Assembly (NCBI RefSeq): GCF_014191425.1
Contig: NZ_JACHWP010000001.1
Span: 434,001 to 498,000 of the forward strand
Length of the DNA: 64,000 bases
Direction: 5' to 3'
Source: Helcobacillus massiliensis
GTDB taxonomy: Bacteria > Actinomycetota > Actinomycetes > Actinomycetales > Dermabacteraceae
A program made the translations under genes and the position numbers. The notes below the pieces were generated by a model. The model was not told the origin of the DNA, searched no databases, and saw only the letters and a list, made by a program, of their open reading frames with translations. The stretch's first letter is position 1; the number at the start of each line of letters is the position of its first letter. This document shows, one piece after another, positions 1 to 64,000 of the stretch.

Positions 1-3269
<3,269 letters not shown>

Positions 3270-3294
3270 GAGACGAGGCGCGCGGCCACGGGCC

Positions 3295-3300
3295 TAGAAT
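3295..3300 (+). promoter_or_regulatory. -10 box for leaderless gatC transcript
   Basis: TAGAAT lies 7 nt before the gatC ATG, placing the expected transcription start on or next to the A of the start codon. No Shine-Dalgarno sequence precedes the ATG. It gives gatCAB a promoter independent of ligA. Confidence 0.6.
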
Positions 3301-3307
3301 GGGCCCC

Positions 3308-3604
3308 ATGCCAACAATGAGTAGTGAAGAAGTCGCGCGCCTCGCGTCTCTCGCTCGCATCCAGCTCACCGATGAGGAGCTCACCCGTTTCGCGGGCGAG
3401 TTCGACGCGATCCTCACCGCGGTCGCATCGGTCAGCGAGGTCGCCAGCGACGACGTCCCCGCCACCAGCCACCCCATTGCGATGACCAACGTGTTCCGCG
3501 CCGATGAGGTCACCCGGACGCTGACCCAGGAGGAGGCGCTCGCGGGCGCCCCCGAGGCGGCCGACGGACGCTTCGTCGTTCCGCAGATCCTGGGGGAGGA
3601 GTGA
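3308..3604 (+). CDS. gatC: Asp/Glu-tRNA amidotransferase subunit C
   Basis: GatC is the small stabilising subunit of the GatCAB complex that amidates Glu-tRNA(Gln) (and Asp-tRNA(Asn)). The 98-residue product begins [20 protein letters not shown] and contains the family signature [17 protein letters not shown], then the acidic DVPATSHP linker and the C-terminal [10 protein letters not shown] that threads between GatA and GatB. Start: the ATG at 3308 sits 7 nt behind a TAGAAT -10 box and has no ribosome binding site, so a leaderless start is chosen; an in-frame ATG at 3317 is the alternative. It is followed by gatA after one base, forming the gatCAB operon. Confidence 0.95.
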
Positions 3605-3605
3605 G

Positions 3606-5107
<1,502 letters not shown>

Positions 5108-5111
<4 letters not shown>

Positions 5112-6661
5112 GCGCTCAGCCCGTCAGCGCGAACAAGGTCCGCGAGTACCTCGATGTGCAGCCGCTGGACTTCGACGACGCCGTGAAGACCTACGACCCG
5201 GTGCTCGGCATCGAGGTCCACGTGGAGCTCGGCACCGCCACCAAGATGTTCGACGGCGCACCGAACGTGTTCGCCGCCGAACCCAACACCGCCATCACCG
5301 AGGTGTCCCTCGGCCTGCCCGGCACCCTGCCGGTGGTCAATGAGAAGGCTGTGGAGTACGCGATCCGGATCGGCCTCGCCCTCAACTGCGAGATCGCCGA
5401 GTCCTGCCGCTTCGCCCGCAAGCAGTACTTCTACCCGGACCTGACGAAGAACTTCCAGACCTCGCAGTACGACGAGCCCATCGCCTTCGACGGCTGGGTC
5501 GACGTCGAACTGGAGGACGGCGAGATCGTCCGCGTGGAGATCGAACGCGCCCACATGGAGGAGGACGCCGGCAAGAACACCCACATCGGTGGGTCCACCG
5601 GCCGCATCCAGGGCGCCACCCACTCCCAGGTGGACTACAACCGCGCCGGAGTGCCCCTGGTGGAGATCGTCACCCGCCCGATCCCGAACGTCGGCGAGCG
5701 CGCCCCCGAGGTCGCCGCTGCGTACGTGCGCACCCTGCGGGACATCTTCCGCGCTCTGGACGTCTCCGAGGCGCGGATGGAGCGCGGCAACGTCCGCGCG
5801 GACATCAACGTGTCGCTGCGCGCCGATGCGGACGCCCCGCTCGGCACCCGCACCGAGACGAAGAACGTCAACTCCTTCCGCGCCATCGACCGCGCCGTCC
5901 GCTTCGAGATCTGCCGCCAGGCCGGTGTCCTCGACGCCGGAATGGACGTGGTGCAGGAGACACGCCACTTCCACGACGAGACCGGCGAGACCAGCCCCGG
6001 ACGTGTGAAGACCGACGCCGAGGACTACCGGTACTTCCCGGAGCCGGACCTCGTGCCCGTGGCGCCGAGCCGCGACTGGGTGGAGCAGCTGCGCTCCACG
6101 CTGCCGGAGCTGCCGGCGGCGCGCCGTCGCCGACTCATCGGCGAGTGGGGCTTCAGCGACTTCGAGATGCGCGACGTCATCAACGCCGGCGCCCTGGACC
6201 TCATCCAGGAGACGGTGGACGCCGGTGCGAAGCCGCAGGCGGCCCGCAAGTGGTGGATGGGCGAGCTGGCCCGCTACGCCAAGGACAAGGGCGTGGAGCT
6301 CGACGAGCTCGGCGTGTCCAGCGCCCAGGTGGCGGAGCTGATCGGTCTGATCGACGAGAAGAAGATCAACGACAAGATCGGCCGTCAGGTCCTCGGCGTC
6401 ATCGTCGAGGCCGACGGCGACGGCTCGCCCGCGCAGATCGTGGAGGACAAGGGCCTCGCGGTCGTCTCCGACGACTCCGTGCTCACCGACGCGGTCGACG
6501 CCGCCATCGCCGATAATCCCGATGTGGTCGAGAAGATCAAGGGCGGCAAGGTGCAGGCCATCGGCGCCCTCATGGGCCCCGTCATGAAGGCGACCCGGGG
6601 TCAGGCCGATGCCGGCCGCGTCCGCCAGATCATCATGGAGAAGCTCGGCGTCGCCGGCTGA
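5108..6661 (+). CDS. gatB: Asp/Glu-tRNA(Asn/Gln) amidotransferase subunit B
   Basis: GatB binds the misacylated tRNA and phosphorylates its glutamyl or aspartyl group before transamidation. The 517-residue product has the N-terminal family block [18 protein letters not shown], the cradle-domain kinase-like core with [11 protein letters not shown] and [14 protein letters not shown], and a C-terminal helical plus YqeY-like tail ([42 protein letters not shown]). Start: the ATG at 5108 overlaps the gatA stop as ATGA and follows GGAAGGAGG at the right distance; upstream in-frame codons would extend into gatA without support. A strong hairpin after the stop closes the operon. Confidence 0.97.
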
Positions 6662-6705
6662 CCTGCTGCGCGCGGGGTGCTGAGCCGATCCGCGCGTCCA
6701 GGCCG

Positions 6706-6741
6706 ACGGGCCCGCTCACCGATTCCGGTGAGCGGGCCCGT
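6706..6741 (+). terminator. Hairpin terminator after gatB
   Basis: A perfect 15-bp stem (ACGGGCCCGCTCACC and its complement) closes a 6-nt loop (GATTCC) 45 bp past the gatB stop. It is followed only by a short T run, as is common for terminators in very GC-rich genomes. Confidence 0.8.
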
Positions 6742-6946
6742 TGCATGTGACCGACCACTCTGCGGACGGGCCTGCGTCAGCCAGGTGAACTGAACCCGTC
6801 GGTGGAGCGGATATCACTGTTCATCCGGTCACCGTGGCGCAACGTGTCGTTCATCCATCCGCACCCTCTGGTGTTGAAGTGGACGAGTTCACACGCAAAG
6901 ATCGATTGCGGTCCCAACTTCCCAACCGCTTGAACCAGGAGATTCT

Positions 6947-8557
6947 GTGGCTGCAGGCTCGATCGACCAGTTCCTTGAGGACACGTTCAAACCGTTCGCG
7001 GACGGGTTGTCCTCCATCGTCTTCTACTCTCCCGTCATCGCGGGAGTCGAAGTGCCGATCATCGTCCTCTGGTTGATCGCCGCTGCCCTCTTCCTCACGG
7101 TGTGGCTGCGCTTCCAGCCGATCACCGGCCTCGGCCACTCCCTCCAGGTGATCCGCGGTCGGTTCACCAAGAAGACCGACCCGGGAGAGGTGTCCTCCTT
7201 CCAGGCGCTCGCCACGGAGCTGTCCGGCACCGTGGGCCTCGGCAACATCGCCGGTGTCGCCGTCGCGATCTCCATCGGCGGGCCCGGGGCCGCTCTGTGG
7301 ATCGTCCTGTTCGGCTTCCTCGCCATGAGTGTGAAGATGGCCGAGGCTACCCTCGGCGTGAAGTACCGCGAGGTCGCCGAGGACGGCACCACCTCCGGCG
7401 GCCCCATGTACTATCTCAAGCACGGCCTGGCGGAGATCGGCATGCCGAAGTCCGGCCGCGTCCTCGCGTTCATGTACGCCCTGTTCGCCGCCATCGGTGT
7501 GTTCGGTGCCGGCAACCTGTTCCAGTCCAACCAGGCGGCGATCATCCTCGCCGACCAGACCGGGTCGGACTTCCTCAATGACAACCGCTGGGTCGTCGGC
7601 GTGGTCATGGCCGCCCTGGCAGCGCTCGTCATCATCGGCGGCATCAAGTCGATCGGCCGGTGGACCTCCAAGATCACCCCGCTGATGGCGCTGGTGTACC
7701 TGATCTGCGTCCTCGCCGTCCTCATCGCCAACATCACCCATCTGCCCGATGCCTTCCTGCGCATCGTCACCGGCGCGTTCTCACCGGAGGGCGTGGCCGG
7801 CGGTGCGGTCGGCGTCGCCGTCGCCGGCATTCAGCGAGCCCTGTTCTCCAACGCCGCCGGCGTTGGCTCCGCCGCCATGGCGCACTCCGCCTCGAAGACG
7901 AAGCACCCCGCCACCGAGGGCTTCACCGCCATGTGGGAGCCGCTGGTCGACTCCGTCATCATCTGCACCCTGACCGCGCTCGCGATCACCGTCACCGGCG
8001 TGTACGAGCACGGTGACGCGGACTCCGACGGCATCGTCCTCACCTCGCAGGCGTTCGCGACCGTCGCCTCCTGGTTCCCGTACGTCCTCACCGTCGCCGT
8101 GATCCTGTTCGCGTTCTCCACGGTGCTGAGCTACTACTACTACGGCCAGCTCGCGGTCACCTTCATCGTCGGCAACCGCGCCTGGGTGGTGCGCGCCTTC
8201 CAGGTGGTGTGGATCCTCGCCGTTGTGGTGGGCTCCGCGATCTCCCTGGAGTCCGTGATCAGCTTCTCCGACTCCCTGTTCTTCCTCATGACGGTGCCGA
8301 ACCTGCTGGGCATCTACCTGCTGTCCAAGGTGCTGCGTCTGGAGATCCTCCGTCACCGCGTGAAGGTCACCACCGGTGCGATCGAGCAGGTGGATCCGGA
8401 GCTCGCGGTCGGCTTGGGCGATCACGATCCGTCCCAGGAGCAGATCGCTGCCGCGGCCGCCGAAGAGGAGCGGGAGCAGCAGATGCTCGACGCGGTGCAG
8501 GAGCGCCTCGCCGCGGATCCGGACTACCCGAGCACGCAGGCGCAGGAGCGGGACTGA
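6947..8557 (+). CDS. Sodium:alanine/glycine symporter (AGCS family)
   Basis: This 536-residue integral membrane protein imports alanine or glycine with Na+. The diagnostic stretch [22 protein letters not shown] near residue 95 and [11 protein letters not shown] near residue 150 are AGCS-family signatures, and hydrophobic segments alternate through the protein to about residue 470 (roughly ten membrane spans), followed by a charged cytoplasmic tail rich in Glu and Gln. Start: GTG at 6947, five bases after AGGAG. It stands alone between the gatB terminator and ilvD. The 285 bp upstream contains the terminator but no convincing promoter. Alanine import next to branched-chain amino acid genes may be coincidental. 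The precise substrate is inferred from the family only. Confidence 0.92.
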
Positions 8558-8626
8558 CCCGCGGCTGACGGCGAGCCCCCGGGCGTCCGCGGTGTGGGAC
8601 GACTGTTCCGCATCGCGAACGCCCGG

Positions 8627-8632
8627 TAGTCT
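8627..8632 (+). promoter_or_regulatory. -10 box for leaderless ilvD transcript
   Basis: TAGTCT ends 7 nt before the ilvD ATG and no ribosome binding site is present, the same geometry as at gatC, cimA and others. No clear -35 element is visible. Confidence 0.55.
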
Positions 8633-8639
8633 TGGGGCC

Positions 8640-10472
8640 ATGCCTCACCTGCGTTCACGAACCTCGACCCACGGCCGCAACATGGCCGGAGCCCGCGCCC
8701 TCTGGCGCGCCACCGGCATGGAGTCCGGTGACTTCGGCAAGCCCATCATCGCGATCGCGAACTCGTACACGCAGTTCGTGCCCGGCCACGTCCACCTGAA
8801 GAACATGGGCGATCTCGTCGCCTCCGCGATCAAGGAGGCCGGCGGCGTCTCCAAGGAGTTCAACACCATCGCGGTGGACGACGGCATTGCCATGGGCCAC
8901 GGAGGCATGCTCTACTCCCTGCCGAGCCGTGATGTCATCGCCGACTCCGTGGAGTACATGGTCAACGCGCACTGCGCCGATGCCCTGGTCTGCATCTCCA
9001 ACTGCGACAAGATCACCCCGGGCATGCTGATGGCCGCGATGCGGCTCAACATCCCCGTGATCTTCGTGTCCGGCGGACCGATGGAGTCCGGCAAACCCGT
9101 GGACGGCGCGGTGGAGCACCGCACCGATCTGGTCGATGCGATCGCCCTGTCCGCGAATGAGGCCATCACCGACGCGCAGCTCGCGGAGATCGAGGACAGC
9201 GCCTGCCCCACCTGCGGCTCCTGCTCCGGCATGTTCACCGCCAACTCGATGAACTGCCTGACCGAGGTGCTGGGCCTGTCCCTGCCGGGCAACGGCTCCA
9301 CCCTCGCCACCCACGCCCTGCGCCGGAACCTGTTCCTGGACGCGGGCACGCAGATCATGGAGCTGACCCGCCGCTGGTACGAGCAGGACGATGAGTCCGC
9401 CCTCCCGCGCAGCATCGCGAACAAGGCGGCGTTCACCAACGCCATGAGCATGGACGTCGCCATGGGCGGCTCCACCAACACCGTGCTGCACATCCTCGCC
9501 GCTGCGATCGAGGGAGGGATCGACTTCGACCTCGAGGACATCGACCGCCTTTCGCGCAACGTGCCGTGCCTGACGAAGGTAGCGCCCAACGGCACCGCCC
9601 ACATGGAGGACATCCACCGCGCCGGCGGTATCCCCGCCATCCTCGGCGAGCTCGACCGCGCCGGACTGCTCGACCACAGTGTCACCAGTGTCCACTCGCC
9701 GGATCTGCGCACGTGGCTGGACCGCTGGGACATCCGCGGGCAGGACCCGTCGGAGGAGGCGCTCCAGCTGTTCCGGGCCGCCCCGGGCGGGGTCCGCACC
9801 ACCCAGGCGTTCTCCTCCACGAACCTGTGGAAGGAGCTGGACACCGATGCCGAGAACGGCGTGATCCGCTCCGTGCCGCACGCCCACACCAAGGACGGCG
9901 GGCTCTGCGTGCTCACCGGCAACCTCGCCTCGGAGGGTGCGGTCATCAAGACCGCCGGCATCGATGAGGAGCTGTTTCACTTCGAGGGCCGCGCCGTGGT
10001 GTGCGACTCGCAGGAGCAGGCGATCGAGAAGATCCTCTCCAAGACGATCGTGGACGGTGACGTCGTGGTGATCCGCTACGAGGGACCGCAGGGCGGACCG
10101 GGCATGCAGGAGATGCTGTACCCGACCTCGTTCCTGAAGGGCCGCGGCCTCGGCCGCACCTGCGCGCTCATCACTGATGGCCGCTTCTCCGGCGGCACGT
10201 CCGGCATCTCCATCGGCCACATCTCCCCGGAGGCGGCGGAGGGCGGCGTGATCGGTCTGGTGGAGGACGGCGACCGGATCGTGATCGACGTGGACACCCG
10301 CCAGCTCCGTCTGGAGGTGTCCGATGAGGAGCTGCAGCGTCGCCGCGAGGCGCGCGGGGAGCTGCCGTGGCGCCCCGTCGGCCGGGACCGCGAGGTCAGC
10401 CAGGCGCTCAAGGTGTACGCACACCTGGTGCGCTCGGCAACCTACGGGGCGACTCGCCGCCGCCTGGACTGA
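8640..10472 (+). CDS. ilvD: Dihydroxy-acid dehydratase
   Basis: IlvD dehydrates 2,3-dihydroxy acids to 2-keto acids, the shared penultimate step of valine and isoleucine synthesis and the precursor step for leucine. The 610-residue protein has the iron-sulfur ligand cysteines in [12 protein letters not shown] and [18 protein letters not shown], plus [20 protein letters not shown] near the N-terminus and [19 protein letters not shown] near the C-terminus that form the active site. Length matches the long IlvD form. The ATG at 8640 is chosen because a -10 box ends 7 nt upstream. An IS110 element now lies between this gene and the ilvBN-ilvC genes downstream. Confidence 0.97.
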
Positions 10473-10496
10473 TCGGCCGACGGGTTCTGTCGACCC

Positions 10497-10514
10497 GATG
10501 AGCTCCCGCTCATC
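10497..10514 (+). terminator. Small hairpin after ilvD, possible terminator
   Basis: GATGAG and CTCATC pair around a CTCCCG loop 25 bp past the ilvD stop. The stem is only 6 bp and no T tract follows. It lies across the inferred left boundary of the IS110 element, so it may equally be part of the insertion target. Confidence 0.3.
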
Positions 10515-10743
10515 AGGCGCCCGTTACCTTGTGAGCACCCCGATGGACGGGGTCTGGTCGCTCGGCCGGGTATGGCTTTGTTGCCCTGCCATTGATGGTC
10601 CGGGGGGTGTTGCCGCCCGGTCGAGAGACACGCGTTGACCGCTGATAGGGACACGGCCCAGCTCTGTCTGAGGTCTCTTCGTAACGTGGGTGCCGGCATC
10701 GGGTGTCGAGACTGCGGCCAGCAGTGATGAGGAGGACAGCGTC
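10512..10743 (+). ncRNA. Candidate IS110 bridge RNA region
   Basis: IS110-family elements encode a structured bridge RNA in the non-coding DNA beside the recombinase gene, with one loop pairing to the donor ends and one to the target. Here the 5' non-coding stretch shows ACCCC-(7 nt)-GGGGT near 10537-10553 and a stem GAGAGAC/GTCTCTT (10623-10629 with 10673-10679) enclosing a 43-nt loop. That loop contains ATAGGGACAC (10645-10654), identical to the element's right end at 11976-11985, as expected of a donor guide. The RNA ends, the target loop and expression are not determined; the assignment is inference from family biology plus this match. Confidence 0.5.
10645..10654 (+). repeat. ATAGGGACAC, left copy (putative donor guide)
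   Basis: Ten bases identical to 11976-11985 at the element's right end. This copy is inside the loop of a predicted stem in the IS110 5' non-coding region. Confidence 0.55.
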
Positions 10744-11967
10744 ATGAACACAGGGTTCGCGGTCGTGATCGGCCTGGACGTCGGGAAGACAGCTCACCAC
10801 GCGTGCGCACTCGACCCGGAGGGGAACAAGCTGTTCGACAAGCCCCTCCCGCAGGACGAGACCAAACTTCGCGAGCTGTTCACCCAGCTGCAGAACCACG
10901 GCGAAGTTCTGCTGGTCGTCGATCAGCCGAACACCATCGGAGCGTTGCCGATCGCGGTGGCCCGGGATACCGGCTGCACAGTCGCCTACCTTCCCGGATT
11001 GGCGATGCGGAAGGCCGCGGATCTGTATCCGGGCAGGTCAAAGACTGATGCGCGGGATGCTTTCATCATCGCCGACACGGCCCGCACCATGCCTCACACC
11101 CTCCGGCAGGTCGATCGTGACAGCGAGGTCCTCTCCGCGCTGAAGGTTCTGGCCGGGTTCGATGAGGACCTCGCTCACGAGACCACAAGGGCGCTGAACC
11201 GGATCCGGTCCCTGCTCACCCAGATCCACCCCGCGCTCGAGCGCGTCTTCGCAGGCGGGAAGCTTTCCACTGGGCTCGTGCTGGACCTGCTGGAGAAGTT
11301 TGGCGGACCCACCGGCCTCCGAAGTGCCGGCCGAGGGAAGGTGCTGCGGTTCGCCCGCGCGCATTCACGCCGCGACCCCGAGACGCTGGTCGAGCAGATC
11401 TTCACAGCCCTTAGCGAGCAGACCGTCATCGTGCCCGCCACCGCAGCGGTTGAGCTGGTGATCCCCCGAGTCGCTGGCCAGGTTAAAGAGCTGAAAGAAC
11501 AGCGCGCGACCGTGGCCCACGAAGTGGAGGGCATGCTGGAGGACTTCCCTCTCGCCTCGGTCTTGATGAGCATGCCGGGGATCGGCATCAAGACCGCCGC
11601 CCAGATCCTCCTCGCGATCGGTGATGGCTCCGCGTTTGAGTCCGCCAGCCACCTCGCGGCCTATGCCGGGATCGCGCCGGTCACCCGCAGATCAGGCACC
11701 TCGATCCGCGGAGAGTTCCCCGCCCGGTCAGGGAACAAACGCCTGAAGAACGCCCTGTTCTACTCCGCCTGGGTCGCCTCCAACCACGACCCCATCTCCA
11801 AGGCCTACTACGATCGCAAACGCGCCGAAGGCAAACGGCACAACGCCGCCGTGATCTGCCTAGCCCGCCGCCGCTGCAACGTCATCTACGCCATGCTCCG
11901 CGACGGCACCTACTACCAGCCACCGACAACCGCCCCTACCCCCGAGCCGACCGCTCTCGCGGCTTGA
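10744..11967 (+). CDS. IS110-family transposase/recombinase
   Basis: The 407-residue protein has the IS110 architecture: an N-terminal RuvC-like DEDD domain with Asp12 in VIGLDVGKT, an acidic residue at 60 (VVDQP) and Asp102/Asp105 in RSKTDARDA; a coiled-coil middle; and a C-terminal Tnp_20 domain with SMPGIGIKTAAQILLAIGD and LAAYAGIAPVTRRSGTSIRGE, which carries the catalytic serine region. It appears intact and full length. Start: the ATG at 10744 follows GAGGAGG by 7 nt; an upstream in-frame start would add residues unlike the family. Such enzymes excise the element as a circle and reinsert it under bridge-RNA guidance. Confidence 0.95.
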   Translation: MNTGFAVVIGLDVGKTAHHACALDPEGNKLFDKPLPQDETKLRELFTQLQNHGEVLLVVDQPNTIGALPIAVARDTGCTVAYLPGLAMRKAADLYPGRSKTDARDAFIIADTARTMPHTLRQVDRDSEVLSALKVLAGFDEDLAHETTRALNRIRSLLTQIHPALERVFAGGKLSTGLVLDLLEKFGGPTGLRSAGRGKVLRFARAHSRRDPETLVEQIFTALSEQTVIVPATAAVELVIPRVAGQVKELKEQRATVAHEVEGMLEDFPLASVLMSMPGIGIKTAAQILLAIGDGSAFESASHLAAYAGIAPVTRRSGTSIRGEFPARSGNKRLKNALFYSAWVASNHDPISKAYYDRKRAEGKRHNAAVICLARRRCNVIYAMLRDGTYYQPPTTAPTPEPTALAA

Positions 11968-11975
11968 CTCGAAAC

Positions 11976-11985
11976 ATAGGGACAC
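11976..11985 (+). repeat. ATAGGGACAC, right-end copy
   Basis: Lies 9 bp past the transposase stop and matches 10645-10654 exactly. It is the candidate right-end (donor-side) sequence recognised by the bridge RNA. Confidence 0.55.
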
Positions 11986-12061
11986 CCCCCGCTCCCACTG
12001 GCCGCTGTCCGGGACGAGATCTCAGGATGCGGACCGCCGGTGGGGAAGGGGGCGCCTCACG

Positions 12062-12067
12062 TATGAT
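12062..12067 (+). promoter_or_regulatory. -10 box of the ilvB leader transcript
   Basis: TATGAT ends exactly 7 nt before the ATG of the 13-codon leader peptide, so the leader peptide itself is probably translated from a leaderless mRNA. It lies about 68-75 bp past the inferred right end of the IS110 element; no good -35 hexamer is seen between them. Confidence 0.65.
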
Positions 12068-12074
12068 GTGCGTC

Positions 12075-12116
12075 ATGCAGAGCATCATTCTTCTTGTTGT
12101 ACCCGTGCGCGGCTGA
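12075..12116 (+). CDS. ilvB leader peptide (branched-chain amino acid attenuator)
   Basis: A 13-codon open frame reads M Q S I I L L V V P V R G then TGA. Seven of thirteen residues are Ile, Leu or Val, in consecutive pairs, the three end products of the pathway encoded downstream. It is followed by mutually exclusive hairpins and a T tract ahead of ilvB. This is the classical layout of translation-coupled attenuation: starvation for any of the three amino acids stalls the ribosome in the leader and lets transcription enter ilvB. Leader peptides of this kind are known before ilvB in other actinobacteria; the assignment here rests on codon content, position and the adjacent terminator. Confidence 0.85.
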   Translation: MQSIILLVVPVRG

Positions 12117-12118
12117 CG

Positions 12119-12181
12119 CCCCTCGGTCACATCACCCTGATGCCGCGCACCCCTCGAAGCCCTCGGGCCGAGGGGTTTTTC
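12119..12181 (+). promoter_or_regulatory. ilvB attenuator: antiterminator/terminator pair
   Basis: The terminator is CCCTCG (12160-12165), a short loop and CGAGGG (12169-12174), followed by a five-T run. Just behind the leader stop codon, CCCCTCGG (12119-12126) is perfectly complementary to CCGAGGGG (12168-12175) and so can displace the terminator's 5' arm; a further CCCCTCG copy is at 12150-12156. A ribosome that reaches the leader stop would cover 12119-12126 and allow termination; one stalled on the Ile/Leu/Val codons would leave it free to form the antiterminator. The pairing is seen in the sequence; the switching mechanism is inferred. Confidence 0.75.
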
Positions 12182-12212
12182 ATTGCACGAGCCTGAAACT
12201 GGAGGAGGCCCG

Positions 12213-13970
12213 ATGACTGGGAACACCGTGACGGGGGCCGAGTCGCTGATCCTGTCCCTGGAGCATGCGGGAGCCGAAGTCGTCTTCGGCCTGCCGGGCG
12301 GTGCGATCCTGCCCGCCTACGATCCGCTGATGGATGCGAAGAAGCTGCGGCACATCCTCGTGCGCCACGAGCAGGGCGCGGGCCACGCCGCCAGCGGCTA
12401 CGCGCACGCCACTGGCAAGGTGGGCGTGGCGATCGCGACCTCCGGGCCCGGCGCCACCAACCTCATCACCGCCATTGCGGACGCTCAGATGGACTCCATC
12501 CCCATGGTGGTCATCACCGGCCAGGTGGGCTCCTCCTTCATCGGCACCGACGCCTTCCAGGAGGCGGACATCGTCGGCATGACGATGCCGGTCACCAAGC
12601 ACAACTTCCTCGTCTCCGATGCCGACGAGATCCCCATGACCATCAAGAAGGCGTTCCACATCGCCTCCACCGGCCGCCCCGGCGTGGTGCTCGTGGACAT
12701 CACCAAGGATGCGCAGCAGGCGCAGACCACGTTCGAGTGGCCCGAGGAGGTGGGCCTGCTCGGCTACCGCCTGCCGCCGCGCCCGCACCCCAAGCGCCTG
12801 CGCGAAGCCGTTGAGCTGATGCTGACGGCGCGCCGCCCCGTGTTCCTCCTCGGCGGCGGTGTGCTGCGCGGCCGCGCGACCAAGGAGGTGCGCGAACTGG
12901 TGGACGAATCCGCCATCCCGTTCGTCACCACGCTGATGGCCCGCGGCGCCCTGCCCGATTCCCACCCCGGGCACCTGGGCATGCCCGGCATGCACGGCAG
13001 CGTCTCCGCCGTATCTGCGCTGCAGCGCGCTGACCTGATCATCGCCATCGGCGCCCGCTTCGACGACCGCGTGACCGGACGTCTCGACTCGTTCGCGCCC
13101 GGCGCGAAGATCATCCACGCCGATGTGGACCCCGCGGAGATCTCCAAGAACCGCGAAGCGGACGTGCCGATCGTGGGCGAGGCCGCCGAGGTCGCCGTCG
13201 GCATGCTGAAGGAACTGCGCGCCGCCCTCGAGGAGGACGACCCGCGCGACTACGAAGCCTGGTGGTCGGTGCTGGAGAACCTGCGCGAGACCTACCCGCT
13301 GGGGTGGACCCAGACCGCCGACGGCTACACGGCGCCGCAGAAGGTGATCTCCCGCATCTCAGCGATCTCCGGGCCGGACTCGATCTACGCCTCCGGTGTG
13401 GGGCAGCACCAGATGTGGTCCGCGCAGTTCATCGACTTCGAGAACCCGTACACCTGGCTGAACTCCGGGGGCCTGGGCACCATGGGCTATTCGGTGCCCG
13501 CCGCCATGGGCGCCAAGGTGGGTCGCCCGGACATGCCGGTGTGGGCGATCGACGGCGACGGCTGCTTCCAGATGACCAACCAGGAGCTCGCCACCTGCGT
13601 GATCAATGAGATCCCGATCAAGGTCGCGATCATCAACAACTCCTCCCTCGGCATGGTGCGCCAGTGGCAGAACCTGTTCTACAACCAGCGCTACTCGCAC
13701 ACGGACCTCAACACCGGTCACGGCACTCGCCGGATCCCGGACTTCGTGAAGATGGCGGACGCCTACGGCTGTGCGGGCCTGCGCTGCGAGCGCGATGAGG
13801 ACATCGACGACACGATCCGCGCGGCGATGGAGATCAACGACCGACCGGTGGTCATCGACTTCACCGTCAGCGCGGACGCGATGGTGTGGCCGATGGTGCC
13901 CGCGGGCGTCTCCAACGACGAGATCCAGATCGCCAAGGGCATGACCCCCGAGTGGGAAAGGGAAATCTGA
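12213..13970 (+). CDS. ilvB: Acetolactate synthase, large catalytic subunit
   Basis: This thiamine-diphosphate enzyme condenses pyruvate with pyruvate or 2-ketobutyrate, the first common step for valine, leucine and isoleucine. The 585-residue protein has the N-terminal pyrimidine-binding domain with the cofactor-activating Glu53 in [10 protein letters not shown], a central FAD-binding region ([17 protein letters not shown]) and the C-terminal ThDP motif running from [12 protein letters not shown] to INN. Start: the ATG at 12213 is four bases past GGAGGAGG. The regulatory subunit gene ilvN begins three bases after its stop. Expression is predicted to be set by the upstream Ile/Leu/Val leader attenuator. 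Confidence 0.97.
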
Positions 13971-13973
13971 GCC

Positions 13974-14507
13974 ATGACTGTCACAGTGAACCCCGAGAAC
14001 GCGCACACGCTGTCGGTGCTCGTGGAGGACCGCCCCGGTGTGCTCGCCCGGGTCTCGGCGCTCTTCTCCCGCCGCGGCTACAACATCTCTTCGCTCGCGG
14101 TGGGGCCGACGGAGTATCCGAGCATCTCTCGGATCACCGTTGTGGTGAACGTTGACCAGCAGCCGCTCGAGCAGATCACCAAGCAGCTGAACAAGCTGGT
14201 CAACGTCATCAAGATCATCCAGCTGGACCCGCGCCAGTCGGTGTCCCGCGAGATCGTGCTCATCAAGGTGAAGGCGGACAACGATTCGCGCACCTCGATC
14301 CTGGAGATCATGCAGATGTTCCGCGCGAAGGTGGTGGATGCCGCGCCGGATGCCGTGACGATCGAAGCCACCGGCACCGCGGACAAGATCGCCGCGCTGC
14401 TGGGCATGCTGGAGCCCTTCGGCATCCGGGAGATCGTGAAGTCCGGTGCGGTGGCGATCGGCCGCGGCGGCAAGTCGATGACGGATCGGGCCCTCAAGGG
14501 CCTGTGA
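13974..14507 (+). CDS. ilvN: Acetolactate synthase, small regulatory subunit
   Basis: IlvN binds IlvB, raises its activity and confers valine feedback inhibition. The 177-residue protein starts with an ACT domain (HTLSVLVEDRPGVLARVSALF, then RRGYNISSLAVGPTE) and has the usual C-terminal half (REIVLIKVKADNDSRTSILEI; FGIREIVKSGAVAIGRG). It follows ilvB by three bases and is certainly co-transcribed with it. The gap to ilvC is 83 bp and contains a separate -10 box. Confidence 0.96.
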   Translation: MTVTVNPENAHTLSVLVEDRPGVLARVSALFSRRGYNISSLAVGPTEYPSISRITVVVNVDQQPLEQITKQLNKLVNVIKIIQLDPRQSVSREIVLIKVKADNDSRTSILEIMQMFRAKVVDAAPDAVTIEATGTADKIAALLGMLEPFGIREIVKSGAVAIGRGGKSMTDRALKGL

Positions 14508-14551
14508 TCCCAGACTGCAAGACCCCTGACCACAGACTAAGACGCCGGCTC

Positions 14552-14557
14552 TAGACT
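14552..14557 (+). promoter_or_regulatory. -10 box of an ilvC promoter
   Basis: TAGACT lies 34 nt before the ilvC ATG, giving an expected 5' leader of about 27 nt with GAAGGAG (14576-14582) as ribosome binding site. It would let ilvC be made independently of the attenuated ilvBN transcript. Confidence 0.55.
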
Positions 14558-14590
14558 GGCACCACCCACCAACCTGAAGGAGTTCCTCCC

Positions 14591-15622
<1,032 letters not shown>

Positions 15623-15646
15623 TTCCGGCCCTCGCCTCCGCTGGAA

Positions 15647-15675
15647 GCCGTCCGCCCTCCGGGGCGGGCGGCTTT
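15647..15675 (+). terminator. Terminator after ilvC
   Basis: GCCGTCCGCCC pairs with GGGCGGGCGGC (one G-T pair) around a TCCG loop and is followed by TTT, 25 bp past the ilvC stop. Confidence 0.8.
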
Positions 15676-15679
15676 CGCC

Positions 15680-15685
15680 TATTGT
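15680..15685 (+). promoter_or_regulatory. -10 box for leaderless lipoprotein transcript
   Basis: TATTGT ends 7 nt before the ATG at 15693, immediately after the ilvC terminator; no ribosome binding site is present. Confidence 0.5.
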
Positions 15686-15692
15686 TGTGGCC

Positions 15693-17009
15693 ATGGTCAC
15701 CACGAGCCGTCGCGCGCTCCTGCGCACCGCCACCGCTGTCAGCGTTCCCACCGCCGTCGCCGCCGGACTGTCCGGATGCGGGGTCATCGCCAGCCGGAGC
15801 AGCGGTGATCCGCAGACCCCGTCGGCCGACGGGTCCTCCCCGTCCCCGCAGAGCCCCAGCGCCTCACCGACGCCCCGGCAGCCGTTCGACGGATGGGGCC
15901 GCATCGCCGATCTCGACACTGTCGACCTCGACCTCGCGGCACTCGACGCGGTAGCGAAGCTGTCACCGAGCTCCACCTCGCGCACCGACCGCTTCGGCAG
16001 CTGGCGGGCCCCGCAGTTCGCGAAGGATTCGCCCATCACCCAGCCGTCGCTCACCGAGCGCAGGCAGAACGGGAAGCCGCCGTTCGGAGACGACGCGCTC
16101 CCCGGCAAGCTCCTCAGCGCTGCGGTGCGCACCGTCCTCGACTCCCCGGTGGCGTTCGAGAAGACCAACGAGAGGCACACGGAGGCCAGTCCGGAGATCA
16201 TTGCGGCGATCGGTGAAACGGCTGACCCCCACGCCCTCGACGAGATCTTCCAGAGCGTGGGCCTGAACGGAGGTCCCGAGGGCGGCGAAGGATTCCTGGA
16301 CCAGCTCGACGCCGAACCGGAGCCGTACTCGCCGAACGAGATCCGCTTCCACATCGGAGCCTCCGGCGCAGCTGTGCGCGCAGCCGGCATTCAGGTGTCC
16401 GAAATGCCTCTGGTGGAGGCCGCCGCGGTGGGGTACTACCCGATCGTCCTGTCGGACGGCACTACGAAACTGCTGATGCGCACGGTCGGACTGAGCTACG
16501 GCGCCTCCGATGCTCAGGCGCTTGTGGGAGCGACCCTGCAGAGCGGCACGATGGTGCACGTCAAGGACGCGGACGCGGTGCCGCAGCACCCCGGGGTCGG
16601 TTCGGTGCCGGCGGACTGGACGGCGATCACCCACGCCGGTCTCAGTCTGAAGGTGCCGCCCGCGTTCGCCGACGGTGCCGAGGCGCTGGACACCAGTGTC
16701 GGAGCCCGGGTCGGCGACGAAACGGTCCAGGTGATGCAGTTCTGCCTCCCGTCGACGGGACCGGTGCCGGTCACGCATGTGGACGCCGCAGCGCGCGTCG
16801 ACGTCCCCGGCGCCGACTACGCCGTCGCCGCAGCGAGCACCTCCGCGGCCGCGTCGTCGCTGGGCTCCACGCCGCTGGCGGTGATCCTGGTCGCCACACC
16901 GAAGGACCAGTTCTGGATCGACGTGATCGCCCCCACGGCGGAACGGCTCGAGGAACTGGTGGAGGGGATCATCGCATCGCTGTCGTTCGATGAGGGGTCC
17001 GCTCTCTGA
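15693..17009 (+). CDS. Putative Tat-exported lipoprotein of unknown function
   Basis: I do not recognise this 438-residue protein. Its N-terminus is TTSRRALLRTATAV followed by an Ala-rich stretch and AAGLSGC, that is a twin-arginine signal with a lipobox and Cys29 as the lipidation site, so a membrane-anchored extracytoplasmic protein is likely. A Ser/Pro-rich linker (residues about 35-65) precedes the folded part, which has no motif I can name; the last third (LSLKVPPAFADGA, then a GATPLAV-like hydrophobic strand and a C-terminal helix) recalls small actinobacterial surface lipoproteins. Start: ATG seven bases after a TATTGT -10 box. It sits alone between the ilvC terminator and the serA promoter, so neighbours do not suggest a role. 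Confidence 0.7.
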   Translation: MVTTSRRALLRTATAVSVPTAVAAGLSGCGVIASRSSGDPQTPSADGSSPSPQSPSASPTPRQPFDGWGRIADLDTVDLDLAALDAVAKLSPSSTSRTDRFGSWRAPQFAKDSPITQPSLTERRQNGKPPFGDDALPGKLLSAAVRTVLDSPVAFEKTNERHTEASPEIIAAIGETADPHALDEIFQSVGLNGGPEGGEGFLDQLDAEPEPYSPNEIRFHIGASGAAVRAAGIQVSEMPLVEAAAVGYYPIVLSDGTTKLLMRTVGLSYGASDAQALVGATLQSGTMVHVKDADAVPQHPGVGSVPADWTAITHAGLSLKVPPAFADGAEALDTSVGARVGDETVQVMQFCLPSTGPVPVTHVDAAARVDVPGADYAVAAASTSAAASSLGSTPLAVILVATPKDQFWIDVIAPTAERLEELVEGIIASLSFDEGSAL

Positions 17010-17055
17010 ACGGTCCATATGCTGAATGCTGAGACGGCGTGAGACGGCCGGCTCC

Positions 17056-17061
17056 TAGGAT
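17056..17061 (+). promoter_or_regulatory. -10 box of the serA promoter
   Basis: TAGGAT is 42 nt before the serA GTG; the implied 5' leader of about 36 nt carries GGAGG at 17091-17095. Confidence 0.5.
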
Positions 17062-17103
17062 CGATCACGGATCACCCCTTCCACCCCATCGGAGGCACCC
17101 ACC

Positions 17104-18708
17104 GTGACGAATCCCGTCGTTCTGATCGCCGAAGAGCTCTCACCCGCCACCCGCGCCGCCCTCGGCGACGGCGTCGACGTCCGCACCGTGGACGGCACCG
17201 ACCGCGTGGCCCTCCTTGACGCCGTCTCCGACGTCGACGCCCTGCTGGTCCGCTCCGCCACCACCGTGGACACGGAAGTGTTCCAGCACGCCCCCAAGCT
17301 CAAGGCCGTCGCGCGTGCCGGCGTGGGCCTGGACAACGTGGACGTGGACGCCGCCACCTCGGCCGGCGTCATGGTGATCAACGCCCCCACCTCCAACATC
17401 GTCTCCGCCGCCGAACTGGCCATCGCCCACATGCTCGCGGGACTGCGGCACATCGCCGAAGCCAGCGCCTCCACGAAGGACGGTCGCTGGGAGCGCAAGC
17501 AGCTCACCGGTCTCGAACTGTTCGAGAAGACCGTCGGCATCGTCGGCTTCGGCCGCATCGGCCAGCTCGTCGCCGAGCGCCTGCAGCCCTTCGGCGTCGA
17601 GCTGCTCTGCTACGACCCCTACGTCTCCAAGGCCCGCGCCGCCGAATTCTCCGTCACCTCCGTGACCCTCGAGGAGCTGATGCGCCGCGCCGACATCCTC
17701 ACCATCCACATGCCGAAGACACCCGAGACGACCGGCATGATCGGCGCCGACCAGTTCGCCGTTGCCAAGCCCAGCCTCCATGTCGTCAACGCCGCCCGCG
17801 GCGGCCTCATCGACGAGGACGCGCTCTACGACGCCCTCACCACCGGTCAGATCCGCTCAGCAGGTCTGGATGTGTTCTCTGCTGAGCCCCCGTCGGCCTC
17901 CGAGAGCGCCAGCCGCCTGCTCACCCTGCCGAACGTCACCCTTACGCCCCACCTCGGCGCCTCCACCGATGAGGCGCAGGAGCGCGCCGGCGTGGCGGTC
18001 GCGAAGTCGGTGCGGCTCGCCCTGGCCGGTGAGCTGGTGCCGGATGCCGTGAACGTCTCGGGCGGCGAGATCGCGAAGTCCGTGCGCCCCGGCATCGCCC
18101 TCGCCGACCGCATGGGCCAGGTGTTCACCGCCCTCGCCGACTACTCGCCCTCGAAGCTCAAGGTCATCGTGCGCGGCGAGATCGCCGAGAAGGACGTCTC
18201 CGCGGTGAAGCTGTCCGCCCTGCGCGGCGTGTTCCGCCCGATCGTGGACCAGACCGTGTCCTACGTGAACGCCCCGGTCCTCGCCGAGCAGCGCGACATC
18301 GACGTGGAGCTCGTCACCGACACCCACTCGGAGCGCTTCCGCAACGAGATCGAGCTGCGAGGCACCCTCTCCAGCGGCCGCATCGTCTCGGTGGTCGGCA
18401 CCCTCGCCTCCAAGACGCAGGAGCACAAGCTGGTCGGCATCAACGGCCACCAGCTGGATGTGCCGCTGAGCGATCACATGCTCGTCATCACCTACCGGGA
18501 CCGCCCGGGCATCGTCGGCCAGATCGGTGCGGTGCTGGGCGGCGCCGGCAGCAACATCGCCGGCATGCAGGTGTCCCGCGAAGCCGACTCCGGCAGTGAG
18601 GCCCTGGTCGCCCTCAACCTGGATCGGCCCGCCACCGGCGAGCTCGCCGCCACCATCCAGAGCTCCATCGACGCCACCCGCGCAGCTGCGGTCAACGTCT
18701 CCTACTGA
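17104..18708 (+). CDS. serA: D-3-phosphoglycerate dehydrogenase (type I, long form)
   Basis: SerA oxidises 3-phosphoglycerate with NAD+ to start serine synthesis. The 534-residue protein is the long form known from mycobacteria: catalytic/NAD-binding domains ([16 protein letters not shown] near residue 145, [13 protein letters not shown] with the catalytic Arg region, and the catalytic His in [10 protein letters not shown]), an intervening allosteric domain (about residues 315-450) and a C-terminal ACT domain ([18 protein letters not shown]) that senses serine. Start: GTG at 17104, eight bases after GGAGG. leuB follows after 31 bp, probably in one transcript with ilvE. Confidence 0.96.
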
Positions 18709-18739
18709 CCCACTCATCCTCGGAACAGAAAGAGGCTCC

Positions 18740-19777
18740 ATGTCCTCGCTCAACCTCGCAGTCATCCCCGGCGACGGCATCGGCCAGGAGGTGATCCCCG
18801 AAGCGCTCAAGGTCCTGCAGGCCGCGCTCGAGGGCACCGACGTCCAGCTCACCACCGAGGAGTACGACCTCGGTGCTCGCCGCTGGCACGCCACCGGCGA
18901 GGCCCTCCCCGACGAGGACATGGAGGCCCTCGCCCAGCACGATGCGATCCTGCTGGGCGCCGTCGGCGACCCCTCCGTCCCCTCCGGCGTCCTGGAGCGG
19001 GGCCTGCTGCTGCGCCTGCGCTTCGCCTTCCAGCACTACGTGAACCTGCGACCCACCGTGCTGCTGCCGAACGTTCCCTCCCCGCTCGCCGATCCGGGCG
19101 AGGTGGACTTCCTGGTGGTCCGCGAGGGCACCGAAGGGATGTACGTCGGCAACGGCGGCACGATGCGCGAAGGCACGGCCGACGAGGTTGCGACCGAAGT
19201 GTCGCTCAACACGGCCCTCGGTGTGGAGCGCGTGGTCCGCTACGCGTTCGAGCAGGCGCAGGCGCGCCGCAAGCGCCTCACGCTGGTGCACAAGCACAAC
19301 GTGCTGGTGCACGCCGGGCACCTGTGGCGGCGCATCACCGACGAGGTCGGTGCCGAGTACCCCGAGGTCGAGGTCGACTACAAGCACATCGACGCCATGA
19401 TGATCCACCTGGTGGACTCCCCGTCCCGGTTCGACGTCATCGTCACCGACAACCTCTTCGGCGACATCATCACCGACCTCGCGGGCGCGATCTCCGGCGG
19501 CATCGGACTGTCCGCCTCCGGCAACCTCAATCCGTCCGGTGACTTCCCCTCGATGTTCGAACCGGTGCACGGCTCCGCCCCGGACATCGCCGGGCAGGGC
19601 ATCGCGGACCCGACCGCGGCGATCCTCTCCGCTGCCCTGCTGCTGGACAGCCGGGGCCTGACGGACGCCGCCGAGCGCATCCGCTCCGCCGTGCACGCCG
19701 ACCTCGCCGCCACCGCGCCCGGCACGCGCTCCACCACCGACGTGGGCGACGCGATCGCCGCCGCAGTCCGCGCCTGA
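18740..19777 (+). CDS. leuB: 3-isopropylmalate dehydrogenase
   Basis: LeuB oxidatively decarboxylates 3-isopropylmalate (and 3-methylmalate when CimA feeds isoleucine). The 345-residue protein is the short actinobacterial form. It shows the family's [17 protein letters not shown] start, the substrate arginines around [11 protein letters not shown] and LRPTVLLP, the catalytic Lys in LVHKHNVL and the metal-binding Asp in [20 protein letters not shown], then [19 protein letters not shown]. Start: ATG after AGAAAGAGG. It lies between serA and ilvE, whereas leuCD are 14 kb away under a separate regulator. Confidence 0.96.
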
Positions 19778-19838
19778 CACCATCCGTTCCGCAGGCAGCA
19801 ATCGCCTCTGCTGCCCGCCCCGCACCAGGGAGCCCGCC

Positions 19839-20918
19839 ATGACCTACACACCGCCCACAGCGCCGCGCCGCACCAGTGACGAGCGCCGCGCCGAGATCCT
19901 CGCTGCACCCGGCTTCGGCAACCACTTCACCGACTACATGGCGCATCAGCGCTGGACGGTCGGCGAGGGCTGGAGCAGCGGGGAGGTGCTGCCCTACGGG
20001 CCGCTGAACATCGAGCCGGCCAGTGCCGTGCTGCACTACGCGCAGGAGATCTTCGAGGGCCTCAAGGCGTTCCGTCACGCCGACGGCTCCGTGTGGACGT
20101 TCCGCCCCGATATGAACGCCCTGCGCTTCCAGCGCTCCGCTGAGCGCCTGGCCCTGCCGCCGCTGTCCACCGAGGACTTCATCGCCAGCCTTGAAGCCGT
20201 GGTGCAGGCCGATGAGCCGTGGGTGCCCGGCGGTGGGGAGAAGTCGCTGTACCTGCGTCCGTTCATGTTCGCGAACGAGAACTTCCTGGGGGTGCGCGCC
20301 TCCCACACTGTGGACTTCTACACGATCGCCTCACCCGCCGGTGACTACTTCCCGCGCGGCGTGCAGCCGCTGACGGTGTGGATCTCCCCGGACTACGCCC
20401 GGGCCGGCCGAGGCGGCACCGGCTTCGCGAAGTGCGGCGGCAACTACGCCTCCTCGCTGGAGGGGAAGAACTCCGCTGTGGGCCAGGGCGCTGACGAGGT
20501 GATGTTCCTCGACTCCGAGACCCACACCTTCATCGACGAGCTGTCCGGTATGAACGTGTTCGTGCTCCACAGCGACGGCCGCCTCGTCACCCCGCAGCTC
20601 ACCGGTTCGATCCTGCCCGGCGTGACCCGCGATTCGATCCTGGAGCTGGCTCCCGACCACGGCCTCACCCCCGTGGAGGAGCGCATCGACATCCATCGGC
20701 TCGCTGAGGACATCGCCTCCGGTGAGGTGCTGGAGATGTTCGCCGCCGGCACCGCCGCGGTCATCAACCCGATCGGGAAGCTCGCCTCCGAACAGGGGGA
20801 GTGGACCATCGGCGACGGCGGATCGGGCGAGACCACGATGGCGCTGCGTCGCATCCTGACGGACCTGCAGTACGGCCGCATTGCTGACGACCGAGGATGG
20901 ATGCACCGACTCGTATGA
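19839..20918 (+). CDS. ilvE: Branched-chain amino acid aminotransferase
   Basis: IlvE transfers the amino group from glutamate to the three branched-chain keto acids, the last step of the pathway. The 359-residue class IV PLP enzyme has PYGPLNIEPASAVLHYAQEIFEGLKAF-type N-terminal blocks, substrate-side YLRPFMFANENFLGVR, the PLP lysine Lys198 in GFAKCGGNYASSL and VMFLDSETHTFIDELSGMN, all typical of type II actinobacterial IlvE. It follows leuB by 61 bp without an intervening terminator. Its last codons overlap the -10 box of the downstream cimA gene. Confidence 0.96.
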   Translation: MTYTPPTAPRRTSDERRAEILAAPGFGNHFTDYMAHQRWTVGEGWSSGEVLPYGPLNIEPASAVLHYAQEIFEGLKAFRHADGSVWTFRPDMNALRFQRSAERLALPPLSTEDFIASLEAVVQADEPWVPGGGEKSLYLRPFMFANENFLGVRASHTVDFYTIASPAGDYFPRGVQPLTVWISPDYARAGRGGTGFAKCGGNYASSLEGKNSAVGQGADEVMFLDSETHTFIDELSGMNVFVLHSDGRLVTPQLTGSILPGVTRDSILELAPDHGLTPVEERIDIHRLAEDIASGEVLEMFAAGTAAVINPIGKLASEQGEWTIGDGGSGETTMALRRILTDLQYGRIADDRGWMHRLV

Positions 20919-20919
20919 T
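20914..20919 (+). promoter_or_regulatory. -10 box for leaderless cimA transcript, inside the ilvE stop
   Basis: TATGAT spans the last sense codon and TGA stop of ilvE and ends 6 nt before the cimA ATG. No ribosome binding site precedes cimA. Confidence 0.6.
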
Positions 20920-20925
20920 GCACCC

Positions 20926-22527
20926 ATGACTGCCTTCCACATCTACGACACGACCCTGCGCGACGGCTCCCAGCAGGAGGGCCTCAGCCTGTCGGTGCAG
21001 GACAAGCTGCGGGTCGCCCGTCTGCTCGACGAGCTCGGCGTCACCTACATCGAAGGCGGCTGGCCGGGCGCGATTCCGCGCGACACCGAGTTCTTCCAGC
21101 GCGCCGAGAGGGAGCTGCGGCTGCGTCACGCCCGGCTGGCGGCGTTCGGCGCGACCCGCCGCGCGGACACCGCTGTGGAGGATGACGAGCAGGTGCAGGC
21201 GCTGCTGGACTCCGGCGCCGGGACGATCACGATCGTCGCGAAGTCGGATATCCGCCACGTCACCGACGCTCTGCGCACCACGCCGGAGGAGAACCTGGCG
21301 ATGGTGACGGACACCGTCGGCCATCTGCGGGAGGCGGGCCGCGAGGTCTTCGTGGATGCGGAGCACTTCTTCGACGGCTTCGACTGCGACCCCGACTACG
21401 CCACCCGCGTGGTGGCGGCGGCGCTGCGGGCGGGCGCCGCCGTGGTGGTGCTGTGCGACACCAACGGCGGGATGCTGCCCCACCGGGTCACCGAGATCCA
21501 CGCGGAGCTGCGGGAGCGTCTGGAGGCCGACGGGATCCGGGACCCGCAGCTGGGCGCTCACATGCACAACGACACCGGTTGCGCGATCGCCAACTCCCTT
21601 GAGCTGGTGCGCGGCGGTGCGATGCACGTGCAGGGCTGCGTCAACGGCTACGGTGAGCGCACCGGCAACGCCGATCTCATCCCCGTGGTGGCGAACCTGC
21701 AGCTGAAGATGGGGCGCGACATCGTGCCGGCGGCCGCGCTGGAGGACGCGACCCGCATCGCCCACGCGATCGGTGAGATTGCGAATATGCCGACTCAGCC
21801 GCGCGCACCGTACACCGGGTCGAGCGCGTTCGCCCATAAGGCCGGTCTGCACGCCTCGGCGATCCGGGTGGACCCGGATCTGTATCAGCACATCGATCCG
21901 CGCCACATCGGCAATGACATGCGGATGATCATCTCCGATATGGCGGGACGCGCCTCGATCGAGCTGAAGGGCCGGGAGCTCGGCTTCGACCTCGCCGGCA
22001 GCAAGGATCTGCTGGCGCGCCTGGCCCGCACTGTGAAGCAGCGGGAGGCGGCCGGGTACAGCTATGAGGCGGCCGATGCGTCGTTTGCGATGCTGCTGAT
22101 GGATGAGATGCGCGGCGCTCCGTCGTACGCGCAGGTGGAGTCGTGGCGGGCCACGAGCCACCAGTTCCGCGACGGCTCCGTGGAGTCCGAGGCGACGGTG
22201 AAGCTGAAGGGCGATGGCCGCTTCGGGCGCGAGGTGACGATCGCTGAGGGCAACGGTCCGGTGCATGCGCTGGACTCGGCGCTGCGCACGGCGCTGTCGC
22301 GCAGCTACCCGCAGGTCCTGACGTTCGAGCTGCAGGACTTCAAGGTCCGCATCCTCGACTCCGAGGTGGGCGCGTCGGCGATCACGCGTGTGCTGGTCAC
22401 CACCGCGATCCCGGGGGAGACGTTCACGACCGTGGGCGTGGGGCCGAACATGATCGAAGCCTCCTGGGAGGCGCTGTTCGATGCCTACAACTACGGCCTG
22501 TACCGCCTGGAGCTCGGCTCGATCTGA
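20926..22527 (+). CDS. cimA: Citramalate synthase (2-isopropylmalate synthase/homocitrate synthase family)
   Basis: CimA condenses pyruvate and acetyl-CoA to (R)-citramalate, opening a threonine-independent route to 2-ketobutyrate and isoleucine. The 533-residue protein begins with HIYDTTLRDGSQQEGLSLSV and GVTYIEGGWPGAIPRDTEFF; the GGWPG block distinguishes CimA-type proteins from LeuA. LCDTNGGMLPHRV and LGAHMHNDTGCAIANSLEL supply metal-binding residues of the TIM barrel, and residues after about 400 form the LeuA-like regulatory domain (FTTVGVGPNMIEASW). Start: ATG six bases after a TATGAT box. LeuBCD, encoded in this window, can process citramalate onward. A 2-isopropylmalate synthase role is the alternative but fits the sequence less well. 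Confidence 0.88.
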   Translation: MTAFHIYDTTLRDGSQQEGLSLSVQDKLRVARLLDELGVTYIEGGWPGAIPRDTEFFQRAERELRLRHARLAAFGATRRADTAVEDDEQVQALLDSGAGTITIVAKSDIRHVTDALRTTPEENLAMVTDTVGHLREAGREVFVDAEHFFDGFDCDPDYATRVVAAALRAGAAVVVLCDTNGGMLPHRVTEIHAELRERLEADGIRDPQLGAHMHNDTGCAIANSLELVRGGAMHVQGCVNGYGERTGNADLIPVVANLQLKMGRDIVPAAALEDATRIAHAIGEIANMPTQPRAPYTGSSAFAHKAGLHASAIRVDPDLYQHIDPRHIGNDMRMIISDMAGRASIELKGRELGFDLAGSKDLLARLARTVKQREAAGYSYEAADASFAMLLMDEMRGAPSYAQVESWRATSHQFRDGSVESEATVKLKGDGRFGREVTIAEGNGPVHALDSALRTALSRSYPQVLTFELQDFKVRILDSEVGASAITRVLVTTAIPGETFTTVGVGPNMIEASWEALFDAYNYGLYRLELGSI

Positions 22528-22573
22528 CCGGCTCGGCTCGATCCGGTCATGCGGGGCTCCCGCGCCGGCCGGG

Positions 22574-23770
22574 TCAGATCGGCTGCTCGAGGGTGCGGTC
22601 GATGACGCCCACGAGTCGGTCCATCGATTCCGCGATGACGTCGGGGGAGTGGGTGACGAAGCTGAGCCGGAGCGTCGAGAAGTCGGGGTCCTGCGCGAAG
22701 AACGACCAGCCCGGCAGGTACGCCACGCCGGCGTCGCAGGCGTCGGCCAGCATGTCCTGGGCGTTGATGCCGGAGCCGAGCGATGCCCAGAGGAACATGC
22801 CGCCCTCCGGGTAGGTGATGTGGGCGCTGTCCGGGAGACGGCCCGAGAGGGCGTCCGCCATGGCGTCGCGACGGTGCCGGTACACGTCGATCACCTGCGC
22901 GACGTGTCCCTCGAGGTCTTCGGTCTCCAGGTAGCGGGCCACGGTCAGCTGGTCCACCACGGAGGACTGCATCGAGATCGCTGACTTCGCCACGGCGAGG
23001 GTCTGCCCGATGGGGCCTTCGGCGCGGGTCCAGCCGATGCGGACGCCCGGGCTCATCAGCTTCGACATCGAGTTCATCAGCAGCGTCTGCTTCGACAGCC
23101 CCGGCAGCGACGCGATCGGCGCAAGCGCCTCACCGGAGAAGCGCAGGTCCCCGTACGGGTCGTCCTCGATGAGGGCGAGGCGGTGGCGCAGCACGATCTC
23201 ACCGACCTGTTCGCGGCGGGACATCGGCATGGTGCGCCCCGTCGGGTTCTGGAAGCTCGGGATGAGGTACAGCGCGGCGGGGGAGTGCTCGCCGATCGCG
23301 GCCTCGAGAGCGTCCGGCAGGACCCCATGGTCATCGCACGGCACCCCGATGATCCGCGCTCCGTGCGCAGCGAACGCCTGCACAGCGGCGAGATAGGTGG
23401 GGGACTCCACGAGGATCACATCGCCCTCGTTGAGCAGCGCCTGCGCGGCGATGAACAGGCCCTCCTGGGACCCTGACGTGATCTGCACCTGGTCCGCGGA
23501 GGTGGGCAGGAAGCGGGACATCCGTGCCGCGGCCTGTTCGCGCATCTCGGCTTCGCCTTCGGTGACGCCGTACTGCAGGGCGCGCTGTCCCTGATGGGTG
23601 AGCACCCAGTCGTAGCAGCGCCGCACCGCGTCGAGGTCGAACAGGGCAGGGTCGGGGATGCCGCCGGCGAAGGAGACGACGTCCGGCCGGGCCGCGAGGG
23701 CGAAGATCTCTTTGACGGGGGAGGTGGCGAGGCCGCGGTAGCGGTCTGCGACGGGGAAGTCGAAGGTCAC
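22574..23770 (-). CDS. PLP-dependent aminotransferase (class I/II, LysN/2-aminoadipate-like)
   Basis: The 398-residue fold-type I aminotransferase has SFAGGIPDPALFDLDAV near the N-terminus, LQYGVTEGEAEMREQ, the cofactor-contacting PSFQNPTG (Asn175) and EDDPYGDLR, and the PLP lysine Lys237 in MNSMSKLMSPGVRIGW. These match the 2-aminoadipate/aromatic/branched aminotransferase subgroup related to MocR catalytic domains; it has no DNA-binding domain. Substrate unknown. The GTG start overlaps the stop of the ArsD-like gene by 4 bp (GTGA), so the two are translationally coupled. It converges on cimA with only 46 bp between the stops. An amino acid or keto acid role near the branched-chain cluster is possible but not shown. 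Confidence 0.85.
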   Translation of the reverse strand: MTFDFPVADRYRGLATSPVKEIFALAARPDVVSFAGGIPDPALFDLDAVRRCYDWVLTHQGQRALQYGVTEGEAEMREQAAARMSRFLPTSADQVQITSGSQEGLFIAAQALLNEGDVILVESPTYLAAVQAFAAHGARIIGVPCDDHGVLPDALEAAIGEHSPAALYLIPSFQNPTGRTMPMSRREQVGEIVLRHRLALIEDDPYGDLRFSGEALAPIASLPGLSKQTLLMNSMSKLMSPGVRIGWTRAEGPIGQTLAVAKSAISMQSSVVDQLTVARYLETEDLEGHVAQVIDVYRHRRDAMADALSGRLPDSAHITYPEGGMFLWASLGSGINAQDMLADACDAGVAYLPGWSFFAQDPDFSTLRLSFVTHSPDVIAESMDRLVGVIDRTLEQPI

Positions 23771-24303
23771 CGGCCGCTCTCCTCGCCGCCCGGGGTGGGC
23801 AGGCCGTCGCCGGTGTCGCCGCCCATGAGGTTGCGGCGGGCGCCGATGTCCGGCGCGTTCGGCTCGGGTCCGCGCAGCATGGCGGCGAGGCCGGCGGGCT
23901 TCTGCCGGCCGACGGGTGCCGTGCCCTCGCCCGTGCCGTCGGCACCGCCCTGGCCGGCGCTTCCCCGGCCGGGTGCGCAGGCGTTGGAGGGGCCGCGCGG
24001 CGTGTCCTTCTCGGTGGTGGCGAAGCGGCGCATCTTCTCAGCGGTGGGGTAGGCGTACACGCCGAGGATCTCGCTGCCGAGCAGGGTGATCGGCAGGATG
24101 TCCTCACCGGAGACGTCGATCATGTCCTTGACGTGCTCGCAGGCGGTGAACGCCTCCGGCTGGTCGTCGGTGGAGTAGACCAGGATCGGCAGGCCCTCCG
24201 CGCGCAGCTCCTCCACGGTGGTGAGGAACTCGCTGCGCTCCTGGAGGGAACCGTCGGCCTCGGCGCTCTCGCGCCCGGGAATGAAGATTTCGACGTCGTT
24301 CAT
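23767..24303 (-). CDS. ArsD-like protein lacking the metalloid-binding cysteines
   Basis: Residues 26-95 of this 178-residue protein align well with the arsenic metallochaperone/repressor ArsD: VEELRAEGLPILVYSTDDQP, then AFTACEHVKDMI, a Gly-Glu/Asp turn, LPITLLGSEILGVYAYPT and EKMRRF. In ArsD the N-terminal loop carries the Cys-Cys...Cys arsenite site; here that loop reads IPGRESAEADGSLQERSE, with no cysteine, and only one Cys (residue 55) is in the core. A Gly/Pro-rich, probably disordered tail of about 75 residues follows. No arsenic genes are nearby. It starts 7 nt after a TAGGCT box and is coupled to the downstream aminotransferase. Fold assignment is inferred from the alignment pattern; function unknown. 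Confidence 0.65.
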   Translation of the reverse strand: MNDVEIFIPGRESAEADGSLQERSEFLTTVEELRAEGLPILVYSTDDQPEAFTACEHVKDMIDVSGEDILPITLLGSEILGVYAYPTAEKMRRFATTEKDTPRGPSNACAPGRGSAGQGGADGTGEGTAPVGRQKPAGLAAMLRGPEPNAPDIGARRNLMGGDTGDGLPTPGGEESGR

Positions 24304-24310
24304 GCGCTCC

Positions 24311-24316
24311 AGCCTA
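24311..24316 (-). promoter_or_regulatory. -10 box for leaderless ArsD-like/aminotransferase transcript
   Basis: On the minus strand TAGGCT ends 7 nt before the ATG at 24303; no ribosome binding site is present. Confidence 0.5.
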
Positions 24317-24341
24317 GTCGCCGGCTCTGATCACGGCGTGC

Positions 24342-26903
24342 TCAGCGCCAGGGCGCCTTCGCGATGTCCCCGGCGTACTCCATCGACAGGGCGAGCTCCC
24401 CGGCCTCATCGGAGGCGTCGACATCGAGCACGGCCTGCAGAACGAAGTCGTTGTTCTCATCGGGGTCCATGACGGTCTGGGTGATCAGCCACTGCTTCGA
24501 CTCCTTCGTGATCCGCAGCAGGCGCGGATCGCGGGCCTGCGGCTCGATCACGACATGGTCGTACAGGTCATAGAACTCGTCCATGGCCTCGCCCCAGCGG
24601 TCAGCGTCCCAGTCGTCGTCACCGAGCTGGCCGAGGTCCTCTTCGCGCTCGAAGGCGAAGTCCTCCACGCGGCGCCACATCGCCTGACGGATCATTGTCT
24701 CCACCACCTTCGTCTGGGCCGTGAGGGCGCGCGGGGAGTCGGGCCGGATCTCGTCGGCGCCGTCGTGGCCGTCGCCGTCCTCCGGATGGGCGAGCGCCTC
24801 CCATTCGTCCAGCAGGGAGGAGTCCACACCGCGCACGAGCACGCCGAGCCATTCGATGATGTCCTCGACCTCGTCGGTGCGCAGCTCCTGCGGCAGAGTG
24901 CGCCTCAGGGTCTGATAGGCGTCCGAGAGGTACCGCAGCACAATGCCCTCGGAGCGGATCAGCTGATACCGGGAGACGAACTCGCTGAATGTGGAACCGG
25001 TCTCGAACAGCTCCCGCACGATCGACTTCGGGGAGAGGTCATCCACCGGCACCCAGGGGCGCTGCTTCGCGTAGATCTCCAGCGCCGCCTCCAGCTCCTC
25101 CGCCAAGGGCTTCGGCCACGTCACCTCGTCCAGCAGCTGCATCCGCTCCTGGTACTCGACCCCGTCGGCCTTCAGCTCCGCCAGCAGACGGCGCTTCGCG
25201 GTGCCCTGCTGGGCGAGCAGGATCTGCCGCGGGTCCTCCAGGATCGCCTCGATCGTGGAGACGGTGTCCATCGTGAGGTCCGGGGAGTCCTCATCAAGGG
25301 AGTCGAGGAACGCGATCGCGAACGGCGCCAGCGGCTGGTTCATCTGGAAGTCCAGCTGCAGGTCCTCCACCAGGTGGATGCGGCGGCCCTGGTTGTCGGC
25401 GGTGCCGGTGACCTCCACGATCTCCGATTCGGTGAGGCCGCGGAACAGCTCGATGGCGCGGCGCTTCAGGGCGAGCTTCTGCGCCGGTGTCTGGTGGCTC
25501 GTCTCGATCAGCTGCCGTGCGTGGGCGGCGGCGCTTCCGGGCCGTGCGATGAGCGCCAGCAGCATCGAGGAGGTGATGCGCATGTGGGCGCGCAGCGGCG
25601 CCGGAGGGTTCTCCACCAGTTTCGTCAGGTTCGCCTCGGTCCAGTTGACGGCGCCCTCGGGGACCTTCGCCTTCGGCTCTCTGCGCTTCTTCTTCGCATT
25701 GTTCGGTGCCTTCCCCGATTCGGCACGGGCCGCGGCGCGGGCCTTCTGCTTCTCGAACTCGACCGTCCACTCGGGCGCCTGCACCACAACGTGCCCCACC
25801 GTGTCGTACCCGGCGCGACCGGCGCGGCCCGCGATCTGGTGGAACTCCCGGGAGTTCAGCAGGCGGGTGGTGCGGCCGTCGAACTTCGCCAGCCCCGTCA
25901 GCAGCACGGTGCGGATCGGCACGTTGATGCCCACCCCGAGGGTGTCGGTGCCGGCGATGACTTTCAGCAGCCCGGACTGGGCGAGGCGCTCCACCAGACG
26001 CCGGTACTTCGGCAGCATTCCGGCGTGGTGCACCCCGATGCCTTCGCGCACCAGCTTGGAGAGGATCTTCCCGAAGCCGCGCGAGAAGCGGAAGTCCCCG
26101 ATCAGCTCCCGGATCTGCGCCTTCTCGTCCTTGGTGAGGATGTTCCAGCCCAGCAGGTTCTGCGCCTGCTGCAGCGCGTTCGCCTGCGTGAAGTGGACGA
26201 TGTAGACGGGGGCGTCGCGGCTCTCGAGGATCTCCCTGATGGTGTCCTCGAGGTCAGTGGTGGCCCACCGGAAGTCCAGCGGCACCGGCCGCGGCGCATC
26301 CCAGATGGTGGTGACGGATCGGTGCGTGCGCTTGTTCAGGTCCTCTTCGAAGAAGGCGACGTCACCGAGCGTGGCGCTCATCAGCACGAACTGCGCATCG
26401 GTCAGCTCCAGCAGCGGCACCTGCCACGCCCAGCCGCGCTCGGAGTCACCGTAGAAGTGGAACTCGTCCATCACCACCACTCCGATGTCGGAGTCGGCGC
26501 CGTCGCGCAGCGCATGGTTGGCGAGGATCTCCGCCGTGCACACGATGATCGGCGCATCATGGTTCACCGCGGCGTCACCGGTCATCATGCCGACCATCTC
26601 GGCACCGAACATGGAGACGATCTCGAAGAACTTCTCGCTCACCAGCGCCTTGATGGGCGCCGTGTAGTAGGCGCGCTCCCCGCGGGCCATGGCTGCGAAC
26701 AGCGCGGAGTACGCGATGGTGGTCTTCCCCGACCCCGTGGGCGTGGCCGCGATGACGTGCTCTCCGGCGGCGATCGCCAGCAGCGCCTCCTCCTGGTGCG
26801 GGTAGAGGGTGCGCCCCACGGAGGCCTGGGCCTCGACGAAGGCGTCGACGATCTGGTCCCCACCGGAGGACTCGGGCAGGAAGGAGGCCAGGAGAGAGGT
26901 CAT
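24342..26903 (-). CDS. DEAD/DEAH-box superfamily 2 helicase with DUF3516 domain
   Basis: This 853-residue protein is the actinobacterial relative of Ski2-type RNA helicases. Motif I is ATPTGSGKT (residues 53-61), motif II is DEFH (146-149), motif III is LMSATLG, and motif VI is QIAGRAGRAGYD near residue 365. A lysine-rich stretch (KKKRREPKAK, about 405) separates the helicase core from the C-terminal DUF3516 region. Such proteins are widespread in actinobacteria and probably unwind structured RNA, but the substrate is not established. On the minus strand it follows the HAD gene by 50 bp. GACAAT lies 6 nt upstream of the ATG, a weak version of the leaderless pattern. Confidence 0.92.
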   Translation of the reverse strand: MTSLLASFLPESSGGDQIVDAFVEAQASVGRTLYPHQEEALLAIAAGEHVIAATPTGSGKTTIAYSALFAAMARGERAYYTAPIKALVSEKFFEIVSMFGAEMVGMMTGDAAVNHDAPIIVCTAEILANHALRDGADSDIGVVVMDEFHFYGDSERGWAWQVPLLELTDAQFVLMSATLGDVAFFEEDLNKRTHRSVTTIWDAPRPVPLDFRWATTDLEDTIREILESRDAPVYIVHFTQANALQQAQNLLGWNILTKDEKAQIRELIGDFRFSRGFGKILSKLVREGIGVHHAGMLPKYRRLVERLAQSGLLKVIAGTDTLGVGINVPIRTVLLTGLAKFDGRTTRLLNSREFHQIAGRAGRAGYDTVGHVVVQAPEWTVEFEKQKARAAARAESGKAPNNAKKKRREPKAKVPEGAVNWTEANLTKLVENPPAPLRAHMRITSSMLLALIARPGSAAAHARQLIETSHQTPAQKLALKRRAIELFRGLTESEIVEVTGTADNQGRRIHLVEDLQLDFQMNQPLAPFAIAFLDSLDEDSPDLTMDTVSTIEAILEDPRQILLAQQGTAKRRLLAELKADGVEYQERMQLLDEVTWPKPLAEELEAALEIYAKQRPWVPVDDLSPKSIVRELFETGSTFSEFVSRYQLIRSEGIVLRYLSDAYQTLRRTLPQELRTDEVEDIIEWLGVLVRGVDSSLLDEWEALAHPEDGDGHDGADEIRPDSPRALTAQTKVVETMIRQAMWRRVEDFAFEREEDLGQLGDDDWDADRWGEAMDEFYDLYDHVVIEPQARDPRLLRITKESKQWLITQTVMDPDENNDFVLQAVLDVDASDEAGELALSMEYAGDIAKAPWR

Positions 26904-26953
26904 GCCCCCATTGTCGCAGGCGGGCTGCGCTCAAGCCCCTCAGGCGGCGGCGA

Positions 26954-27793
26954 TCAGATCATTCCGAGCTTCTCGAACGCCAGCTGCACCCCGTGACCGG
27001 ACGGGCCGGGCACCAGCCAGTCGGACGCATCGATGACGTACTGCGGCGATCCTTCGATGCCCACCCCGGTGCCGGCGGTCCTCAGCATCTTCTCGTCGTT
27101 CGCGCCGTCGCCGATGCCGACGGTCGTCGACATCTCCATCCCCAGATGGTCCGCCACGAACCGCACGCCATCGGCCTTGTCGATCCGCGCCAGATGGATC
27201 TCACCGGAGGCGAGATCATTGGAGTCCAGTGAGTTCGGCAGTGCGTTCAGCTCCTCGGACATGTCCGCGGCGATCTCGGCGATGGGTCGGCGGCAGCCGA
27301 ACACCGCGATCTTCGTGATCCGCGGAGTGCGGTCCGTCGGCATGGGGGTGATGTCGCGGATGATGTCGATGGGGCCGTTGCCGATCGAACCGGGCTGCGC
27401 TTTCGGCAGGTCCTTCTGCACGGAGCGGATGTAGGAGGTGTAGGCCTCCATCTGATCCGCCGGTACGTGCAGACCGGAGGAGGACTCAGCGACATAGCCG
27501 ATCCCCTCGGACTGGAGCACATCCACCGCCCGCTCCGCCATCGGAGGCGGGAACGCCTCATCCAGCAGCACTTCGCCGTTCATACGGACATAGGCGCCGG
27601 CGGACAGGACGACGCCGTCGAACAGCTCCTCCACCTCGGGCAGCACCATGCCGAGGGGGCGGCCGGTGCACAGGAAGATCAGGTGGCCATGGGCACGGGC
27701 GCGGGCGATCGCGTCGATGTGCGCGGGCGGGATGACGCCGTGGTCGGCGAGGGTTCCGTCGAAATCGATGAAGACGGCGCGGCGGTCGGTCAC
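26954..27793 (-). CDS. HAD-superfamily Cof-type phosphatase
   Basis: The 279-residue protein has motif I FIDFDGTLADHG with nucleophile Asp10 and acid/base Asp12, motif II in LIFLCTGRP, the conserved motif III Lys around DKADGVRFVADHLG and motif IV GIGDGANDEKML, with a large type IIB cap between. These enzymes dephosphorylate sugar phosphates or cofactors such as FMN and PLP; the substrate is not predictable. Two in-frame GTG codons lie close together: the first (27799) overlaps the AGGAG sequence, the second (27793) is six bases behind it, so the second is chosen. Confidence 0.9.
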   Translation of the reverse strand: MTDRRAVFIDFDGTLADHGVIPPAHIDAIARARAHGHLIFLCTGRPLGMVLPEVEELFDGVVLSAGAYVRMNGEVLLDEAFPPPMAERAVDVLQSEGIGYVAESSSGLHVPADQMEAYTSYIRSVQKDLPKAQPGSIGNGPIDIIRDITPMPTDRTPRITKIAVFGCRRPIAEIAADMSEELNALPNSLDSNDLASGEIHLARIDKADGVRFVADHLGMEMSTTVGIGDGANDEKMLRTAGTGVGIEGSPQYVIDASDWLVPGPSGHGVQLAFEKLGMI

Positions 27794-27833
27794 GCGCACT
27801 CCTTGGATGGGGGCTGGGCTGGACACCGCCAGC

Positions 27834-28811
27834 CTATCGGGAGCGGTGCGCGCCGGAGCCCAGGCGGTGCGCATCCTCCTCGGAGCCCGCCGCGATCAGC
27901 GGATCCAGGTGCTCCAGGATCCGTCGGCGCAGCTGCTGCGCCCCCTGAGCCAGCTCCTTCTGGCGGCGCACGTACTCCGCCTTCCCCTCCGGGGTCTCGA
28001 TCGCGACCACCCCGTAGCCGAGCGGCCGCACGTCATACGGGGAGGCCTCCATATCGAGCAAACGGGTGCTGCGGGCATGCTCGAAGCAGTCCAGCACGAG
28101 GCTGCTCGGCACCAGCGGCACCAGCTTCGCCGCCCACTTGTACAGGTCCATCCCCACGTGCAGACACGCCGGGTTGTCGCGCTGCACCTGGGTCGCCCGC
28201 GTGGGCTCCATCGAATTGCGCGGGACGGCTTGCGGCGTGAAGAACCGGAACGCGTCGATGTGGGAGCACACCAGCTGGTTCGCCTCCACCACCCGGTCCG
28301 TCTCAGCCTGGCCGAGGCGCAGCGGCAGATCCTCGTGCCGCTGCTGACCCGGCTGCAGCCGGTACACCATCGCCCATTCGTGCAGCCCGAAGCAGGAGAG
28401 GTTCGCCGGCCGCACCCCGAGCTGCGAGCGGGTCAGGAGCCGATGCATGAAGCGCACTGCGTCGGCCCGCTTCGCGAGGAAGCCGGCGACGTCGGCGCGG
28501 CGCACGGCAACCCCGCCGGCGGGGGAGCGGGAGTCGATGTAGTGCCGACGGGTTCCGTCCTCCACCACGTCCCCGACCCCGGCCAGATCCCGGTCCGCGT
28601 CGGCCTCGTAGCCGACTCTCCACCCCGGGTGCCACCGCCGGAGGAACGCGGGGGAGAAGGGGTAGTAGGTGTGCAGGAAGTCCTCCACCGGGTGCTTCTC
28701 ATGTCGGGCCCGGCGCTCGCGGTGAGCGGCCGTCAGCGCATCGGCGCGCCCTTCGTGCCGAGAGCGCTCAGCGGCCGCCTCCTGGGCGGTGAGAACAGCG
28801 GTGAGATCCAT
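27834..28811 (-). CDS. Conserved actinobacterial protein, often annotated as 3-methyladenine DNA glycosylase
   Basis: The 325-residue protein contains ADALTAAHRERRARHEKHPV, EDFLHTYYPFSPAFLRRWHPG and GLHEWAMVYR, sequences I associate with an actinobacterial family that databases commonly label 3-methyladenine DNA glycosylase. I see no helix-hairpin-helix/Gly-Pro-Asp glycosylase motif or AAG-type active site to support that name, so the function should be regarded as unknown. Conserved His, Cys and Tyr residues (FLHTYY, VCSHIDAFRFF, ACLHVGMDLYKW) suggest a real active or metal site. Start: the ATG at 28811 follows a TACACT box by 7 nt on the minus strand. It is divergent from the FAH-family gene. 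Confidence 0.6.
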   Translation of the reverse strand: MDLTAVLTAQEAAAERSRHEGRADALTAAHRERRARHEKHPVEDFLHTYYPFSPAFLRRWHPGWRVGYEADADRDLAGVGDVVEDGTRRHYIDSRSPAGGVAVRRADVAGFLAKRADAVRFMHRLLTRSQLGVRPANLSCFGLHEWAMVYRLQPGQQRHEDLPLRLGQAETDRVVEANQLVCSHIDAFRFFTPQAVPRNSMEPTRATQVQRDNPACLHVGMDLYKWAAKLVPLVPSSLVLDCFEHARSTRLLDMEASPYDVRPLGYGVVAIETPEGKAEYVRRQKELAQGAQQLRRRILEHLDPLIAAGSEEDAHRLGSGAHRSR

Positions 28812-28818
28812 GCGCCCC

Positions 28819-28824
28819 AGTGTA
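28819..28824 (-). promoter_or_regulatory. -10 box for leaderless minus-strand transcript
   Basis: TACACT on the minus strand ends 7 nt before the ATG at 28811. It forms a back-to-back pair with the TAGACT box of the divergent gene 38 bp away. Confidence 0.55.
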
Positions 28825-28861
28825 CGGACGGGGGCCGACGGGGCCGCCGGAGCACGGGGCC

Positions 28862-28867
28862 TAGACT
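28862..28867 (+). promoter_or_regulatory. -10 box for leaderless FAH-family transcript
   Basis: TAGACT ends 6 nt before the ATG at 28874. The six bases between are GGAGGC, which are too close to the start to serve as a normal ribosome binding site and would precede the expected transcription start. Confidence 0.55.
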
Positions 28868-28873
28868 GGAGGC

Positions 28874-29659
28874 ATGCGCATTGCACGATTCACCGACGGC
28901 TCTGACCCGATGTTCGGCATCGTCCAGGAGAAGGACGGCGTCGACATGGTCTACGGCCTCGCCGGAGACCCCCTGTTCACCGAGATCACGCCCAACGGCG
29001 TGATTCGACCGCTGGAGGACGTGCGACTGCTGTCCCCGGTGATCCCGCGCTCGAAGGTGGTGTGCGTGGGCAAGAACTATGCGCAGCACGCGAAGGAGAT
29101 GGGCGGGGAGGCGCCCGAGCAGCCGCTGCTGTTCATGAAGCCGAACACCGCCGTGATCGGTCCGATGGAGCCGATGTTCATCCCCACCTATTCCAGTGAG
29201 GTGTCCCTCGAGGCGGAGCTCGCCGTGGTCATCAAGCAGATGGCGAAGAACGTCGATGCGTCCGCCGCGGCGGGCGTAGTCTTCGGCTATACCTGCGGCA
29301 ACGACTTCACCGCCCGGGACTCCCAGCGCGAGGAGGACCAGTGGTTCCGCGCTAAGGCGTTCGACACCTCCTGTGCGCTCGGCCCGTGGATCGAGACGGA
29401 CCTGGACCCGTCGGCCCTCGCGATCGGCTCCGAGGTCAACGGCGAGGCGCAGCAGGACGGCACCACCGCGGACATGATCCACCCGGTCGCGGACATCATC
29501 GCCGAGGTCTCCCGCGTCACCACCCTGCTGCCCGGTGACGTCATCCTCACCGGCACCCCCGCCGGGGTGGCCCAGGTGGCCGACGGGGACCGCGTCACCG
29601 TCCGGATCCAGGGCATCGGTGAGCTCACCACACCCATCAGCAGCGCCGCGACCCTCTGA
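28874..29659 (+). CDS. Fumarylacetoacetate hydrolase (FAH)-family protein
   Basis: The 261-residue protein has an N-terminal lid segment and a full FAH domain: [28 protein letters not shown], the metal-binding glutamates in [24 protein letters not shown], and [22 protein letters not shown] at the C-terminus. FAH-family enzymes hydrolyse or decarboxylate acyl-pyruvates and related 2-keto acids, for example oxaloacetate or acylpyruvate; the substrate is not determined here. It lies 38 bp upstream of gltX, a pairing common in actinobacteria whose meaning is unclear. Confidence 0.92.
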
Positions 29660-29697
29660 CACCCTTCCCACCCACAACTCTCCGAGGAGACACACCC

Positions 29698-31221
29698 GTG
29701 ACAACCGAGACCGCACCGCAGAGCGCCGACGAGATCCGCGTCCGGTTCTGTCCGTCGCCCACCGGCACCCCGCACGTGGGCCTGGTCCGCACCGCCCTGT
29801 TCAACTGGGGCTACGCCCGCCACATGGGCGGAAAGCTGGTGTTCCGCATCGAGGACACCGACCAGGCGCGCGACAGCGAAGAGTCCTATCTGCAGCTGCT
29901 GGACGCCATGCGCTGGCTCGGCATCGACTGGGACGAAGGCGTCGAGGTGGGCGGTCCGCACGGCCCGTACCGTCAGTCGCAGCGCGGTGAGATCTACCAG
30001 GACGTGATCGAGAAGCTGAAGGAGGGCGGCTTCATCTACGAGTCGTTCTCCACCGCGGAGGAGATCCAGCAGCGCCACGTGGACGCCGGCCGTCCGAAGG
30101 AGTCCGGCTACGACGGCTTCGACCGCGACCTCACCGAGGAGCAGAAGCAGGCGTTCCGCGACGAGGGCCGCGAACCGGTGTGGCGCCTGCGCATGCCGGA
30201 TGAGGACATCACGTTCACCGATGTGGTGCGCGGCGAGATCACCTTCAAGGCGGGCTCCACCCCGGACTACGTGGTGGTGCGTGCGAACGGCCAGCCGCTG
30301 TACCCGCTGGTCAACCCGGTGGACGATGCCCTGATGGACATCACCCATGTGCTGCGCGGAGAGGACCTGCTGTCCTCCACGCCGCGGCAGATCGCGCTGT
30401 ACCGCGCGCTGATGGCCGTCGGCGTCGCCAAGCGCATCCCCGAGTTCGGCCACCTGCCGTACGTCATGGGGGAGGGGAACAAGAAGCTCTCCAAGCGCGA
30501 CCCGCAGGCCGACCTCTTCCTCTACCGCGAGGACGGCTTCATCCCCGAGGGCATGGTCAACTACCTGGCGCTGCTCGGCTGGGGCTACTCCGCGGACGAG
30601 GACATCTTCACCCGCGAGCAGTTCGTCGAGAAGTTCGACGTCCACGACGTCAACCCCAACCCGGCCCGCGTGGACATCAAGAAGGCGAAGGCCATCAACG
30701 CCGACCACATGCGGATGCTGGATGAGGACGAATTCACCGCCCGTATGATCCCGTACCTCGAGAAGGCGGAGGTCACCTCCGTGCCGATCACCGAGGAGGA
30801 GCTGGACCTGCTCAAGCGCGCCACCCCGCTGGCGCAGCCGCGCATGAACCTCCTCTCCGAGGCGCCCGAGCTGCTCGCGTTCCTCTTCACGGCCGACGAG
30901 GACCTGGAGATCCAGCCGGACGCGCTGAAGAAGCTCGGCGATGACCCCGCTGCCGTGGTGCAGCGCGCCATCGACGACATCGAGCACCTCGGCGACTCCG
31001 ACTTCACCCCGGAGAAGCTGGAGGAGACGCTGCGCGCCTCGATCATCGACGAGATGGGCATCAAGCCGCGCCTCGCCTTCGGTCCGCTGCGCTCCGCCGT
31101 CTCGGGCCGACGGGTCTCCCCGCCGCTGTTCGAGTCCATGGATCTGCTGGGCAGGGAGTCCACACTGGCGCGCCTGCGCAGCTTCCTGACGGTGCTGGCG
31201 GAGCAGCCTGACCAGGCCTGA
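29698..31221 (+). CDS. gltX: Glutamyl-tRNA synthetase
   Basis: GluRS charges tRNA-Glu, and in bacteria using GatCAB also tRNA-Gln, with glutamate. The 507-residue class I enzyme has [20 protein letters not shown] containing its HIGH-type motif, the KMSKS equivalent KKLSKRD near residue 262, and the C-terminal anticodon-binding helical domains. Start: GTG at 29698, after AGGAG at 29684-29690. The downstream genes are tRNA-Gln and two tRNA-Glu, its two expected substrates, and gatCAB is also in this window; no glutaminyl-tRNA synthetase is seen. A non-discriminating GluRS is therefore inferred. Confidence 0.97.
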
Positions 31222-31227
31222 TTCCTG

Positions 31228-31259
31228 GTGGCGCGGCCGGCGGACGTTGGCCGCGCCAC
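31228..31259 (+). terminator. Terminator after gltX
   Basis: GTGGCGCGGCC and GGCCGCGCCAC form a perfect 11-bp stem with a 10-nt loop 7 bp past the gltX stop, followed by a pyrimidine-rich tail (ACACTTCTCC). Confidence 0.75.
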
Positions 31260-31275
31260 ACTTCTCCGCCTCGGA

Positions 31276-31305
31276 TTGGCATGGTCCCCAGGGGGCATGT
31301 AATGT
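31276..31305 (+). promoter_or_regulatory. Promoter of the tRNA-Gln/tRNA-Glu cluster
   Basis: TTGGCA (31276-31281) and TAATGT (31300-31305) are separated by 18 bp, one of the few places in the window with a recognisable -35/-10 pair. Expected transcription start is about 45 bp upstream of tRNA-Gln. Confidence 0.6.
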
Positions 31306-31357
31306 TGTATTCCGTTGCAGGGAAGACCTCCGTAAGGAGATCAGAACTGACCATCCT

Positions 31358-31429
31358 TGGGGTATGGTGTAATTGGCAACACGGCTGATTCTGGTTCAGT
31401 TGTTCTAGGTTCGAATCCTGGTACCCCAG
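31358..31429 (+). tRNA. tRNA-Gln (anticodon CTG)
   Basis: The 72-nt sequence folds as a standard cloverleaf: acceptor stem TGGGGTA with TACCCCA, anticodon stem GCTGA/TCAGT with loop TTCTGGT giving anticodon CTG at 31391-31393, and a T arm with GGTTCGAATCC. The discriminator is G and CCA is not encoded. Under the GatCAB route it would first be charged with glutamate. It is the first gene of a three-tRNA cluster. Confidence 0.95.
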
Positions 31430-31469
31430 CGATCTGCACTTCGGTGCGGAACACGGCAGAGATGCCGAG

Positions 31470-31542
31470 GCCCCGTTCGTCTAGCGGCCTAGGACGCCGC
31501 CCTCTCACGGCGGTAACACCGGTTCAAATCCGGTACGGGGTA
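31470..31542 (+). tRNA. tRNA-Glu (anticodon CTC), copy 1
   Basis: The acceptor stem GCCCCGT pairs with ACGGGGT (first pair G-U), the anticodon stem is CCGCC/GGCGG with loop CTCTCAC and anticodon CTC, and the T arm contains GGTTCAAATCC. No CCA is encoded. It lies 40 bp after tRNA-Gln. Confidence 0.95.
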
Positions 31543-31592
31543 CAGGGAATCGCAATCATCCATCAGTCTCGATGGGTGAGCGCTGTTCCAAG

Positions 31593-31665
31593 GCCCCGTT
31601 CGTCTAGCGGCCTAGGACGTCGCCCTCTCACGGCGGTAACACCGGTTCAAATCCGGTACGGGGTA
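31593..31665 (+). tRNA. tRNA-Glu (anticodon CTC), copy 2
   Basis: Identical to copy 1 at 31470 except for one base: the first base of the anticodon stem is T instead of C (TCGCC/GGCGG), turning a C-G pair into U-G. Everything else, including anticodon CTC, is conserved, so it should be functional. It lies 50 bp after copy 1 and is followed by the cluster's terminator. The two copies look like a recent tandem duplication. Confidence 0.95.
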
Positions 31666-31674
31666 CACGGTAGG

Positions 31675-31706
31675 AAGAGCCGGGACCATCATGGTCCCGG
31701 CTCTTT
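31675..31706 (+). terminator. Terminator of the tRNA cluster
   Basis: AAGAGCCGGGACC and GGTCCCGGCTCTT form a perfect 13-bp stem around ATCAT, ending in CTCTTTC. This is one of the best intrinsic terminators in the window. Confidence 0.9.
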
Positions 31707-31717
31707 CGTCATGCCCG

Positions 31718-31723
31718 TAGACT
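31718..31723 (+). promoter_or_regulatory. -10 box of the universal stress protein gene
   Basis: TAGACT is 36 nt before the ATG at 31760. The implied leader has GAAGGAG (31747-31753), so this is a conventional leadered transcript. Confidence 0.5.
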
Positions 31724-31759
31724 GGAGGCACATCAGCAGCTCGGACGAAGGAGACGGAC

Positions 31760-32572
31760 ATGACAGGCGGAATCGGGCGCATCATCGTCGGCATCGGTGA
31801 CACGGAGGAAGCGGACAAGGCGATCCGCTGGGCCGCCCAGCACGCGGTTCTCACCGGCCGTCCCCTGCACCTCGTGCACGCCTTCGTCTGGCCCCTCATG
31901 GGCGTGGACGTCGACCCGGTCCCCGGTGTGAGCGGCTCCGGCCTGAAGGCGTCCGCGGATCGGCTCGTCGAGGAGGCGATCGCCGTTGCGCGCGATGAAG
32001 CGCCCGACGCGATGGTCACCGGTGAGGTCGTGGACGGCCGGGCCCTCGACGTGCTGCTGTCGGTGCAGAGGCCGAACGACACCATCGTGGTGGGCTCGCG
32101 CGGCCTCGGGCGCTTCCTTGCCCTCATCGTCGGCTCCACCTCGCTCGCGCTGATCGCCCGCGCGAGCGCGAACGTCGTGGTGGTCCGCGGCAGCATCGAC
32201 GACGGCCCCATCGCCGCGTTCTACGACGGCCAGGAGTCCTTCGAGCAGATCGTCACCCGAGCTGCCCGCCTGGCGGAGCTGCACCGAACCTCGCTGCGGG
32301 TGTACCCGTCGATCGCGATCCCGCACGCCGAATGGCCGAGGGTGCTGGAGGAGGCGAAGCGGATCGTCGCCCGCCATCATGAGGATGTGGAGGTCGATAT
32401 GACTCCCTACACCGAGGACCACAGTGCGAAGGCCCTGATCCAGCGCGCCGAGGGCACTCGGATGATCGTCGCCGCTGCGCGCACGCAGGGCGAGGAGCGG
32501 CGTTCCGCAGCACCGACCACGGTGTCGCTGCTGCAGTACGCCCACACGCCGGTCTGGCTCGAGCGGGTCTGA
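31760..32572 (+). CDS. Universal stress protein (UspA family)
   Basis: The 270-residue protein has an N-terminal Usp domain starting GRIIVGIGDTEEADKAIRWAA and ending with the ATP-binding signature GSRGLGRFLALIVGS followed by VVVVRG. The second half is a degenerate Usp repeat (residues 150-270) without the glycine-rich nucleotide loop. Such tandem Usp proteins bind ATP and act in dormancy or stress survival in actinobacteria; the exact role is unknown. It is expressed from its own promoter after the tRNA terminator and converges on the IclR regulator; the stops of both genes lie in one hairpin. Confidence 0.88.
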   Translation: MTGGIGRIIVGIGDTEEADKAIRWAAQHAVLTGRPLHLVHAFVWPLMGVDVDPVPGVSGSGLKASADRLVEEAIAVARDEAPDAMVTGEVVDGRALDVLLSVQRPNDTIVVGSRGLGRFLALIVGSTSLALIARASANVVVVRGSIDDGPIAAFYDGQESFEQIVTRAARLAELHRTSLRVYPSIAIPHAEWPRVLEEAKRIVARHHEDVEVDMTPYTEDHSAKALIQRAEGTRMIVAAARTQGEERRSAAPTTVSLLQYAHTPVWLERV

Positions 32573-32588
32573 GACCTGCCCGGTCTCA
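32570..32588. terminator. Bidirectional hairpin between usp and the IclR regulator
   Basis: TGAGACC-TGCCC-GGTCTCA is a perfect 7-bp inverted repeat whose left arm begins with the usp stop codon and whose right arm ends with the complement of the IclR-gene stop. No T tract is present. Confidence 0.5.
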
Positions 32589-33320
32589 GCCGGCGGCGCG
32601 GCGCAGCACCTCGGTGAGGTGGTTCGCGCTCGCAATCACAGCCTGAGCGTGCAGCCGCCCCGGCTGGCGAGTCATCCGGTCCAGCGGTCCGGAGATCGAC
32701 AGGGCCGCCACGACCCGGCCGTTCGGGCCGCGCACGGGCGCGGAGACCGAGCTGACGCCCGCTTCGCGCTCGCCGACGGACTGCGCCCAGCCGCGCCGGC
32801 GCACTGCCGAGAGCATGGTCGCCGTGAACCGCGCGCCGTGCAGGCCGCGGTGCAGGCGATCGGGCTCCTCCCACGCGAGGAGGATCTGGGCGGCGCTGCC
32901 CGCCTTCATCGTGAGCGTGGCCCCGAGGGGGACGGAGTCGCGCAGTCCGATGGGGCGCTCTGCAGCGGCCACGCAGATGCGGTGCTCGCCCTGGCGGCGG
33001 TAGAGCTGTGCGGATTCGCCCGTGTGGTCGCGAAGCGACGCGAGAACGGGGCCTGCAGCGGCGAGCAGGCGGTCCTCGCCGGCGGCTGCGGAGAGCTCCG
33101 TCAGGCGCGGGCCGAGGATGAAGCGGCCCTGCATGTCGCGGGCCACGAGGCGATGGTGTTCGAGCGCCACGGCGAGGCGGTGCGCCGTCGGTCGGGCGAG
33201 GTCGGTCGAGGTGACGAGCTGCGCGAGCGTGGCGGGGCCGGCCTCGAGCGCCCCGAGCACGGCGGCGGCTTTGTCGAGAACGCCGACGCCGCTTCCCTGA
33301 TCTTCTTTCGCGTTGTTCAT
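32586..33320 (-). CDS. IclR-family regulator of leucine biosynthesis (LtbR/NdgR-like)
   Basis: The 244-residue protein has an N-terminal winged helix-turn-helix (TLAQLVTSTDLARPTAHRLAVALEHHRLV) and the C-terminal IclR effector domain (VPLGATLTMKAGSAAQILLAW; GWAQSVGEREAGVSSVSAPV). Its divergent placement directly upstream of leuCD is the conserved arrangement of LtbR of Corynebacterium and NdgR of Streptomyces, which repress leuCD and leuB or related amino acid genes. Function is therefore inferred from family plus position. An inverted repeat five bases before its start codon is a candidate operator. Confidence 0.88.
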   Translation of the reverse strand: MNNAKEDQGSGVGVLDKAAAVLGALEAGPATLAQLVTSTDLARPTAHRLAVALEHHRLVARDMQGRFILGPRLTELSAAAGEDRLLAAAGPVLASLRDHTGESAQLYRRQGEHRICVAAAERPIGLRDSVPLGATLTMKAGSAAQILLAWEEPDRLHRGLHGARFTATMLSAVRRRGWAQSVGEREAGVSSVSAPVRGPNGRVVAALSISGPLDRMTRQPGRLHAQAVIASANHLTEVLRRAAG

Positions 33321-33324
33321 GACC

Positions 33325-33340
33325 TAAGACTGCCGTCTTA
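33325..33340. promoter_or_regulatory. Inverted repeat in the IclR/leuC divergent region, candidate operator
   Basis: TAAGAC-TGCC-GTCTTA is a perfect 6-bp inverted repeat with a 4-bp centre, 5 bp from the regulator's start codon and 112 bp from that of leuC. Its position suits autoregulation; regulation of leuC from here is less certain. Confidence 0.45.
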
Positions 33341-33452
33341 GCCGTTGAGACGCAAGTGCGACTCGTCCCGAACCTCGAAATAGTTGGTCCGAATTCCGAA
33401 ACAGGTGGGCCTTCATCCGAGGCCCGAGCCGACGCAGCAAGGAGCCCGCACC

Positions 33453-34856
33453 ATGGCGCGCACTCTCGCAGAGAAGGTCTGGCAGGACCATGTGGTCCGC
33501 CGCGGAACCGACGGCGAACCCGACCTCCTCTACATCGACCTGCAGCTGATCCACGAGGTCACCAGCCCGCAGGCGTTCGACGGACTCCGCCAGGAGGGTC
33601 GCACCCTGCGTCGGGTCGACCAGACGATCGCCACCGAGGACCACAACACCCCGACGATCGACATCGACAAACCCATCGCGGACATCACCAGCCGCACCCA
33701 GATCAACACCCTGCGCCGCAACGCCGAGGAGTTCGGCGTGCGCATCCATCCCCTCGGAGACGCCGATCAGGGCATCGTCCACGTGGTGGGCCCGCAGCTC
33801 GGCCTCACCATGCCCGGCATCACCGTGGTGTGCGGCGACTCCCACACCTCCACCCACGGCGCGTTCGGCGCCCTCGCCTTCGGCATCGGCACCTCCGAGG
33901 TGGAGCACGTGATGGCCACCCAGACGCTGCCGCTGAAGCCGTTCAAGACGATGGCGATCACCGTCAACGGGTCGCTGAAGCCCGGCGTCACCGCGAAGGA
34001 CATCATCCTCGCCGTGATCGCGAAGATCGGCACCGGCGGCGGCGCCGGGTACGTGCTGGAGTACCGGGGCGAGGCGATCCGCGCCCTCTCGATGGAGGGC
34101 CGCATGACGATCTGCAACATGTCGATCGAGGCCGGTGCCCGTGCCGGCATGATCGCCCCGGATGAGACCACGTTCGAGTACGTCAAAGGGCGCCCGCACG
34201 CGCCGCAGGGCAAGGACTGGGACGACGCCGTCGCGTACTGGCGCACTCTGCCCACCGATGAGGGCGCCGAGTTCGATGCCGAGGTCGTCATCGACGCCGA
34301 TGAGCTGGAGCCGTTCGTCACCTGGGGCACGAACCCGGGACAGGGGCTGCCGCTGTCCGCGACCGTTCCCGCGCCCGAGGACTTCACCAATGACATCGAC
34401 CGCGAAGCCGCGGAATCGGCGCTGCGGTACATGGACCTCGTGCCGGGTCAGAAGCTCAAGGACATCCGCGTGGACACCGTGTTCATGGGCTCGTGCACCA
34501 ACGGCCGCATCGAGGACCTGCGGGCGTTCGCCGAGGTCATCAAGGGGCAGAAGAAGCACCCCGAGGTGCGCGTCATGGTGGTGCCCGGCTCGGCACGGGT
34601 GCGCATCCAGGCTGAGCAGGAGGGCCTCGGCGACGTGTTCGATGCGTTCGGCGCCGAATGGCGCCAGGCCGGATGTTCCATGTGCCTGGGCATGAACCCG
34701 GACCAGCTGAAGCCGGGGGAGCGCTCCGCCTCCACCTCGAACCGCAACTTCGAAGGACGCCAGGGCAAGGGCGGCCGCACCCACCTGGTGTCGCCGGTCG
34801 TCGCCGCCGCGACCGCGGTCCGCGGCACCCTCAGCTCGCCCGCCGACCTCATCTGA
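33453..34856 (+). CDS. leuC: 3-isopropylmalate dehydratase, large subunit
   Basis: LeuC carries the 4Fe-4S cluster of isopropylmalate isomerase. The 467-residue aconitase-family protein has the iron-sulfur cysteines in [14 protein letters not shown] (about residue 347) and [13 protein letters not shown] (about 407/410), plus [21 protein letters not shown] and the substrate-binding [17 protein letters not shown]. Start: ATG at 33453, eight bases after AAGGAG; an earlier in-frame GTG would lie inside the regulatory region. It forms an operon with leuD 84 bp downstream. CimA upstream in the window suggests that LeuCD also act on citramalate. Confidence 0.97.
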
Positions 34857-34940
34857 CCCGATCCACCGCCAGCACCCGTCGGCCCCATCTGCACCCGCAG
34901 GCCCCACCGACGGCGGCCGCGCCCCAAAGGAGACCACCTC

Positions 34941-35546
34941 ATGGAGAAGTTCACCACCCACACCGGCATCGGCGTGCCGCTGCGCCGCTCGAACGTCGAC
35001 ACCGATCAGATCATCCCCGCCGTGTTCCTCAAGCGCGTCACCAAGACCGGGTTCGACGACGGCCTGTTCAGCGTGTGGCGCAGCGACCCCGAGTTCGTCC
35101 TCAACCAGGAGCCGTACACGAGGGGCAGCGTGCTCGTCGCCGGCCCCGACTTCGGCACCGGCTCCTCTCGTGAGCACGCCGTGTGGGCGCTGCGCGACTA
35201 CGGCTTCGCCGCGGTCCTCTCCTCCCGCTTCGCGGACATCTTCCGCGGCAACGCCGGCAAACAGGGCCTCGTGGCCGCGCAGCTGGCACCGGAGGACATC
35301 GAGCAGATCCAGAAGAAGCTGGAGAACGAACCGGGTACGGAGATCACCGTGGACCTGGTGGAGCGCCGCGTCGAATGCGGCGACCTCACCTTCGGCTTCG
35401 AGATCGACGACTACACCCGCTGGCGTCTCATGGAGGGCCTGGACGACATCGGCCTGACGATGCGCTATGAGGCCGATATCGCAGCGTTCGAGGAGAAGCG
35501 CCCGAGCTGGATGCCGAGAACCCTTCCGGCCCGCACCGCCGGCTGA
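34941..35546 (+). CDS. leuD: 3-isopropylmalate dehydratase, small subunit
   Basis: LeuD provides the swivelling domain that closes over the LeuC active site. The 201-residue protein has [20 protein letters not shown], the family signature [20 protein letters not shown] with the substrate-binding GTGSSREHA, and [17 protein letters not shown]. Start: ATG after AAAGGAG. The 84-bp gap from leuC contains one copy of the CCCGTCGGCC motif and no terminator, so co-transcription is expected. Confidence 0.97.
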
Positions 35547-35588
35547 TCCTCGCGTCACCTCGCCCGGGCGGCATCCGGGCTGCTCCGG

Positions 35589-35594
35589 TATGGT
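35589..35594 (+). promoter_or_regulatory. -10 box of the murA promoter
   Basis: TATGGT is 56 nt before the murA ATG; the implied leader of about 50 nt ends with an AAGGA ribosome binding site at 35642-35646. Confidence 0.45.
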
Positions 35595-35650
35595 GGGCCG
35601 GTCACCGGTTCGTCCGCGAACCGCCCCAGACCATTCGATGTAAGGACACT

Positions 35651-36967
35651 ATGAGCACCACGTTCACAGTTCGCGGCGGCAAGCCCCTCACGGGCGAGGT
35701 CACCGTCCGCGGCGCCAAGAACCTCGTCTCCAAGGCCATGGTCGCTGCCCTCCTCGGCGAAGAGCCCAGCGAACTGCGCTCGGTTCCGGACATCCGCGAT
35801 GTCGCGATCGTCAAGGAGCTGCTGAAGGTCCACGGCGTCGGCATCGACTGGGACGTTGAGGGCGGCGTGATCCGCATGGACCCGTCGAACGTGGAGCGGG
35901 CCCACGTGGCCGACATCGACGCCCACGCCGGCTCCTCCCGGATCCCGATCCTGTTCTGCGGCCCGCTCCTGCACCGCCTGGGCGAGGCGATCATCCCCGA
36001 CCTCGGCGGCTGCCGCATCGGCGACCGCCCGATCAATTACCACCTCGACGTGCTGCGCCAGTTCGGTGCGCACGTCGACAAGCGCGAGCACGGCATCTAC
36101 ATCACCGCGCCCAACGGTCTCACCGGCACGAAGATCCGCCTGGAGTACCCGAGCGTCGGCGCCACCGAACAGGTGCTTCTGACCGCCGTGCGGGCCAAGG
36201 GCCTCACGGAGCTGGAGAACGCCGCTGTCGAGCCGGAGATCGAGGACCTCATCTCCGTGCTGCAGAAGATGGGTGCGATCATCTCCCTGAGCACGGACCG
36301 CACCATCATCATCGAGGGCGTGGAGCGGCTGGGCGGCTACACCCACACCGCCCTCGCTGACCGCATCGAAGCCGGCTCCTGGGCCTGCGCGGCGCTCGTC
36401 ACCGGCGGTGACGTGTTCGTGCGCGGCGCCGAGCAGAAGGCGATGTCCACCTTCCTCAACATCCTGCGCAAGGTCGGCGCCGGCATGGAGATCAAGGACG
36501 ACGGCATCCGCTTCTTCGCCACCGACGAGCCGCTGCGCCCCGTCGCTGTGGAGACCGACGTGCACCCCGGCTTCATGACCGACTGGCAGCAGCCCCTGGT
36601 GGTGCTGCTGACCCAGGCCGAGGGCATCTCCATCGTCCACGAGACCGTGTACGAGAACCGCCTCGGCTTCACCAGCGCCCTCAACGACATGGGCGCCCAG
36701 ATCCAGGTGTACCGCGAATGCCTCGGCGGCTCCTCCTGCCGCTTCGGCCAGCGCAACTTCAACCACTCCGCCGTGGTCTCCGGCCCCCGCCAGCTCGAGG
36801 GCCGCAACATCACCGTTCCGGACCTGCGCGGCGGGTTCTCGTACCTCATCGCTGCTCTGGCGGCCGACGGGATCTCGAACATCTACGGCATCGACCTCAT
36901 CGACCGCGGCTACGAGTCCTTCCGGGACAAGCTGACCGCTCTGGGCGCCGACTTCTGGGAGGGATGA
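35651..36967 (+). CDS. murA: UDP-N-acetylglucosamine 1-carboxyvinyltransferase
   Basis: MurA transfers enolpyruvate from PEP to UDP-GlcNAc, the first committed step of peptidoglycan synthesis. The 438-residue EPSP-synthase-fold protein has the catalytic Lys23/Asn24 in VRGAKNLVSKAM and the active-site loop DLGGCRIGDRPIN with Cys121. The cysteine is the residue alkylated by fosfomycin; mycobacteria have Asp there, so this enzyme looks like the drug-sensitive type. Start: ATG after AAGGACACT. It is followed by a DUF2867-like gene after four bases, then gpsA and ddl. Confidence 0.96.
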   Translation: MSTTFTVRGGKPLTGEVTVRGAKNLVSKAMVAALLGEEPSELRSVPDIRDVAIVKELLKVHGVGIDWDVEGGVIRMDPSNVERAHVADIDAHAGSSRIPILFCGPLLHRLGEAIIPDLGGCRIGDRPINYHLDVLRQFGAHVDKREHGIYITAPNGLTGTKIRLEYPSVGATEQVLLTAVRAKGLTELENAAVEPEIEDLISVLQKMGAIISLSTDRTIIIEGVERLGGYTHTALADRIEAGSWACAALVTGGDVFVRGAEQKAMSTFLNILRKVGAGMEIKDDGIRFFATDEPLRPVAVETDVHPGFMTDWQQPLVVLLTQAEGISIVHETVYENRLGFTSALNDMGAQIQVYRECLGGSSCRFGQRNFNHSAVVSGPRQLEGRNITVPDLRGGFSYLIAALAADGISNIYGIDLIDRGYESFRDKLTALGADFWEG

Positions 36968-36971
36968 GCCG

Positions 36972-37670
36972 ATGAGCACCCCGGAGCCGGACGAGATCAT
37001 CATCGAGCCCGACGACCAGCAGGACGGCACCGCCCACCACGGCGACCGCGCCGACGACACGGACCGCACCGAGCACTTCGTACGCGAGGCCCGCGGCTAC
37101 AACTCACTCGCCCTGCGCGACATCCCGCTGCCGGACTACTGCGACGTGGTCATCATCCCCACCCGCGGTGTCCGCGAAACCGACCCGCGGGTGTGGGCGG
37201 AGGCGATCTTCTCCCGCGAGAACGCCACCCTCGCCTCCCGCGGGGCGAAGGCCCTGCGCAATGAGGCGATCCGCCTGTTCGACCTCGTGCCGCCGCCGGA
37301 TCGCACGCGCGACGTCATCGAAGTGGTCGGTGATGAGGCCCTCATCGTGGACGACACCCCGTCGCTCGCCGTCCGCATCGGTGTGGCGGTGGAGCCCGGC
37401 GGTCACCTGCTGCGCATCACCACCGCGGTGAAGTACCGGAACCTGCGCGGACGCCTCACCTGGGCGCCCCGTCGCGTCATGCACGCCGCCGCCGTCCACA
37501 CGCTGGCGCGCCGCGCCCCGGTCACCATGCGCACCCGCGAGGTGCGCGCCAGCGGCCAGCGCGGCCTGCTCGGGGTGACCCGTCTGCCGAAGCTGATCGA
37601 CCAGCCCCGCCCCGGCCAGCACAGCCGCGGCGGCCAGCAGGATCAGCGCCGCCCCGACAGCGGCCGCTGA
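36972..37670 (+). CDS. DUF2867-like protein with basic low-complexity tail
   Basis: The first 35 residues of this 232-residue protein are acidic and probably disordered. Residues 40-185 (SLALRDIPLPDYCDVVIIPT, WAEAIFSREN, VIEVVGDEALIVDDTPSLAV, TAVKYRNLRGRLTWAPRRVMH) resemble DUF2867 proteins, small enzymes or binding proteins of unknown role. The last 26 residues are Gln/Arg/Gly/Pro-rich and end one base before gpsA. In many actinobacteria an acyltransferase gene (plsC type) occupies this slot between murA and gpsA; none is seen. The domain call is by pattern only; function unknown. Confidence 0.55.
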   Translation: MSTPEPDEIIIEPDDQQDGTAHHGDRADDTDRTEHFVREARGYNSLALRDIPLPDYCDVVIIPTRGVRETDPRVWAEAIFSRENATLASRGAKALRNEAIRLFDLVPPPDRTRDVIEVVGDEALIVDDTPSLAVRIGVAVEPGGHLLRITTAVKYRNLRGRLTWAPRRVMHAAAVHTLARRAPVTMRTREVRASGQRGLLGVTRLPKLIDQPRPGQHSRGGQQDQRRPDSGR

Positions 37671-37671
37671 C

Positions 37672-38670
37672 ATGGCCGGCGCACCGCTGATCGCGGTCCT
37701 CGGCGCCGGCAGCTGGGGAACCACGTTCTCCTCGGTCCTGGCCGCCGCGGGCTGCCGGGTCCGCATCTGGGCGCGCCGCGCCGACATCGCCGCAGAGATC
37801 ACCGAGCGCCGCACCAACCGCGGCTACATCCCGGAGCTCACCCTGCCGGACACGGTCAACGCCTCCAGTGACGCCGGCGCTGTGCTCGACGGGGCCGATG
37901 GCGTCGTCATCGCCGTGCCCGCGCAGAAGCTGCGCGGCGCCCTCGAGCAGTGGCCAGCCCTGCCGGACGTCCCCGTGGTGTCGCTCGTCAAGGGCATTGA
38001 ACGGGACACGGATCTGCGGATCAGCGAACTGCTGGCATCCGTCGGCCGCATCGAGCCCAGCCGGATCGCGGTTCTGTCCGGACCGAACCTCGCGGTCGAG
38101 ATCGCCCAGCAGCAGCCGTGCGCCGCCGTCGTCGCCTCCACCAGTGCCGCCACCGCGGACCGGGTCGCCCGCTGGTGCCGCGCCCCCTACATGCGCACCT
38201 ACGTCTCCTCCGACGTCATCGGCGTGGAGGTCGCCGGCGCCATGAAGAACGTCATCGCCACCGCTGTCGGCGCCGCCGCCGGACTCGGGTACGGCGACAA
38301 CACCCGCGCCTCCCTCATCACCCGCGGGCTCGCCGAGATGACCCGCCTGGGCACGGCCGTCGGCGCCCGGGCCGACACGTTCGCGGGGCTCGCCGGCATG
38401 GGCGACCTCGTCGCCACCTGCGCCTCACCGCTGTCCCGCAATTTCCGCCTCGGCGCCGCCCTCGGCCGGGGCCTCAGCGTGGAGGACGCGATCCGCGAGG
38501 TGGGACAGACCGCCGAGGGCGTCGCCACCGCGCGCGCAGTCCGGCAGATCGCCCACGAACGCGACCTGGACCTGCCGATCACGTCGATGCTGGTCGATGT
38601 GATCGATCACGGGCGTGACATTTCCAGCGTGACACGGGAACTCCTGTCACGCTCCGTGCGACCGGAATGA
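37672..38670 (+). CDS. gpsA: Glycerol-3-phosphate dehydrogenase [NAD(P)+]
   Basis: GpsA reduces dihydroxyacetone phosphate to sn-glycerol 3-phosphate for phospholipid synthesis. The 332-residue protein has the Rossmann motif VLGAGSWGTTFSSVLA at its start, SLVKGIERDTDLRISELL, LSGPNLAVEIAQQQP, the catalytic Lys in GVEVAGAMKNVIATAVG and GDNTRASLITRGLAEM, then AGMGDLVATCASPLSRN. It begins one base after the preceding stop, so it belongs to the murA operon. Confidence 0.96.
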   Translation: MAGAPLIAVLGAGSWGTTFSSVLAAAGCRVRIWARRADIAAEITERRTNRGYIPELTLPDTVNASSDAGAVLDGADGVVIAVPAQKLRGALEQWPALPDVPVVSLVKGIERDTDLRISELLASVGRIEPSRIAVLSGPNLAVEIAQQQPCAAVVASTSAATADRVARWCRAPYMRTYVSSDVIGVEVAGAMKNVIATAVGAAAGLGYGDNTRASLITRGLAEMTRLGTAVGARADTFAGLAGMGDLVATCASPLSRNFRLGAALGRGLSVEDAIREVGQTAEGVATARAVRQIAHERDLDLPITSMLVDVIDHGRDISSVTRELLSRSVRPE

Positions 38671-38676
38671 GATCAT
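38671..38676 (+). promoter_or_regulatory. -10-like hexamer for leaderless ddl transcript
   Basis: GATCAT ends 7 nt before the ddl ATG with no ribosome binding site between. It matches the leaderless spacing seen elsewhere, though its first base departs from TAnnnT. Confidence 0.4.
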
Positions 38677-38683
38677 CACACCC

Positions 38684-39799
38684 ATGAGCATTTCCGTGGC
38701 CCTCCTCTTCGGCGGCCGCTCCGGTGAGCACGGCATCAGCTGCGTCACCGCGGGCGGCATCCTCCGCGCCATCGACCGCGACCGCTTCACCCCGATCCCC
38801 ATCGGCATCACCCCCAGCGGCCGCCTCGTGTCCGTCACGGACGACCCCGACCACTGGGTGATCCGCGACGGCCGCGCCCCCGAAGTGCCGGAGGACGGCG
38901 AGGAGGTCCTCCTGCCGACCGTCGCGAAGACCGCCGGGAAACCGTCGCAGCTGCGCGTCATCCGGGGCGGCCGTGTGGAGCACCTTGCGGACGTGGACGT
39001 GTTCCTGCCGCTGCTGCACGGCCCCTACGGTGAGGACGGAACCATCCAGGGGCTGTTCGACCTGCTCGACCTCCCCTACGTGGGCAGCGGAGTGCTCGCC
39101 AGCGCGGTGTGCATGGACAAGGACTTCACCAAGCGGGTCCTCGCCGATGCCGGCATCGCCGTGGCCGACGGCTGCGTGGTCCGCCAGGAGGACTGGTGCA
39201 CCGATGAGGGCCGCGCCGAGATCCGCGCACGGGTCGCCGAGCTGCAGGCACCGCTGTTCGTGAAGCCGTCCCGGGCCGGCTCCAGCCTCGGCGTCTCCCG
39301 CATCGAGGACCTCGACGGCCTCGAGGAAGCGCTGCGCTCCGCCTTCGAGGTGGACCCGAAGGTGCTGGTGGAGTCCGGTGTCAACGGCCGCGAAGTGGAG
39401 TGCGGTGTGCTGCGCACCTCCCGCCGCCACCCGGTGCGCTCCACGCAGCCCGGTGAGGTCGCCATCGGCGACGACCTCGAGTTCTACGACTTCGAATCGA
39501 AGTACTTCGGCAAGGGCACTGTCCGGATCGACGTCCCCGCGTCGATCAGCGAGGAGCGCGCCGCGCAGGTCCGTGACATCGCCGAGCGCGCGTTCGTGGC
39601 CCTGGACCTGGAGACCCTCGCCCGGGTCGACGTCTTCGTCACCGATTCCGGCGTGATCGTCAACGAGATCAACACGATGCCCGGGTTCACGCCGTTCTCC
39701 ATGTTCCCCGTGCTGTGGGAGAACATGGGCATCACCTACCGTGAGCTGATCACCGAACTGATCGACTCGGCGCTCGCCAAGCCGCTCGGCGTCCACTGA
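38684..39799 (+). CDS. ddl: D-alanine--D-alanine ligase
   Basis: Ddl joins two D-alanines with ATP for the peptidoglycan stem. The 371-residue ATP-grasp protein has the N-terminal LLFGGRSGEHGISCVTAGGI, LLHGPYGEDGTIQGLFDLL, the YVGSGVLASAVCMDKDFTK block, LFVKPSRAGSSLGVSR in the ATP-binding lobe and the metal-binding ending IVNEINTMPGFTPFSMFP. The family's Tyr/Phe selector lies in the omega-loop FESKYFGKGTV, typical of D-Ala-D-Ala rather than D-Ala-D-Lac ligases. It follows gpsA by 13 bp and may have its own start site. Confidence 0.96.
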   Translation: MSISVALLFGGRSGEHGISCVTAGGILRAIDRDRFTPIPIGITPSGRLVSVTDDPDHWVIRDGRAPEVPEDGEEVLLPTVAKTAGKPSQLRVIRGGRVEHLADVDVFLPLLHGPYGEDGTIQGLFDLLDLPYVGSGVLASAVCMDKDFTKRVLADAGIAVADGCVVRQEDWCTDEGRAEIRARVAELQAPLFVKPSRAGSSLGVSRIEDLDGLEEALRSAFEVDPKVLVESGVNGREVECGVLRTSRRHPVRSTQPGEVAIGDDLEFYDFESKYFGKGTVRIDVPASISEERAAQVRDIAERAFVALDLETLARVDVFVTDSGVIVNEINTMPGFTPFSMFPVLWENMGITYRELITELIDSALAKPLGVH

Positions 39800-39829
39800 C
39801 GCTGTCTCGGGCGAGGGGCGGCAGCGCCG

Positions 39830-40414
39830 TCAGTTCGTCTCGCCCTGCCCCACGCAGAAGCGGGTCGCGGGGATCTGGTTCACCAGACCCACCACCGCCA
39901 GGGGAGCGGCGCTCGGCTGATCCGGTGCGGCGGCACGCGGCACTGTCATATCGATCGCCGGTTCACGGCCGTACGTGGTGTACGTGAGGATCCCGGTCTC
40001 ATCGTCCTGATGCACGATCCAGTCCACTGCGGTGCCGTTCGGCGCCTGTGTGGTGGTGCACAGCTCCGTTGTGGGCGGCGGGGGAGTGACGCCGCAGCGC
40101 AGCACCACCGCCTTCTCACCCGTGCCCCACGCGGCGGTGGACTGGCTGGTGGTCTCCTGCCGCTTCTGCCCGATCACTTCGTCGGGCAGCTTGGTGATGA
40201 CATCCGCGCAGGCGGGGTTCGCGGCGTCCGGGCCCGGCGGTACTGTGACGGCGCAGCCGCTCAGCAGGCTCAGCAGCATGCCGCCGCCGATGAGGGCGGC
40301 GCTGGCGATGAGGCCGCGGTGTGCACGGCGGGGGAGCGCACGGCTGGGCTGGACCACCTCCGGTGAGGGGTCCGACGGCTGCTGCGGATCGTGGGGGTTC
40401 GGTGAGGACGTCAC
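39830..40414 (-). CDS. DUF3515 family putative lipoprotein
   Basis: The 194-residue protein starts with a Pro-rich cytoplasmic segment, then HRGLIASAALIGGGMLLSLL and a lipobox ending at Cys54 (LLSGC). The mature part has the DUF3515 features: two Cys pairs, KLPDEVIGQKRQETTSQSTAAWG, KAVVLRCGV and TAVDWIVHQDDETGILTYTT. DUF3515 proteins are actinobacterial, of unknown role, and typically lie between ddl and thiL, as here, though this copy is on the opposite strand. Start: GTG at 40414, six bases after a TACGCT box on the minus strand. Confidence 0.88.
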   Translation of the reverse strand: MTSSPNPHDPQQPSDPSPEVVQPSRALPRRAHRGLIASAALIGGGMLLSLLSGCAVTVPPGPDAANPACADVITKLPDEVIGQKRQETTSQSTAAWGTGEKAVVLRCGVTPPPPTTELCTTTQAPNGTAVDWIVHQDDETGILTYTTYGREPAIDMTVPRAAAPDQPSAAPLAVVGLVNQIPATRFCVGQGETN

Positions 40415-40420
40415 CTGTTC

Positions 40421-40426
40421 AGCGTA
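40421..40426 (-). promoter_or_regulatory. -10 box for leaderless DUF3515 transcript
   Basis: On the minus strand TACGCT ends 6 nt before the GTG start at 40414; no ribosome binding site is present. Confidence 0.5.
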
Positions 40427-40435
40427 GCCGCCCGA

Positions 40436-41572
40436 TCAGACGCGCTCGAACTCGTCGGCGCTGACCGGCATGGCCGCATCCGTCTCCTCCTCACAGTCCA
40501 CGGCGGGGATCGCCCCGGTGACAGGTCGGGGTGCCGTGTCATCCGCTGCTGCCATGGCGGTGGAGCCGACGCTCGCCCCCATGATCACCACGATCGCGAG
40601 GACGGCGAGCAGGCTGATGCCCTGGCCGAGGAACAGCCATCCCACCAGCGCCGCCACCATCGGCTCGAGGGACAGCAGGACCCCGAAGGCGGACTTCGGC
40701 AGGCGTCGGAGGGCAGCGAACTCCAGGGAGTAGGGGATCACGGTGGCCAGCAGCGCGCAGGCGATGACCACGGTCAGCAGGCCGAGGTCGCTGACCGCTG
40801 TGGGCAGTGCCGTGATGCCGAACGGCAGGAGGAGGACGCCCGCGATCGCGACGGCGACGGCGAGGCCGCCGGCACCGGAGACGAGCTGGCCGGTGCGCTG
40901 GGAGACCACGATGTAGGTGGCCCAGCACGCGGCGGCGATGAGGATGAACAGCACGCCGAGGGGATCCAGTGCAGCACCGCCGTGGCCCATCAGATCGTCC
41001 ACGAAGAACAGGCCGATGCCGAGCACGGCGAGGCCCACCCAGGCGAGGTCACGGGCGCGTCGGGAGAGGACGGCCGCGAGGGTGAGCGGGCCGATGAACT
41101 CGATCGCGACCGCGACCCCGAGCGGCAGGCGGTCGATCGCGGCGAAGAAGAAGCCGTTCATGACGGCGAGCACCACACCGAACAGGCCGACGGCTCGCCA
41201 CTGCGGCAGGGTCCACCGGTGGATCGCCGGGCGGGTGATGAGCATCAGCACGACGGCGGCGACCAGCAGGCGCAGGGACGTGGTGCCCCAGGGGCCGAAG
41301 GCGGGGAAGAGGGACACGCCGAGGGATGCGCCGATCTGCAGGCTGGTGGCGGACGCGAGGACGAACAGGGCGCCCACCAGGGTGCCGCGGCCGCTGCGGG
41401 GCGACTCGGTGAGCTCCGCCTGGCCCTGCACGATCTCGGCGACGATCGGGATGCCGGCCGTGGGGCTGCCGGTGGTGGGGGCGTCGGAGATGAAACCGGT
41501 GGTGGGGGAGTCCGTGGGCTGACCGTCGAGGGAGACGACGGTGAAGGATCCGGTGGTGGTGCGCGTGCTCAT
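40436..41572 (-). CDS. EamA/RhtA-family transporter, probable amino acid or metabolite exporter
   Basis: The 378-residue membrane protein has ten hydrophobic segments in two EamA repeats (residues about 65-200 and 210-345), with the family cues AIDRLPLGVAVAIEFIGPLTLA and SLEPMVAALVGWLFLGQ that resemble the threonine/homoserine exporter RhtA. An unusual 60-residue Thr/Ser/Pro-rich N-terminal extension with repeated PTTG units precedes the first helix. It is transcribed divergently from a LysR regulator, the classic exporter-regulator arrangement (compare LysE/LysG), with a strong inverted repeat between them. Substrate unknown; an amino acid is likely. Confidence 0.85.
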   Translation of the reverse strand: MSTRTTTGSFTVVSLDGQPTDSPTTGFISDAPTTGSPTAGIPIVAEIVQGQAELTESPRSGRGTLVGALFVLASATSLQIGASLGVSLFPAFGPWGTTSLRLLVAAVVLMLITRPAIHRWTLPQWRAVGLFGVVLAVMNGFFFAAIDRLPLGVAVAIEFIGPLTLAAVLSRRARDLAWVGLAVLGIGLFFVDDLMGHGGAALDPLGVLFILIAAACWATYIVVSQRTGQLVSGAGGLAVAVAIAGVLLLPFGITALPTAVSDLGLLTVVIACALLATVIPYSLEFAALRRLPKSAFGVLLSLEPMVAALVGWLFLGQGISLLAVLAIVVIMGASVGSTAMAAADDTAPRPVTGAIPAVDCEEETDAAMPVSADEFERV

Positions 41573-41599
41573 GCCTCCACTGTGGAGCCCTCAGAAGTG

Positions 41600-41628
41600 T
41601 TCAGTCCAGTGATGGAAACTGGAATGAA
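41600..41628. promoter_or_regulatory. LysR-type operator between exporter and regulator genes
   Basis: TTCAGTCCAGT-GATGGAA-ACTGGAATGAA is an 11-bp inverted repeat with 10 of 11 positions matching and a 7-bp centre. It contains the T-N11-A pattern of LysR boxes. It lies 28 bp from the exporter start and 38 bp from the regulator start. Confidence 0.75.
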
Positions 41629-41666
41629 TCAGTAAGGATCCGTGAACTGTTCTGCGAAGGGGCGTC

Positions 41667-42623
41667 ATGCTGAGCGTCAAAGGGCTGCGCGTGCTGGTGG
41701 AACTGGAGCGCAGAGGCACTCTCGCCGAGGCGGCGCGTGCTCTGAACTACACCCCGTCGGCCGTCTCGCAGCAGCTGGCCGCACTCGAACGGGAGGCCGG
41801 GGTGGCGCTTCTCACCCCGGTGGGCAGAGGCGTGCGTCTCACCGATGCGGGCCGCATGCTCGCCGCGCACGCCCACGAGATCATCGGCGCCATCGCCCGC
41901 GCCGAAACGGACCTCGCGAACCTGTCCTACACCGTGTCCGGGCAGGTGCGGGTCGCCTCCTTCCAGTCTGTTCTGCTGGAAGTGGCGCCGCGCGCCCTCG
42001 CCCTCCTGGCCGATGAGCACCCCGACCTCGACGTGGTTCTCTTCCAGCGCGATGTGGACGATGCCCATTCCGGTCTGCTCTCCCACGCCTTCGACCTCAT
42101 CCTCGGTGAGGAGTTCGACGGCCACCCCCAGCCGCCCGTCCCGGGTGTGCAGCGCGAAGACCTGCTGACGGACCCGCTGTGGGTGGCCCTTCCGTCGGCC
42201 CTCGCGGCGCAGCGCGCCCCGCGCCGACTCGCCGACCTCGCCGACCAGCCGTGGGCGCTGGAGTCGTCGAAGACGCGGATGGGTCGCTGGGCCCGCACCG
42301 AATGCTTCGCCGCCGGGTTCAACCCCCGCATCCGATCCGAGAGCACCGACCCCACGCTGCACATGCAGCTGGTGGCCTCCGGGCTCGCCGTCTCCTTCGT
42401 GCCGGCGCTGTTCGGCGCGCGCCTCGGCCGCGGCATCGACGTGTTCGCCCTCGCCGGAGCCGACGGCGCCGCGCCCCGCCGCACCCTCTACACGGAGGTG
42501 CGGGACGGTCAGGCCCGACATCTCGCCATCCGCGCCGTGCGCAGCGCGTTCGTCGCAGCCGCGGGCGGCATCCCGGTGCACCGCACGAACGGCACCATCC
42601 GCACTGGCATGATGGACGCATGA
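41667..42623 (+). CDS. LysR-family transcriptional regulator
   Basis: The 318-residue protein has an N-terminal winged helix-turn-helix (LRVLVELERRGTLAEAARAL, then TPSAVSQQLAALEREAG) and a periplasmic-binding-like effector domain from about residue 90 (SGQVRVASFQSVLLEVAPRA; FDLILGEEFDG). It probably controls the divergent EamA exporter through the palindrome at 41600-41628 in response to the exported compound. Its stop overlaps the start of thiL, which has a -10-like hexamer of its own inside this gene's end. Confidence 0.92.
   Translation: MLSVKGLRVLVELERRGTLAEAARALNYTPSAVSQQLAALEREAGVALLTPVGRGVRLTDAGRMLAAHAHEIIGAIARAETDLANLSYTVSGQVRVASFQSVLLEVAPRALALLADEHPDLDVVLFQRDVDDAHSGLLSHAFDLILGEEFDGHPQPPVPGVQREDLLTDPLWVALPSALAAQRAPRRLADLADQPWALESSKTRMGRWARTECFAAGFNPRIRSESTDPTLHMQLVASGLAVSFVPALFGARLGRGIDVFALAGADGAAPRRTLYTEVRDGQARHLAIRAVRSAFVAAAGGIPVHRTNGTIRTGMMDA
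42608..42613 (+). promoter_or_regulatory. -10-like hexamer for leaderless thiL transcript
   Basis: CATGAT ends 6 nt before the thiL ATG, within the last codons of the LysR gene. First base is off-consensus. Confidence 0.4.
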
Positions 42624-43699
42624 GCACCCTCGGTGAGCTCGGCGAAGCCGGCATCCTCGCACGCATCCTGCCGATCCTCTCCGGCGCCGCGAACACGGAG
42701 CGAACTCTGATCGGTCCCGGCGATGACGCCGCTCTCCTCGCGGTCCCCTCCGGCTCGGTGGTCATCACCACCGACACCATGATCGAAGGCAAGGACTTCT
42801 TGCTGCGCGGCGATGCACCGGGGCGCAGCCCGCTCGGCTCCACCGGCGAGGAGATCGGCCACAAGCTCGCCGTGCAGAACCTCGCGGACATCGCCGCCAT
42901 GGGTGCCGAGCCCACGGCGCTCGTGCTCAGCCTGTCCGCGCCCGCCACGACCCCCCTCGCCCTGATCGAGGGGATCGCGCGGGGCCTCGCCGCTCGCTCG
43001 GCCCGTGCCGGCGCCGTCGTCATCGGCGGTGATCTGGGCGGAGCGGACATGATCAGCCTGACCGTCACCGCCCTCGGCGAACTCGTCCCGGGCCTCGGCG
43101 GACGGGCGATCCGTCGCGACGGCGCCCGGGTGGGGGATGTCGTCGCCGTCGGCACACCCCAGCTCGGCCGAAGCGCCGCCGGGCTCGCTCTTCTGCTCGG
43201 GGGCCACGACCCCGCCGAACTCGGTGATGTGCAGCGGGGCGCGGAGGGCGCGCTGGAGTTCCATCGTGCCCCCGAGGTGGACCTGGAGGCCGGGCACCGC
43301 CTCGCCGCTGCTCTCGGCCACGACCTGCACGCCATGATCGATGTCTCCGACGGGCTCCTGCGCGACGCGGGCCGTCTGGCCGACGCCTCCGGAGTCCGCA
43401 TCCACCTCGACGCCGACGGCCTGGCCACCATGGCCGAGGCGCTGCGACCGCTCGCCGATTCCCTCGGGCAGGATCCGTCGGCGTGGGTGCTGGGCAGCGG
43501 GGAGGAGCATGCGATGCTGATCTGCCTGCCCCCGTCGGCCCTCCAGGCCGCCCGGGACGTGCTGCGGGATGCAGGCCGCGACCTCACGGTGGTGGGACGC
43601 GTCCTGCCGGCGGGGGAGGAGGGCCCGCGCGCCACGGCTGCGGGTGTGAACGAGCAGGGGGCCGACGGGTCCGCGCTCGGCTGGGACCACTTCGAGTGA
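42620..43699 (+). CDS. thiL: Thiamine-monophosphate kinase
   Basis: ThiL phosphorylates thiamine monophosphate to the active diphosphate, the cofactor needed for example by IlvB. The 359-residue AIR-synthase-fold protein has IGPGDDAALLAVPSGS, the metal-binding TTDTMIEGKDFL, KLAVQNLADIAAMGAEPTALVLSL, GGDLGGADMISLTVTALGE and MIDVSDGLLRDAGRLADASGVRI. Length is normal. It starts as an ATGA overlap with the LysR gene and lies between ddl/DUF3515 and rpmB-recG, its usual actinobacterial neighbourhood. Confidence 0.95.
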   Translation: MSTLGELGEAGILARILPILSGAANTERTLIGPGDDAALLAVPSGSVVITTDTMIEGKDFLLRGDAPGRSPLGSTGEEIGHKLAVQNLADIAAMGAEPTALVLSLSAPATTPLALIEGIARGLAARSARAGAVVIGGDLGGADMISLTVTALGELVPGLGGRAIRRDGARVGDVVAVGTPQLGRSAAGLALLLGGHDPAELGDVQRGAEGALEFHRAPEVDLEAGHRLAAALGHDLHAMIDVSDGLLRDAGRLADASGVRIHLDADGLATMAEALRPLADSLGQDPSAWVLGSGEEHAMLICLPPSALQAARDVLRDAGRDLTVVGRVLPAGEEGPRATAAGVNEQGADGSALGWDHFE

Positions 43700-43755
43700 G
43701 GGAGTCCACAGCCGCCGGCGGCACTGGGCCCTGTCCTCAGCGATGGTCCGTGCGG

Positions 43756-43761
43756 TATGCT
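43756..43761 (+). promoter_or_regulatory. -10 box of the rpmB promoter
   Basis: TATGCT is 97 nt before the rpmB GTG, predicting a 5' leader of about 85-90 nt. I see no strong hairpin in the leader. Confidence 0.45.
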
Positions 43762-43852
43762 CAATGGGTTGCCTTGCGCCAGGGCGAGATCGTCCGCGCC
43801 TGCCGTGGGCGCATCATCGACGACTTCCATTCATTTCGACCAGGAGAACATC

Positions 43853-44044
43853 GTGGCTTCTAAGTGTGACATCTGCCCCAAGGGCCCGAGCTTCGGCAAG
43901 AGTGTCTCCCACTCCCACCGTCGCACCTCGCGCCGCTGGAACCCGAACATCCAGTCCGTGCGCGCCATCGTGAACGGCAGCGCCAAGCGCATCAACGTGT
44001 GCACGTCCTGCATCAAGGCGGGCAAGGTGCAGCGCGCCGCCTGA
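43853..44044 (+). CDS. rpmB: 50S ribosomal protein L28
   Basis: The 63-residue protein begins ASKCDICPKGPSFGKSVSHS and ends NVCTSCIKAGKVQRAA. The CDIC and CTSC pairs form the zinc-binding (C+) version of L28, which suggests that a zinc-free paralogue may exist elsewhere, as in many actinobacteria. Start: GTG at 43853, six bases after AGGAG; open frame upstream is not supported by homology. It is followed by a strong terminator. Confidence 0.95.
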   Translation: MASKCDICPKGPSFGKSVSHSHRRTSRRWNPNIQSVRAIVNGSAKRINVCTSCIKAGKVQRAA

Positions 44045-44071
44045 GCGCAGCTGCCCACCAGCACCCGTGAG

Positions 44072-44100
44072 AAGCGGCCCCGGATCCCGGGGCCGCTTTT
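44072..44100 (+). terminator. Terminator after rpmB
   Basis: AAGCGGCCCCGG and CCGGGGCCGCTT form a 12-bp perfect stem around ATC, followed by a T run, 27 bp past the rpmB stop. Confidence 0.88.
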
Positions 44101-44115
44101 CGCACAGGAGGAGCC

Positions 44116-46350
44116 ATGCAGTCGCCTGCCCTGACCACCATCCTCAGCCCGAAGGAGCTGAAGGCCGTCCGCGGATTCGGGGTCGAGACCGCGGAGGAGC
44201 TGCTGCGCGTCTCCCCGAACCGCTACAAGGTCCCCGGGCCGGTGCGCGACCTCCACAGCCTGCAGGAGGGCGATGACATCACCGTCATCGCAACCGTCAT
44301 CGACATCAGCGAACACCGCATGCGCAGCGGCCGCGGCACAGTCCTCACCGCCCGCATCGAGGACGATTCCGGGGACCAGCTGGACCTGCCGTTCTTCCTG
44401 TACAAGCAGCACCTGGTGACCTATCACCGGGGGAGGCTGCGCCCCGGCGTCGGCATCCTCGTCCAGGGCACCGTCAAACTGTTCCGGGGACAGCCGCAGG
44501 TCACCCACCCGGACTACACGCTGCTCACACCCGACGGCGAGGACACCGACGGCATCACCATCCAGCAGGCGCTGCAGCCCCGGCCCGTCTATCCGCAGCG
44601 ATCCGGCTCCAAGCAGAGCACCGTTGCCAGCGCGTTCGACAAAGCCCTCGACTACGTCAGCCTCACCGCCACCCCCGTGCCCGGCGCGGTCCTCCGAGAG
44701 CATCGCCTGCTGACCGCTGAGCAGGCCCTCACCGCCCTGCACCGACCGCGCAGCATGAAGGACGTCGACGCCGCCCGGCGGTTCCTCCGCTTCGAAGAGG
44801 CGTTCATCATCCAGTCCGCGTTCGCGCGCCGCCGCGCCCGCGACGCCGAGGACCGCGCCTCCGCCTTGGATGTCCGCGGACAGCTCGCCACGGGGCTCGA
44901 TCAGCGACTCCCGTTCTCGCTGACCGACGCGCAGCAGCGCGCCGGTGCCGAGATCGAGCAGCGCATCTCCACCGCGCGCCCCACGTCGGTGCTGCTGCAG
45001 GGCGATGTGGGCAGCGGCAAGACCATCGTGGCGCTGCGGGCCATGGTCCGCGCCATCGACTCCGGCCATCAGGCGGCGCTGCTCGCTCCGACCGATGTCC
45101 TCGCGCGGCAGCACCACGCCACCATCATGCGCATGCTCGGGGACCTCGGGGAGGCCGGCACCCTCCACGCCCCGGAGCACGCCACCACGGTCCGGCTGCT
45201 CACCGGGTCCCTCACGGTGCCCGAGCGCCGCCAGGCGCTGCTGGACATGCAGGTCGGGACCGCGGGACTGATCGTCGGCACTCACGCGCTGCTGTCCGAC
45301 GGCGTCGACTTCGCCGACCTCGGCCTCGTCGTGATCGACGAGCAGCACCGCTTCGGGGTGGAGCACCGCCGCATGCTGCGCGCGAAGGGCAGCCACGGCG
45401 GCAACCCGCATGTCATCGTCATGACCGCCACGCCGATTCCGCGCACCGCGGCGATCAGCATTGCAGGCGACCTCGATGTCATCGCCCTGGACACCGCCCC
45501 TGCGGGCCGCGCCGAGGTGCAGAGCTTTGTGGTGCCCGAGTCGAGTGACTCGTGGCGCGAGCGCATGTGGGAGCGCACCGCGGAGGAGTGCCGCCGCGGC
45601 ATGCAGGCGTTCGTGGTGTGCCCCCGCATCAGCCCCGATGACGACACCGACGACAACGCGGATGCCGGCTTCGTGGACGACGCCGACCCCGGCCTGCTCA
45701 CCAGCAGCGGCGGGCAGGGGGCCGACGGACTCCCGGATCCCTGGGCTCTGCACAGCGTGGAGGAGATCGCCGAGCAGCTGCAGACCGACCCCCGCTTCCG
45801 CGGCCTGCGGATCGCGACCCTCCACGGCCGCCAGCACGCGAACGACAAGCAGAAGCGGATGGAGGCGTTCGCCGCCGGGCAGATCGACGTCCTGGTCGCC
45901 ACCACCGTCATCGAAGTCGGAGTCGACATCCCGAACGCCACCGTGATGGTGGTGCTCGATGCTGAGCGGTTCGGGCTGTCCCAGCTGCACCAGCTGCGCG
46001 GCCGCATCGGGCGGTCCGACCATCCCGGCATCGCCTTCTTCACCACCCGCGCCGCAGCGGGCAGCCCCCAGCACGACCATCTGAAGGCGCTCGCCGACAC
46101 CCGCAGCGGGTTCGAGCTCGCCGAGATCGACCTGGAGCGCCGCGGAGGCGGCGACCTCATCGGCACCGCCCAGTCCGGCATGCGCGCCGGCATCACCCAT
46201 CTGAATGTGCTGCGGGACGCCGCCGTGATCGCCGAGGCGAGACAGGCCGCATTCAGCCTGGACCTCGGCGCCCTCAGCGAGGTTGAACGGACCCGACTGA
46301 CCGACGCCATCGACGCCCGCCTCGTGGATGCGGACGTGGAGAGGAGCTGA
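44116..46350 (+). CDS. recG: ATP-dependent DNA helicase RecG
   Basis: RecG remodels stalled replication forks and Holliday junctions. The 744-residue protein has the N-terminal wedge/OB domain (LSPKELKAVRGFGVETAEELL; DITVIATVIDI), motif I LQGDVGSGKT near residue 295, DEQH box VVIDEQHRFGVEHRR near 407, motif III MTATPIPRT and the C-terminal helicase motifs VATTVIEVGVDIPNATVM and LHQLRGRIGRSDHPGI. An acidic insertion (DDDTDDNADAGFVDDADPG) lies in the second RecA lobe. Start: ATG after AGGAGGAG. rsmD follows after one base. Confidence 0.96.
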   Translation: MQSPALTTILSPKELKAVRGFGVETAEELLRVSPNRYKVPGPVRDLHSLQEGDDITVIATVIDISEHRMRSGRGTVLTARIEDDSGDQLDLPFFLYKQHLVTYHRGRLRPGVGILVQGTVKLFRGQPQVTHPDYTLLTPDGEDTDGITIQQALQPRPVYPQRSGSKQSTVASAFDKALDYVSLTATPVPGAVLREHRLLTAEQALTALHRPRSMKDVDAARRFLRFEEAFIIQSAFARRRARDAEDRASALDVRGQLATGLDQRLPFSLTDAQQRAGAEIEQRISTARPTSVLLQGDVGSGKTIVALRAMVRAIDSGHQAALLAPTDVLARQHHATIMRMLGDLGEAGTLHAPEHATTVRLLTGSLTVPERRQALLDMQVGTAGLIVGTHALLSDGVDFADLGLVVIDEQHRFGVEHRRMLRAKGSHGGNPHVIVMTATPIPRTAAISIAGDLDVIALDTAPAGRAEVQSFVVPESSDSWRERMWERTAEECRRGMQAFVVCPRISPDDDTDDNADAGFVDDADPGLLTSSGGQGADGLPDPWALHSVEEIAEQLQTDPRFRGLRIATLHGRQHANDKQKRMEAFAAGQIDVLVATTVIEVGVDIPNATVMVVLDAERFGLSQLHQLRGRIGRSDHPGIAFFTTRAAAGSPQHDHLKALADTRSGFELAEIDLERRGGGDLIGTAQSGMRAGITHLNVLRDAAVIAEARQAAFSLDLGALSEVERTRLTDAIDARLVDADVERS

Positions 46351-46351
46351 C

Positions 46352-46969
46352 ATGCCCCGCATCATCGCCGGAGCGCTGGGCGGTCGCACCATCGCCTCCC
46401 CGCCCAGCAGCCGCACCCGCCCCACCAGCGACCGGGTCCGCGAATCCCTGTTCGGGCGGCTCGACGCCTGGGGCGTTCTGCGCGGCGCCCATGTGCTCGA
46501 CCTGTTCGGCGGCACCGGCGCCCTCGCATTCGAAGCGCTGTCCCGCGGCGCCGGCAGCGCCGTCATCGTGGAGGCGCACGGCCCCACCGCCCAGGTGATC
46601 CGCCGCAGCGCCGAGGACCTCGGCCTCACCGACCAGGTCAGCGTCATCACCGGGCGGGCCGAGAGCGTCATCCGGACGCTGAACCCGTCGGCCGGCCCCG
46701 CCGCCTCAGCGGTGTTCCTCGACCCTCCCTACACCGTCCCCCTCGCGCACATCGCCGACCTCCTCGAGCAGCTCAGCGCCGCCGGAGTCCTCGCCGACGA
46801 AGCGGTCATCGTCATCGAGCACTCCGGCCGCACCGATGAGCAGCTGCGCCTCGGCCCCGAGTTCGTGGACGAGGGTGCGAAGCAGTACGGCGACACCGCC
46901 GTGGAGTTCTTCACCTATCTCGACCCCCGGATCAGCGCGGCAGGCACGGGCGATATGCTGGGGCAATGA
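46352..46969 (+). CDS. rsmD: 16S rRNA (guanine966-N2)-methyltransferase
   Basis: RsmD methylates G966 of 16S rRNA using S-adenosylmethionine. The 205-residue protein starts PRIIAGALGGRTIASPP and PTSDRVRESLFGRLDAWG, has the AdoMet site LDLFGGTGALAFEALSRGAG and the catalytic DPPY in VFLDPPYTVP. Start: ATG at 46352 after GAGGAG, one base past recG. Its stop overlaps the coaD start (ATGA), the widespread rsmD-coaD pairing. Confidence 0.94.
   Translation: MPRIIAGALGGRTIASPPSSRTRPTSDRVRESLFGRLDAWGVLRGAHVLDLFGGTGALAFEALSRGAGSAVIVEAHGPTAQVIRRSAEDLGLTDQVSVITGRAESVIRTLNPSAGPAASAVFLDPPYTVPLAHIADLLEQLSAAGVLADEAVIVIEHSGRTDEQLRLGPEFVDEGAKQYGDTAVEFFTYLDPRISAAGTGDMLGQ
46954..46959 (+). promoter_or_regulatory. 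-10 box for leaderless coaD transcript, inside rsmD
   Basis: TATGCT ends 6 nt before the coaD ATG, within the last codons of rsmD; no ribosome binding site is present. Confidence 0.5.
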
Positions 46970-47457
46970 CCACAGCAGTTGTGCCGGGCTCCTTCGATCC
47001 CTTCACCACCGGTCACCTCGACCTCGTGCGCCGCGCGTCCGCCCTCGTGGACCGCGTCATCGTCGCCGTCTCCCACAACCCGAACAAGAACCACCTGCTG
47101 GACATCGAGACGCGCCTGCGGACCATCCGCGACACCCTCGAGCAGGAGGGACTGACCACCGTCACCGCCGAAGCCCTCCCCAGCGGGCTCCTCGTGGACT
47201 TCGCGAAGGGCCGCGGCGCCACGCACCTCATCAAGGGGCTGCGCTCCCAGATCGACCTCGCCTACGAGGAGCCGATGGCGCGCATGAACCAGCACCTGGA
47301 GGGCATCGACACCGTGTTCGTGCTGACCGATCCGTCGCTCTCCCACATCAGCTCCACCCTCGTCCGAGAGGTCGCCGGCCTCGGCCGCGACGTGTCCGAC
47401 TTCGTTCCCGCGCCGGTCCTCGGCGCACTCACCGCAACCCTGGCAAAGGACAGCTGA
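46966..47457 (+). CDS. coaD: Phosphopantetheine adenylyltransferase
   Basis: CoaD adenylates 4'-phosphopantetheine to dephospho-CoA. The 163-residue nucleotidyltransferase has the T/HxGH motif in VVPGSFDPFTTGHLDLVRRA, then HLIKGLRSQIDLAYEEPMARMNQHL and the ATP-binding SHISSTLVREVAGLG. It overlaps rsmD by 4 bp and is followed by the DUF177 gene after one base. Confidence 0.96.
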   Translation: MTTAVVPGSFDPFTTGHLDLVRRASALVDRVIVAVSHNPNKNHLLDIETRLRTIRDTLEQEGLTTVTAEALPSGLLVDFAKGRGATHLIKGLRSQIDLAYEEPMARMNQHLEGIDTVFVLTDPSLSHISSTLVREVAGLGRDVSDFVPAPVLGALTATLAKDS

Positions 47458-47458
47458 G

Positions 47459-48049
47459 ATGGCAGACCCCATGCTCCCCGCCGGCCTCGACCTCCGCTTC
47501 GAGGTCATCGACCTCATCCACCGCATCGGCGCCCACCGCACCGAAGAGCGCATCGTCCGCGCCGACGAGCAGGTCGGCAGCCCCGTCATGGGCGTCGCCG
47601 CCGGCGACCCGATCGACGTGCGCGCCCAGCTCGAATCCGTGGAAGAGGGCATCTTCATCACCGGCAGCGCCGACGCCACCCTCACCGGCGAATGCTCCCG
47701 ATGCCTCGATCCGATCACCGAGGACGTCAGTGCCCCCATCGGCGAGATGTTCACCTACCCCGACAAGCTCGAGAAGGGCATCGATCCGGAGGAGGACGAC
47801 ATCCCCCTCCTCACCGGCGACACCATCGACCTCGGCCACCAGGTCCACGACGCCCTCGCCGTGGCCGCACCGTTCACACCCCTGTGCCGCGAGGATTGCC
47901 TCGGCCTGTGCGACCAGTGCGGGTTCCGCATGGAGGACGACCCCGACCACGAGCACGTCATCATCGACCCGCGACTGAGCTCGCTCGCCGCCCTGCTGCA
48001 GGACTCCGATGGCGCCGCCGGTGACGCCAAGGGGGACTCGGCACAGTGA
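47459..48049 (+). CDS. DUF177 (YceD-like) protein
   Basis: The 196-residue protein has the DUF177 pattern: an N-terminal strand-rich part (GDPIDVRAQLESVEEGIFIT), TGECSRCLDPI, and the cysteine-rich CREDCLGLCDQCGF near residue 145, probably a metal site. YceD-family proteins are linked to 23S rRNA or ribosome assembly in several bacteria and normally sit directly before rpmF (L32). Here the next gene is rnc, which overlaps by 4 bp; no L32 frame exists between them. Confidence 0.9.
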   Translation: MADPMLPAGLDLRFEVIDLIHRIGAHRTEERIVRADEQVGSPVMGVAAGDPIDVRAQLESVEEGIFITGSADATLTGECSRCLDPITEDVSAPIGEMFTYPDKLEKGIDPEEDDIPLLTGDTIDLGHQVHDALAVAAPFTPLCREDCLGLCDQCGFRMEDDPDHEHVIIDPRLSSLAALLQDSDGAAGDAKGDSAQ

Positions 48050-48801
48050 GCCGGAAGAACCGTGCCCGCGGCATCGAGCAGCATCGCGAGGACCGCAGTG
48101 AGCTGCTCGCCTCCCTGCCGCTGCGGGGGCAGCAGATCCGCGAGGACCTCCTCGAGGTCGCGCTGACGCACCGATCGTTCTCGTACGAGAACGGGGAAGT
48201 GCCGCACAACGAGCGGCTCGAGTTCCTCGGCGACTCCGTGCTCGGCCTCGCCGTCACCCACCGCCTGTTCCACCTGTTCCCGGACGCTCCCGAGGGCCGC
48301 CTGTCCCGGCACAAGAGCGCCGTCGTATCGATGCGGGCCCTGGCACTGCTGGCGCGCCGCCACGGGCTCGGCGAGTACATCCGCCTCGGCCGCGGGGAGG
48401 CCCTGTCCGGCGGCCGCGACCGTTCCTCGGTCCTCGCCGACACGGTGGAGGCGATCATCGGCGCGGTCCATCTCAGCCTCGGCGCTGAGGCCTCCGACCG
48501 CTTCGTGCTGGACCTGATCGATCCGATCATCGACGACGACGAGTTCCTGCGCGCCGAATACGACTACAAGACGCGCCTGCAGGAGATCGCCGCGGAGCAC
48601 GACACCGTCCCGGCCTACGAGGTGGAGGACCACTCGGCCGACGGCGTCTCCGCCTACAGCGCCGTCGCGACCGTGGCCGGGCAGGTCACCGGCCGCGGCG
48701 ACGGCACCTCGAAGAAGGACGCTGAGCGCGCCGCCGCGCAGCAGGCCGTGCTGGCGTACTGCAACGCCCACGGCATCGAGTTCTCCGTGTTCGACGCCTG
48801 A
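48046..48801 (+). CDS. rnc: Ribonuclease III
   Basis: RNase III cleaves double-stranded RNA in rRNA processing and regulation. The 251-residue protein has the catalytic signature HNERLEFLGDSVLGLAVTH, a second acidic site in LADTVEAIIGAVHLSLG, and a C-terminal double-stranded RNA-binding domain (YDYKTRLQEIAAEHDTVPAY; GDGTSKKDAERAAAQQAVL). Start: GTG overlapping the DUF177 stop (GTGA). Its stop shares one base with the mutM start (TGATG). Confidence 0.96.
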   Translation: MSRKNRARGIEQHREDRSELLASLPLRGQQIREDLLEVALTHRSFSYENGEVPHNERLEFLGDSVLGLAVTHRLFHLFPDAPEGRLSRHKSAVVSMRALALLARRHGLGEYIRLGRGEALSGGRDRSSVLADTVEAIIGAVHLSLGAEASDRFVLDLIDPIIDDDEFLRAEYDYKTRLQEIAAEHDTVPAYEVEDHSADGVSAYSAVATVAGQVTGRGDGTSKKDAERAAAQQAVLAYCNAHGIEFSVFDA

Positions 48802-49751
48802 TGCCCGAGATGCCCGAGGTCGAGGTCGTGCGCCGCGGCCTCGCCCCCTACGTCACCGGACGCACCATCGACCGCGTCGAGGTCCATGACGTCCGGTCGA
48901 TCCGTCGGCACACTCCCGGTGCTGACCACCTGGGCGACGCCCTCGTGGGGCGCCGGATCCGCTCCGCCGTGCGCCGCGGGAAGTTCCTGTGGCTGCTGGA
49001 CGACCACCTCGACGACGCGCTCATGGTGCATCTGGGAATGAGCGGCCAGCTGCGCGTCAGCGCACCGCCCGCGACCGACCCGGCCTCCGTGGGCGGCCCG
49101 GGGGCGGGGCCGACAGGCGCCGCGCCCAGCGAGGGACCCGCCTCCGACCCGGTCAAACACCTGCGGGTGCGTCTGGAGCTCGATGACGGCACCCGCATCG
49201 ACTTCATCGACCAGCGGATCTTCGGCGGCCTCTGGCTCTCGCCCCTGGAGGAGACAGCAGATGCTGCTCCCGCCGGTGAAGGCGACGATCTTCCCCTCAT
49301 TCCCTCCTCGGCCGCGCACATCGCCCGTGACCTCACCGACCCGCAACTTGATGTGGAGCGCACCGTGGCTGCGATCCGCCGCAGCCGAGCCTCCATCAAG
49401 TCCCTGCTGCTGAACCAGCAGGTGGTCTCCGGCATCGGCAACATCTACGCCGACGAAGCCCTCTGGGCGGCCCGCATCCACTACGAACGCCCCGGTGAGA
49501 GCGTCAGCGCAGCGAAGGTGCGGCAGCTGCTGGCGGAGGCGAGGGCGGTGATGGAGCGCGCCCTCGAGGTGGGCGGCACGAGCTTCGACGCGCTGTACGT
49601 CAACGTCGACGGCCGCTCCGGCTACTTCGCCCGCTCGCTGAACGCCTACGGCCGCGAGGGCGAGCCGTGCCCGCGCTGCCGCGCACCGATCCGCCGGCAT
49701 GTGTTCCAGAACCGTTCGTCGTATGTGTGCACGAGGTGCCAACGCCGATAG
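48801..49751 (+). CDS. mutM: Formamidopyrimidine-DNA glycosylase
   Basis: MutM (Fpg) removes 8-oxoguanine and formamidopyrimidines. The mature protein would begin PEMPEVEVVRRGLAPYV, with the catalytic Pro1 and Glu2, although MPELPEVE is the commoner form. It also has IKSLLLNQQVVSGIGNIYADEALW (helix-two-turn-helix) and the C-terminal zinc finger CPRCRAPI ... CTRCQRR. At 316 residues it is longer than usual (about 275) owing to two Gly/Ala/Pro-rich insertions near residues 92-120 and 150-170. It forms the end of the recG-to-mutM series. Confidence 0.95.
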   Translation: MPEMPEVEVVRRGLAPYVTGRTIDRVEVHDVRSIRRHTPGADHLGDALVGRRIRSAVRRGKFLWLLDDHLDDALMVHLGMSGQLRVSAPPATDPASVGGPGAGPTGAAPSEGPASDPVKHLRVRLELDDGTRIDFIDQRIFGGLWLSPLEETADAAPAGEGDDLPLIPSSAAHIARDLTDPQLDVERTVAAIRRSRASIKSLLLNQQVVSGIGNIYADEALWAARIHYERPGESVSAAKVRQLLAEARAVMERALEVGGTSFDALYVNVDGRSGYFARSLNAYGREGEPCPRCRAPIRRHVFQNRSSYVCTRCQRR

Positions 49752-49754
49752 AGT
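49749..49754 (+). promoter_or_regulatory. -10 box of the response regulator gene
   Basis: TAGAGT overlaps the mutM stop codon and ends 6 nt before a GTG at 49761, the leaderless geometry. Confidence 0.5.
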
Positions 49755-49760
49755 GTCCGA

Positions 49761-50426
49761 GTGCGGCTGGGGACCCAGCCGTGTCGAGTGATGGAGGATC
49801 CTTCGCCCATGGACCAGCAGACCCGAGTGATGATCGTGGACGACCACGAGGTTGTGCGCCGCGGCATCGTTGCGGCGATCGATGCCGACGAGCGACTCAC
49901 CGTTGTCGCTGAGGCCGGCAGCGTCGCCGAAGCGCAGCGCCGCCTGCCGGCCGTGCGCCCCGACCTCCTCGTGGTCGACCTCCAGCTGCCCGACGGCACC
50001 GGCATTGACGTCATGAACATCGCCCGATCTCTGCGCGAGGACCAGCCGATGCTGGTGCTGACCTCCTTCAACGACACCGCCGCGATCCGCGAGTCCCGCC
50101 AGGCGGGTGCCAGGGGCCTGCTGATGAAGTCGGCGCGGTCGGCGGAGATCACCGGTGCGATCGTCGAAGTCGCCGCCGGCGGCACCATGTGGCCGGCCGG
50201 CAAGGACGACGGTGACGAGTTCGACCTCACCCCCGTGGAGTCCCGCATCGTCCAGTTCATCGGCGACGGTCTGCCGAACCGGGAGATCGCCGAGCATCTC
50301 GGCATCGCGGAGAAGACCGTGAAGAACCGCATCACCGGCATCCTCCAGAAGATGGGGATGCAGCGCCGCACCCAGGTGGCGGCGTGGGTCGTCGCGAACC
50401 GCCGCGCCGACTGGAAGGACAGCTGA
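49761..50426 (+). CDS. NarL/LuxR-family response regulator, DevR-like
   Basis: The receiver domain starts VMIVDDHEVVRRGIVAAI and has the phosphoacceptor Asp in LLVVDLQLPDGTGIDVM; the C-terminal LuxR-type helix-turn-helix reads PNREIAEHLGIAEKTVKN with KMGMQRRTQVAAW. The wording of both ends strongly recalls the mycobacterial hypoxia regulator DevR/DosR. Start is uncertain: GTG at 49761 is leaderless (221 residues), whereas ATG at 49809 with an upstream GGAGGA gives 205 residues beginning nearer the usual N-terminus. It converges on a DevS-like kinase gene, 10 bp between stops, which in turn is joined to cydABDC. Control of cytochrome bd is inferred. Confidence 0.88.
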   Translation: MRLGTQPCRVMEDPSPMDQQTRVMIVDDHEVVRRGIVAAIDADERLTVVAEAGSVAEAQRRLPAVRPDLLVVDLQLPDGTGIDVMNIARSLREDQPMLVLTSFNDTAAIRESRQAGARGLLMKSARSAEITGAIVEVAAGGTMWPAGKDDGDEFDLTPVESRIVQFIGDGLPNREIAEHLGIAEKTVKNRITGILQKMGMQRRTQVAAWVVANRRADWKDS

Positions 50427-50442
50427 GCGGACCTGCTCAGCT
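50421..50442. terminator. Bidirectional hairpin between regulator and kinase genes
   Basis: AGCTGAGC-GGACCT-GCTCAGCT is a perfect 8-bp inverted repeat whose arms contain the TGA of the response regulator gene and the complement of the kinase-gene TGA. Confidence 0.5.
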
Positions 50443-51687
50443 CGCGAACTCGGTCGCCCGCCAGGACACCATGGTGCCCGGCTCCAACGGGTACACATCG
50501 ACCCACCCGGCGTGCCGCCGCGCCCTCGAGCGCATGTTCGCCAGGCCCGAACGCCGCGTGACCGACGGGTCGATGCCGCGGCCGTTGTCCGACACGTTGA
50601 CCTGAACCACCCGGTCCACGCCCTCGCGCAGAACCGTCACCGTCACCGCGACCGCTGAGGCGTGGGCGTGCCGGGCGGCGTTCGCGAGGCATTCGCGCAC
50701 CACCGCCACCACGTCAGCGGTCAGCTCCGGGTTCGTGGCATCGAGGTCGTCCATCGAGGAGTGGAACTGCAGCGACGGCGCGAACCCGAGACCCGCGATC
50801 GCCATCGCGCACTCATGGCGGATCAGCTGCGTGAGGGTCAGCTCATCGGATTCGTTGCGCAGCGACTGCACGATGTGGCGGATCTGCGCGATCGAGTTCT
50901 CCAGTGACGCCATCGACTGCCGCAGCGATTCCGCGACCGGCCCGTTCTCCCGGAACTCCTGGAACCGTTCCGCGGACTTCGCTGCGGACTCCAGCTGCAT
51001 GCCCGCCGCGAACAGCTCTTGGATCGCGAGGTCGTGCAGGTCCCGAGCGATGCGGTCCCGTTCGGTGGCGACATCGTCCTCGATGACGGAGCGGGCGCTC
51101 GCGTTGTTGAGGGCGAACGACATCACCGAGGCGAGGGCGTCCGCCAGGATCGTGGACTCCCGGTCGAAGGACGCGTCGGCGGTCTGCTCGGAGCCGGCGG
51201 GGAACCGCACCGCGATGAGGAGGCCGACGGCGTCGCGCCCGGCTTCCACCACGCGCGTCAGCACCTGCGGGGTGGGGGCTTCGGGGTGGGGCCGTCGGTC
51301 CCCGTCGGCCCAGAGCGTGCCGGGGATCGGCAGGTCGTCCTGCTCGTAGGGGTCGAGGTAGTGCCCGGTGAGGGTGCGGGAGATCGCCTCCCAGGTGAGG
51401 AGGTCGAACCCGGGGGCGTTCTGCGAGTCGAGGGTGCGCGCCATGCGGCTGGAGCGGCCCGGCGCTTCCGGTTCGTAGCGGACGTCGCGGCCCATGAGTT
51501 CGTCGCGGTAGCGGCCGCGCACCACTTCGCAGGACCAGGCGCGCGGCCCCGCTGGCAGCAGCAGCATCAGGGTGTCGGCGTGGAGGTCCGAGAACGATGC
51601 GTCCATCAGGTAGTCGAGCAGCTCATCGTCGTCGTGGCCGTTGAGCACGGCGAGCGTCAGTTCGTCGATGCGGGTCACGCGTGCCAT
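50437..51687 (-). CDS. Cytosolic sensor histidine kinase, DevS-like, linked to cydABDC
   Basis: The 416-residue protein has no membrane span. Residues 1-190 form a GAF-like sensory region; then comes a HisKA_3 dimerisation helix ERDRIARDLHDLAIQELFAAG with phospho-His218, and a HATPase_c domain with the N box ECLANAARHAHAS, SDNGRGIDP and GLANMRSRARRH. The H-box wording is close to mycobacterial DevS/DosT. No obvious haem-binding signature can be assigned to the N-terminal part by eye, so the signal is unknown. Its start codon lies inside the 3' end of cydC (13-bp overlap), making it the fifth gene of a cydABDC operon; the cognate response regulator gene converges on it. Confidence 0.9.
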   Translation of the reverse strand: MARVTRIDELTLAVLNGHDDDELLDYLMDASFSDLHADTLMLLLPAGPRAWSCEVVRGRYRDELMGRDVRYEPEAPGRSSRMARTLDSQNAPGFDLLTWEAISRTLTGHYLDPYEQDDLPIPGTLWADGDRRPHPEAPTPQVLTRVVEAGRDAVGLLIAVRFPAGSEQTADASFDRESTILADALASVMSFALNNASARSVIEDDVATERDRIARDLHDLAIQELFAAGMQLESAAKSAERFQEFRENGPVAESLRQSMASLENSIAQIRHIVQSLRNESDELTLTQLIRHECAMAIAGLGFAPSLQFHSSMDDLDATNPELTADVVAVVRECLANAARHAHASAVAVTVTVLREGVDRVVQVNVSDNGRGIDPSVTRRSGLANMRSRARRHAGWVDVYPLEPGTMVSWRATEFAS

Positions 51688-53513
51688 GCGGGGTCCTCCA
51701 GGTCGATGATGTCGGCGCCGAGTTCGGTGAAGCGGCGGTCGTGGGTCACCACGATGACGGTGCAGTGCTCGAAGAGGGCGTCCTCGCCGGTGCCGAGGAT
51801 GCGCTGCATCAGCGCGTGCGCCGTGTCCTCGTCGAGGTGCTCGGTGGGCTCGTCCAGGATGGTGATGGGTGAGCGGCGGGCGATGGCGCGCGCCAGCAGG
51901 ATGCGGCGGCGCTCACCGCCGGAGACGTCGGTGCCGCCGGACCCGAGCATGGTGTCCAACCCGCCCGGCAGGCCCGCAACCCAGCCGCCGAGGCCCGCGT
52001 CGGTGAGAGCGCCGCGGATCTGCTCGTCATCGAGATCGCGTTGGGCCACCCGGATGTTCTCCCGCAGGGAGGTGGCGAAGAGGTGTGCGTCCTCCGCGTA
52101 GGAGGTGATGTGCCCGCGCAGCTGCTGCTCGTCAAGGCCTGCGAGGGACACCCACTGCCCGCTCGAATGGGAGCCGACGGAGACCCGTCCTCGCAGCGGT
52201 GCCAGCAGTCCGGCCAGGGTCAGCAGCAGCGTCGTCTTGCCGCGGCCCGATGCGCCGAGGACGACCGTGCGGGAGCCGGGGGCGAACGTGCGGGTGAAGT
52301 CCCGCAGCACGGGCGTGCCGGGCACCCAGCCGACCGTGAGGTTCGTGGCGGCGAGGGTGAGCGCCCGGTGGCCCTTGTCTGCGGCGGGGAGGGCGGCGGC
52401 GCGGTGGGCGTCGTCGTCGATGTCGGGCATCTCACCGGTGCCGGCGATGTCGCTGAGGCGCTCCGCGGCGGCTTCCGATCGGGCCTTCTGGCGGGCCGCA
52501 GCGGGCAGGACGGTGGCCGCTTCGAAGCTGGACAGCGGCAGCAGCAGGAGCAGGCCGACGATGCCGGCGGTGGTGGGGACGATGCCGCCGGCGAACCCGT
52601 CGGCCGGCAGCAGGTGCACGGCGCCCGCCGCGAGGATGGAGCCCACCAGTGCGGGGATCATGGCGAGCATGACGCCGGCCTGTGCGAAGGCCGACGGGCG
52701 CGCCGCTTCGTCCAGGCCCCGATCGAGGTCCGCCTGGGCGTCTCTGAGATCGGCCAGGGCGGTCTCGAGGGTGCCGGCGACCCGCATGGCGTCGCCGTTC
52801 TCGGCGATGTCGAGGGTGATCGCCGCCAGGCGCATGCGCCGCTGCACGAGGGCGCGTTCGGTGTGCTGAGCGGCCCGGTAGGCGGCGTACGGCGCCCACA
52901 GGGACGCGATCAGCAGGGACGCCAGCATGAACAGGGCAGCGATCGGCGCGAAGGGGAAGAACGTGAGCACAACCAGCACGGCCATGACGGCCGCGACGAT
53001 CGCTGGGATGACGTGGCGGATGACGTCATCGGCCATGTCCTCCGCGTCGTCGCCGATGCGGGCGAGGAGGTCGCCGCGCTTGAGGCGCTGCAGATGGTCG
53101 TCGGTGCGGCGCGACAGGTTGGTGAACAGGTTCGTGCGCAGGTTCATCACACCGGTGAGGGCGGCGTCGTGCGTGAGCATGCGCTCCACGTACCGGAACA
53201 CGCCGCGGGAGATGCCGAGCGCCCGCACCGACACCACGGCGATGGACAGGTCCAGCACCGGCGGCATCGTCCACGCAGTGGTGATCAGCCAGCCGGACAC
53301 GGCGGCGAGGGCGAACGCAGCCGCCAGGGTCGCCACGCCGGCGGCGACAGCCGCAATGATCGACCGCGGCGGAATCTCCATCAGCGCCCGCATCAGGATG
53401 ATGGGGGAGAGGGGGCGGTCCGGCTCCTGGTCGTGCTGGTCGAGTAGGCGGCGGTCGGCGCTGGCGGGTGCTTCAGCGTGCTCGAGGTCGGGGACGCTTC
53501 GGTGCTGGCTCAT
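51675..53513 (-). CDS. cydC: Cytochrome bd assembly ABC transporter subunit CydC
   Basis: CydC pairs with CydD in a heterodimeric ABC exporter needed to assemble cytochrome bd; it exports glutathione/cysteine-type thiols or affects haem insertion in other bacteria. The 612-residue protein has six membrane helices (residues about 45-320) and an ATPase domain with Walker A LGASGRGKTTLLL, signature SGGERRRILLARAIARRS and Walker B ITILDEPTEHLD. Start: the ATG overlapping the cydD stop (ATGA); longer frames upstream are Arg-rich and antisense-like. The kinase gene starts within its last codons. Confidence 0.93.
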   Translation of the reverse strand: MSQHRSVPDLEHAEAPASADRRLLDQHDQEPDRPLSPIILMRALMEIPPRSIIAAVAAGVATLAAAFALAAVSGWLITTAWTMPPVLDLSIAVVSVRALGISRGVFRYVERMLTHDAALTGVMNLRTNLFTNLSRRTDDHLQRLKRGDLLARIGDDAEDMADDVIRHVIPAIVAAVMAVLVVLTFFPFAPIAALFMLASLLIASLWAPYAAYRAAQHTERALVQRRMRLAAITLDIAENGDAMRVAGTLETALADLRDAQADLDRGLDEAARPSAFAQAGVMLAMIPALVGSILAAGAVHLLPADGFAGGIVPTTAGIVGLLLLLPLSSFEAATVLPAAARQKARSEAAAERLSDIAGTGEMPDIDDDAHRAAALPAADKGHRALTLAATNLTVGWVPGTPVLRDFTRTFAPGSRTVVLGASGRGKTTLLLTLAGLLAPLRGRVSVGSHSSGQWVSLAGLDEQQLRGHITSYAEDAHLFATSLRENIRVAQRDLDDEQIRGALTDAGLGGWVAGLPGGLDTMLGSGGTDVSGGERRRILLARAIARRSPITILDEPTEHLDEDTAHALMQRILGTGEDALFEHCTVIVVTHDRRFTELGADIIDLEDPAWHA

Positions 53514-55234
53514 CCCGGCACCTCCGCGGTCTCGTCCGCAGCCGCGGGGACGGCCGACCGGACGGGAGTGACGCGGTCCGCGACCTCGAGGAGGCTGGTG
53601 CGGTGCGTGATGATGAGGACCGTGGAGCCGGCGTCGCGCAGACGGTCGATGACGGCGATGACGCGGTCCTCGCTCTCGCCGTCGAGGTGGGCGGTGGGCT
53701 CGTCCAGGATCACCAGAGGCCGGTGCTGCAGCAGGGCCGCAGTGAGCGCGACCCGCTGCCGCTGGCCGACGCTGAGGCCGGTGCCGCCGCGGCCGATCAC
53801 GGCGTCCCAACCGCGGTCGTCGATGACGTCGCCGAGGCCGGTGGCGTCCATGGCGGCGCGCAGCTGCTCATCGTCGGGGGCGGTGCCGTCGGCTGCGGCG
53901 CTGCCGGTGAGGATCTCCCGGATGGTGCCGGGGCCGATGACCGGGCGCTGCGGCAGCCATGTCACCTGCTCATGCAGAGCGGGGAGGTCCACGTCGGCCA
54001 GGTCGATGGGGGCGGATCCGGCCGGTTCGAGGACGATGCGGCCATCGGTGGGCGTCAGCAGGCCCAGCAGGGCGCTGACGGCGGTGGACTTTCCGCAGCC
54101 CGACGGGCCGGTGAGGGCGTGCACCCCGCCGGGTTCGATGACTACGTTCAGTCCCGCGGGGGCGGTCGAGTCGCGGCCGGTGACGGACAGGTCCTCGATC
54201 CGGATCGTGGTGGTGCGCAGATCAGGGGCTGCCGTAGAGCCCTCGGGACGCAGAGGAGCGGTGAGCACGGCGAAGGCGGCGTCGAGGGCGGCGACGCCGT
54301 CGGCGGAGGCGTGGAACTGCTGCCCCACGAGCCGCAGCGGGAGGTACACCTCGGCGGCGAGGACCAGCACGGCGATCGCGGGGAACAGCTCCATCTCGGC
54401 GTACACCAGGCGCAGGCCGATCGAGACGGCGATCAGGGCGACGCCGAGGGTGGCGATGAGCTCCAGCACGAACGAGGACAGGAACGCGAACGCGAGGGTG
54501 CGCATCGCCGAGGACTTGTGCTCGCGGCCCAGGCCTTCGACGATCTGCTCGCTGCCGCGCTCCCGGCCGAGGGCGCGCAGCGTCGGCAGGCCCTCCACGA
54601 GGTCGAGGGTCTGGGACCAGAGAGTGCGCATCGTGCCGAGGGACCGCTGGGAGGCGTTCTCGGTCATGCGACCGATGAGGATCATGAAGACCGGGATCAG
54701 GGGGATCGCCACCAGCGCCACGATCGCGCTGGTCAGGTCCCACCAGGCGATGGCGAGGAGCGCAAGCGGGGTGACGGTGGCGGCGAGCGCCAGCTGCGGC
54801 ACGTACCCGGTCATGTAGGGGCGCAGCGCCTCCAAGCCGGTGGTGGCGAGCGCCGCGGACGACGCGGCCTCCGTCGGCCTTCCGTTCGCGTCCACGCGGC
54901 CCCGGGGGCCGGCGAGCGCGAGGTGGCGCATAAAGCGCTGCCGCAGCTGCGCGATGGTGCGCGTAGCGGCGCGGTGGCCGGTGAGCTCCCGCACCCACTG
55001 GGTGAGGGCGCGCACCGCCAGGGCGAGGGTGAGCACGCCGAGCACCCCGGGGTGCTCCAGCGGCCACTGGTTGTGCTGGAGGACCGCGGCGCCGAGGCGG
55101 CCCACGCACCAGGCGACCGTGATCATGGCGACAGCCTCCACCAGACCCGCTGCGACAGTGAGCGCCAGGTGCTGGCGGGCACTGCGGACCTCAGAGATGA
55201 GGCGGGGGTCCAGGGGAGGCTGTCGACGAGCCAC
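53510..55234 (-). CDS. cydD: Cytochrome bd assembly ABC transporter subunit CydD
   Basis: The 574-residue protein has the CydD-type transmembrane part (residues about 20-300), including SSFVLELIATLGVALIAVSIGL and AEVYLPLRLVGQQFHASADG, and an ATPase domain with Walker A TGPSGCGKSTAV, signature LSVGQRQRVALTAALL and Walker B LVILDEPTAHLDG. The signature is LSVGQ rather than LSGGQ. Start: GTG at 55234. It is the third gene of the cyd operon, 30 bp after cydB, and precedes cydC by a 4-bp overlap; the cydABDC order is common in Gram-positive bacteria. Confidence 0.93.
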   Translation of the reverse strand: MARRQPPLDPRLISEVRSARQHLALTVAAGLVEAVAMITVAWCVGRLGAAVLQHNQWPLEHPGVLGVLTLALAVRALTQWVRELTGHRAATRTIAQLRQRFMRHLALAGPRGRVDANGRPTEAASSAALATTGLEALRPYMTGYVPQLALAATVTPLALLAIAWWDLTSAIVALVAIPLIPVFMILIGRMTENASQRSLGTMRTLWSQTLDLVEGLPTLRALGRERGSEQIVEGLGREHKSSAMRTLAFAFLSSFVLELIATLGVALIAVSIGLRLVYAEMELFPAIAVLVLAAEVYLPLRLVGQQFHASADGVAALDAAFAVLTAPLRPEGSTAAPDLRTTTIRIEDLSVTGRDSTAPAGLNVVIEPGGVHALTGPSGCGKSTAVSALLGLLTPTDGRIVLEPAGSAPIDLADVDLPALHEQVTWLPQRPVIGPGTIREILTGSAAADGTAPDDEQLRAAMDATGLGDVIDDRGWDAVIGRGGTGLSVGQRQRVALTAALLQHRPLVILDEPTAHLDGESEDRVIAVIDRLRDAGSTVLIITHRTSLLEVADRVTPVRSAVPAAADETAEVPG

Positions 55235-55264
55235 GTGCTCTAATTCCCTCTCAGCTGACCGAAG

Positions 55265-56371
55265 TCAGCGGGCGGTCTCGGTGCGGTGATCATCCGTGTC
55301 GAACGCGGCGCGGTACTCATCGCGCACACGGCCGACGATGCCGGAACCGGGAGCCGGGGTGTCCTCACCGGTCACGCGGTGACGGAAGACCCAGTAGCTC
55401 CAGGCCTGGTAGGCGAGGACGATCGGCAGGAGCACCACCGTAGCAATGGTCATGACCGTCAGGGTGTACTCCGTGCTGGACGCGTTGGTCACCGTCAGCG
55501 ACAGGGCGTCGTCGTTGACCGCGGGCAGCACGTACGGGAACAGGCCGCCGAACAGCTGGATGGTCGCCATCGCGATCGCCAGGGAGGTGGCGCCGAACGC
55601 GGCGCCCTCACGACGAGCACGGTTGAGCGGCACCACGGCGATCAGGGCGAGCGCCGCGATCACCAGCGGGATCCAGGTCCACCAGGTGTGGGAGTAGGCG
55701 ATCTGGGCCCACACCACGAACACGGCGGCGACCACGATCGTGGGGATCGCGATGCGGCCGGCGAGCCGGTTGGCGTCCTCGCGGAGGTCGCCCGTGGTGC
55801 GCAGGGCCAGGTACAGGGTGCCGTGCAGCCAGAACAGCAGCACGAAGGTGAGGCCGCCGAGGATGCCGAACGGGTTCAGCAGGCCCAGCAGGGTGGTGGT
55901 GATGACGGAGTTGCCTCCGGCATTCGCCTCCATCTCAAAGCCGCGCACGATGTTGGCGAAGGCGACGCCCCACAGGAGGGCGGGGCCGAAGCCGCCGATG
56001 AAGTGCATCCAGTCCCACGCCTTCTTCCAGGTGGGGCTGTCCACCTTGTCGCGGTACTTGAAGGCGCACACGCGCACGATGAGCGCGAGCAGGATGACGA
56101 ACAGGGCGAGGTAGGCGCCGGAGAACAGAGTGGCGTACCACTCCGGGAAGGCGGCGAACATGGCGCCGCCGCCCACCAGCAGCCACACCTCGTTGCCGTC
56201 CCACACGGGGCCGATGGTGCGCAGGATCTGCTTCTTGCGGCGCTCATCGCCCTTGCCGAGCGGGAACACGTTCATGCCGACCCCGAAGTCGAAGCCTTCG
56301 AGGACGAAGTAGCCCAGGAACAACACCGCGATCAGCGCGAACCAGAGGATCTGGAGGAATGTTGCATCCAT
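55265..56371 (-). CDS. cydB: Cytochrome bd ubiquinol/menaquinol oxidase subunit II
   Basis: CydB is the partner subunit of the high-affinity terminal oxidase. The 368-residue membrane protein starts MDATFLQILWFALIAVLFLG and YFVLEGFDFGVGMNVFPLGK, carries PVWDGNEVWLLVGGGAMFAAFP (a CydB signature) and ends after the last helix with a charged tail. Eight or nine hydrophobic segments are visible. Start: ATG at 56371 preceded by AAGGAG. It lies 18 bp after cydA on the minus strand. Confidence 0.96.
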   Translation of the reverse strand: MDATFLQILWFALIAVLFLGYFVLEGFDFGVGMNVFPLGKGDERRKKQILRTIGPVWDGNEVWLLVGGGAMFAAFPEWYATLFSGAYLALFVILLALIVRVCAFKYRDKVDSPTWKKAWDWMHFIGGFGPALLWGVAFANIVRGFEMEANAGGNSVITTTLLGLLNPFGILGGLTFVLLFWLHGTLYLALRTTGDLREDANRLAGRIAIPTIVVAAVFVVWAQIAYSHTWWTWIPLVIAALALIAVVPLNRARREGAAFGATSLAIAMATIQLFGGLFPYVLPAVNDDALSLTVTNASSTEYTLTVMTIATVVLLPIVLAYQAWSYWVFRHRVTGEDTPAPGSGIVGRVRDEYRAAFDTDDHRTETAR

Positions 56372-56389
56372 GATGAGTCTCCTTGTGCC

Positions 56390-57958
56390 TCAGTAGCCGA
56401 AGCTGATGGTCGGGGTGTCGAGCTGCTTGGCGCCGTCGTCGGCGGTGACGCGCTGCGGGGCGGAGACGCCCTTCACCGCGGCCTTGTGCATCAGGTAGTA
56501 CCAGACCACCGCAAGGGCGCCGTAGATGAGGGTGAAGCCGACGAGAGTGAGGATGACGATCCAGTCGGGGTGTCCGGAGACGCCCTGCATGGTCATCATG
56601 CGCACCATCGGGTCACCGGTGGGGGAGGGGTGCACCACCCAGGGCTGGCGGCCCATTTCGGTGAACACCCAGCCGGCGGAGTTCGCCAGGAACGGCATCG
56701 GGATGGCGAGCACTGCGAAGCGGGCGAACCACTTCGAGCCGGTGGTGCGGCGCATCTCGCCCTTGCCGCGGGTGACCCACCATGCCCAGACGGCGAGGAT
56801 GCCGGAGAAGACGGCGAAGCCCATCATGAGGCGGAAGGACCAGTAGGTGACGAACAGGTTCGGACGGTAGTTGGCCTCGACGGTCTCGCCGGCGGCGTTG
56901 ACGACCGTGTCACCGAACTTCTCCTTGTACTCCTTCTGCAGGCTCTCCACGCCCCGCAGCTCAGCGTTGGGGTTGTTGGTCGCCAGGATGGAGGTGACGT
57001 ACGGGATCTCGATGAGGTGCGTGACGTCGGAGCAGTTCTGCTTGAACGCCTCCGGGCCGCCGACGGTCAGGATGGAGAACGGCACGCCCTCCTGGTCCTC
57101 GCAGATCGCCTCAGCGGACGCCATCTTCATCGGCTGCTGCTGGAACATGAGCTTGGCCTGAACATCGCCGGACACGAAGATCAGCAGTGCGGAGATGACC
57201 ATGGCGAGGGTGCCGAAGCGGACCGCGGGGCGGAACACCTCGCGGGCGAGGTGGGTGTGCTCCTGGGCGGCAGCGGTGTCGGCCTCGAGCTCCTGGGCGC
57301 GGTTGTGGTGGCGCACCATGTGGAAGGCGGCGATGCCGGTGACGAATGCGGCGGCGACCAGCCAGGCGCCCGCGATCACATGCGGGAATGCGGCAAGGGT
57401 GGTCGGGTTGGCGAGGACGGCGAAGATGCCGCCGGCCTCCGGGTCGAGCTCAGCGCGGCCGGTGGTCGGGTTGAACTGAGCGCCGACGGGGTGCTGCATG
57501 AAGGAGTTCGCCGCGATGATGAAGTACGCGGACGCGGTGGTGCCGAGGGCGACCAGCCAGATCGTCAGCAGGTGGACCTTCTTCGACATGCGGTTCCAAC
57601 CGAAGATCCACAGGCCCAGGAAGGTCGACTCCATGAAGAAGGCGATCAGGCCCTCCAGGGCCAGTGGCGCGCCGAAGATGTCGCCGACGAAGCGGGAGTA
57701 CTCCGACCAGTTCATGCCGAACTGGAACTCCTGCACGATGCCGGTGGCGATGCCGATGCCGAAGTTGACGATCAGCATGGAGCCGAAGAATTTGGTGAGT
57801 CGGGTCCACGAGTCAGCCTTGACCGGATCCTTCGACGTGTAGGCGACGGTCTGCATGATCGCGACGAGGAGGGAGAGGCCGATGGTGAGGGGGACGAAGA
57901 TGAAGTGGTAGACGGTTGTGATGCCGAACTGCCACCGTGCGAAATCAAGAGCCTCCAT
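56390..57958 (-). CDS. cydA: Cytochrome bd ubiquinol/menaquinol oxidase subunit I
   Basis: CydA binds haems b558, b595 and d and oxidises quinol while reducing oxygen to water. The 522-residue protein starts EALDFARWQFGITTVYHFIF with the haem-ligand His18, has IVNFGIGIATGIVQEFQFGMN, AFPHVIAGAWLVAAAFVTG with the b558 His, and GWVFTEMGRQPWVVH near the C-terminus. The quinol-binding Q-loop is of the short type found in Gram-positive bacteria. Start: ATG at 57958 after AAAGGA; longer upstream frames are low-complexity. It heads the cydABDC-kinase operon. Confidence 0.96.
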   Translation of the reverse strand: MEALDFARWQFGITTVYHFIFVPLTIGLSLLVAIMQTVAYTSKDPVKADSWTRLTKFFGSMLIVNFGIGIATGIVQEFQFGMNWSEYSRFVGDIFGAPLALEGLIAFFMESTFLGLWIFGWNRMSKKVHLLTIWLVALGTTASAYFIIAANSFMQHPVGAQFNPTTGRAELDPEAGGIFAVLANPTTLAAFPHVIAGAWLVAAAFVTGIAAFHMVRHHNRAQELEADTAAAQEHTHLAREVFRPAVRFGTLAMVISALLIFVSGDVQAKLMFQQQPMKMASAEAICEDQEGVPFSILTVGGPEAFKQNCSDVTHLIEIPYVTSILATNNPNAELRGVESLQKEYKEKFGDTVVNAAGETVEANYRPNLFVTYWSFRLMMGFAVFSGILAVWAWWVTRGKGEMRRTTGSKWFARFAVLAIPMPFLANSAGWVFTEMGRQPWVVHPSPTGDPMVRMMTMQGVSGHPDWIVILTLVGFTLIYGALAVVWYYLMHKAAVKGVSAPQRVTADDGAKQLDTPTISFGY

Positions 57959-58003
57959 GCTGCGTCCTTTGCAATCTGAAGGAATGGGTGAGGGGACGGT
58001 CTC

Positions 58004-58039
58004 AGGGTAGTGCTCCCGGCTTGGGACCGATAGGGCTAA
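58004..58039 (-). promoter_or_regulatory. Putative cydA promoter with DevR-box-like site
   Basis: On the minus strand TACCCT (58009-58004) is a possible -10 box about 46 nt before cydA. The sequence at 58021-58039, plus strand TTGGGACCGATAGGGCTAA, covers the expected -35 position and its first half resembles the GGGAC half-site of mycobacterial DevR boxes; the second half is degenerate. Assignment is speculative. Confidence 0.35.
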
Positions 58040-58115
58040 GGTCCTGGTCCGTCCCGCAGTGCGATGCGATGGGGTCGAGCGGCGGTTCGCTCCGCTCCCC
58101 GCAGGAGCAGTGTGC

Positions 58116-58332
58116 GATACTGGGGCGCGAACGCCGACGTGCTCCGCACCGAGCATCCGGCACCCTCCGTTGGCTGAGCGCTCCGCCGAACCAGGCCGTG
58201 AAGCTTGCAGGTCAGCACCGCAGCGCTCCGCTTCCGCGGAGCAGCGCGAGGGAATGATTGACTTCCGTCCCCCAGGGGACGATGACCTGAACGGGCCACG
58301 GTGCGGTGGTTCCGCCGAAAAGGAGCAGCCCC
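58116..58332 (+). promoter_or_regulatory. rne promoter and long 5' leader
   Basis: GATACT (58116-58121) is a candidate -10 box, predicting a leader of about 205 nt. The leader contains the inverted pair CGCTCCGC-TT-CCGCGGAG-type sequences near 58228-58246 and ends with AAGGAG seven bases before the ATG. Long structured rne leaders mediate autoregulation in other bacteria; here that is inference. Between this element and cydA (57959-58115) nothing else is recognised. Confidence 0.4.
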
Positions 58333-61300
58333 ATGGCTGATGCACACCCGCACACTGATGAACCCTCGTCGACCAGCGTCTCGAGCGTTCCGCCCCGACG
58401 CCGTCGCCGAGCAGCCGGCAGCGCAGCCGGCGCGCCTCAGGTGAGCAGCCCCGCCCCTGACCAGGACTCGAGCCCCCGCACCACTGCCGCCGCTCCCGCC
58501 GCCTCCAGCGTCGTGTCCGATGCGGCACCCGTGAACTTCCGCCAGCGCCGCCGCGCCGCTGCCGCCTCCGCGCCAGCGGACTCGGCCGCCCCGGCCGACG
58601 GCCCCGCCACGCGCACCCGCGCCGCCTCCCCGGCGAAGGCGGAGAAGAGCAGCACCAGCGCCCGCACGTCGGCGAAGGATACGAAGGGTGCATCGACGGA
58701 TGCGCCGAAGGAAGCTCCGAAGGACGCCGCTGAGGTGCTCGCCGCTGAGCCGAAGCGCGCCGGTTCTCGCCGCGCAGAGCGTGCGGAGCGCGCCGAGGAG
58801 GACCGCCGCACCGCGCGCAGCCGTCGCCGTTCCCGCCGCAGCAGCGAGGCTGATGATTCGACCCCGTCGGCCGATTCCGATCAGAACGACCCCAGCAGCC
58901 AGAGCGACCAGCAGGAGGAGCCGAGCCCTCGCCGCCGCAGCCGCCGCTCGGAGAGCGCTGATGGCTCTGAGCGCAGCTCGCGTCGCCGCTCGCACCGATC
59001 CTCCAGCGACGACCGCACCGAGGACGCGCCCGCTGAGGCCGCAGACGCCCCGCGCGACCAGAACGACCGCGATCAGGGCGAGCGCAATCAGGGTGTGGCC
59101 GATGACCTGCAGGCCCTGCGCGAGTCCGCTCCGGAGCCGAAGCGTCAGCGCCGCGCCGCCGCCGACACCGCCGACTTCGCGAACCTCCTCTTCCAGGCAC
59201 CGACGCCGAGCGACGAGGACCAGGACGATGAGCCGCAGTTCGATGCGAACGGCGTGGAGATCAGCTCCGCTCTGAGCTTCGACGCCCCCGACCTCGAGGC
59301 CGCCCGCGCAGAGGCGGAGCGTCGTCGCGAAGAGTCGCGTCGTCGCCGCGCCGAGCAGGCGCAGCGCAGCCGTGACGAGGCCGATGAGGACGATGACGAC
59401 GTCAACGACGGTGACTCCGACGACTCCGATGACGACGATTCGGAGGGCTCGCGCTCCTCGTCCCGCCGCCGTCGCCGCCGCGGGGGCCGTGGTCGGCGCG
59501 GCCGGGGCCGCGGTGACGATGATCAGCGCAGCTCCGGAGACGACCAGTCCTCGGATGACGACGACAGCGACGATGACGACTCCTCGGAGGAGGAGCAGCC
59601 CTCGAGCAGCCGTCGCCGTCGTCGCCGTCGCCGCTCCTCGGGTTCCAGCGGTGAGCCGGAGTCGGACGATCCGCCGAACACGGTGGTGCGCGTGCGCGAA
59701 GCCCGCGACGAGGTTCGAGCCGTCAAGGGCTCGACCCGCCTGGAGGCGAAGCGCCAGCGCCGCCGCGAGGGCCGTGAGTCCGGCCGTCGCCGCCACTCCA
59801 TCACCGAGGCGGAGTTCCTGGCCCGCCGCGAGTCCGTCAAGCGCTCCATGATCGTGCGCGAGCGCCCGGGCCGCACCCAGATCGCCGTGCTCGAGGACAA
59901 CATCCTCGTGGAGCACTACGTGGCGCAGAAGTCGCAGACCTCGATGGTCGGCAACGTGTACATCGGCAAGGTGCAGAACGTGCTGCCGTCGATGGAGGCC
60001 GCCTTCATCGACATCGGCAAGGGCCGCAACGCCGTGCTGTACGCCGGTGAGGTCAACTGGGACGCCGCTGGACTCGACGGTCAGCCGCGCCGCATCGAAC
60101 TGGCCCTCAAGCCGGGCGACCCTGTGCTGGTGCAGGTCACCAAGGACCCGATCGGCCACAAGGGCGCCCGCCTGACCTCGCAGATCTCCCTGCCGGGCCG
60201 CTACCTGGTGTTCGTGCCGGGCGGTTCCATGACCGGCATCTCCCGCAAGCTGCCGGAGAACGAGCGCGCCCGCCTGAAGAAGCTGCTGAAGACCATCGTG
60301 CCGAAGGACGCGGGCGTGATCGTCCGCACTGCCGCTGAGGGCGCAACGGATGAGGAGCTGACGCGGGACGTCGAGCGTCTGCAGAAGCAGTGGGAGAAGA
60401 TCGAGAAGACCCGCAAGTCGAAGAACGCCCCGGCTGCGCTGTCCACCGAACCGGACCTGGCGATCCGCGTGGTCCGCGACATCTTCAACGAAGACTTCAC
60501 CTCGCTGATCGTCGAGGGTGAGAGCGTGTACCAGGAGGTGCACGAGTACCTCTCCAACGTGGCGCCGGACCTGCTGGACCGCGTCACCAAGCACGTCGGT
60601 GACCGCGACTCGTTCGCCAAGCACCGCGTGGACGAGCAGCTGATGAAGGCGATGGACCGCAAGGTCTACCTGCCCTCCGGTGGTTCGCTCGTCATCGACC
60701 GCACCGAGGCCATGACCGTGGTGGACGTCAACACCGGCAAGTTCACCGGCGGTGCCGGCGGCTCGCTGGAGGAGACCGTCACCAAGAACAACCTGGAGGC
60801 GGCGGAGGAGATCGTCCGTCAGCTGCGTCTGCGCGACACCGGCGGCATCATCGTCATCGACTTCATCGACATGGTGCTCGAATCCAACCGCGACCTCGTC
60901 ATGCGCCGCCTCATCGAATGCCTCTCCCGTGACCGCACCAAGCACCAGGTGGCGGAGGTGACCTCCCTCGGCCTCGTGCAGATGACCCGTAAGCGGGTGG
61001 GCGCCGGCCTCGTGGAGACCTTCTCCTCGACCTGTGACAGCTGCAACGGCCGCGGCGTGATCATCGACCTCGACGGTCACCAGCACCAGGAGGCTCCCGC
61101 GTTCGAGGACGACTCCAACCGTCGTGGGCGCCGCGGGCGCGGCAAGCGCGGTGGTCGTGACTCCGGCGGCAGTGCGAACGGCAACGGTGGTCGCGGCTCC
61201 AAGCAGAGCGCGCCGACGGAGGCCGACGCTGAGCAGGCCCTTGCCGATGCGGACGCCAAGCGCGAAGCCGCAGCTGAGCGCGCTCGTGACGCCGTGCAGG

Positions 61301-61545
61301 AGATCGTGGACCAGAAGAACAGCAGCGACGTCCAGGTCCTGGAGCAGGACCAGAAGTCGCGCGACCTCGCCCGCGCCACGATCGCCTCGATCGCGGCCGC
61401 GACCGCGAAGGACGATCACCATCACCCGGAGGTGACGGTGGACGGCCAGGTCATCAGCCTCGACCAGGAGGGTGAGCCGGAGCAGGCCCCGTCGGCTCAG
61501 GATGACCCGCAGAGTGCACTGGACCTCACGGCCGAGGAGGACTGA
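58333..61545 (+). CDS. rne: Ribonuclease E/G family endoribonuclease
   Basis: This 1070-residue protein is the main mRNA-decay and rRNA-processing endonuclease. The catalytic core lies in the middle: S1 domain GNVYIGKVQNVLPSMEAAFID near residue 545, DNase I-like domain with VDVNTGKFTGG and IIVIDFIDM (catalytic Asp pair, about 800-845), and the zinc-link cysteines in CDSCNGRG near 900. It is flanked by about 500 N-terminal residues rich in Ala/Ser/Arg/Asp, including alternating acidic runs and Arg runs (about residues 350-440), and about 160 C-terminal disordered residues, the actinobacterial plan. Start: ATG at 58333 after AAGGAG; a GTG 27 bp upstream lies before the ribosome binding site. 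Confidence 0.95.
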   Translation: MADAHPHTDEPSSTSVSSVPPRRRRRAAGSAAGAPQVSSPAPDQDSSPRTTAAAPAASSVVSDAAPVNFRQRRRAAAASAPADSAAPADGPATRTRAASPAKAEKSSTSARTSAKDTKGASTDAPKEAPKDAAEVLAAEPKRAGSRRAERAERAEEDRRTARSRRRSRRSSEADDSTPSADSDQNDPSSQSDQQEEPSPRRRSRRSESADGSERSSRRRSHRSSSDDRTEDAPAEAADAPRDQNDRDQGERNQGVADDLQALRESAPEPKRQRRAAADTADFANLLFQAPTPSDEDQDDEPQFDANGVEISSALSFDAPDLEAARAEAERRREESRRRRAEQAQRSRDEADEDDDDVNDGDSDDSDDDDSEGSRSSSRRRRRRGGRGRRGRGRGDDDQRSSGDDQSSDDDDSDDDDSSEEEQPSSSRRRRRRRRSSGSSGEPESDDPPNTVVRVREARDEVRAVKGSTRLEAKRQRRREGRESGRRRHSITEAEFLARRESVKRSMIVRERPGRTQIAVLEDNILVEHYVAQKSQTSMVGNVYIGKVQNVLPSMEAAFIDIGKGRNAVLYAGEVNWDAAGLDGQPRRIELALKPGDPVLVQVTKDPIGHKGARLTSQISLPGRYLVFVPGGSMTGISRKLPENERARLKKLLKTIVPKDAGVIVRTAAEGATDEELTRDVERLQKQWEKIEKTRKSKNAPAALSTEPDLAIRVVRDIFNEDFTSLIVEGESVYQEVHEYLSNVAPDLLDRVTKHVGDRDSFAKHRVDEQLMKAMDRKVYLPSGGSLVIDRTEAMTVVDVNTGKFTGGAGGSLEETVTKNNLEAAEEIVRQLRLRDTGGIIVIDFIDMVLESNRDLVMRRLIECLSRDRTKHQVAEVTSLGLVQMTRKRVGAGLVETFSSTCDSCNGRGVIIDLDGHQHQEAPAFEDDSNRRGRRGRGKRGGRDSGGSANGNGGRGSKQSAPTEADAEQALADADAKREAAAERARDAVQEIVDQKNSSDVQVLEQDQKSRDLARATIASIAAATAKDDHHHPEVTVDGQVISLDQEGEPEQAPSAQDDPQSALDLTAEED

Positions 61546-61565
61546 CGTCGCCGGCCGGCCGACGT
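61545..61565 (+). terminator. Weak hairpin at the rne stop
   Basis: ACGTCG and CGACGT flank a self-complementary CCGGCCGGC centre, overlapping the rne stop codon. No T tract follows; termination is uncertain. Confidence 0.3.
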
Positions 61566-61620
61566 GACCAAAGCCACCGGGCTCGGATGTGCTCTGAGCC
61601 CCATGGGGGTGCGTGTTCTG

Positions 61621-61650
61621 TTGACCGGCCTGTGTGCGCTCTCGTATTCT
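61621..61650 (+). promoter_or_regulatory. rplU-rpmA promoter
   Basis: TTGACC (61621-61626) and TATTCT (61645-61650) with an 18-bp spacer form the best -35/-10 pair in the window, as expected for a ribosomal protein operon. The transcript would start near 61657. Confidence 0.75.
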
Positions 61651-61656
61651 GTACGC

Positions 61657-61799
61657 CGGTGCTTTTCCAGCACCAGGTGTGCGCATCTCCCGATCTCCGC
61701 CCGAGTTCCGGCTCGTCCTGAGCCCTCTGGGCGGGGGCTTGCGGTCTGAGATGCCAGGCCACAACAGCTTTGTGTCAGCAAGTAGGAAAGAGTAGAGAC
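61657..61799 (+). promoter_or_regulatory. rplU 5' leader with hairpin
   Basis: The predicted leader of about 143 nt begins almost at once with a hairpin GGTGCT-TTTCC-AGCACC (61658-61674), followed by a GC-rich section and AGGAAAGAG before the GTG. Its length suggests ribosomal-protein feedback control, but no known leader family was recognised. Confidence 0.4.
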
Positions 61800-62108
61800 G
61801 TGGTGTACGCAATCGTCCGCGCAGGCGGTCGTCAGGAGAAGGTGTCGGTCGGTGACACCATCGTGATCAACCGCGTTGCAGGCGAGGCGGGCGACAGCGT
61901 TGAATTCGCTCCGGTCCTCCTCGTTGACGGCGACAAGGTCACCTCCTCCAAGGACGACCTCGCCAACGTGAAGGTCACTGCCGAGATCGTTGAGGACCTC
62001 CGCGGTCCGAAGATCCGCATCCTCCGTTACAAGAACAAGACCGGCTACAAGAAGCGCCAGGGCCACCGTCAGGAACTGACCCGGCTCAAGGTCACGAAGA
62101 TCGCCTGA
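61800..62108 (+). CDS. rplU: 50S ribosomal protein L21
   Basis: The 102-residue protein reads [20 protein letters not shown] at its start and ends [22 protein letters not shown], with the L21 signature [20 protein letters not shown] near the C-terminus. Start: GTG at 61800, chosen because AGGAAAGAG precedes it and L21 proteins begin M-Y-A-I; in-frame codons further upstream are not part of the family. It heads the rplU-rpmA operon. Confidence 0.96.
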
Positions 62109-62144
62109 TCGGCGATCCGATAATCGAGAGAAGGTAACTGACTC

Positions 62145-62399
62145 ATGGCATCGAAGAAGGGCGTCAGCTCATCCAAGAACGGCCGCGACTCGAACGCACA
62201 GCGCCTCGGCGTGAAGCGCTTCGGCGGCCAGGACGTGCTCGCAGGCGAGATCCTCGTCCGCCAGCGCGGCACCAAGTTCCACCCCGGCAGCGGTGTGGGC
62301 AAGGGCAAGGACGACACGCTGTTCGCGCTCACCGCGGGCACCGTCGAGTTCGGCCGTCAGCGCGACCGCAAGGTCGTCAGCGTCGTCGCCTCTGCCTGA
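62145..62399 (+). CDS. rpmA: 50S ribosomal protein L27
   Basis: The 84-residue protein has [21 protein letters not shown] at its N-terminus, which reaches the peptidyl transferase centre, and the signature [21 protein letters not shown]. Start: ATG after GAGAAGG. It follows rplU by 36 bp and is closed by a strong terminator, ahead of obg in the usual rplU-rpmA-obg order. Confidence 0.97.
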
Positions 62400-62426
62400 T
62401 CGGCACACGCGACCGAAAAGCATCCG

Positions 62427-62461
62427 AAGCGAGGAGCGGGTTTCAATCCCGCTCCTCGCTT
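62427..62461 (+). terminator. Terminator after rpmA
   Basis: AAGCGAGGAGCGGG and CCCGCTCCTCGCTT form a perfect 14-bp stem around TTTCAAT, followed by CTTCTG. Confidence 0.9.
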
Positions 62462-62492
62462 CTTCTGTGCGGGCGTCCTCTGAGCGCCCGCC

Positions 62493-62498
62493 TACACT
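62493..62498 (+). promoter_or_regulatory. -10 box of the obg promoter
   Basis: TACACT is 36 nt before the obg ATG; the short implied leader contains AGGGGAGA as ribosome binding site. With the rpmA terminator just upstream, obg is probably transcribed separately. Confidence 0.5.
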
Positions 62499-62533
62499 GA
62501 ACGCACACGCAACCAGGCACTTAGGGGAGATCC

Positions 62534-64000
62534 ATGGCGACCTTCATCGACCGAGCAGTCATCCACGTCACCGGCGGTGACGGCGGTGACGGTGCCGCCT
62601 CCATCCGCCGCGAGAAGTTCAAGCCCCTGGGCGGCCCGGACGGTGCCGACGGCGGCAACGGCGGTGACGTGATCCTCGAAGTGGACCGCAACATCACCAC
62701 CCTCATGGACTTCCACCACCTGCCGCATCGCCGCGCTGAATCGGGCGGCTTCGGCAAGGGCGACAACCGCGAGGGCAGGAACGGTGAGGACCTGGTGCTG
62801 CGCATCCCCGACGGCACCGTGCTGAAGACCCGCGACGGCGAGCTCATCGCCGACCTCGTCGGCGTGGGCACCCGCTTCGTCGCGGCCCGCGGCGGCAAGG
62901 GCGGTCTCGGCAACACCTCGCTCGCGTCGGCGAAGCGCAAGGCCCCCGGGTTCGCACTGCTGGGCGAGCCCGGTGAGGAGCGCACGCTTGTGCTCGAGCT
63001 GAAGTCCATCGCGGACGTCGCCCTCGTCGGGTACCCGTCGGCCGGGAAGTCCTCGCTGATCGCTGCGATGAGCTCCGCCCGTCCGAAGATCGCGGACTAC
63101 CCGTTCACCACGCTGCAGCCGAATCTCGGTGTGGTGCAGGAGCAGCAGTTCCGCTTCACGATGGCGGATGTCCCGGGCCTGATCCCCGGCGCGTCCGAGG
63201 GCAAGGGCCTGGGCCTGGCGTTCCTGCGGCACATCGAGCGCTGCCACGTGCTGGTGCATGTGCTGGATGCGGCGTCGATGGAGTCGGACCGCAATCCTGT
63301 TGATGACTTCCGAACCATCGAGAACGAACTGCGGCAGTACGCCGCCTCCCTGGACAAGGAGAGCGCTGTTGAGGGGATGCCGCCGCTGATGGAGCGCCCC
63401 GGTGTCATCGTCCTCAACAAGACGGACCTGCCGGACGGCGTGGACATGTCCGAGATGGTGATGGGCGAGCTGGAGAAGACGGGGATGCCGATCTTCCAGG
63501 TGTCCGCCGTGTCCCACAAGGGCCTGAGGGAACTGGCACTGGCGCTCGGTTCTATGGTGGAGAAGGCCCGTGCGGCCGTCCCGGAACCCGAGGACGAGGA
63601 GCGTGAGGTCGTCACGCTGAAGCCGCGGATGCGAGGACGCAAGGAGAAGGACTTCACGATCGAGAAGGAGCAGTACGCTGGGCACTACGCCTTCCGGATC
63701 GTGGGCGACAAGCCCGAGCGGTGGGTGCGCCAGACCCAGTTCTCCAACGACGAAGCCGTCGGCTTCCTCGCCGATCGCCTCAACAACCTCGGTGTCGAGG
63801 ACGAACTGTTCAAGGTGGGGGCGAAGGCCGGCGACACGGTCGTCATCGGCCCCGGCGAGGACGCGATCGTGTTCGACTGGGAGCCGACGATGCTGGGCGG
63901 AGCCGAGCACCTCGGTGCCCGCGGAACCGACCTGCGCTTCGAGGAGTCCAGCCGTCCTACCCGTGCCGAGAAGCGCGAGGTGAAGCGGGTGCGGACTCAG
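62534..64000 (+). CDS. obg: GTPase Obg/CgtA, 3' truncated by window edge
   Basis: Obg is an essential GTPase of late 50S ribosome assembly and stress signalling. The frame is open from the ATG at 62534 to the last base (489 codons, no stop). It shows the glycine-rich Obg fold ([34 protein letters not shown]), the G domain with G1 [10 protein letters not shown] near residue 166, G3 [16 protein letters not shown] and G4 NKTDLPDG, and the actinobacterial C-terminal OCT domain ([25 protein letters not shown]). Only a short tail is missing. The P-loop codons contain one copy of the CCCGTCGGCC motif. Confidence 0.96.

Follow-up and report, generated by a model that had tools for sequence, protein, structure and literature searches.

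The window, a 64-kb stretch of the Helcobacillus massiliensis genome, encodes on its minus strand a member of a distinct subfamily derived from ArsD. The subfamily is conserved at the protein level and was sampled in Dermabacteraceae, in Rothia and in two probably misnamed records. Its members keep the ArsD fold, carry two invariant cysteines away from the ArsD metalloid site and end in a conserved tail motif. A stand-alone thiol protein of this ArsD offshoot, which would dock a partner via its tail, is the reasonably probable reading of the function. The original prediction, made from the letters of this locus, is partly confirmed, and its observation on the ArsD-like gene largely holds. In the open-access literature, neither an account of a Cys-less ArsD clade nor a paper with the tail motif was found.

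The locus and its putative promoter

The predicted open reading frame at 23767-24303 was found and encodes 178 residues, and its stop overlaps the aminotransferase start by 4 bp, as had been described. On the minus strand, the DEAD-box/DUF3516 helicase gene is followed, after a 38-bp gap, by the ArsD-like frame and then by the aminotransferase gene (Table 1).

Table 1. Features of the ArsD-like locus, in window coordinates.
Feature	Position	Strand	Basis
ArsD-like orphan protein, 178 aa	23767..24303	(-)	ORF, Pfam, AlphaFold, Foldseek, VIA-align
ArsD/thioredoxin-like domain, residues 1-97	24013..24303	(-)	AlphaFold secondary structure
Loop, residues 9-18, at the position of the canonical ArsD CC..CG metalloid site; without Cys	24250..24279	(-)	Sequence, canonical comparison
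Cys55 codon, invariant in the copies read; aligned with Asn58 of ArsD chain 3kgk	24139..24141	(-)	
Cys109 codon, in the linker, invariant in the copies read	23977..23979	(-)	
Residues 138-145, conserved motif in the linker, which reads GFAAxLxG in relatives	23869..23892	(-)	Information content
C-terminal hallmark motif, residues 150-169, GP[DE]IGxRRNLMGGDxGDGLP	23797..23856	(-)	Profile, conservation, codon count
-10-like box TAGGCT, 7 nt 5' of ATG	24311..24316	(-)	Sequence pattern
GTGA, 4 bp shared by the ArsD-like stop and the start of the aminotransferase gene	23767..23770	(-)	Sequence
PLP aminotransferase (Aminotran_1_2), neighbour, no conserved partner	22574..23770	(-)	Pfam, family genomes
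DEAD-box/DUF3516 helicase, upstream; 38-bp gap to the ArsD-like gene	24342..26903	(-)	Pfam

The predicted leaderless start is backed by a pattern. The TAGGCT box stands 7 nt upstream of the ATG. In 24 of the 27 Dermabacteraceae loci, the window included, a TANNNT box precedes an in-frame ATG by 6-7 nt; the loci without the box at the start are L003, L006 and L013. No such box was found 6-7 nt upstream of the ATG in any of six Rothia-side loci. Judged from this pattern, a leaderless start and a promoter of its own are likely in the Brachybacterium loci and in the window, because the Brachybacterium neighbours differ from those in the window. A scan for consensus promoters and terminators gave no match between window positions 22400 and 24600, and leaderless promoters without a -35 box lie beyond the reach of that scan.

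Elsewhere in the window, the plus strand carries at 18527-22527 a run of putative genes for LeuB (assigned by eye), for an IlvE-like aminotransferase of class IV and for an HMGL/LeuA-dimer protein (citramalate/isopropylmalate synthase-like). This LeuB-like, IlvE-like and LeuA-dimer run is convergent with the aminotransferase gene that adjoins the ArsD-like gene. Three tandem tRNA genes (Gln-CTG, Glu-CTC and Glu-CTC) lie at 31358-31666.

Fold, cysteines and the arsenic context

The claim of an ArsD-type fold stood up to structure prediction and profile search, and Pfam, Foldseek and VIA-align all lead to ArsD. Over residues 24-103 the Pfam ArsD profile scores 41.9 bits, above its cut-off of 27, which places the protein in the family at the level of the fold, and the cut-off of the ArsD equivalog NF033727 is missed (36.7 versus 90 bits). 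The AlphaFold model, built on an input alignment of 28 sequences, has a confident core (pLDDT of at least 90 for 92 residues) with the succession of elements E4-8, H11-16, H20-35, E40-44, H49-54, H56-65, E72-75, E78-82 and H88-96, which is of the thioredoxin type. ArsD chains account for all seven PDB matches that Foldseek returned at E<=0.001. In VIA-align, 91 residues superpose on 3mwh_A with a Z of 14.4 and an rmsd of 2.3, and the first row that is not ArsD has a Z of 8.2. A profile of 12 sequences also matches the ArsD structures 3ktb, 3kgk and 3mwh by sequence. The likeness to ArsD (PF06953; NF033727; PDB 3kgk, 3mwh and 3ktb) lies in both the fold and the core sequence. A passage of PMC3091736 places ArsD itself in the thioredoxin-like clan. 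Thioredoxin, glutaredoxin and NrdH have the general fold in common with the window protein and supply the next-best structural rows (Z about 7-8). The CXXC or CXXS active site of thioredoxin and glutaredoxin, however, is missing from the window sequence at its usual place after the first strand.

No cysteine occurs in residues 1-54 of the window protein, and the As(III) site of ArsD, Cys12/Cys13/Cys18, is thus gone. These three residues are given as essential for ArsD metallochaperoning in a passage of PMC4562236, which cites Lin, Yang & Rosen 2007. Whereas ArsD has this loop, the invariant cysteines of the window protein are Cys55 and Cys109. Both are kept in 39 of the 39 copies read, the window's included, which represent at most 37 genomes since L046 repeats L033 and L042 repeats L034. 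In the alignment of the 12-sequence profile, the Cys55 column faces Asn58 of the 3kgk chain. The description "cysteine-free" is therefore right for the loop but not for the whole protein. A repurposed thioredoxin fold of the ArsD type without the metalloid loop, as had been proposed, is supported.

Additional cysteines are found in part of the subfamily. Four are present at the extreme C-terminus in 11 of the 12 loci on the Rothia side, or in 9 of 10 genomes when the repeats L042 and L046 are not counted, and in the Brachybacterium locus L013, and two in L007. The term "metal-independent" was not borne out, given these four-Cys C-termini and the two invariant cysteines.

The main rival to a stand-alone thiol protein is a binder of soft metals or metalloids whose ligands have moved. 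Cys55 and Cys109, together with the Rothia C-terminal cluster (GGCxCGGCxCG or GGCCGGxCGCG), would then provide the ligands for As(III), Cu(I) or Zn(II). The C-termini of the Rothia proteins favour this reading, by analogy with the C-terminal vicinal pairs of the R773 ArsD, which are thought to bind. In a passage of PMC4562236, the pairs Cys112-113 and Cys119-120 of the E. coli R773 ArsD are held to serve a regulatory role. Modified versions of such pairs recur in 11 of the 12 loci on the Rothia side. The reading of moved ligands is not favoured by the window protein, which has no R773-type pair and no cysteine after residue 109. Moreover, no cysteine follows the motif in 24 of 27 Dermabacteraceae copies, again including the window's (L028, being out of frame, was not judged), nor is there a C-terminal cysteine in the Rothia-genus copy L059. 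Neither of the two ars families tested was found in the host genome, which also speaks against moved ligands, and this reading is considered rather unlikely.

The two families are ArsA and Acr3. The original prediction had seen no arsenic genes near the locus, and the same picture extends to the whole host genome for these families, as no ArsA was detected at E<=1e-12 and no Acr3 at E<=1e-20. Another Dermabacteraceae genome with the ArsD-like gene, G041, likewise lacks both. At looser limits, three weaker P-loop matches in the host, of at most 36.5 bits, pass the Pfam ArsA cut-off of 24.3 bits, which is also passed by matches in 14 of 14 control genomes. The best of the three host matches reads, in our own reading, as a ParA-type protein.

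ArsD is treated as an ArsA-associated chaperone in a passage of PMC2963123, and in passages of PMC2963123 and PMC4562236 its roles are those of a chaperone for arsenite and of a repressor, with a link to ArsA. Unlike ArsD, the window protein has no ArsA gene adjoining it or detected in its genome. The absence of ArsA and Acr3 from the host at the limits used argues against an ArsD chaperone role. For the window genome, a canonical ars chaperone is unsupported, with 36.7 of 90 bits for NF033727, no ArsA and no Acr3. Across the family, ArsA occurs somewhat more often where the ArsD-like gene is present (12 of 27 genomes) than where it is absent (3 of 20; Fisher p 0.056). This weak association might reflect either a remaining tie to ArsA in some species or common ancestry.

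Distribution and the conserved tail

The ArsD-like gene is present in 27 of 47 genomes of the host family: the own genus (1/1), Brachybacterium (25/38), a third genus, g3 (1/4), and none of the four genomes of the other three genera. Two of the 13 Brachybacterium genomes without the gene are less than 90% complete. Because these 13 of 38 genomes lack it, the gene seems dispensable. Remnants of the gene were sought at the empty sites with four query copies, over about 1.5 kb at ten gene-free Brachybacterium MsrA loci, and none was found (tblastn best E 0.2 or worse).

Samples of the order, the class and the phylum were searched with at most eight first-look candidates scored per genome, a limit under which distant members can be missed. 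In the order sample (396 genomes), 32 genomes match, of which 26 reach at least 203 bits (20 Dermabacteraceae and 6 Rothia) and the other six at most 43 bits. Of the 394 genomes sampled from the class, the own one and one Rothia match strongly, and of the 396 sampled from the phylum, the own genome alone. Weak matches were obtained in 21 genomes of the three samples, and the loci were read for 19 of them (G244 and G1059 were left out). The canonical CC..CG loop is retained in all 19 (recognized by pattern in 18 and by eye in L158), and in 17 of them the same locus also holds a Walker A motif of the ArsA type. When 32 tail-type domains and 18 canonical ones were placed in one tree, the two sets split at 100/99 support. 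The window copy and the one from G041 form long branches, and their placement within the clade is unsure. Duplicates were dropped (L001, L035 and L036, which repeat L002, L015 and L021, respectively), and L028 was excluded from the tree and from the tail codon count, its frame breaking before the tail.

A scan of named records with short patterns of the window protein, by which distant members can be missed, retrieved five records of Rothia, two of Brachybacterium and one named "Curtobacterium sp. S6". A search of plasmids for the ArsD-like protein gave no match, and phage records gave one, in an unverified record named Bacteriophage sp. The latter (MT835529.1, 11454-27894, L076), from a human fecal sample, reads as a piece of a Brachybacterium-like chromosome, in which the genes flanking the ArsD-like copy are, by eye, subtilase-like, MsrA, HNH/DUF222-like and MoxR-like. 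The ArsD-like gene of Curtobacterium sp. S6 (L029) is very near the Rothia koreensis copy (end branches of 0 and 0.12), with a related symporter gene upstream. This record is probably misnamed.

The tail of these proteins, an addition of 20 conserved residues compared with ArsD, follows a linker of low predicted order. AlphaFold assigns a pLDDT below 50 to residues 112-146, 49-59 to the end of the tail and 43-59 to the tail overall, without secondary structure. The "long disordered tail" of the original prediction is in this sense modelled without structure, but its end is conserved as protein, with a mean information of 3.61 for residues 147-170 versus 3.38 for the core (residues 26-96), a modest difference. 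The core of the motif is present in 32 of 33 distinct loci, the exception being L028, in which the frame is lost before the tail, and the Brachybacterium copies L018 and L027 have a shortened tail with the first part of the motif only. Over 32 sequences, the first 13 motif codons depart from the majority base mainly at the third position (0.341, compared with 0.038 at the first and 0.055 at the second). This variation indicates that the amino acids, rather than the DNA, are conserved.

The codon pattern bears directly on the idea of a decaying ArsD remnant without function. The lost ArsD active site, the patchy presence in 27 of 47 family genomes and the three copies whose tail is shortened (L018 and L027) or lost from the frame (L028) would all be compatible with decay. 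Tail codons that vary mostly at the third position, the invariant Cys55 and Cys109 and a promoter-like box conserved in 24 of 27 loci speak against it, and decay is considered very unlikely.

A profile of the 20-residue motif matches 54 of the 396 order-sample genomes at E<=0.1, and 26 of these are the ones that hold the ArsD-like gene. The strongest match in any other genome (6.5e-5, L138) falls in a 288-aa frame whose composition we judge to look non-coding, and the second (L140) in a frame of only 43 aa; the motif patterns were not matched in L141 and L142. Apart from weak matches in the other 24 genomes, the order sample of 396 genomes yielded no convincing tail-only protein.

The invariant cysteine pair and the unstructured linker that ends in a conserved motif suggest a response through thiols combined with docking through a linear motif. 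With Cys55 and Cys109, the ArsD core may make up a unit sensitive to redox state or to soft metals; the tail motif may be a short linear docking site for some partner. The absence of modelled structure in the tail counts against this best explanation, in which the thiol and docking functions are what we infer. A further step, put forward tentatively, is that an ArsA-independent branch of ArsD turned into a signalling or adaptor protein, with a thiol-controlled core and an RRNLMGGD tail recruiting a conserved actinobacterial partner.

The clade offers a testable case of an ars protein in another use, with the fold kept, the metalloid loop and the ArsA link dropped and a linear motif gained. It is found in Brachybacterium and in Rothia, an oral commensal. 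The automatic label "arsenic metallochaperone ArsD", which we assume such proteins may carry, would mislead.

Gene neighbours

The original prediction paired the ArsD-like protein with amino acid metabolism, in which it would regulate the neighbouring PLP aminotransferase or join it as a subunit. The same-strand 4-bp overlap in the window makes co-translation plausible. The enzyme passes Pfam Aminotran_1_2, and among the best 25 of 70 NCBIfam rows no cut-off is passed. Its homologues (E<=1e-40) are found in 36 of the 47 family genomes, namely the own genome, 34 of 38 Brachybacterium and, as one distant match, G044. The survey of orthologues ran against the pairing. Among 36 loci that include 1.1 kb or more of flanking sequence on either side, the aminotransferase gene adjoins the ArsD-like gene only in the window's own (L001 and L002), and the overlap therefore reflects local gene order. 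In each of the 25 Brachybacterium genomes that hold both genes, the aminotransferase gene lies away from the ArsD-like one, on the same contig in 15, at a distance never below 109 kb, and on different contigs in 10; these 25 are all the Brachybacterium genomes in which the ArsD-like gene occurs. Nine other Brachybacterium genomes have the enzyme but lack the ArsD-like gene. In G041, which does have the ArsD-like gene, no aminotransferase was detected at E<=1e-40. A role as aminotransferase partner is strongly disfavoured. The overlap would rather be a lineage-specific arrangement, probably giving joint expression without joint function.

A second candidate partner is methionine sulfoxide reductase A, for which the ArsD-like protein would act as a redox partner in genomes of the Brachybacterium type. 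A convergent MsrA gene lies within 2 kb of the ArsD-like gene in 12 of 13 Brachybacterium regions (L078-L090) and also in L035 and L036, and a thioredoxin-like fold with invariant thiols would suit such a task. The convergent orientation, however, excludes an operon, the ArsD-like protein has no CXXC, and MsrA is also present in 10 of 11 tested Brachybacterium genomes without the ArsD-like gene. In the window genome and in G041, MsrA is on another contig, and in G002 it is about 0.5 Mb away. A redox partnership in genomes of this type is accordingly very improbable, though a partner at the level of the genus is conceivable, MsrA being a near-constant neighbour within Brachybacterium.

No single gene partner is kept across genera. 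Neighbour names have Pfam support on one example each (PMSR for MsrA). A FadR-type (GntR/FCD) gene lies upstream on the same strand in 9 of 13 Brachybacterium regions, and in G002 the ArsD-like gene comes directly after a DnaB gene. On the Rothia side, most regions have a PTS-IIA gene (often with an aldolase gene) or an alanine-symporter gene as neighbour, and no neighbour query matched in L092. The helicase gene that precedes the ArsD-like gene is common to the own genome and G041. In G041 (L077, 2089-8238), a putative sugar-alcohol PTS operon with a DeoR-type regulator, recognized by eye, lies between the CimA-like and the ArsD-like genes and stands in the place of the aminotransferase.
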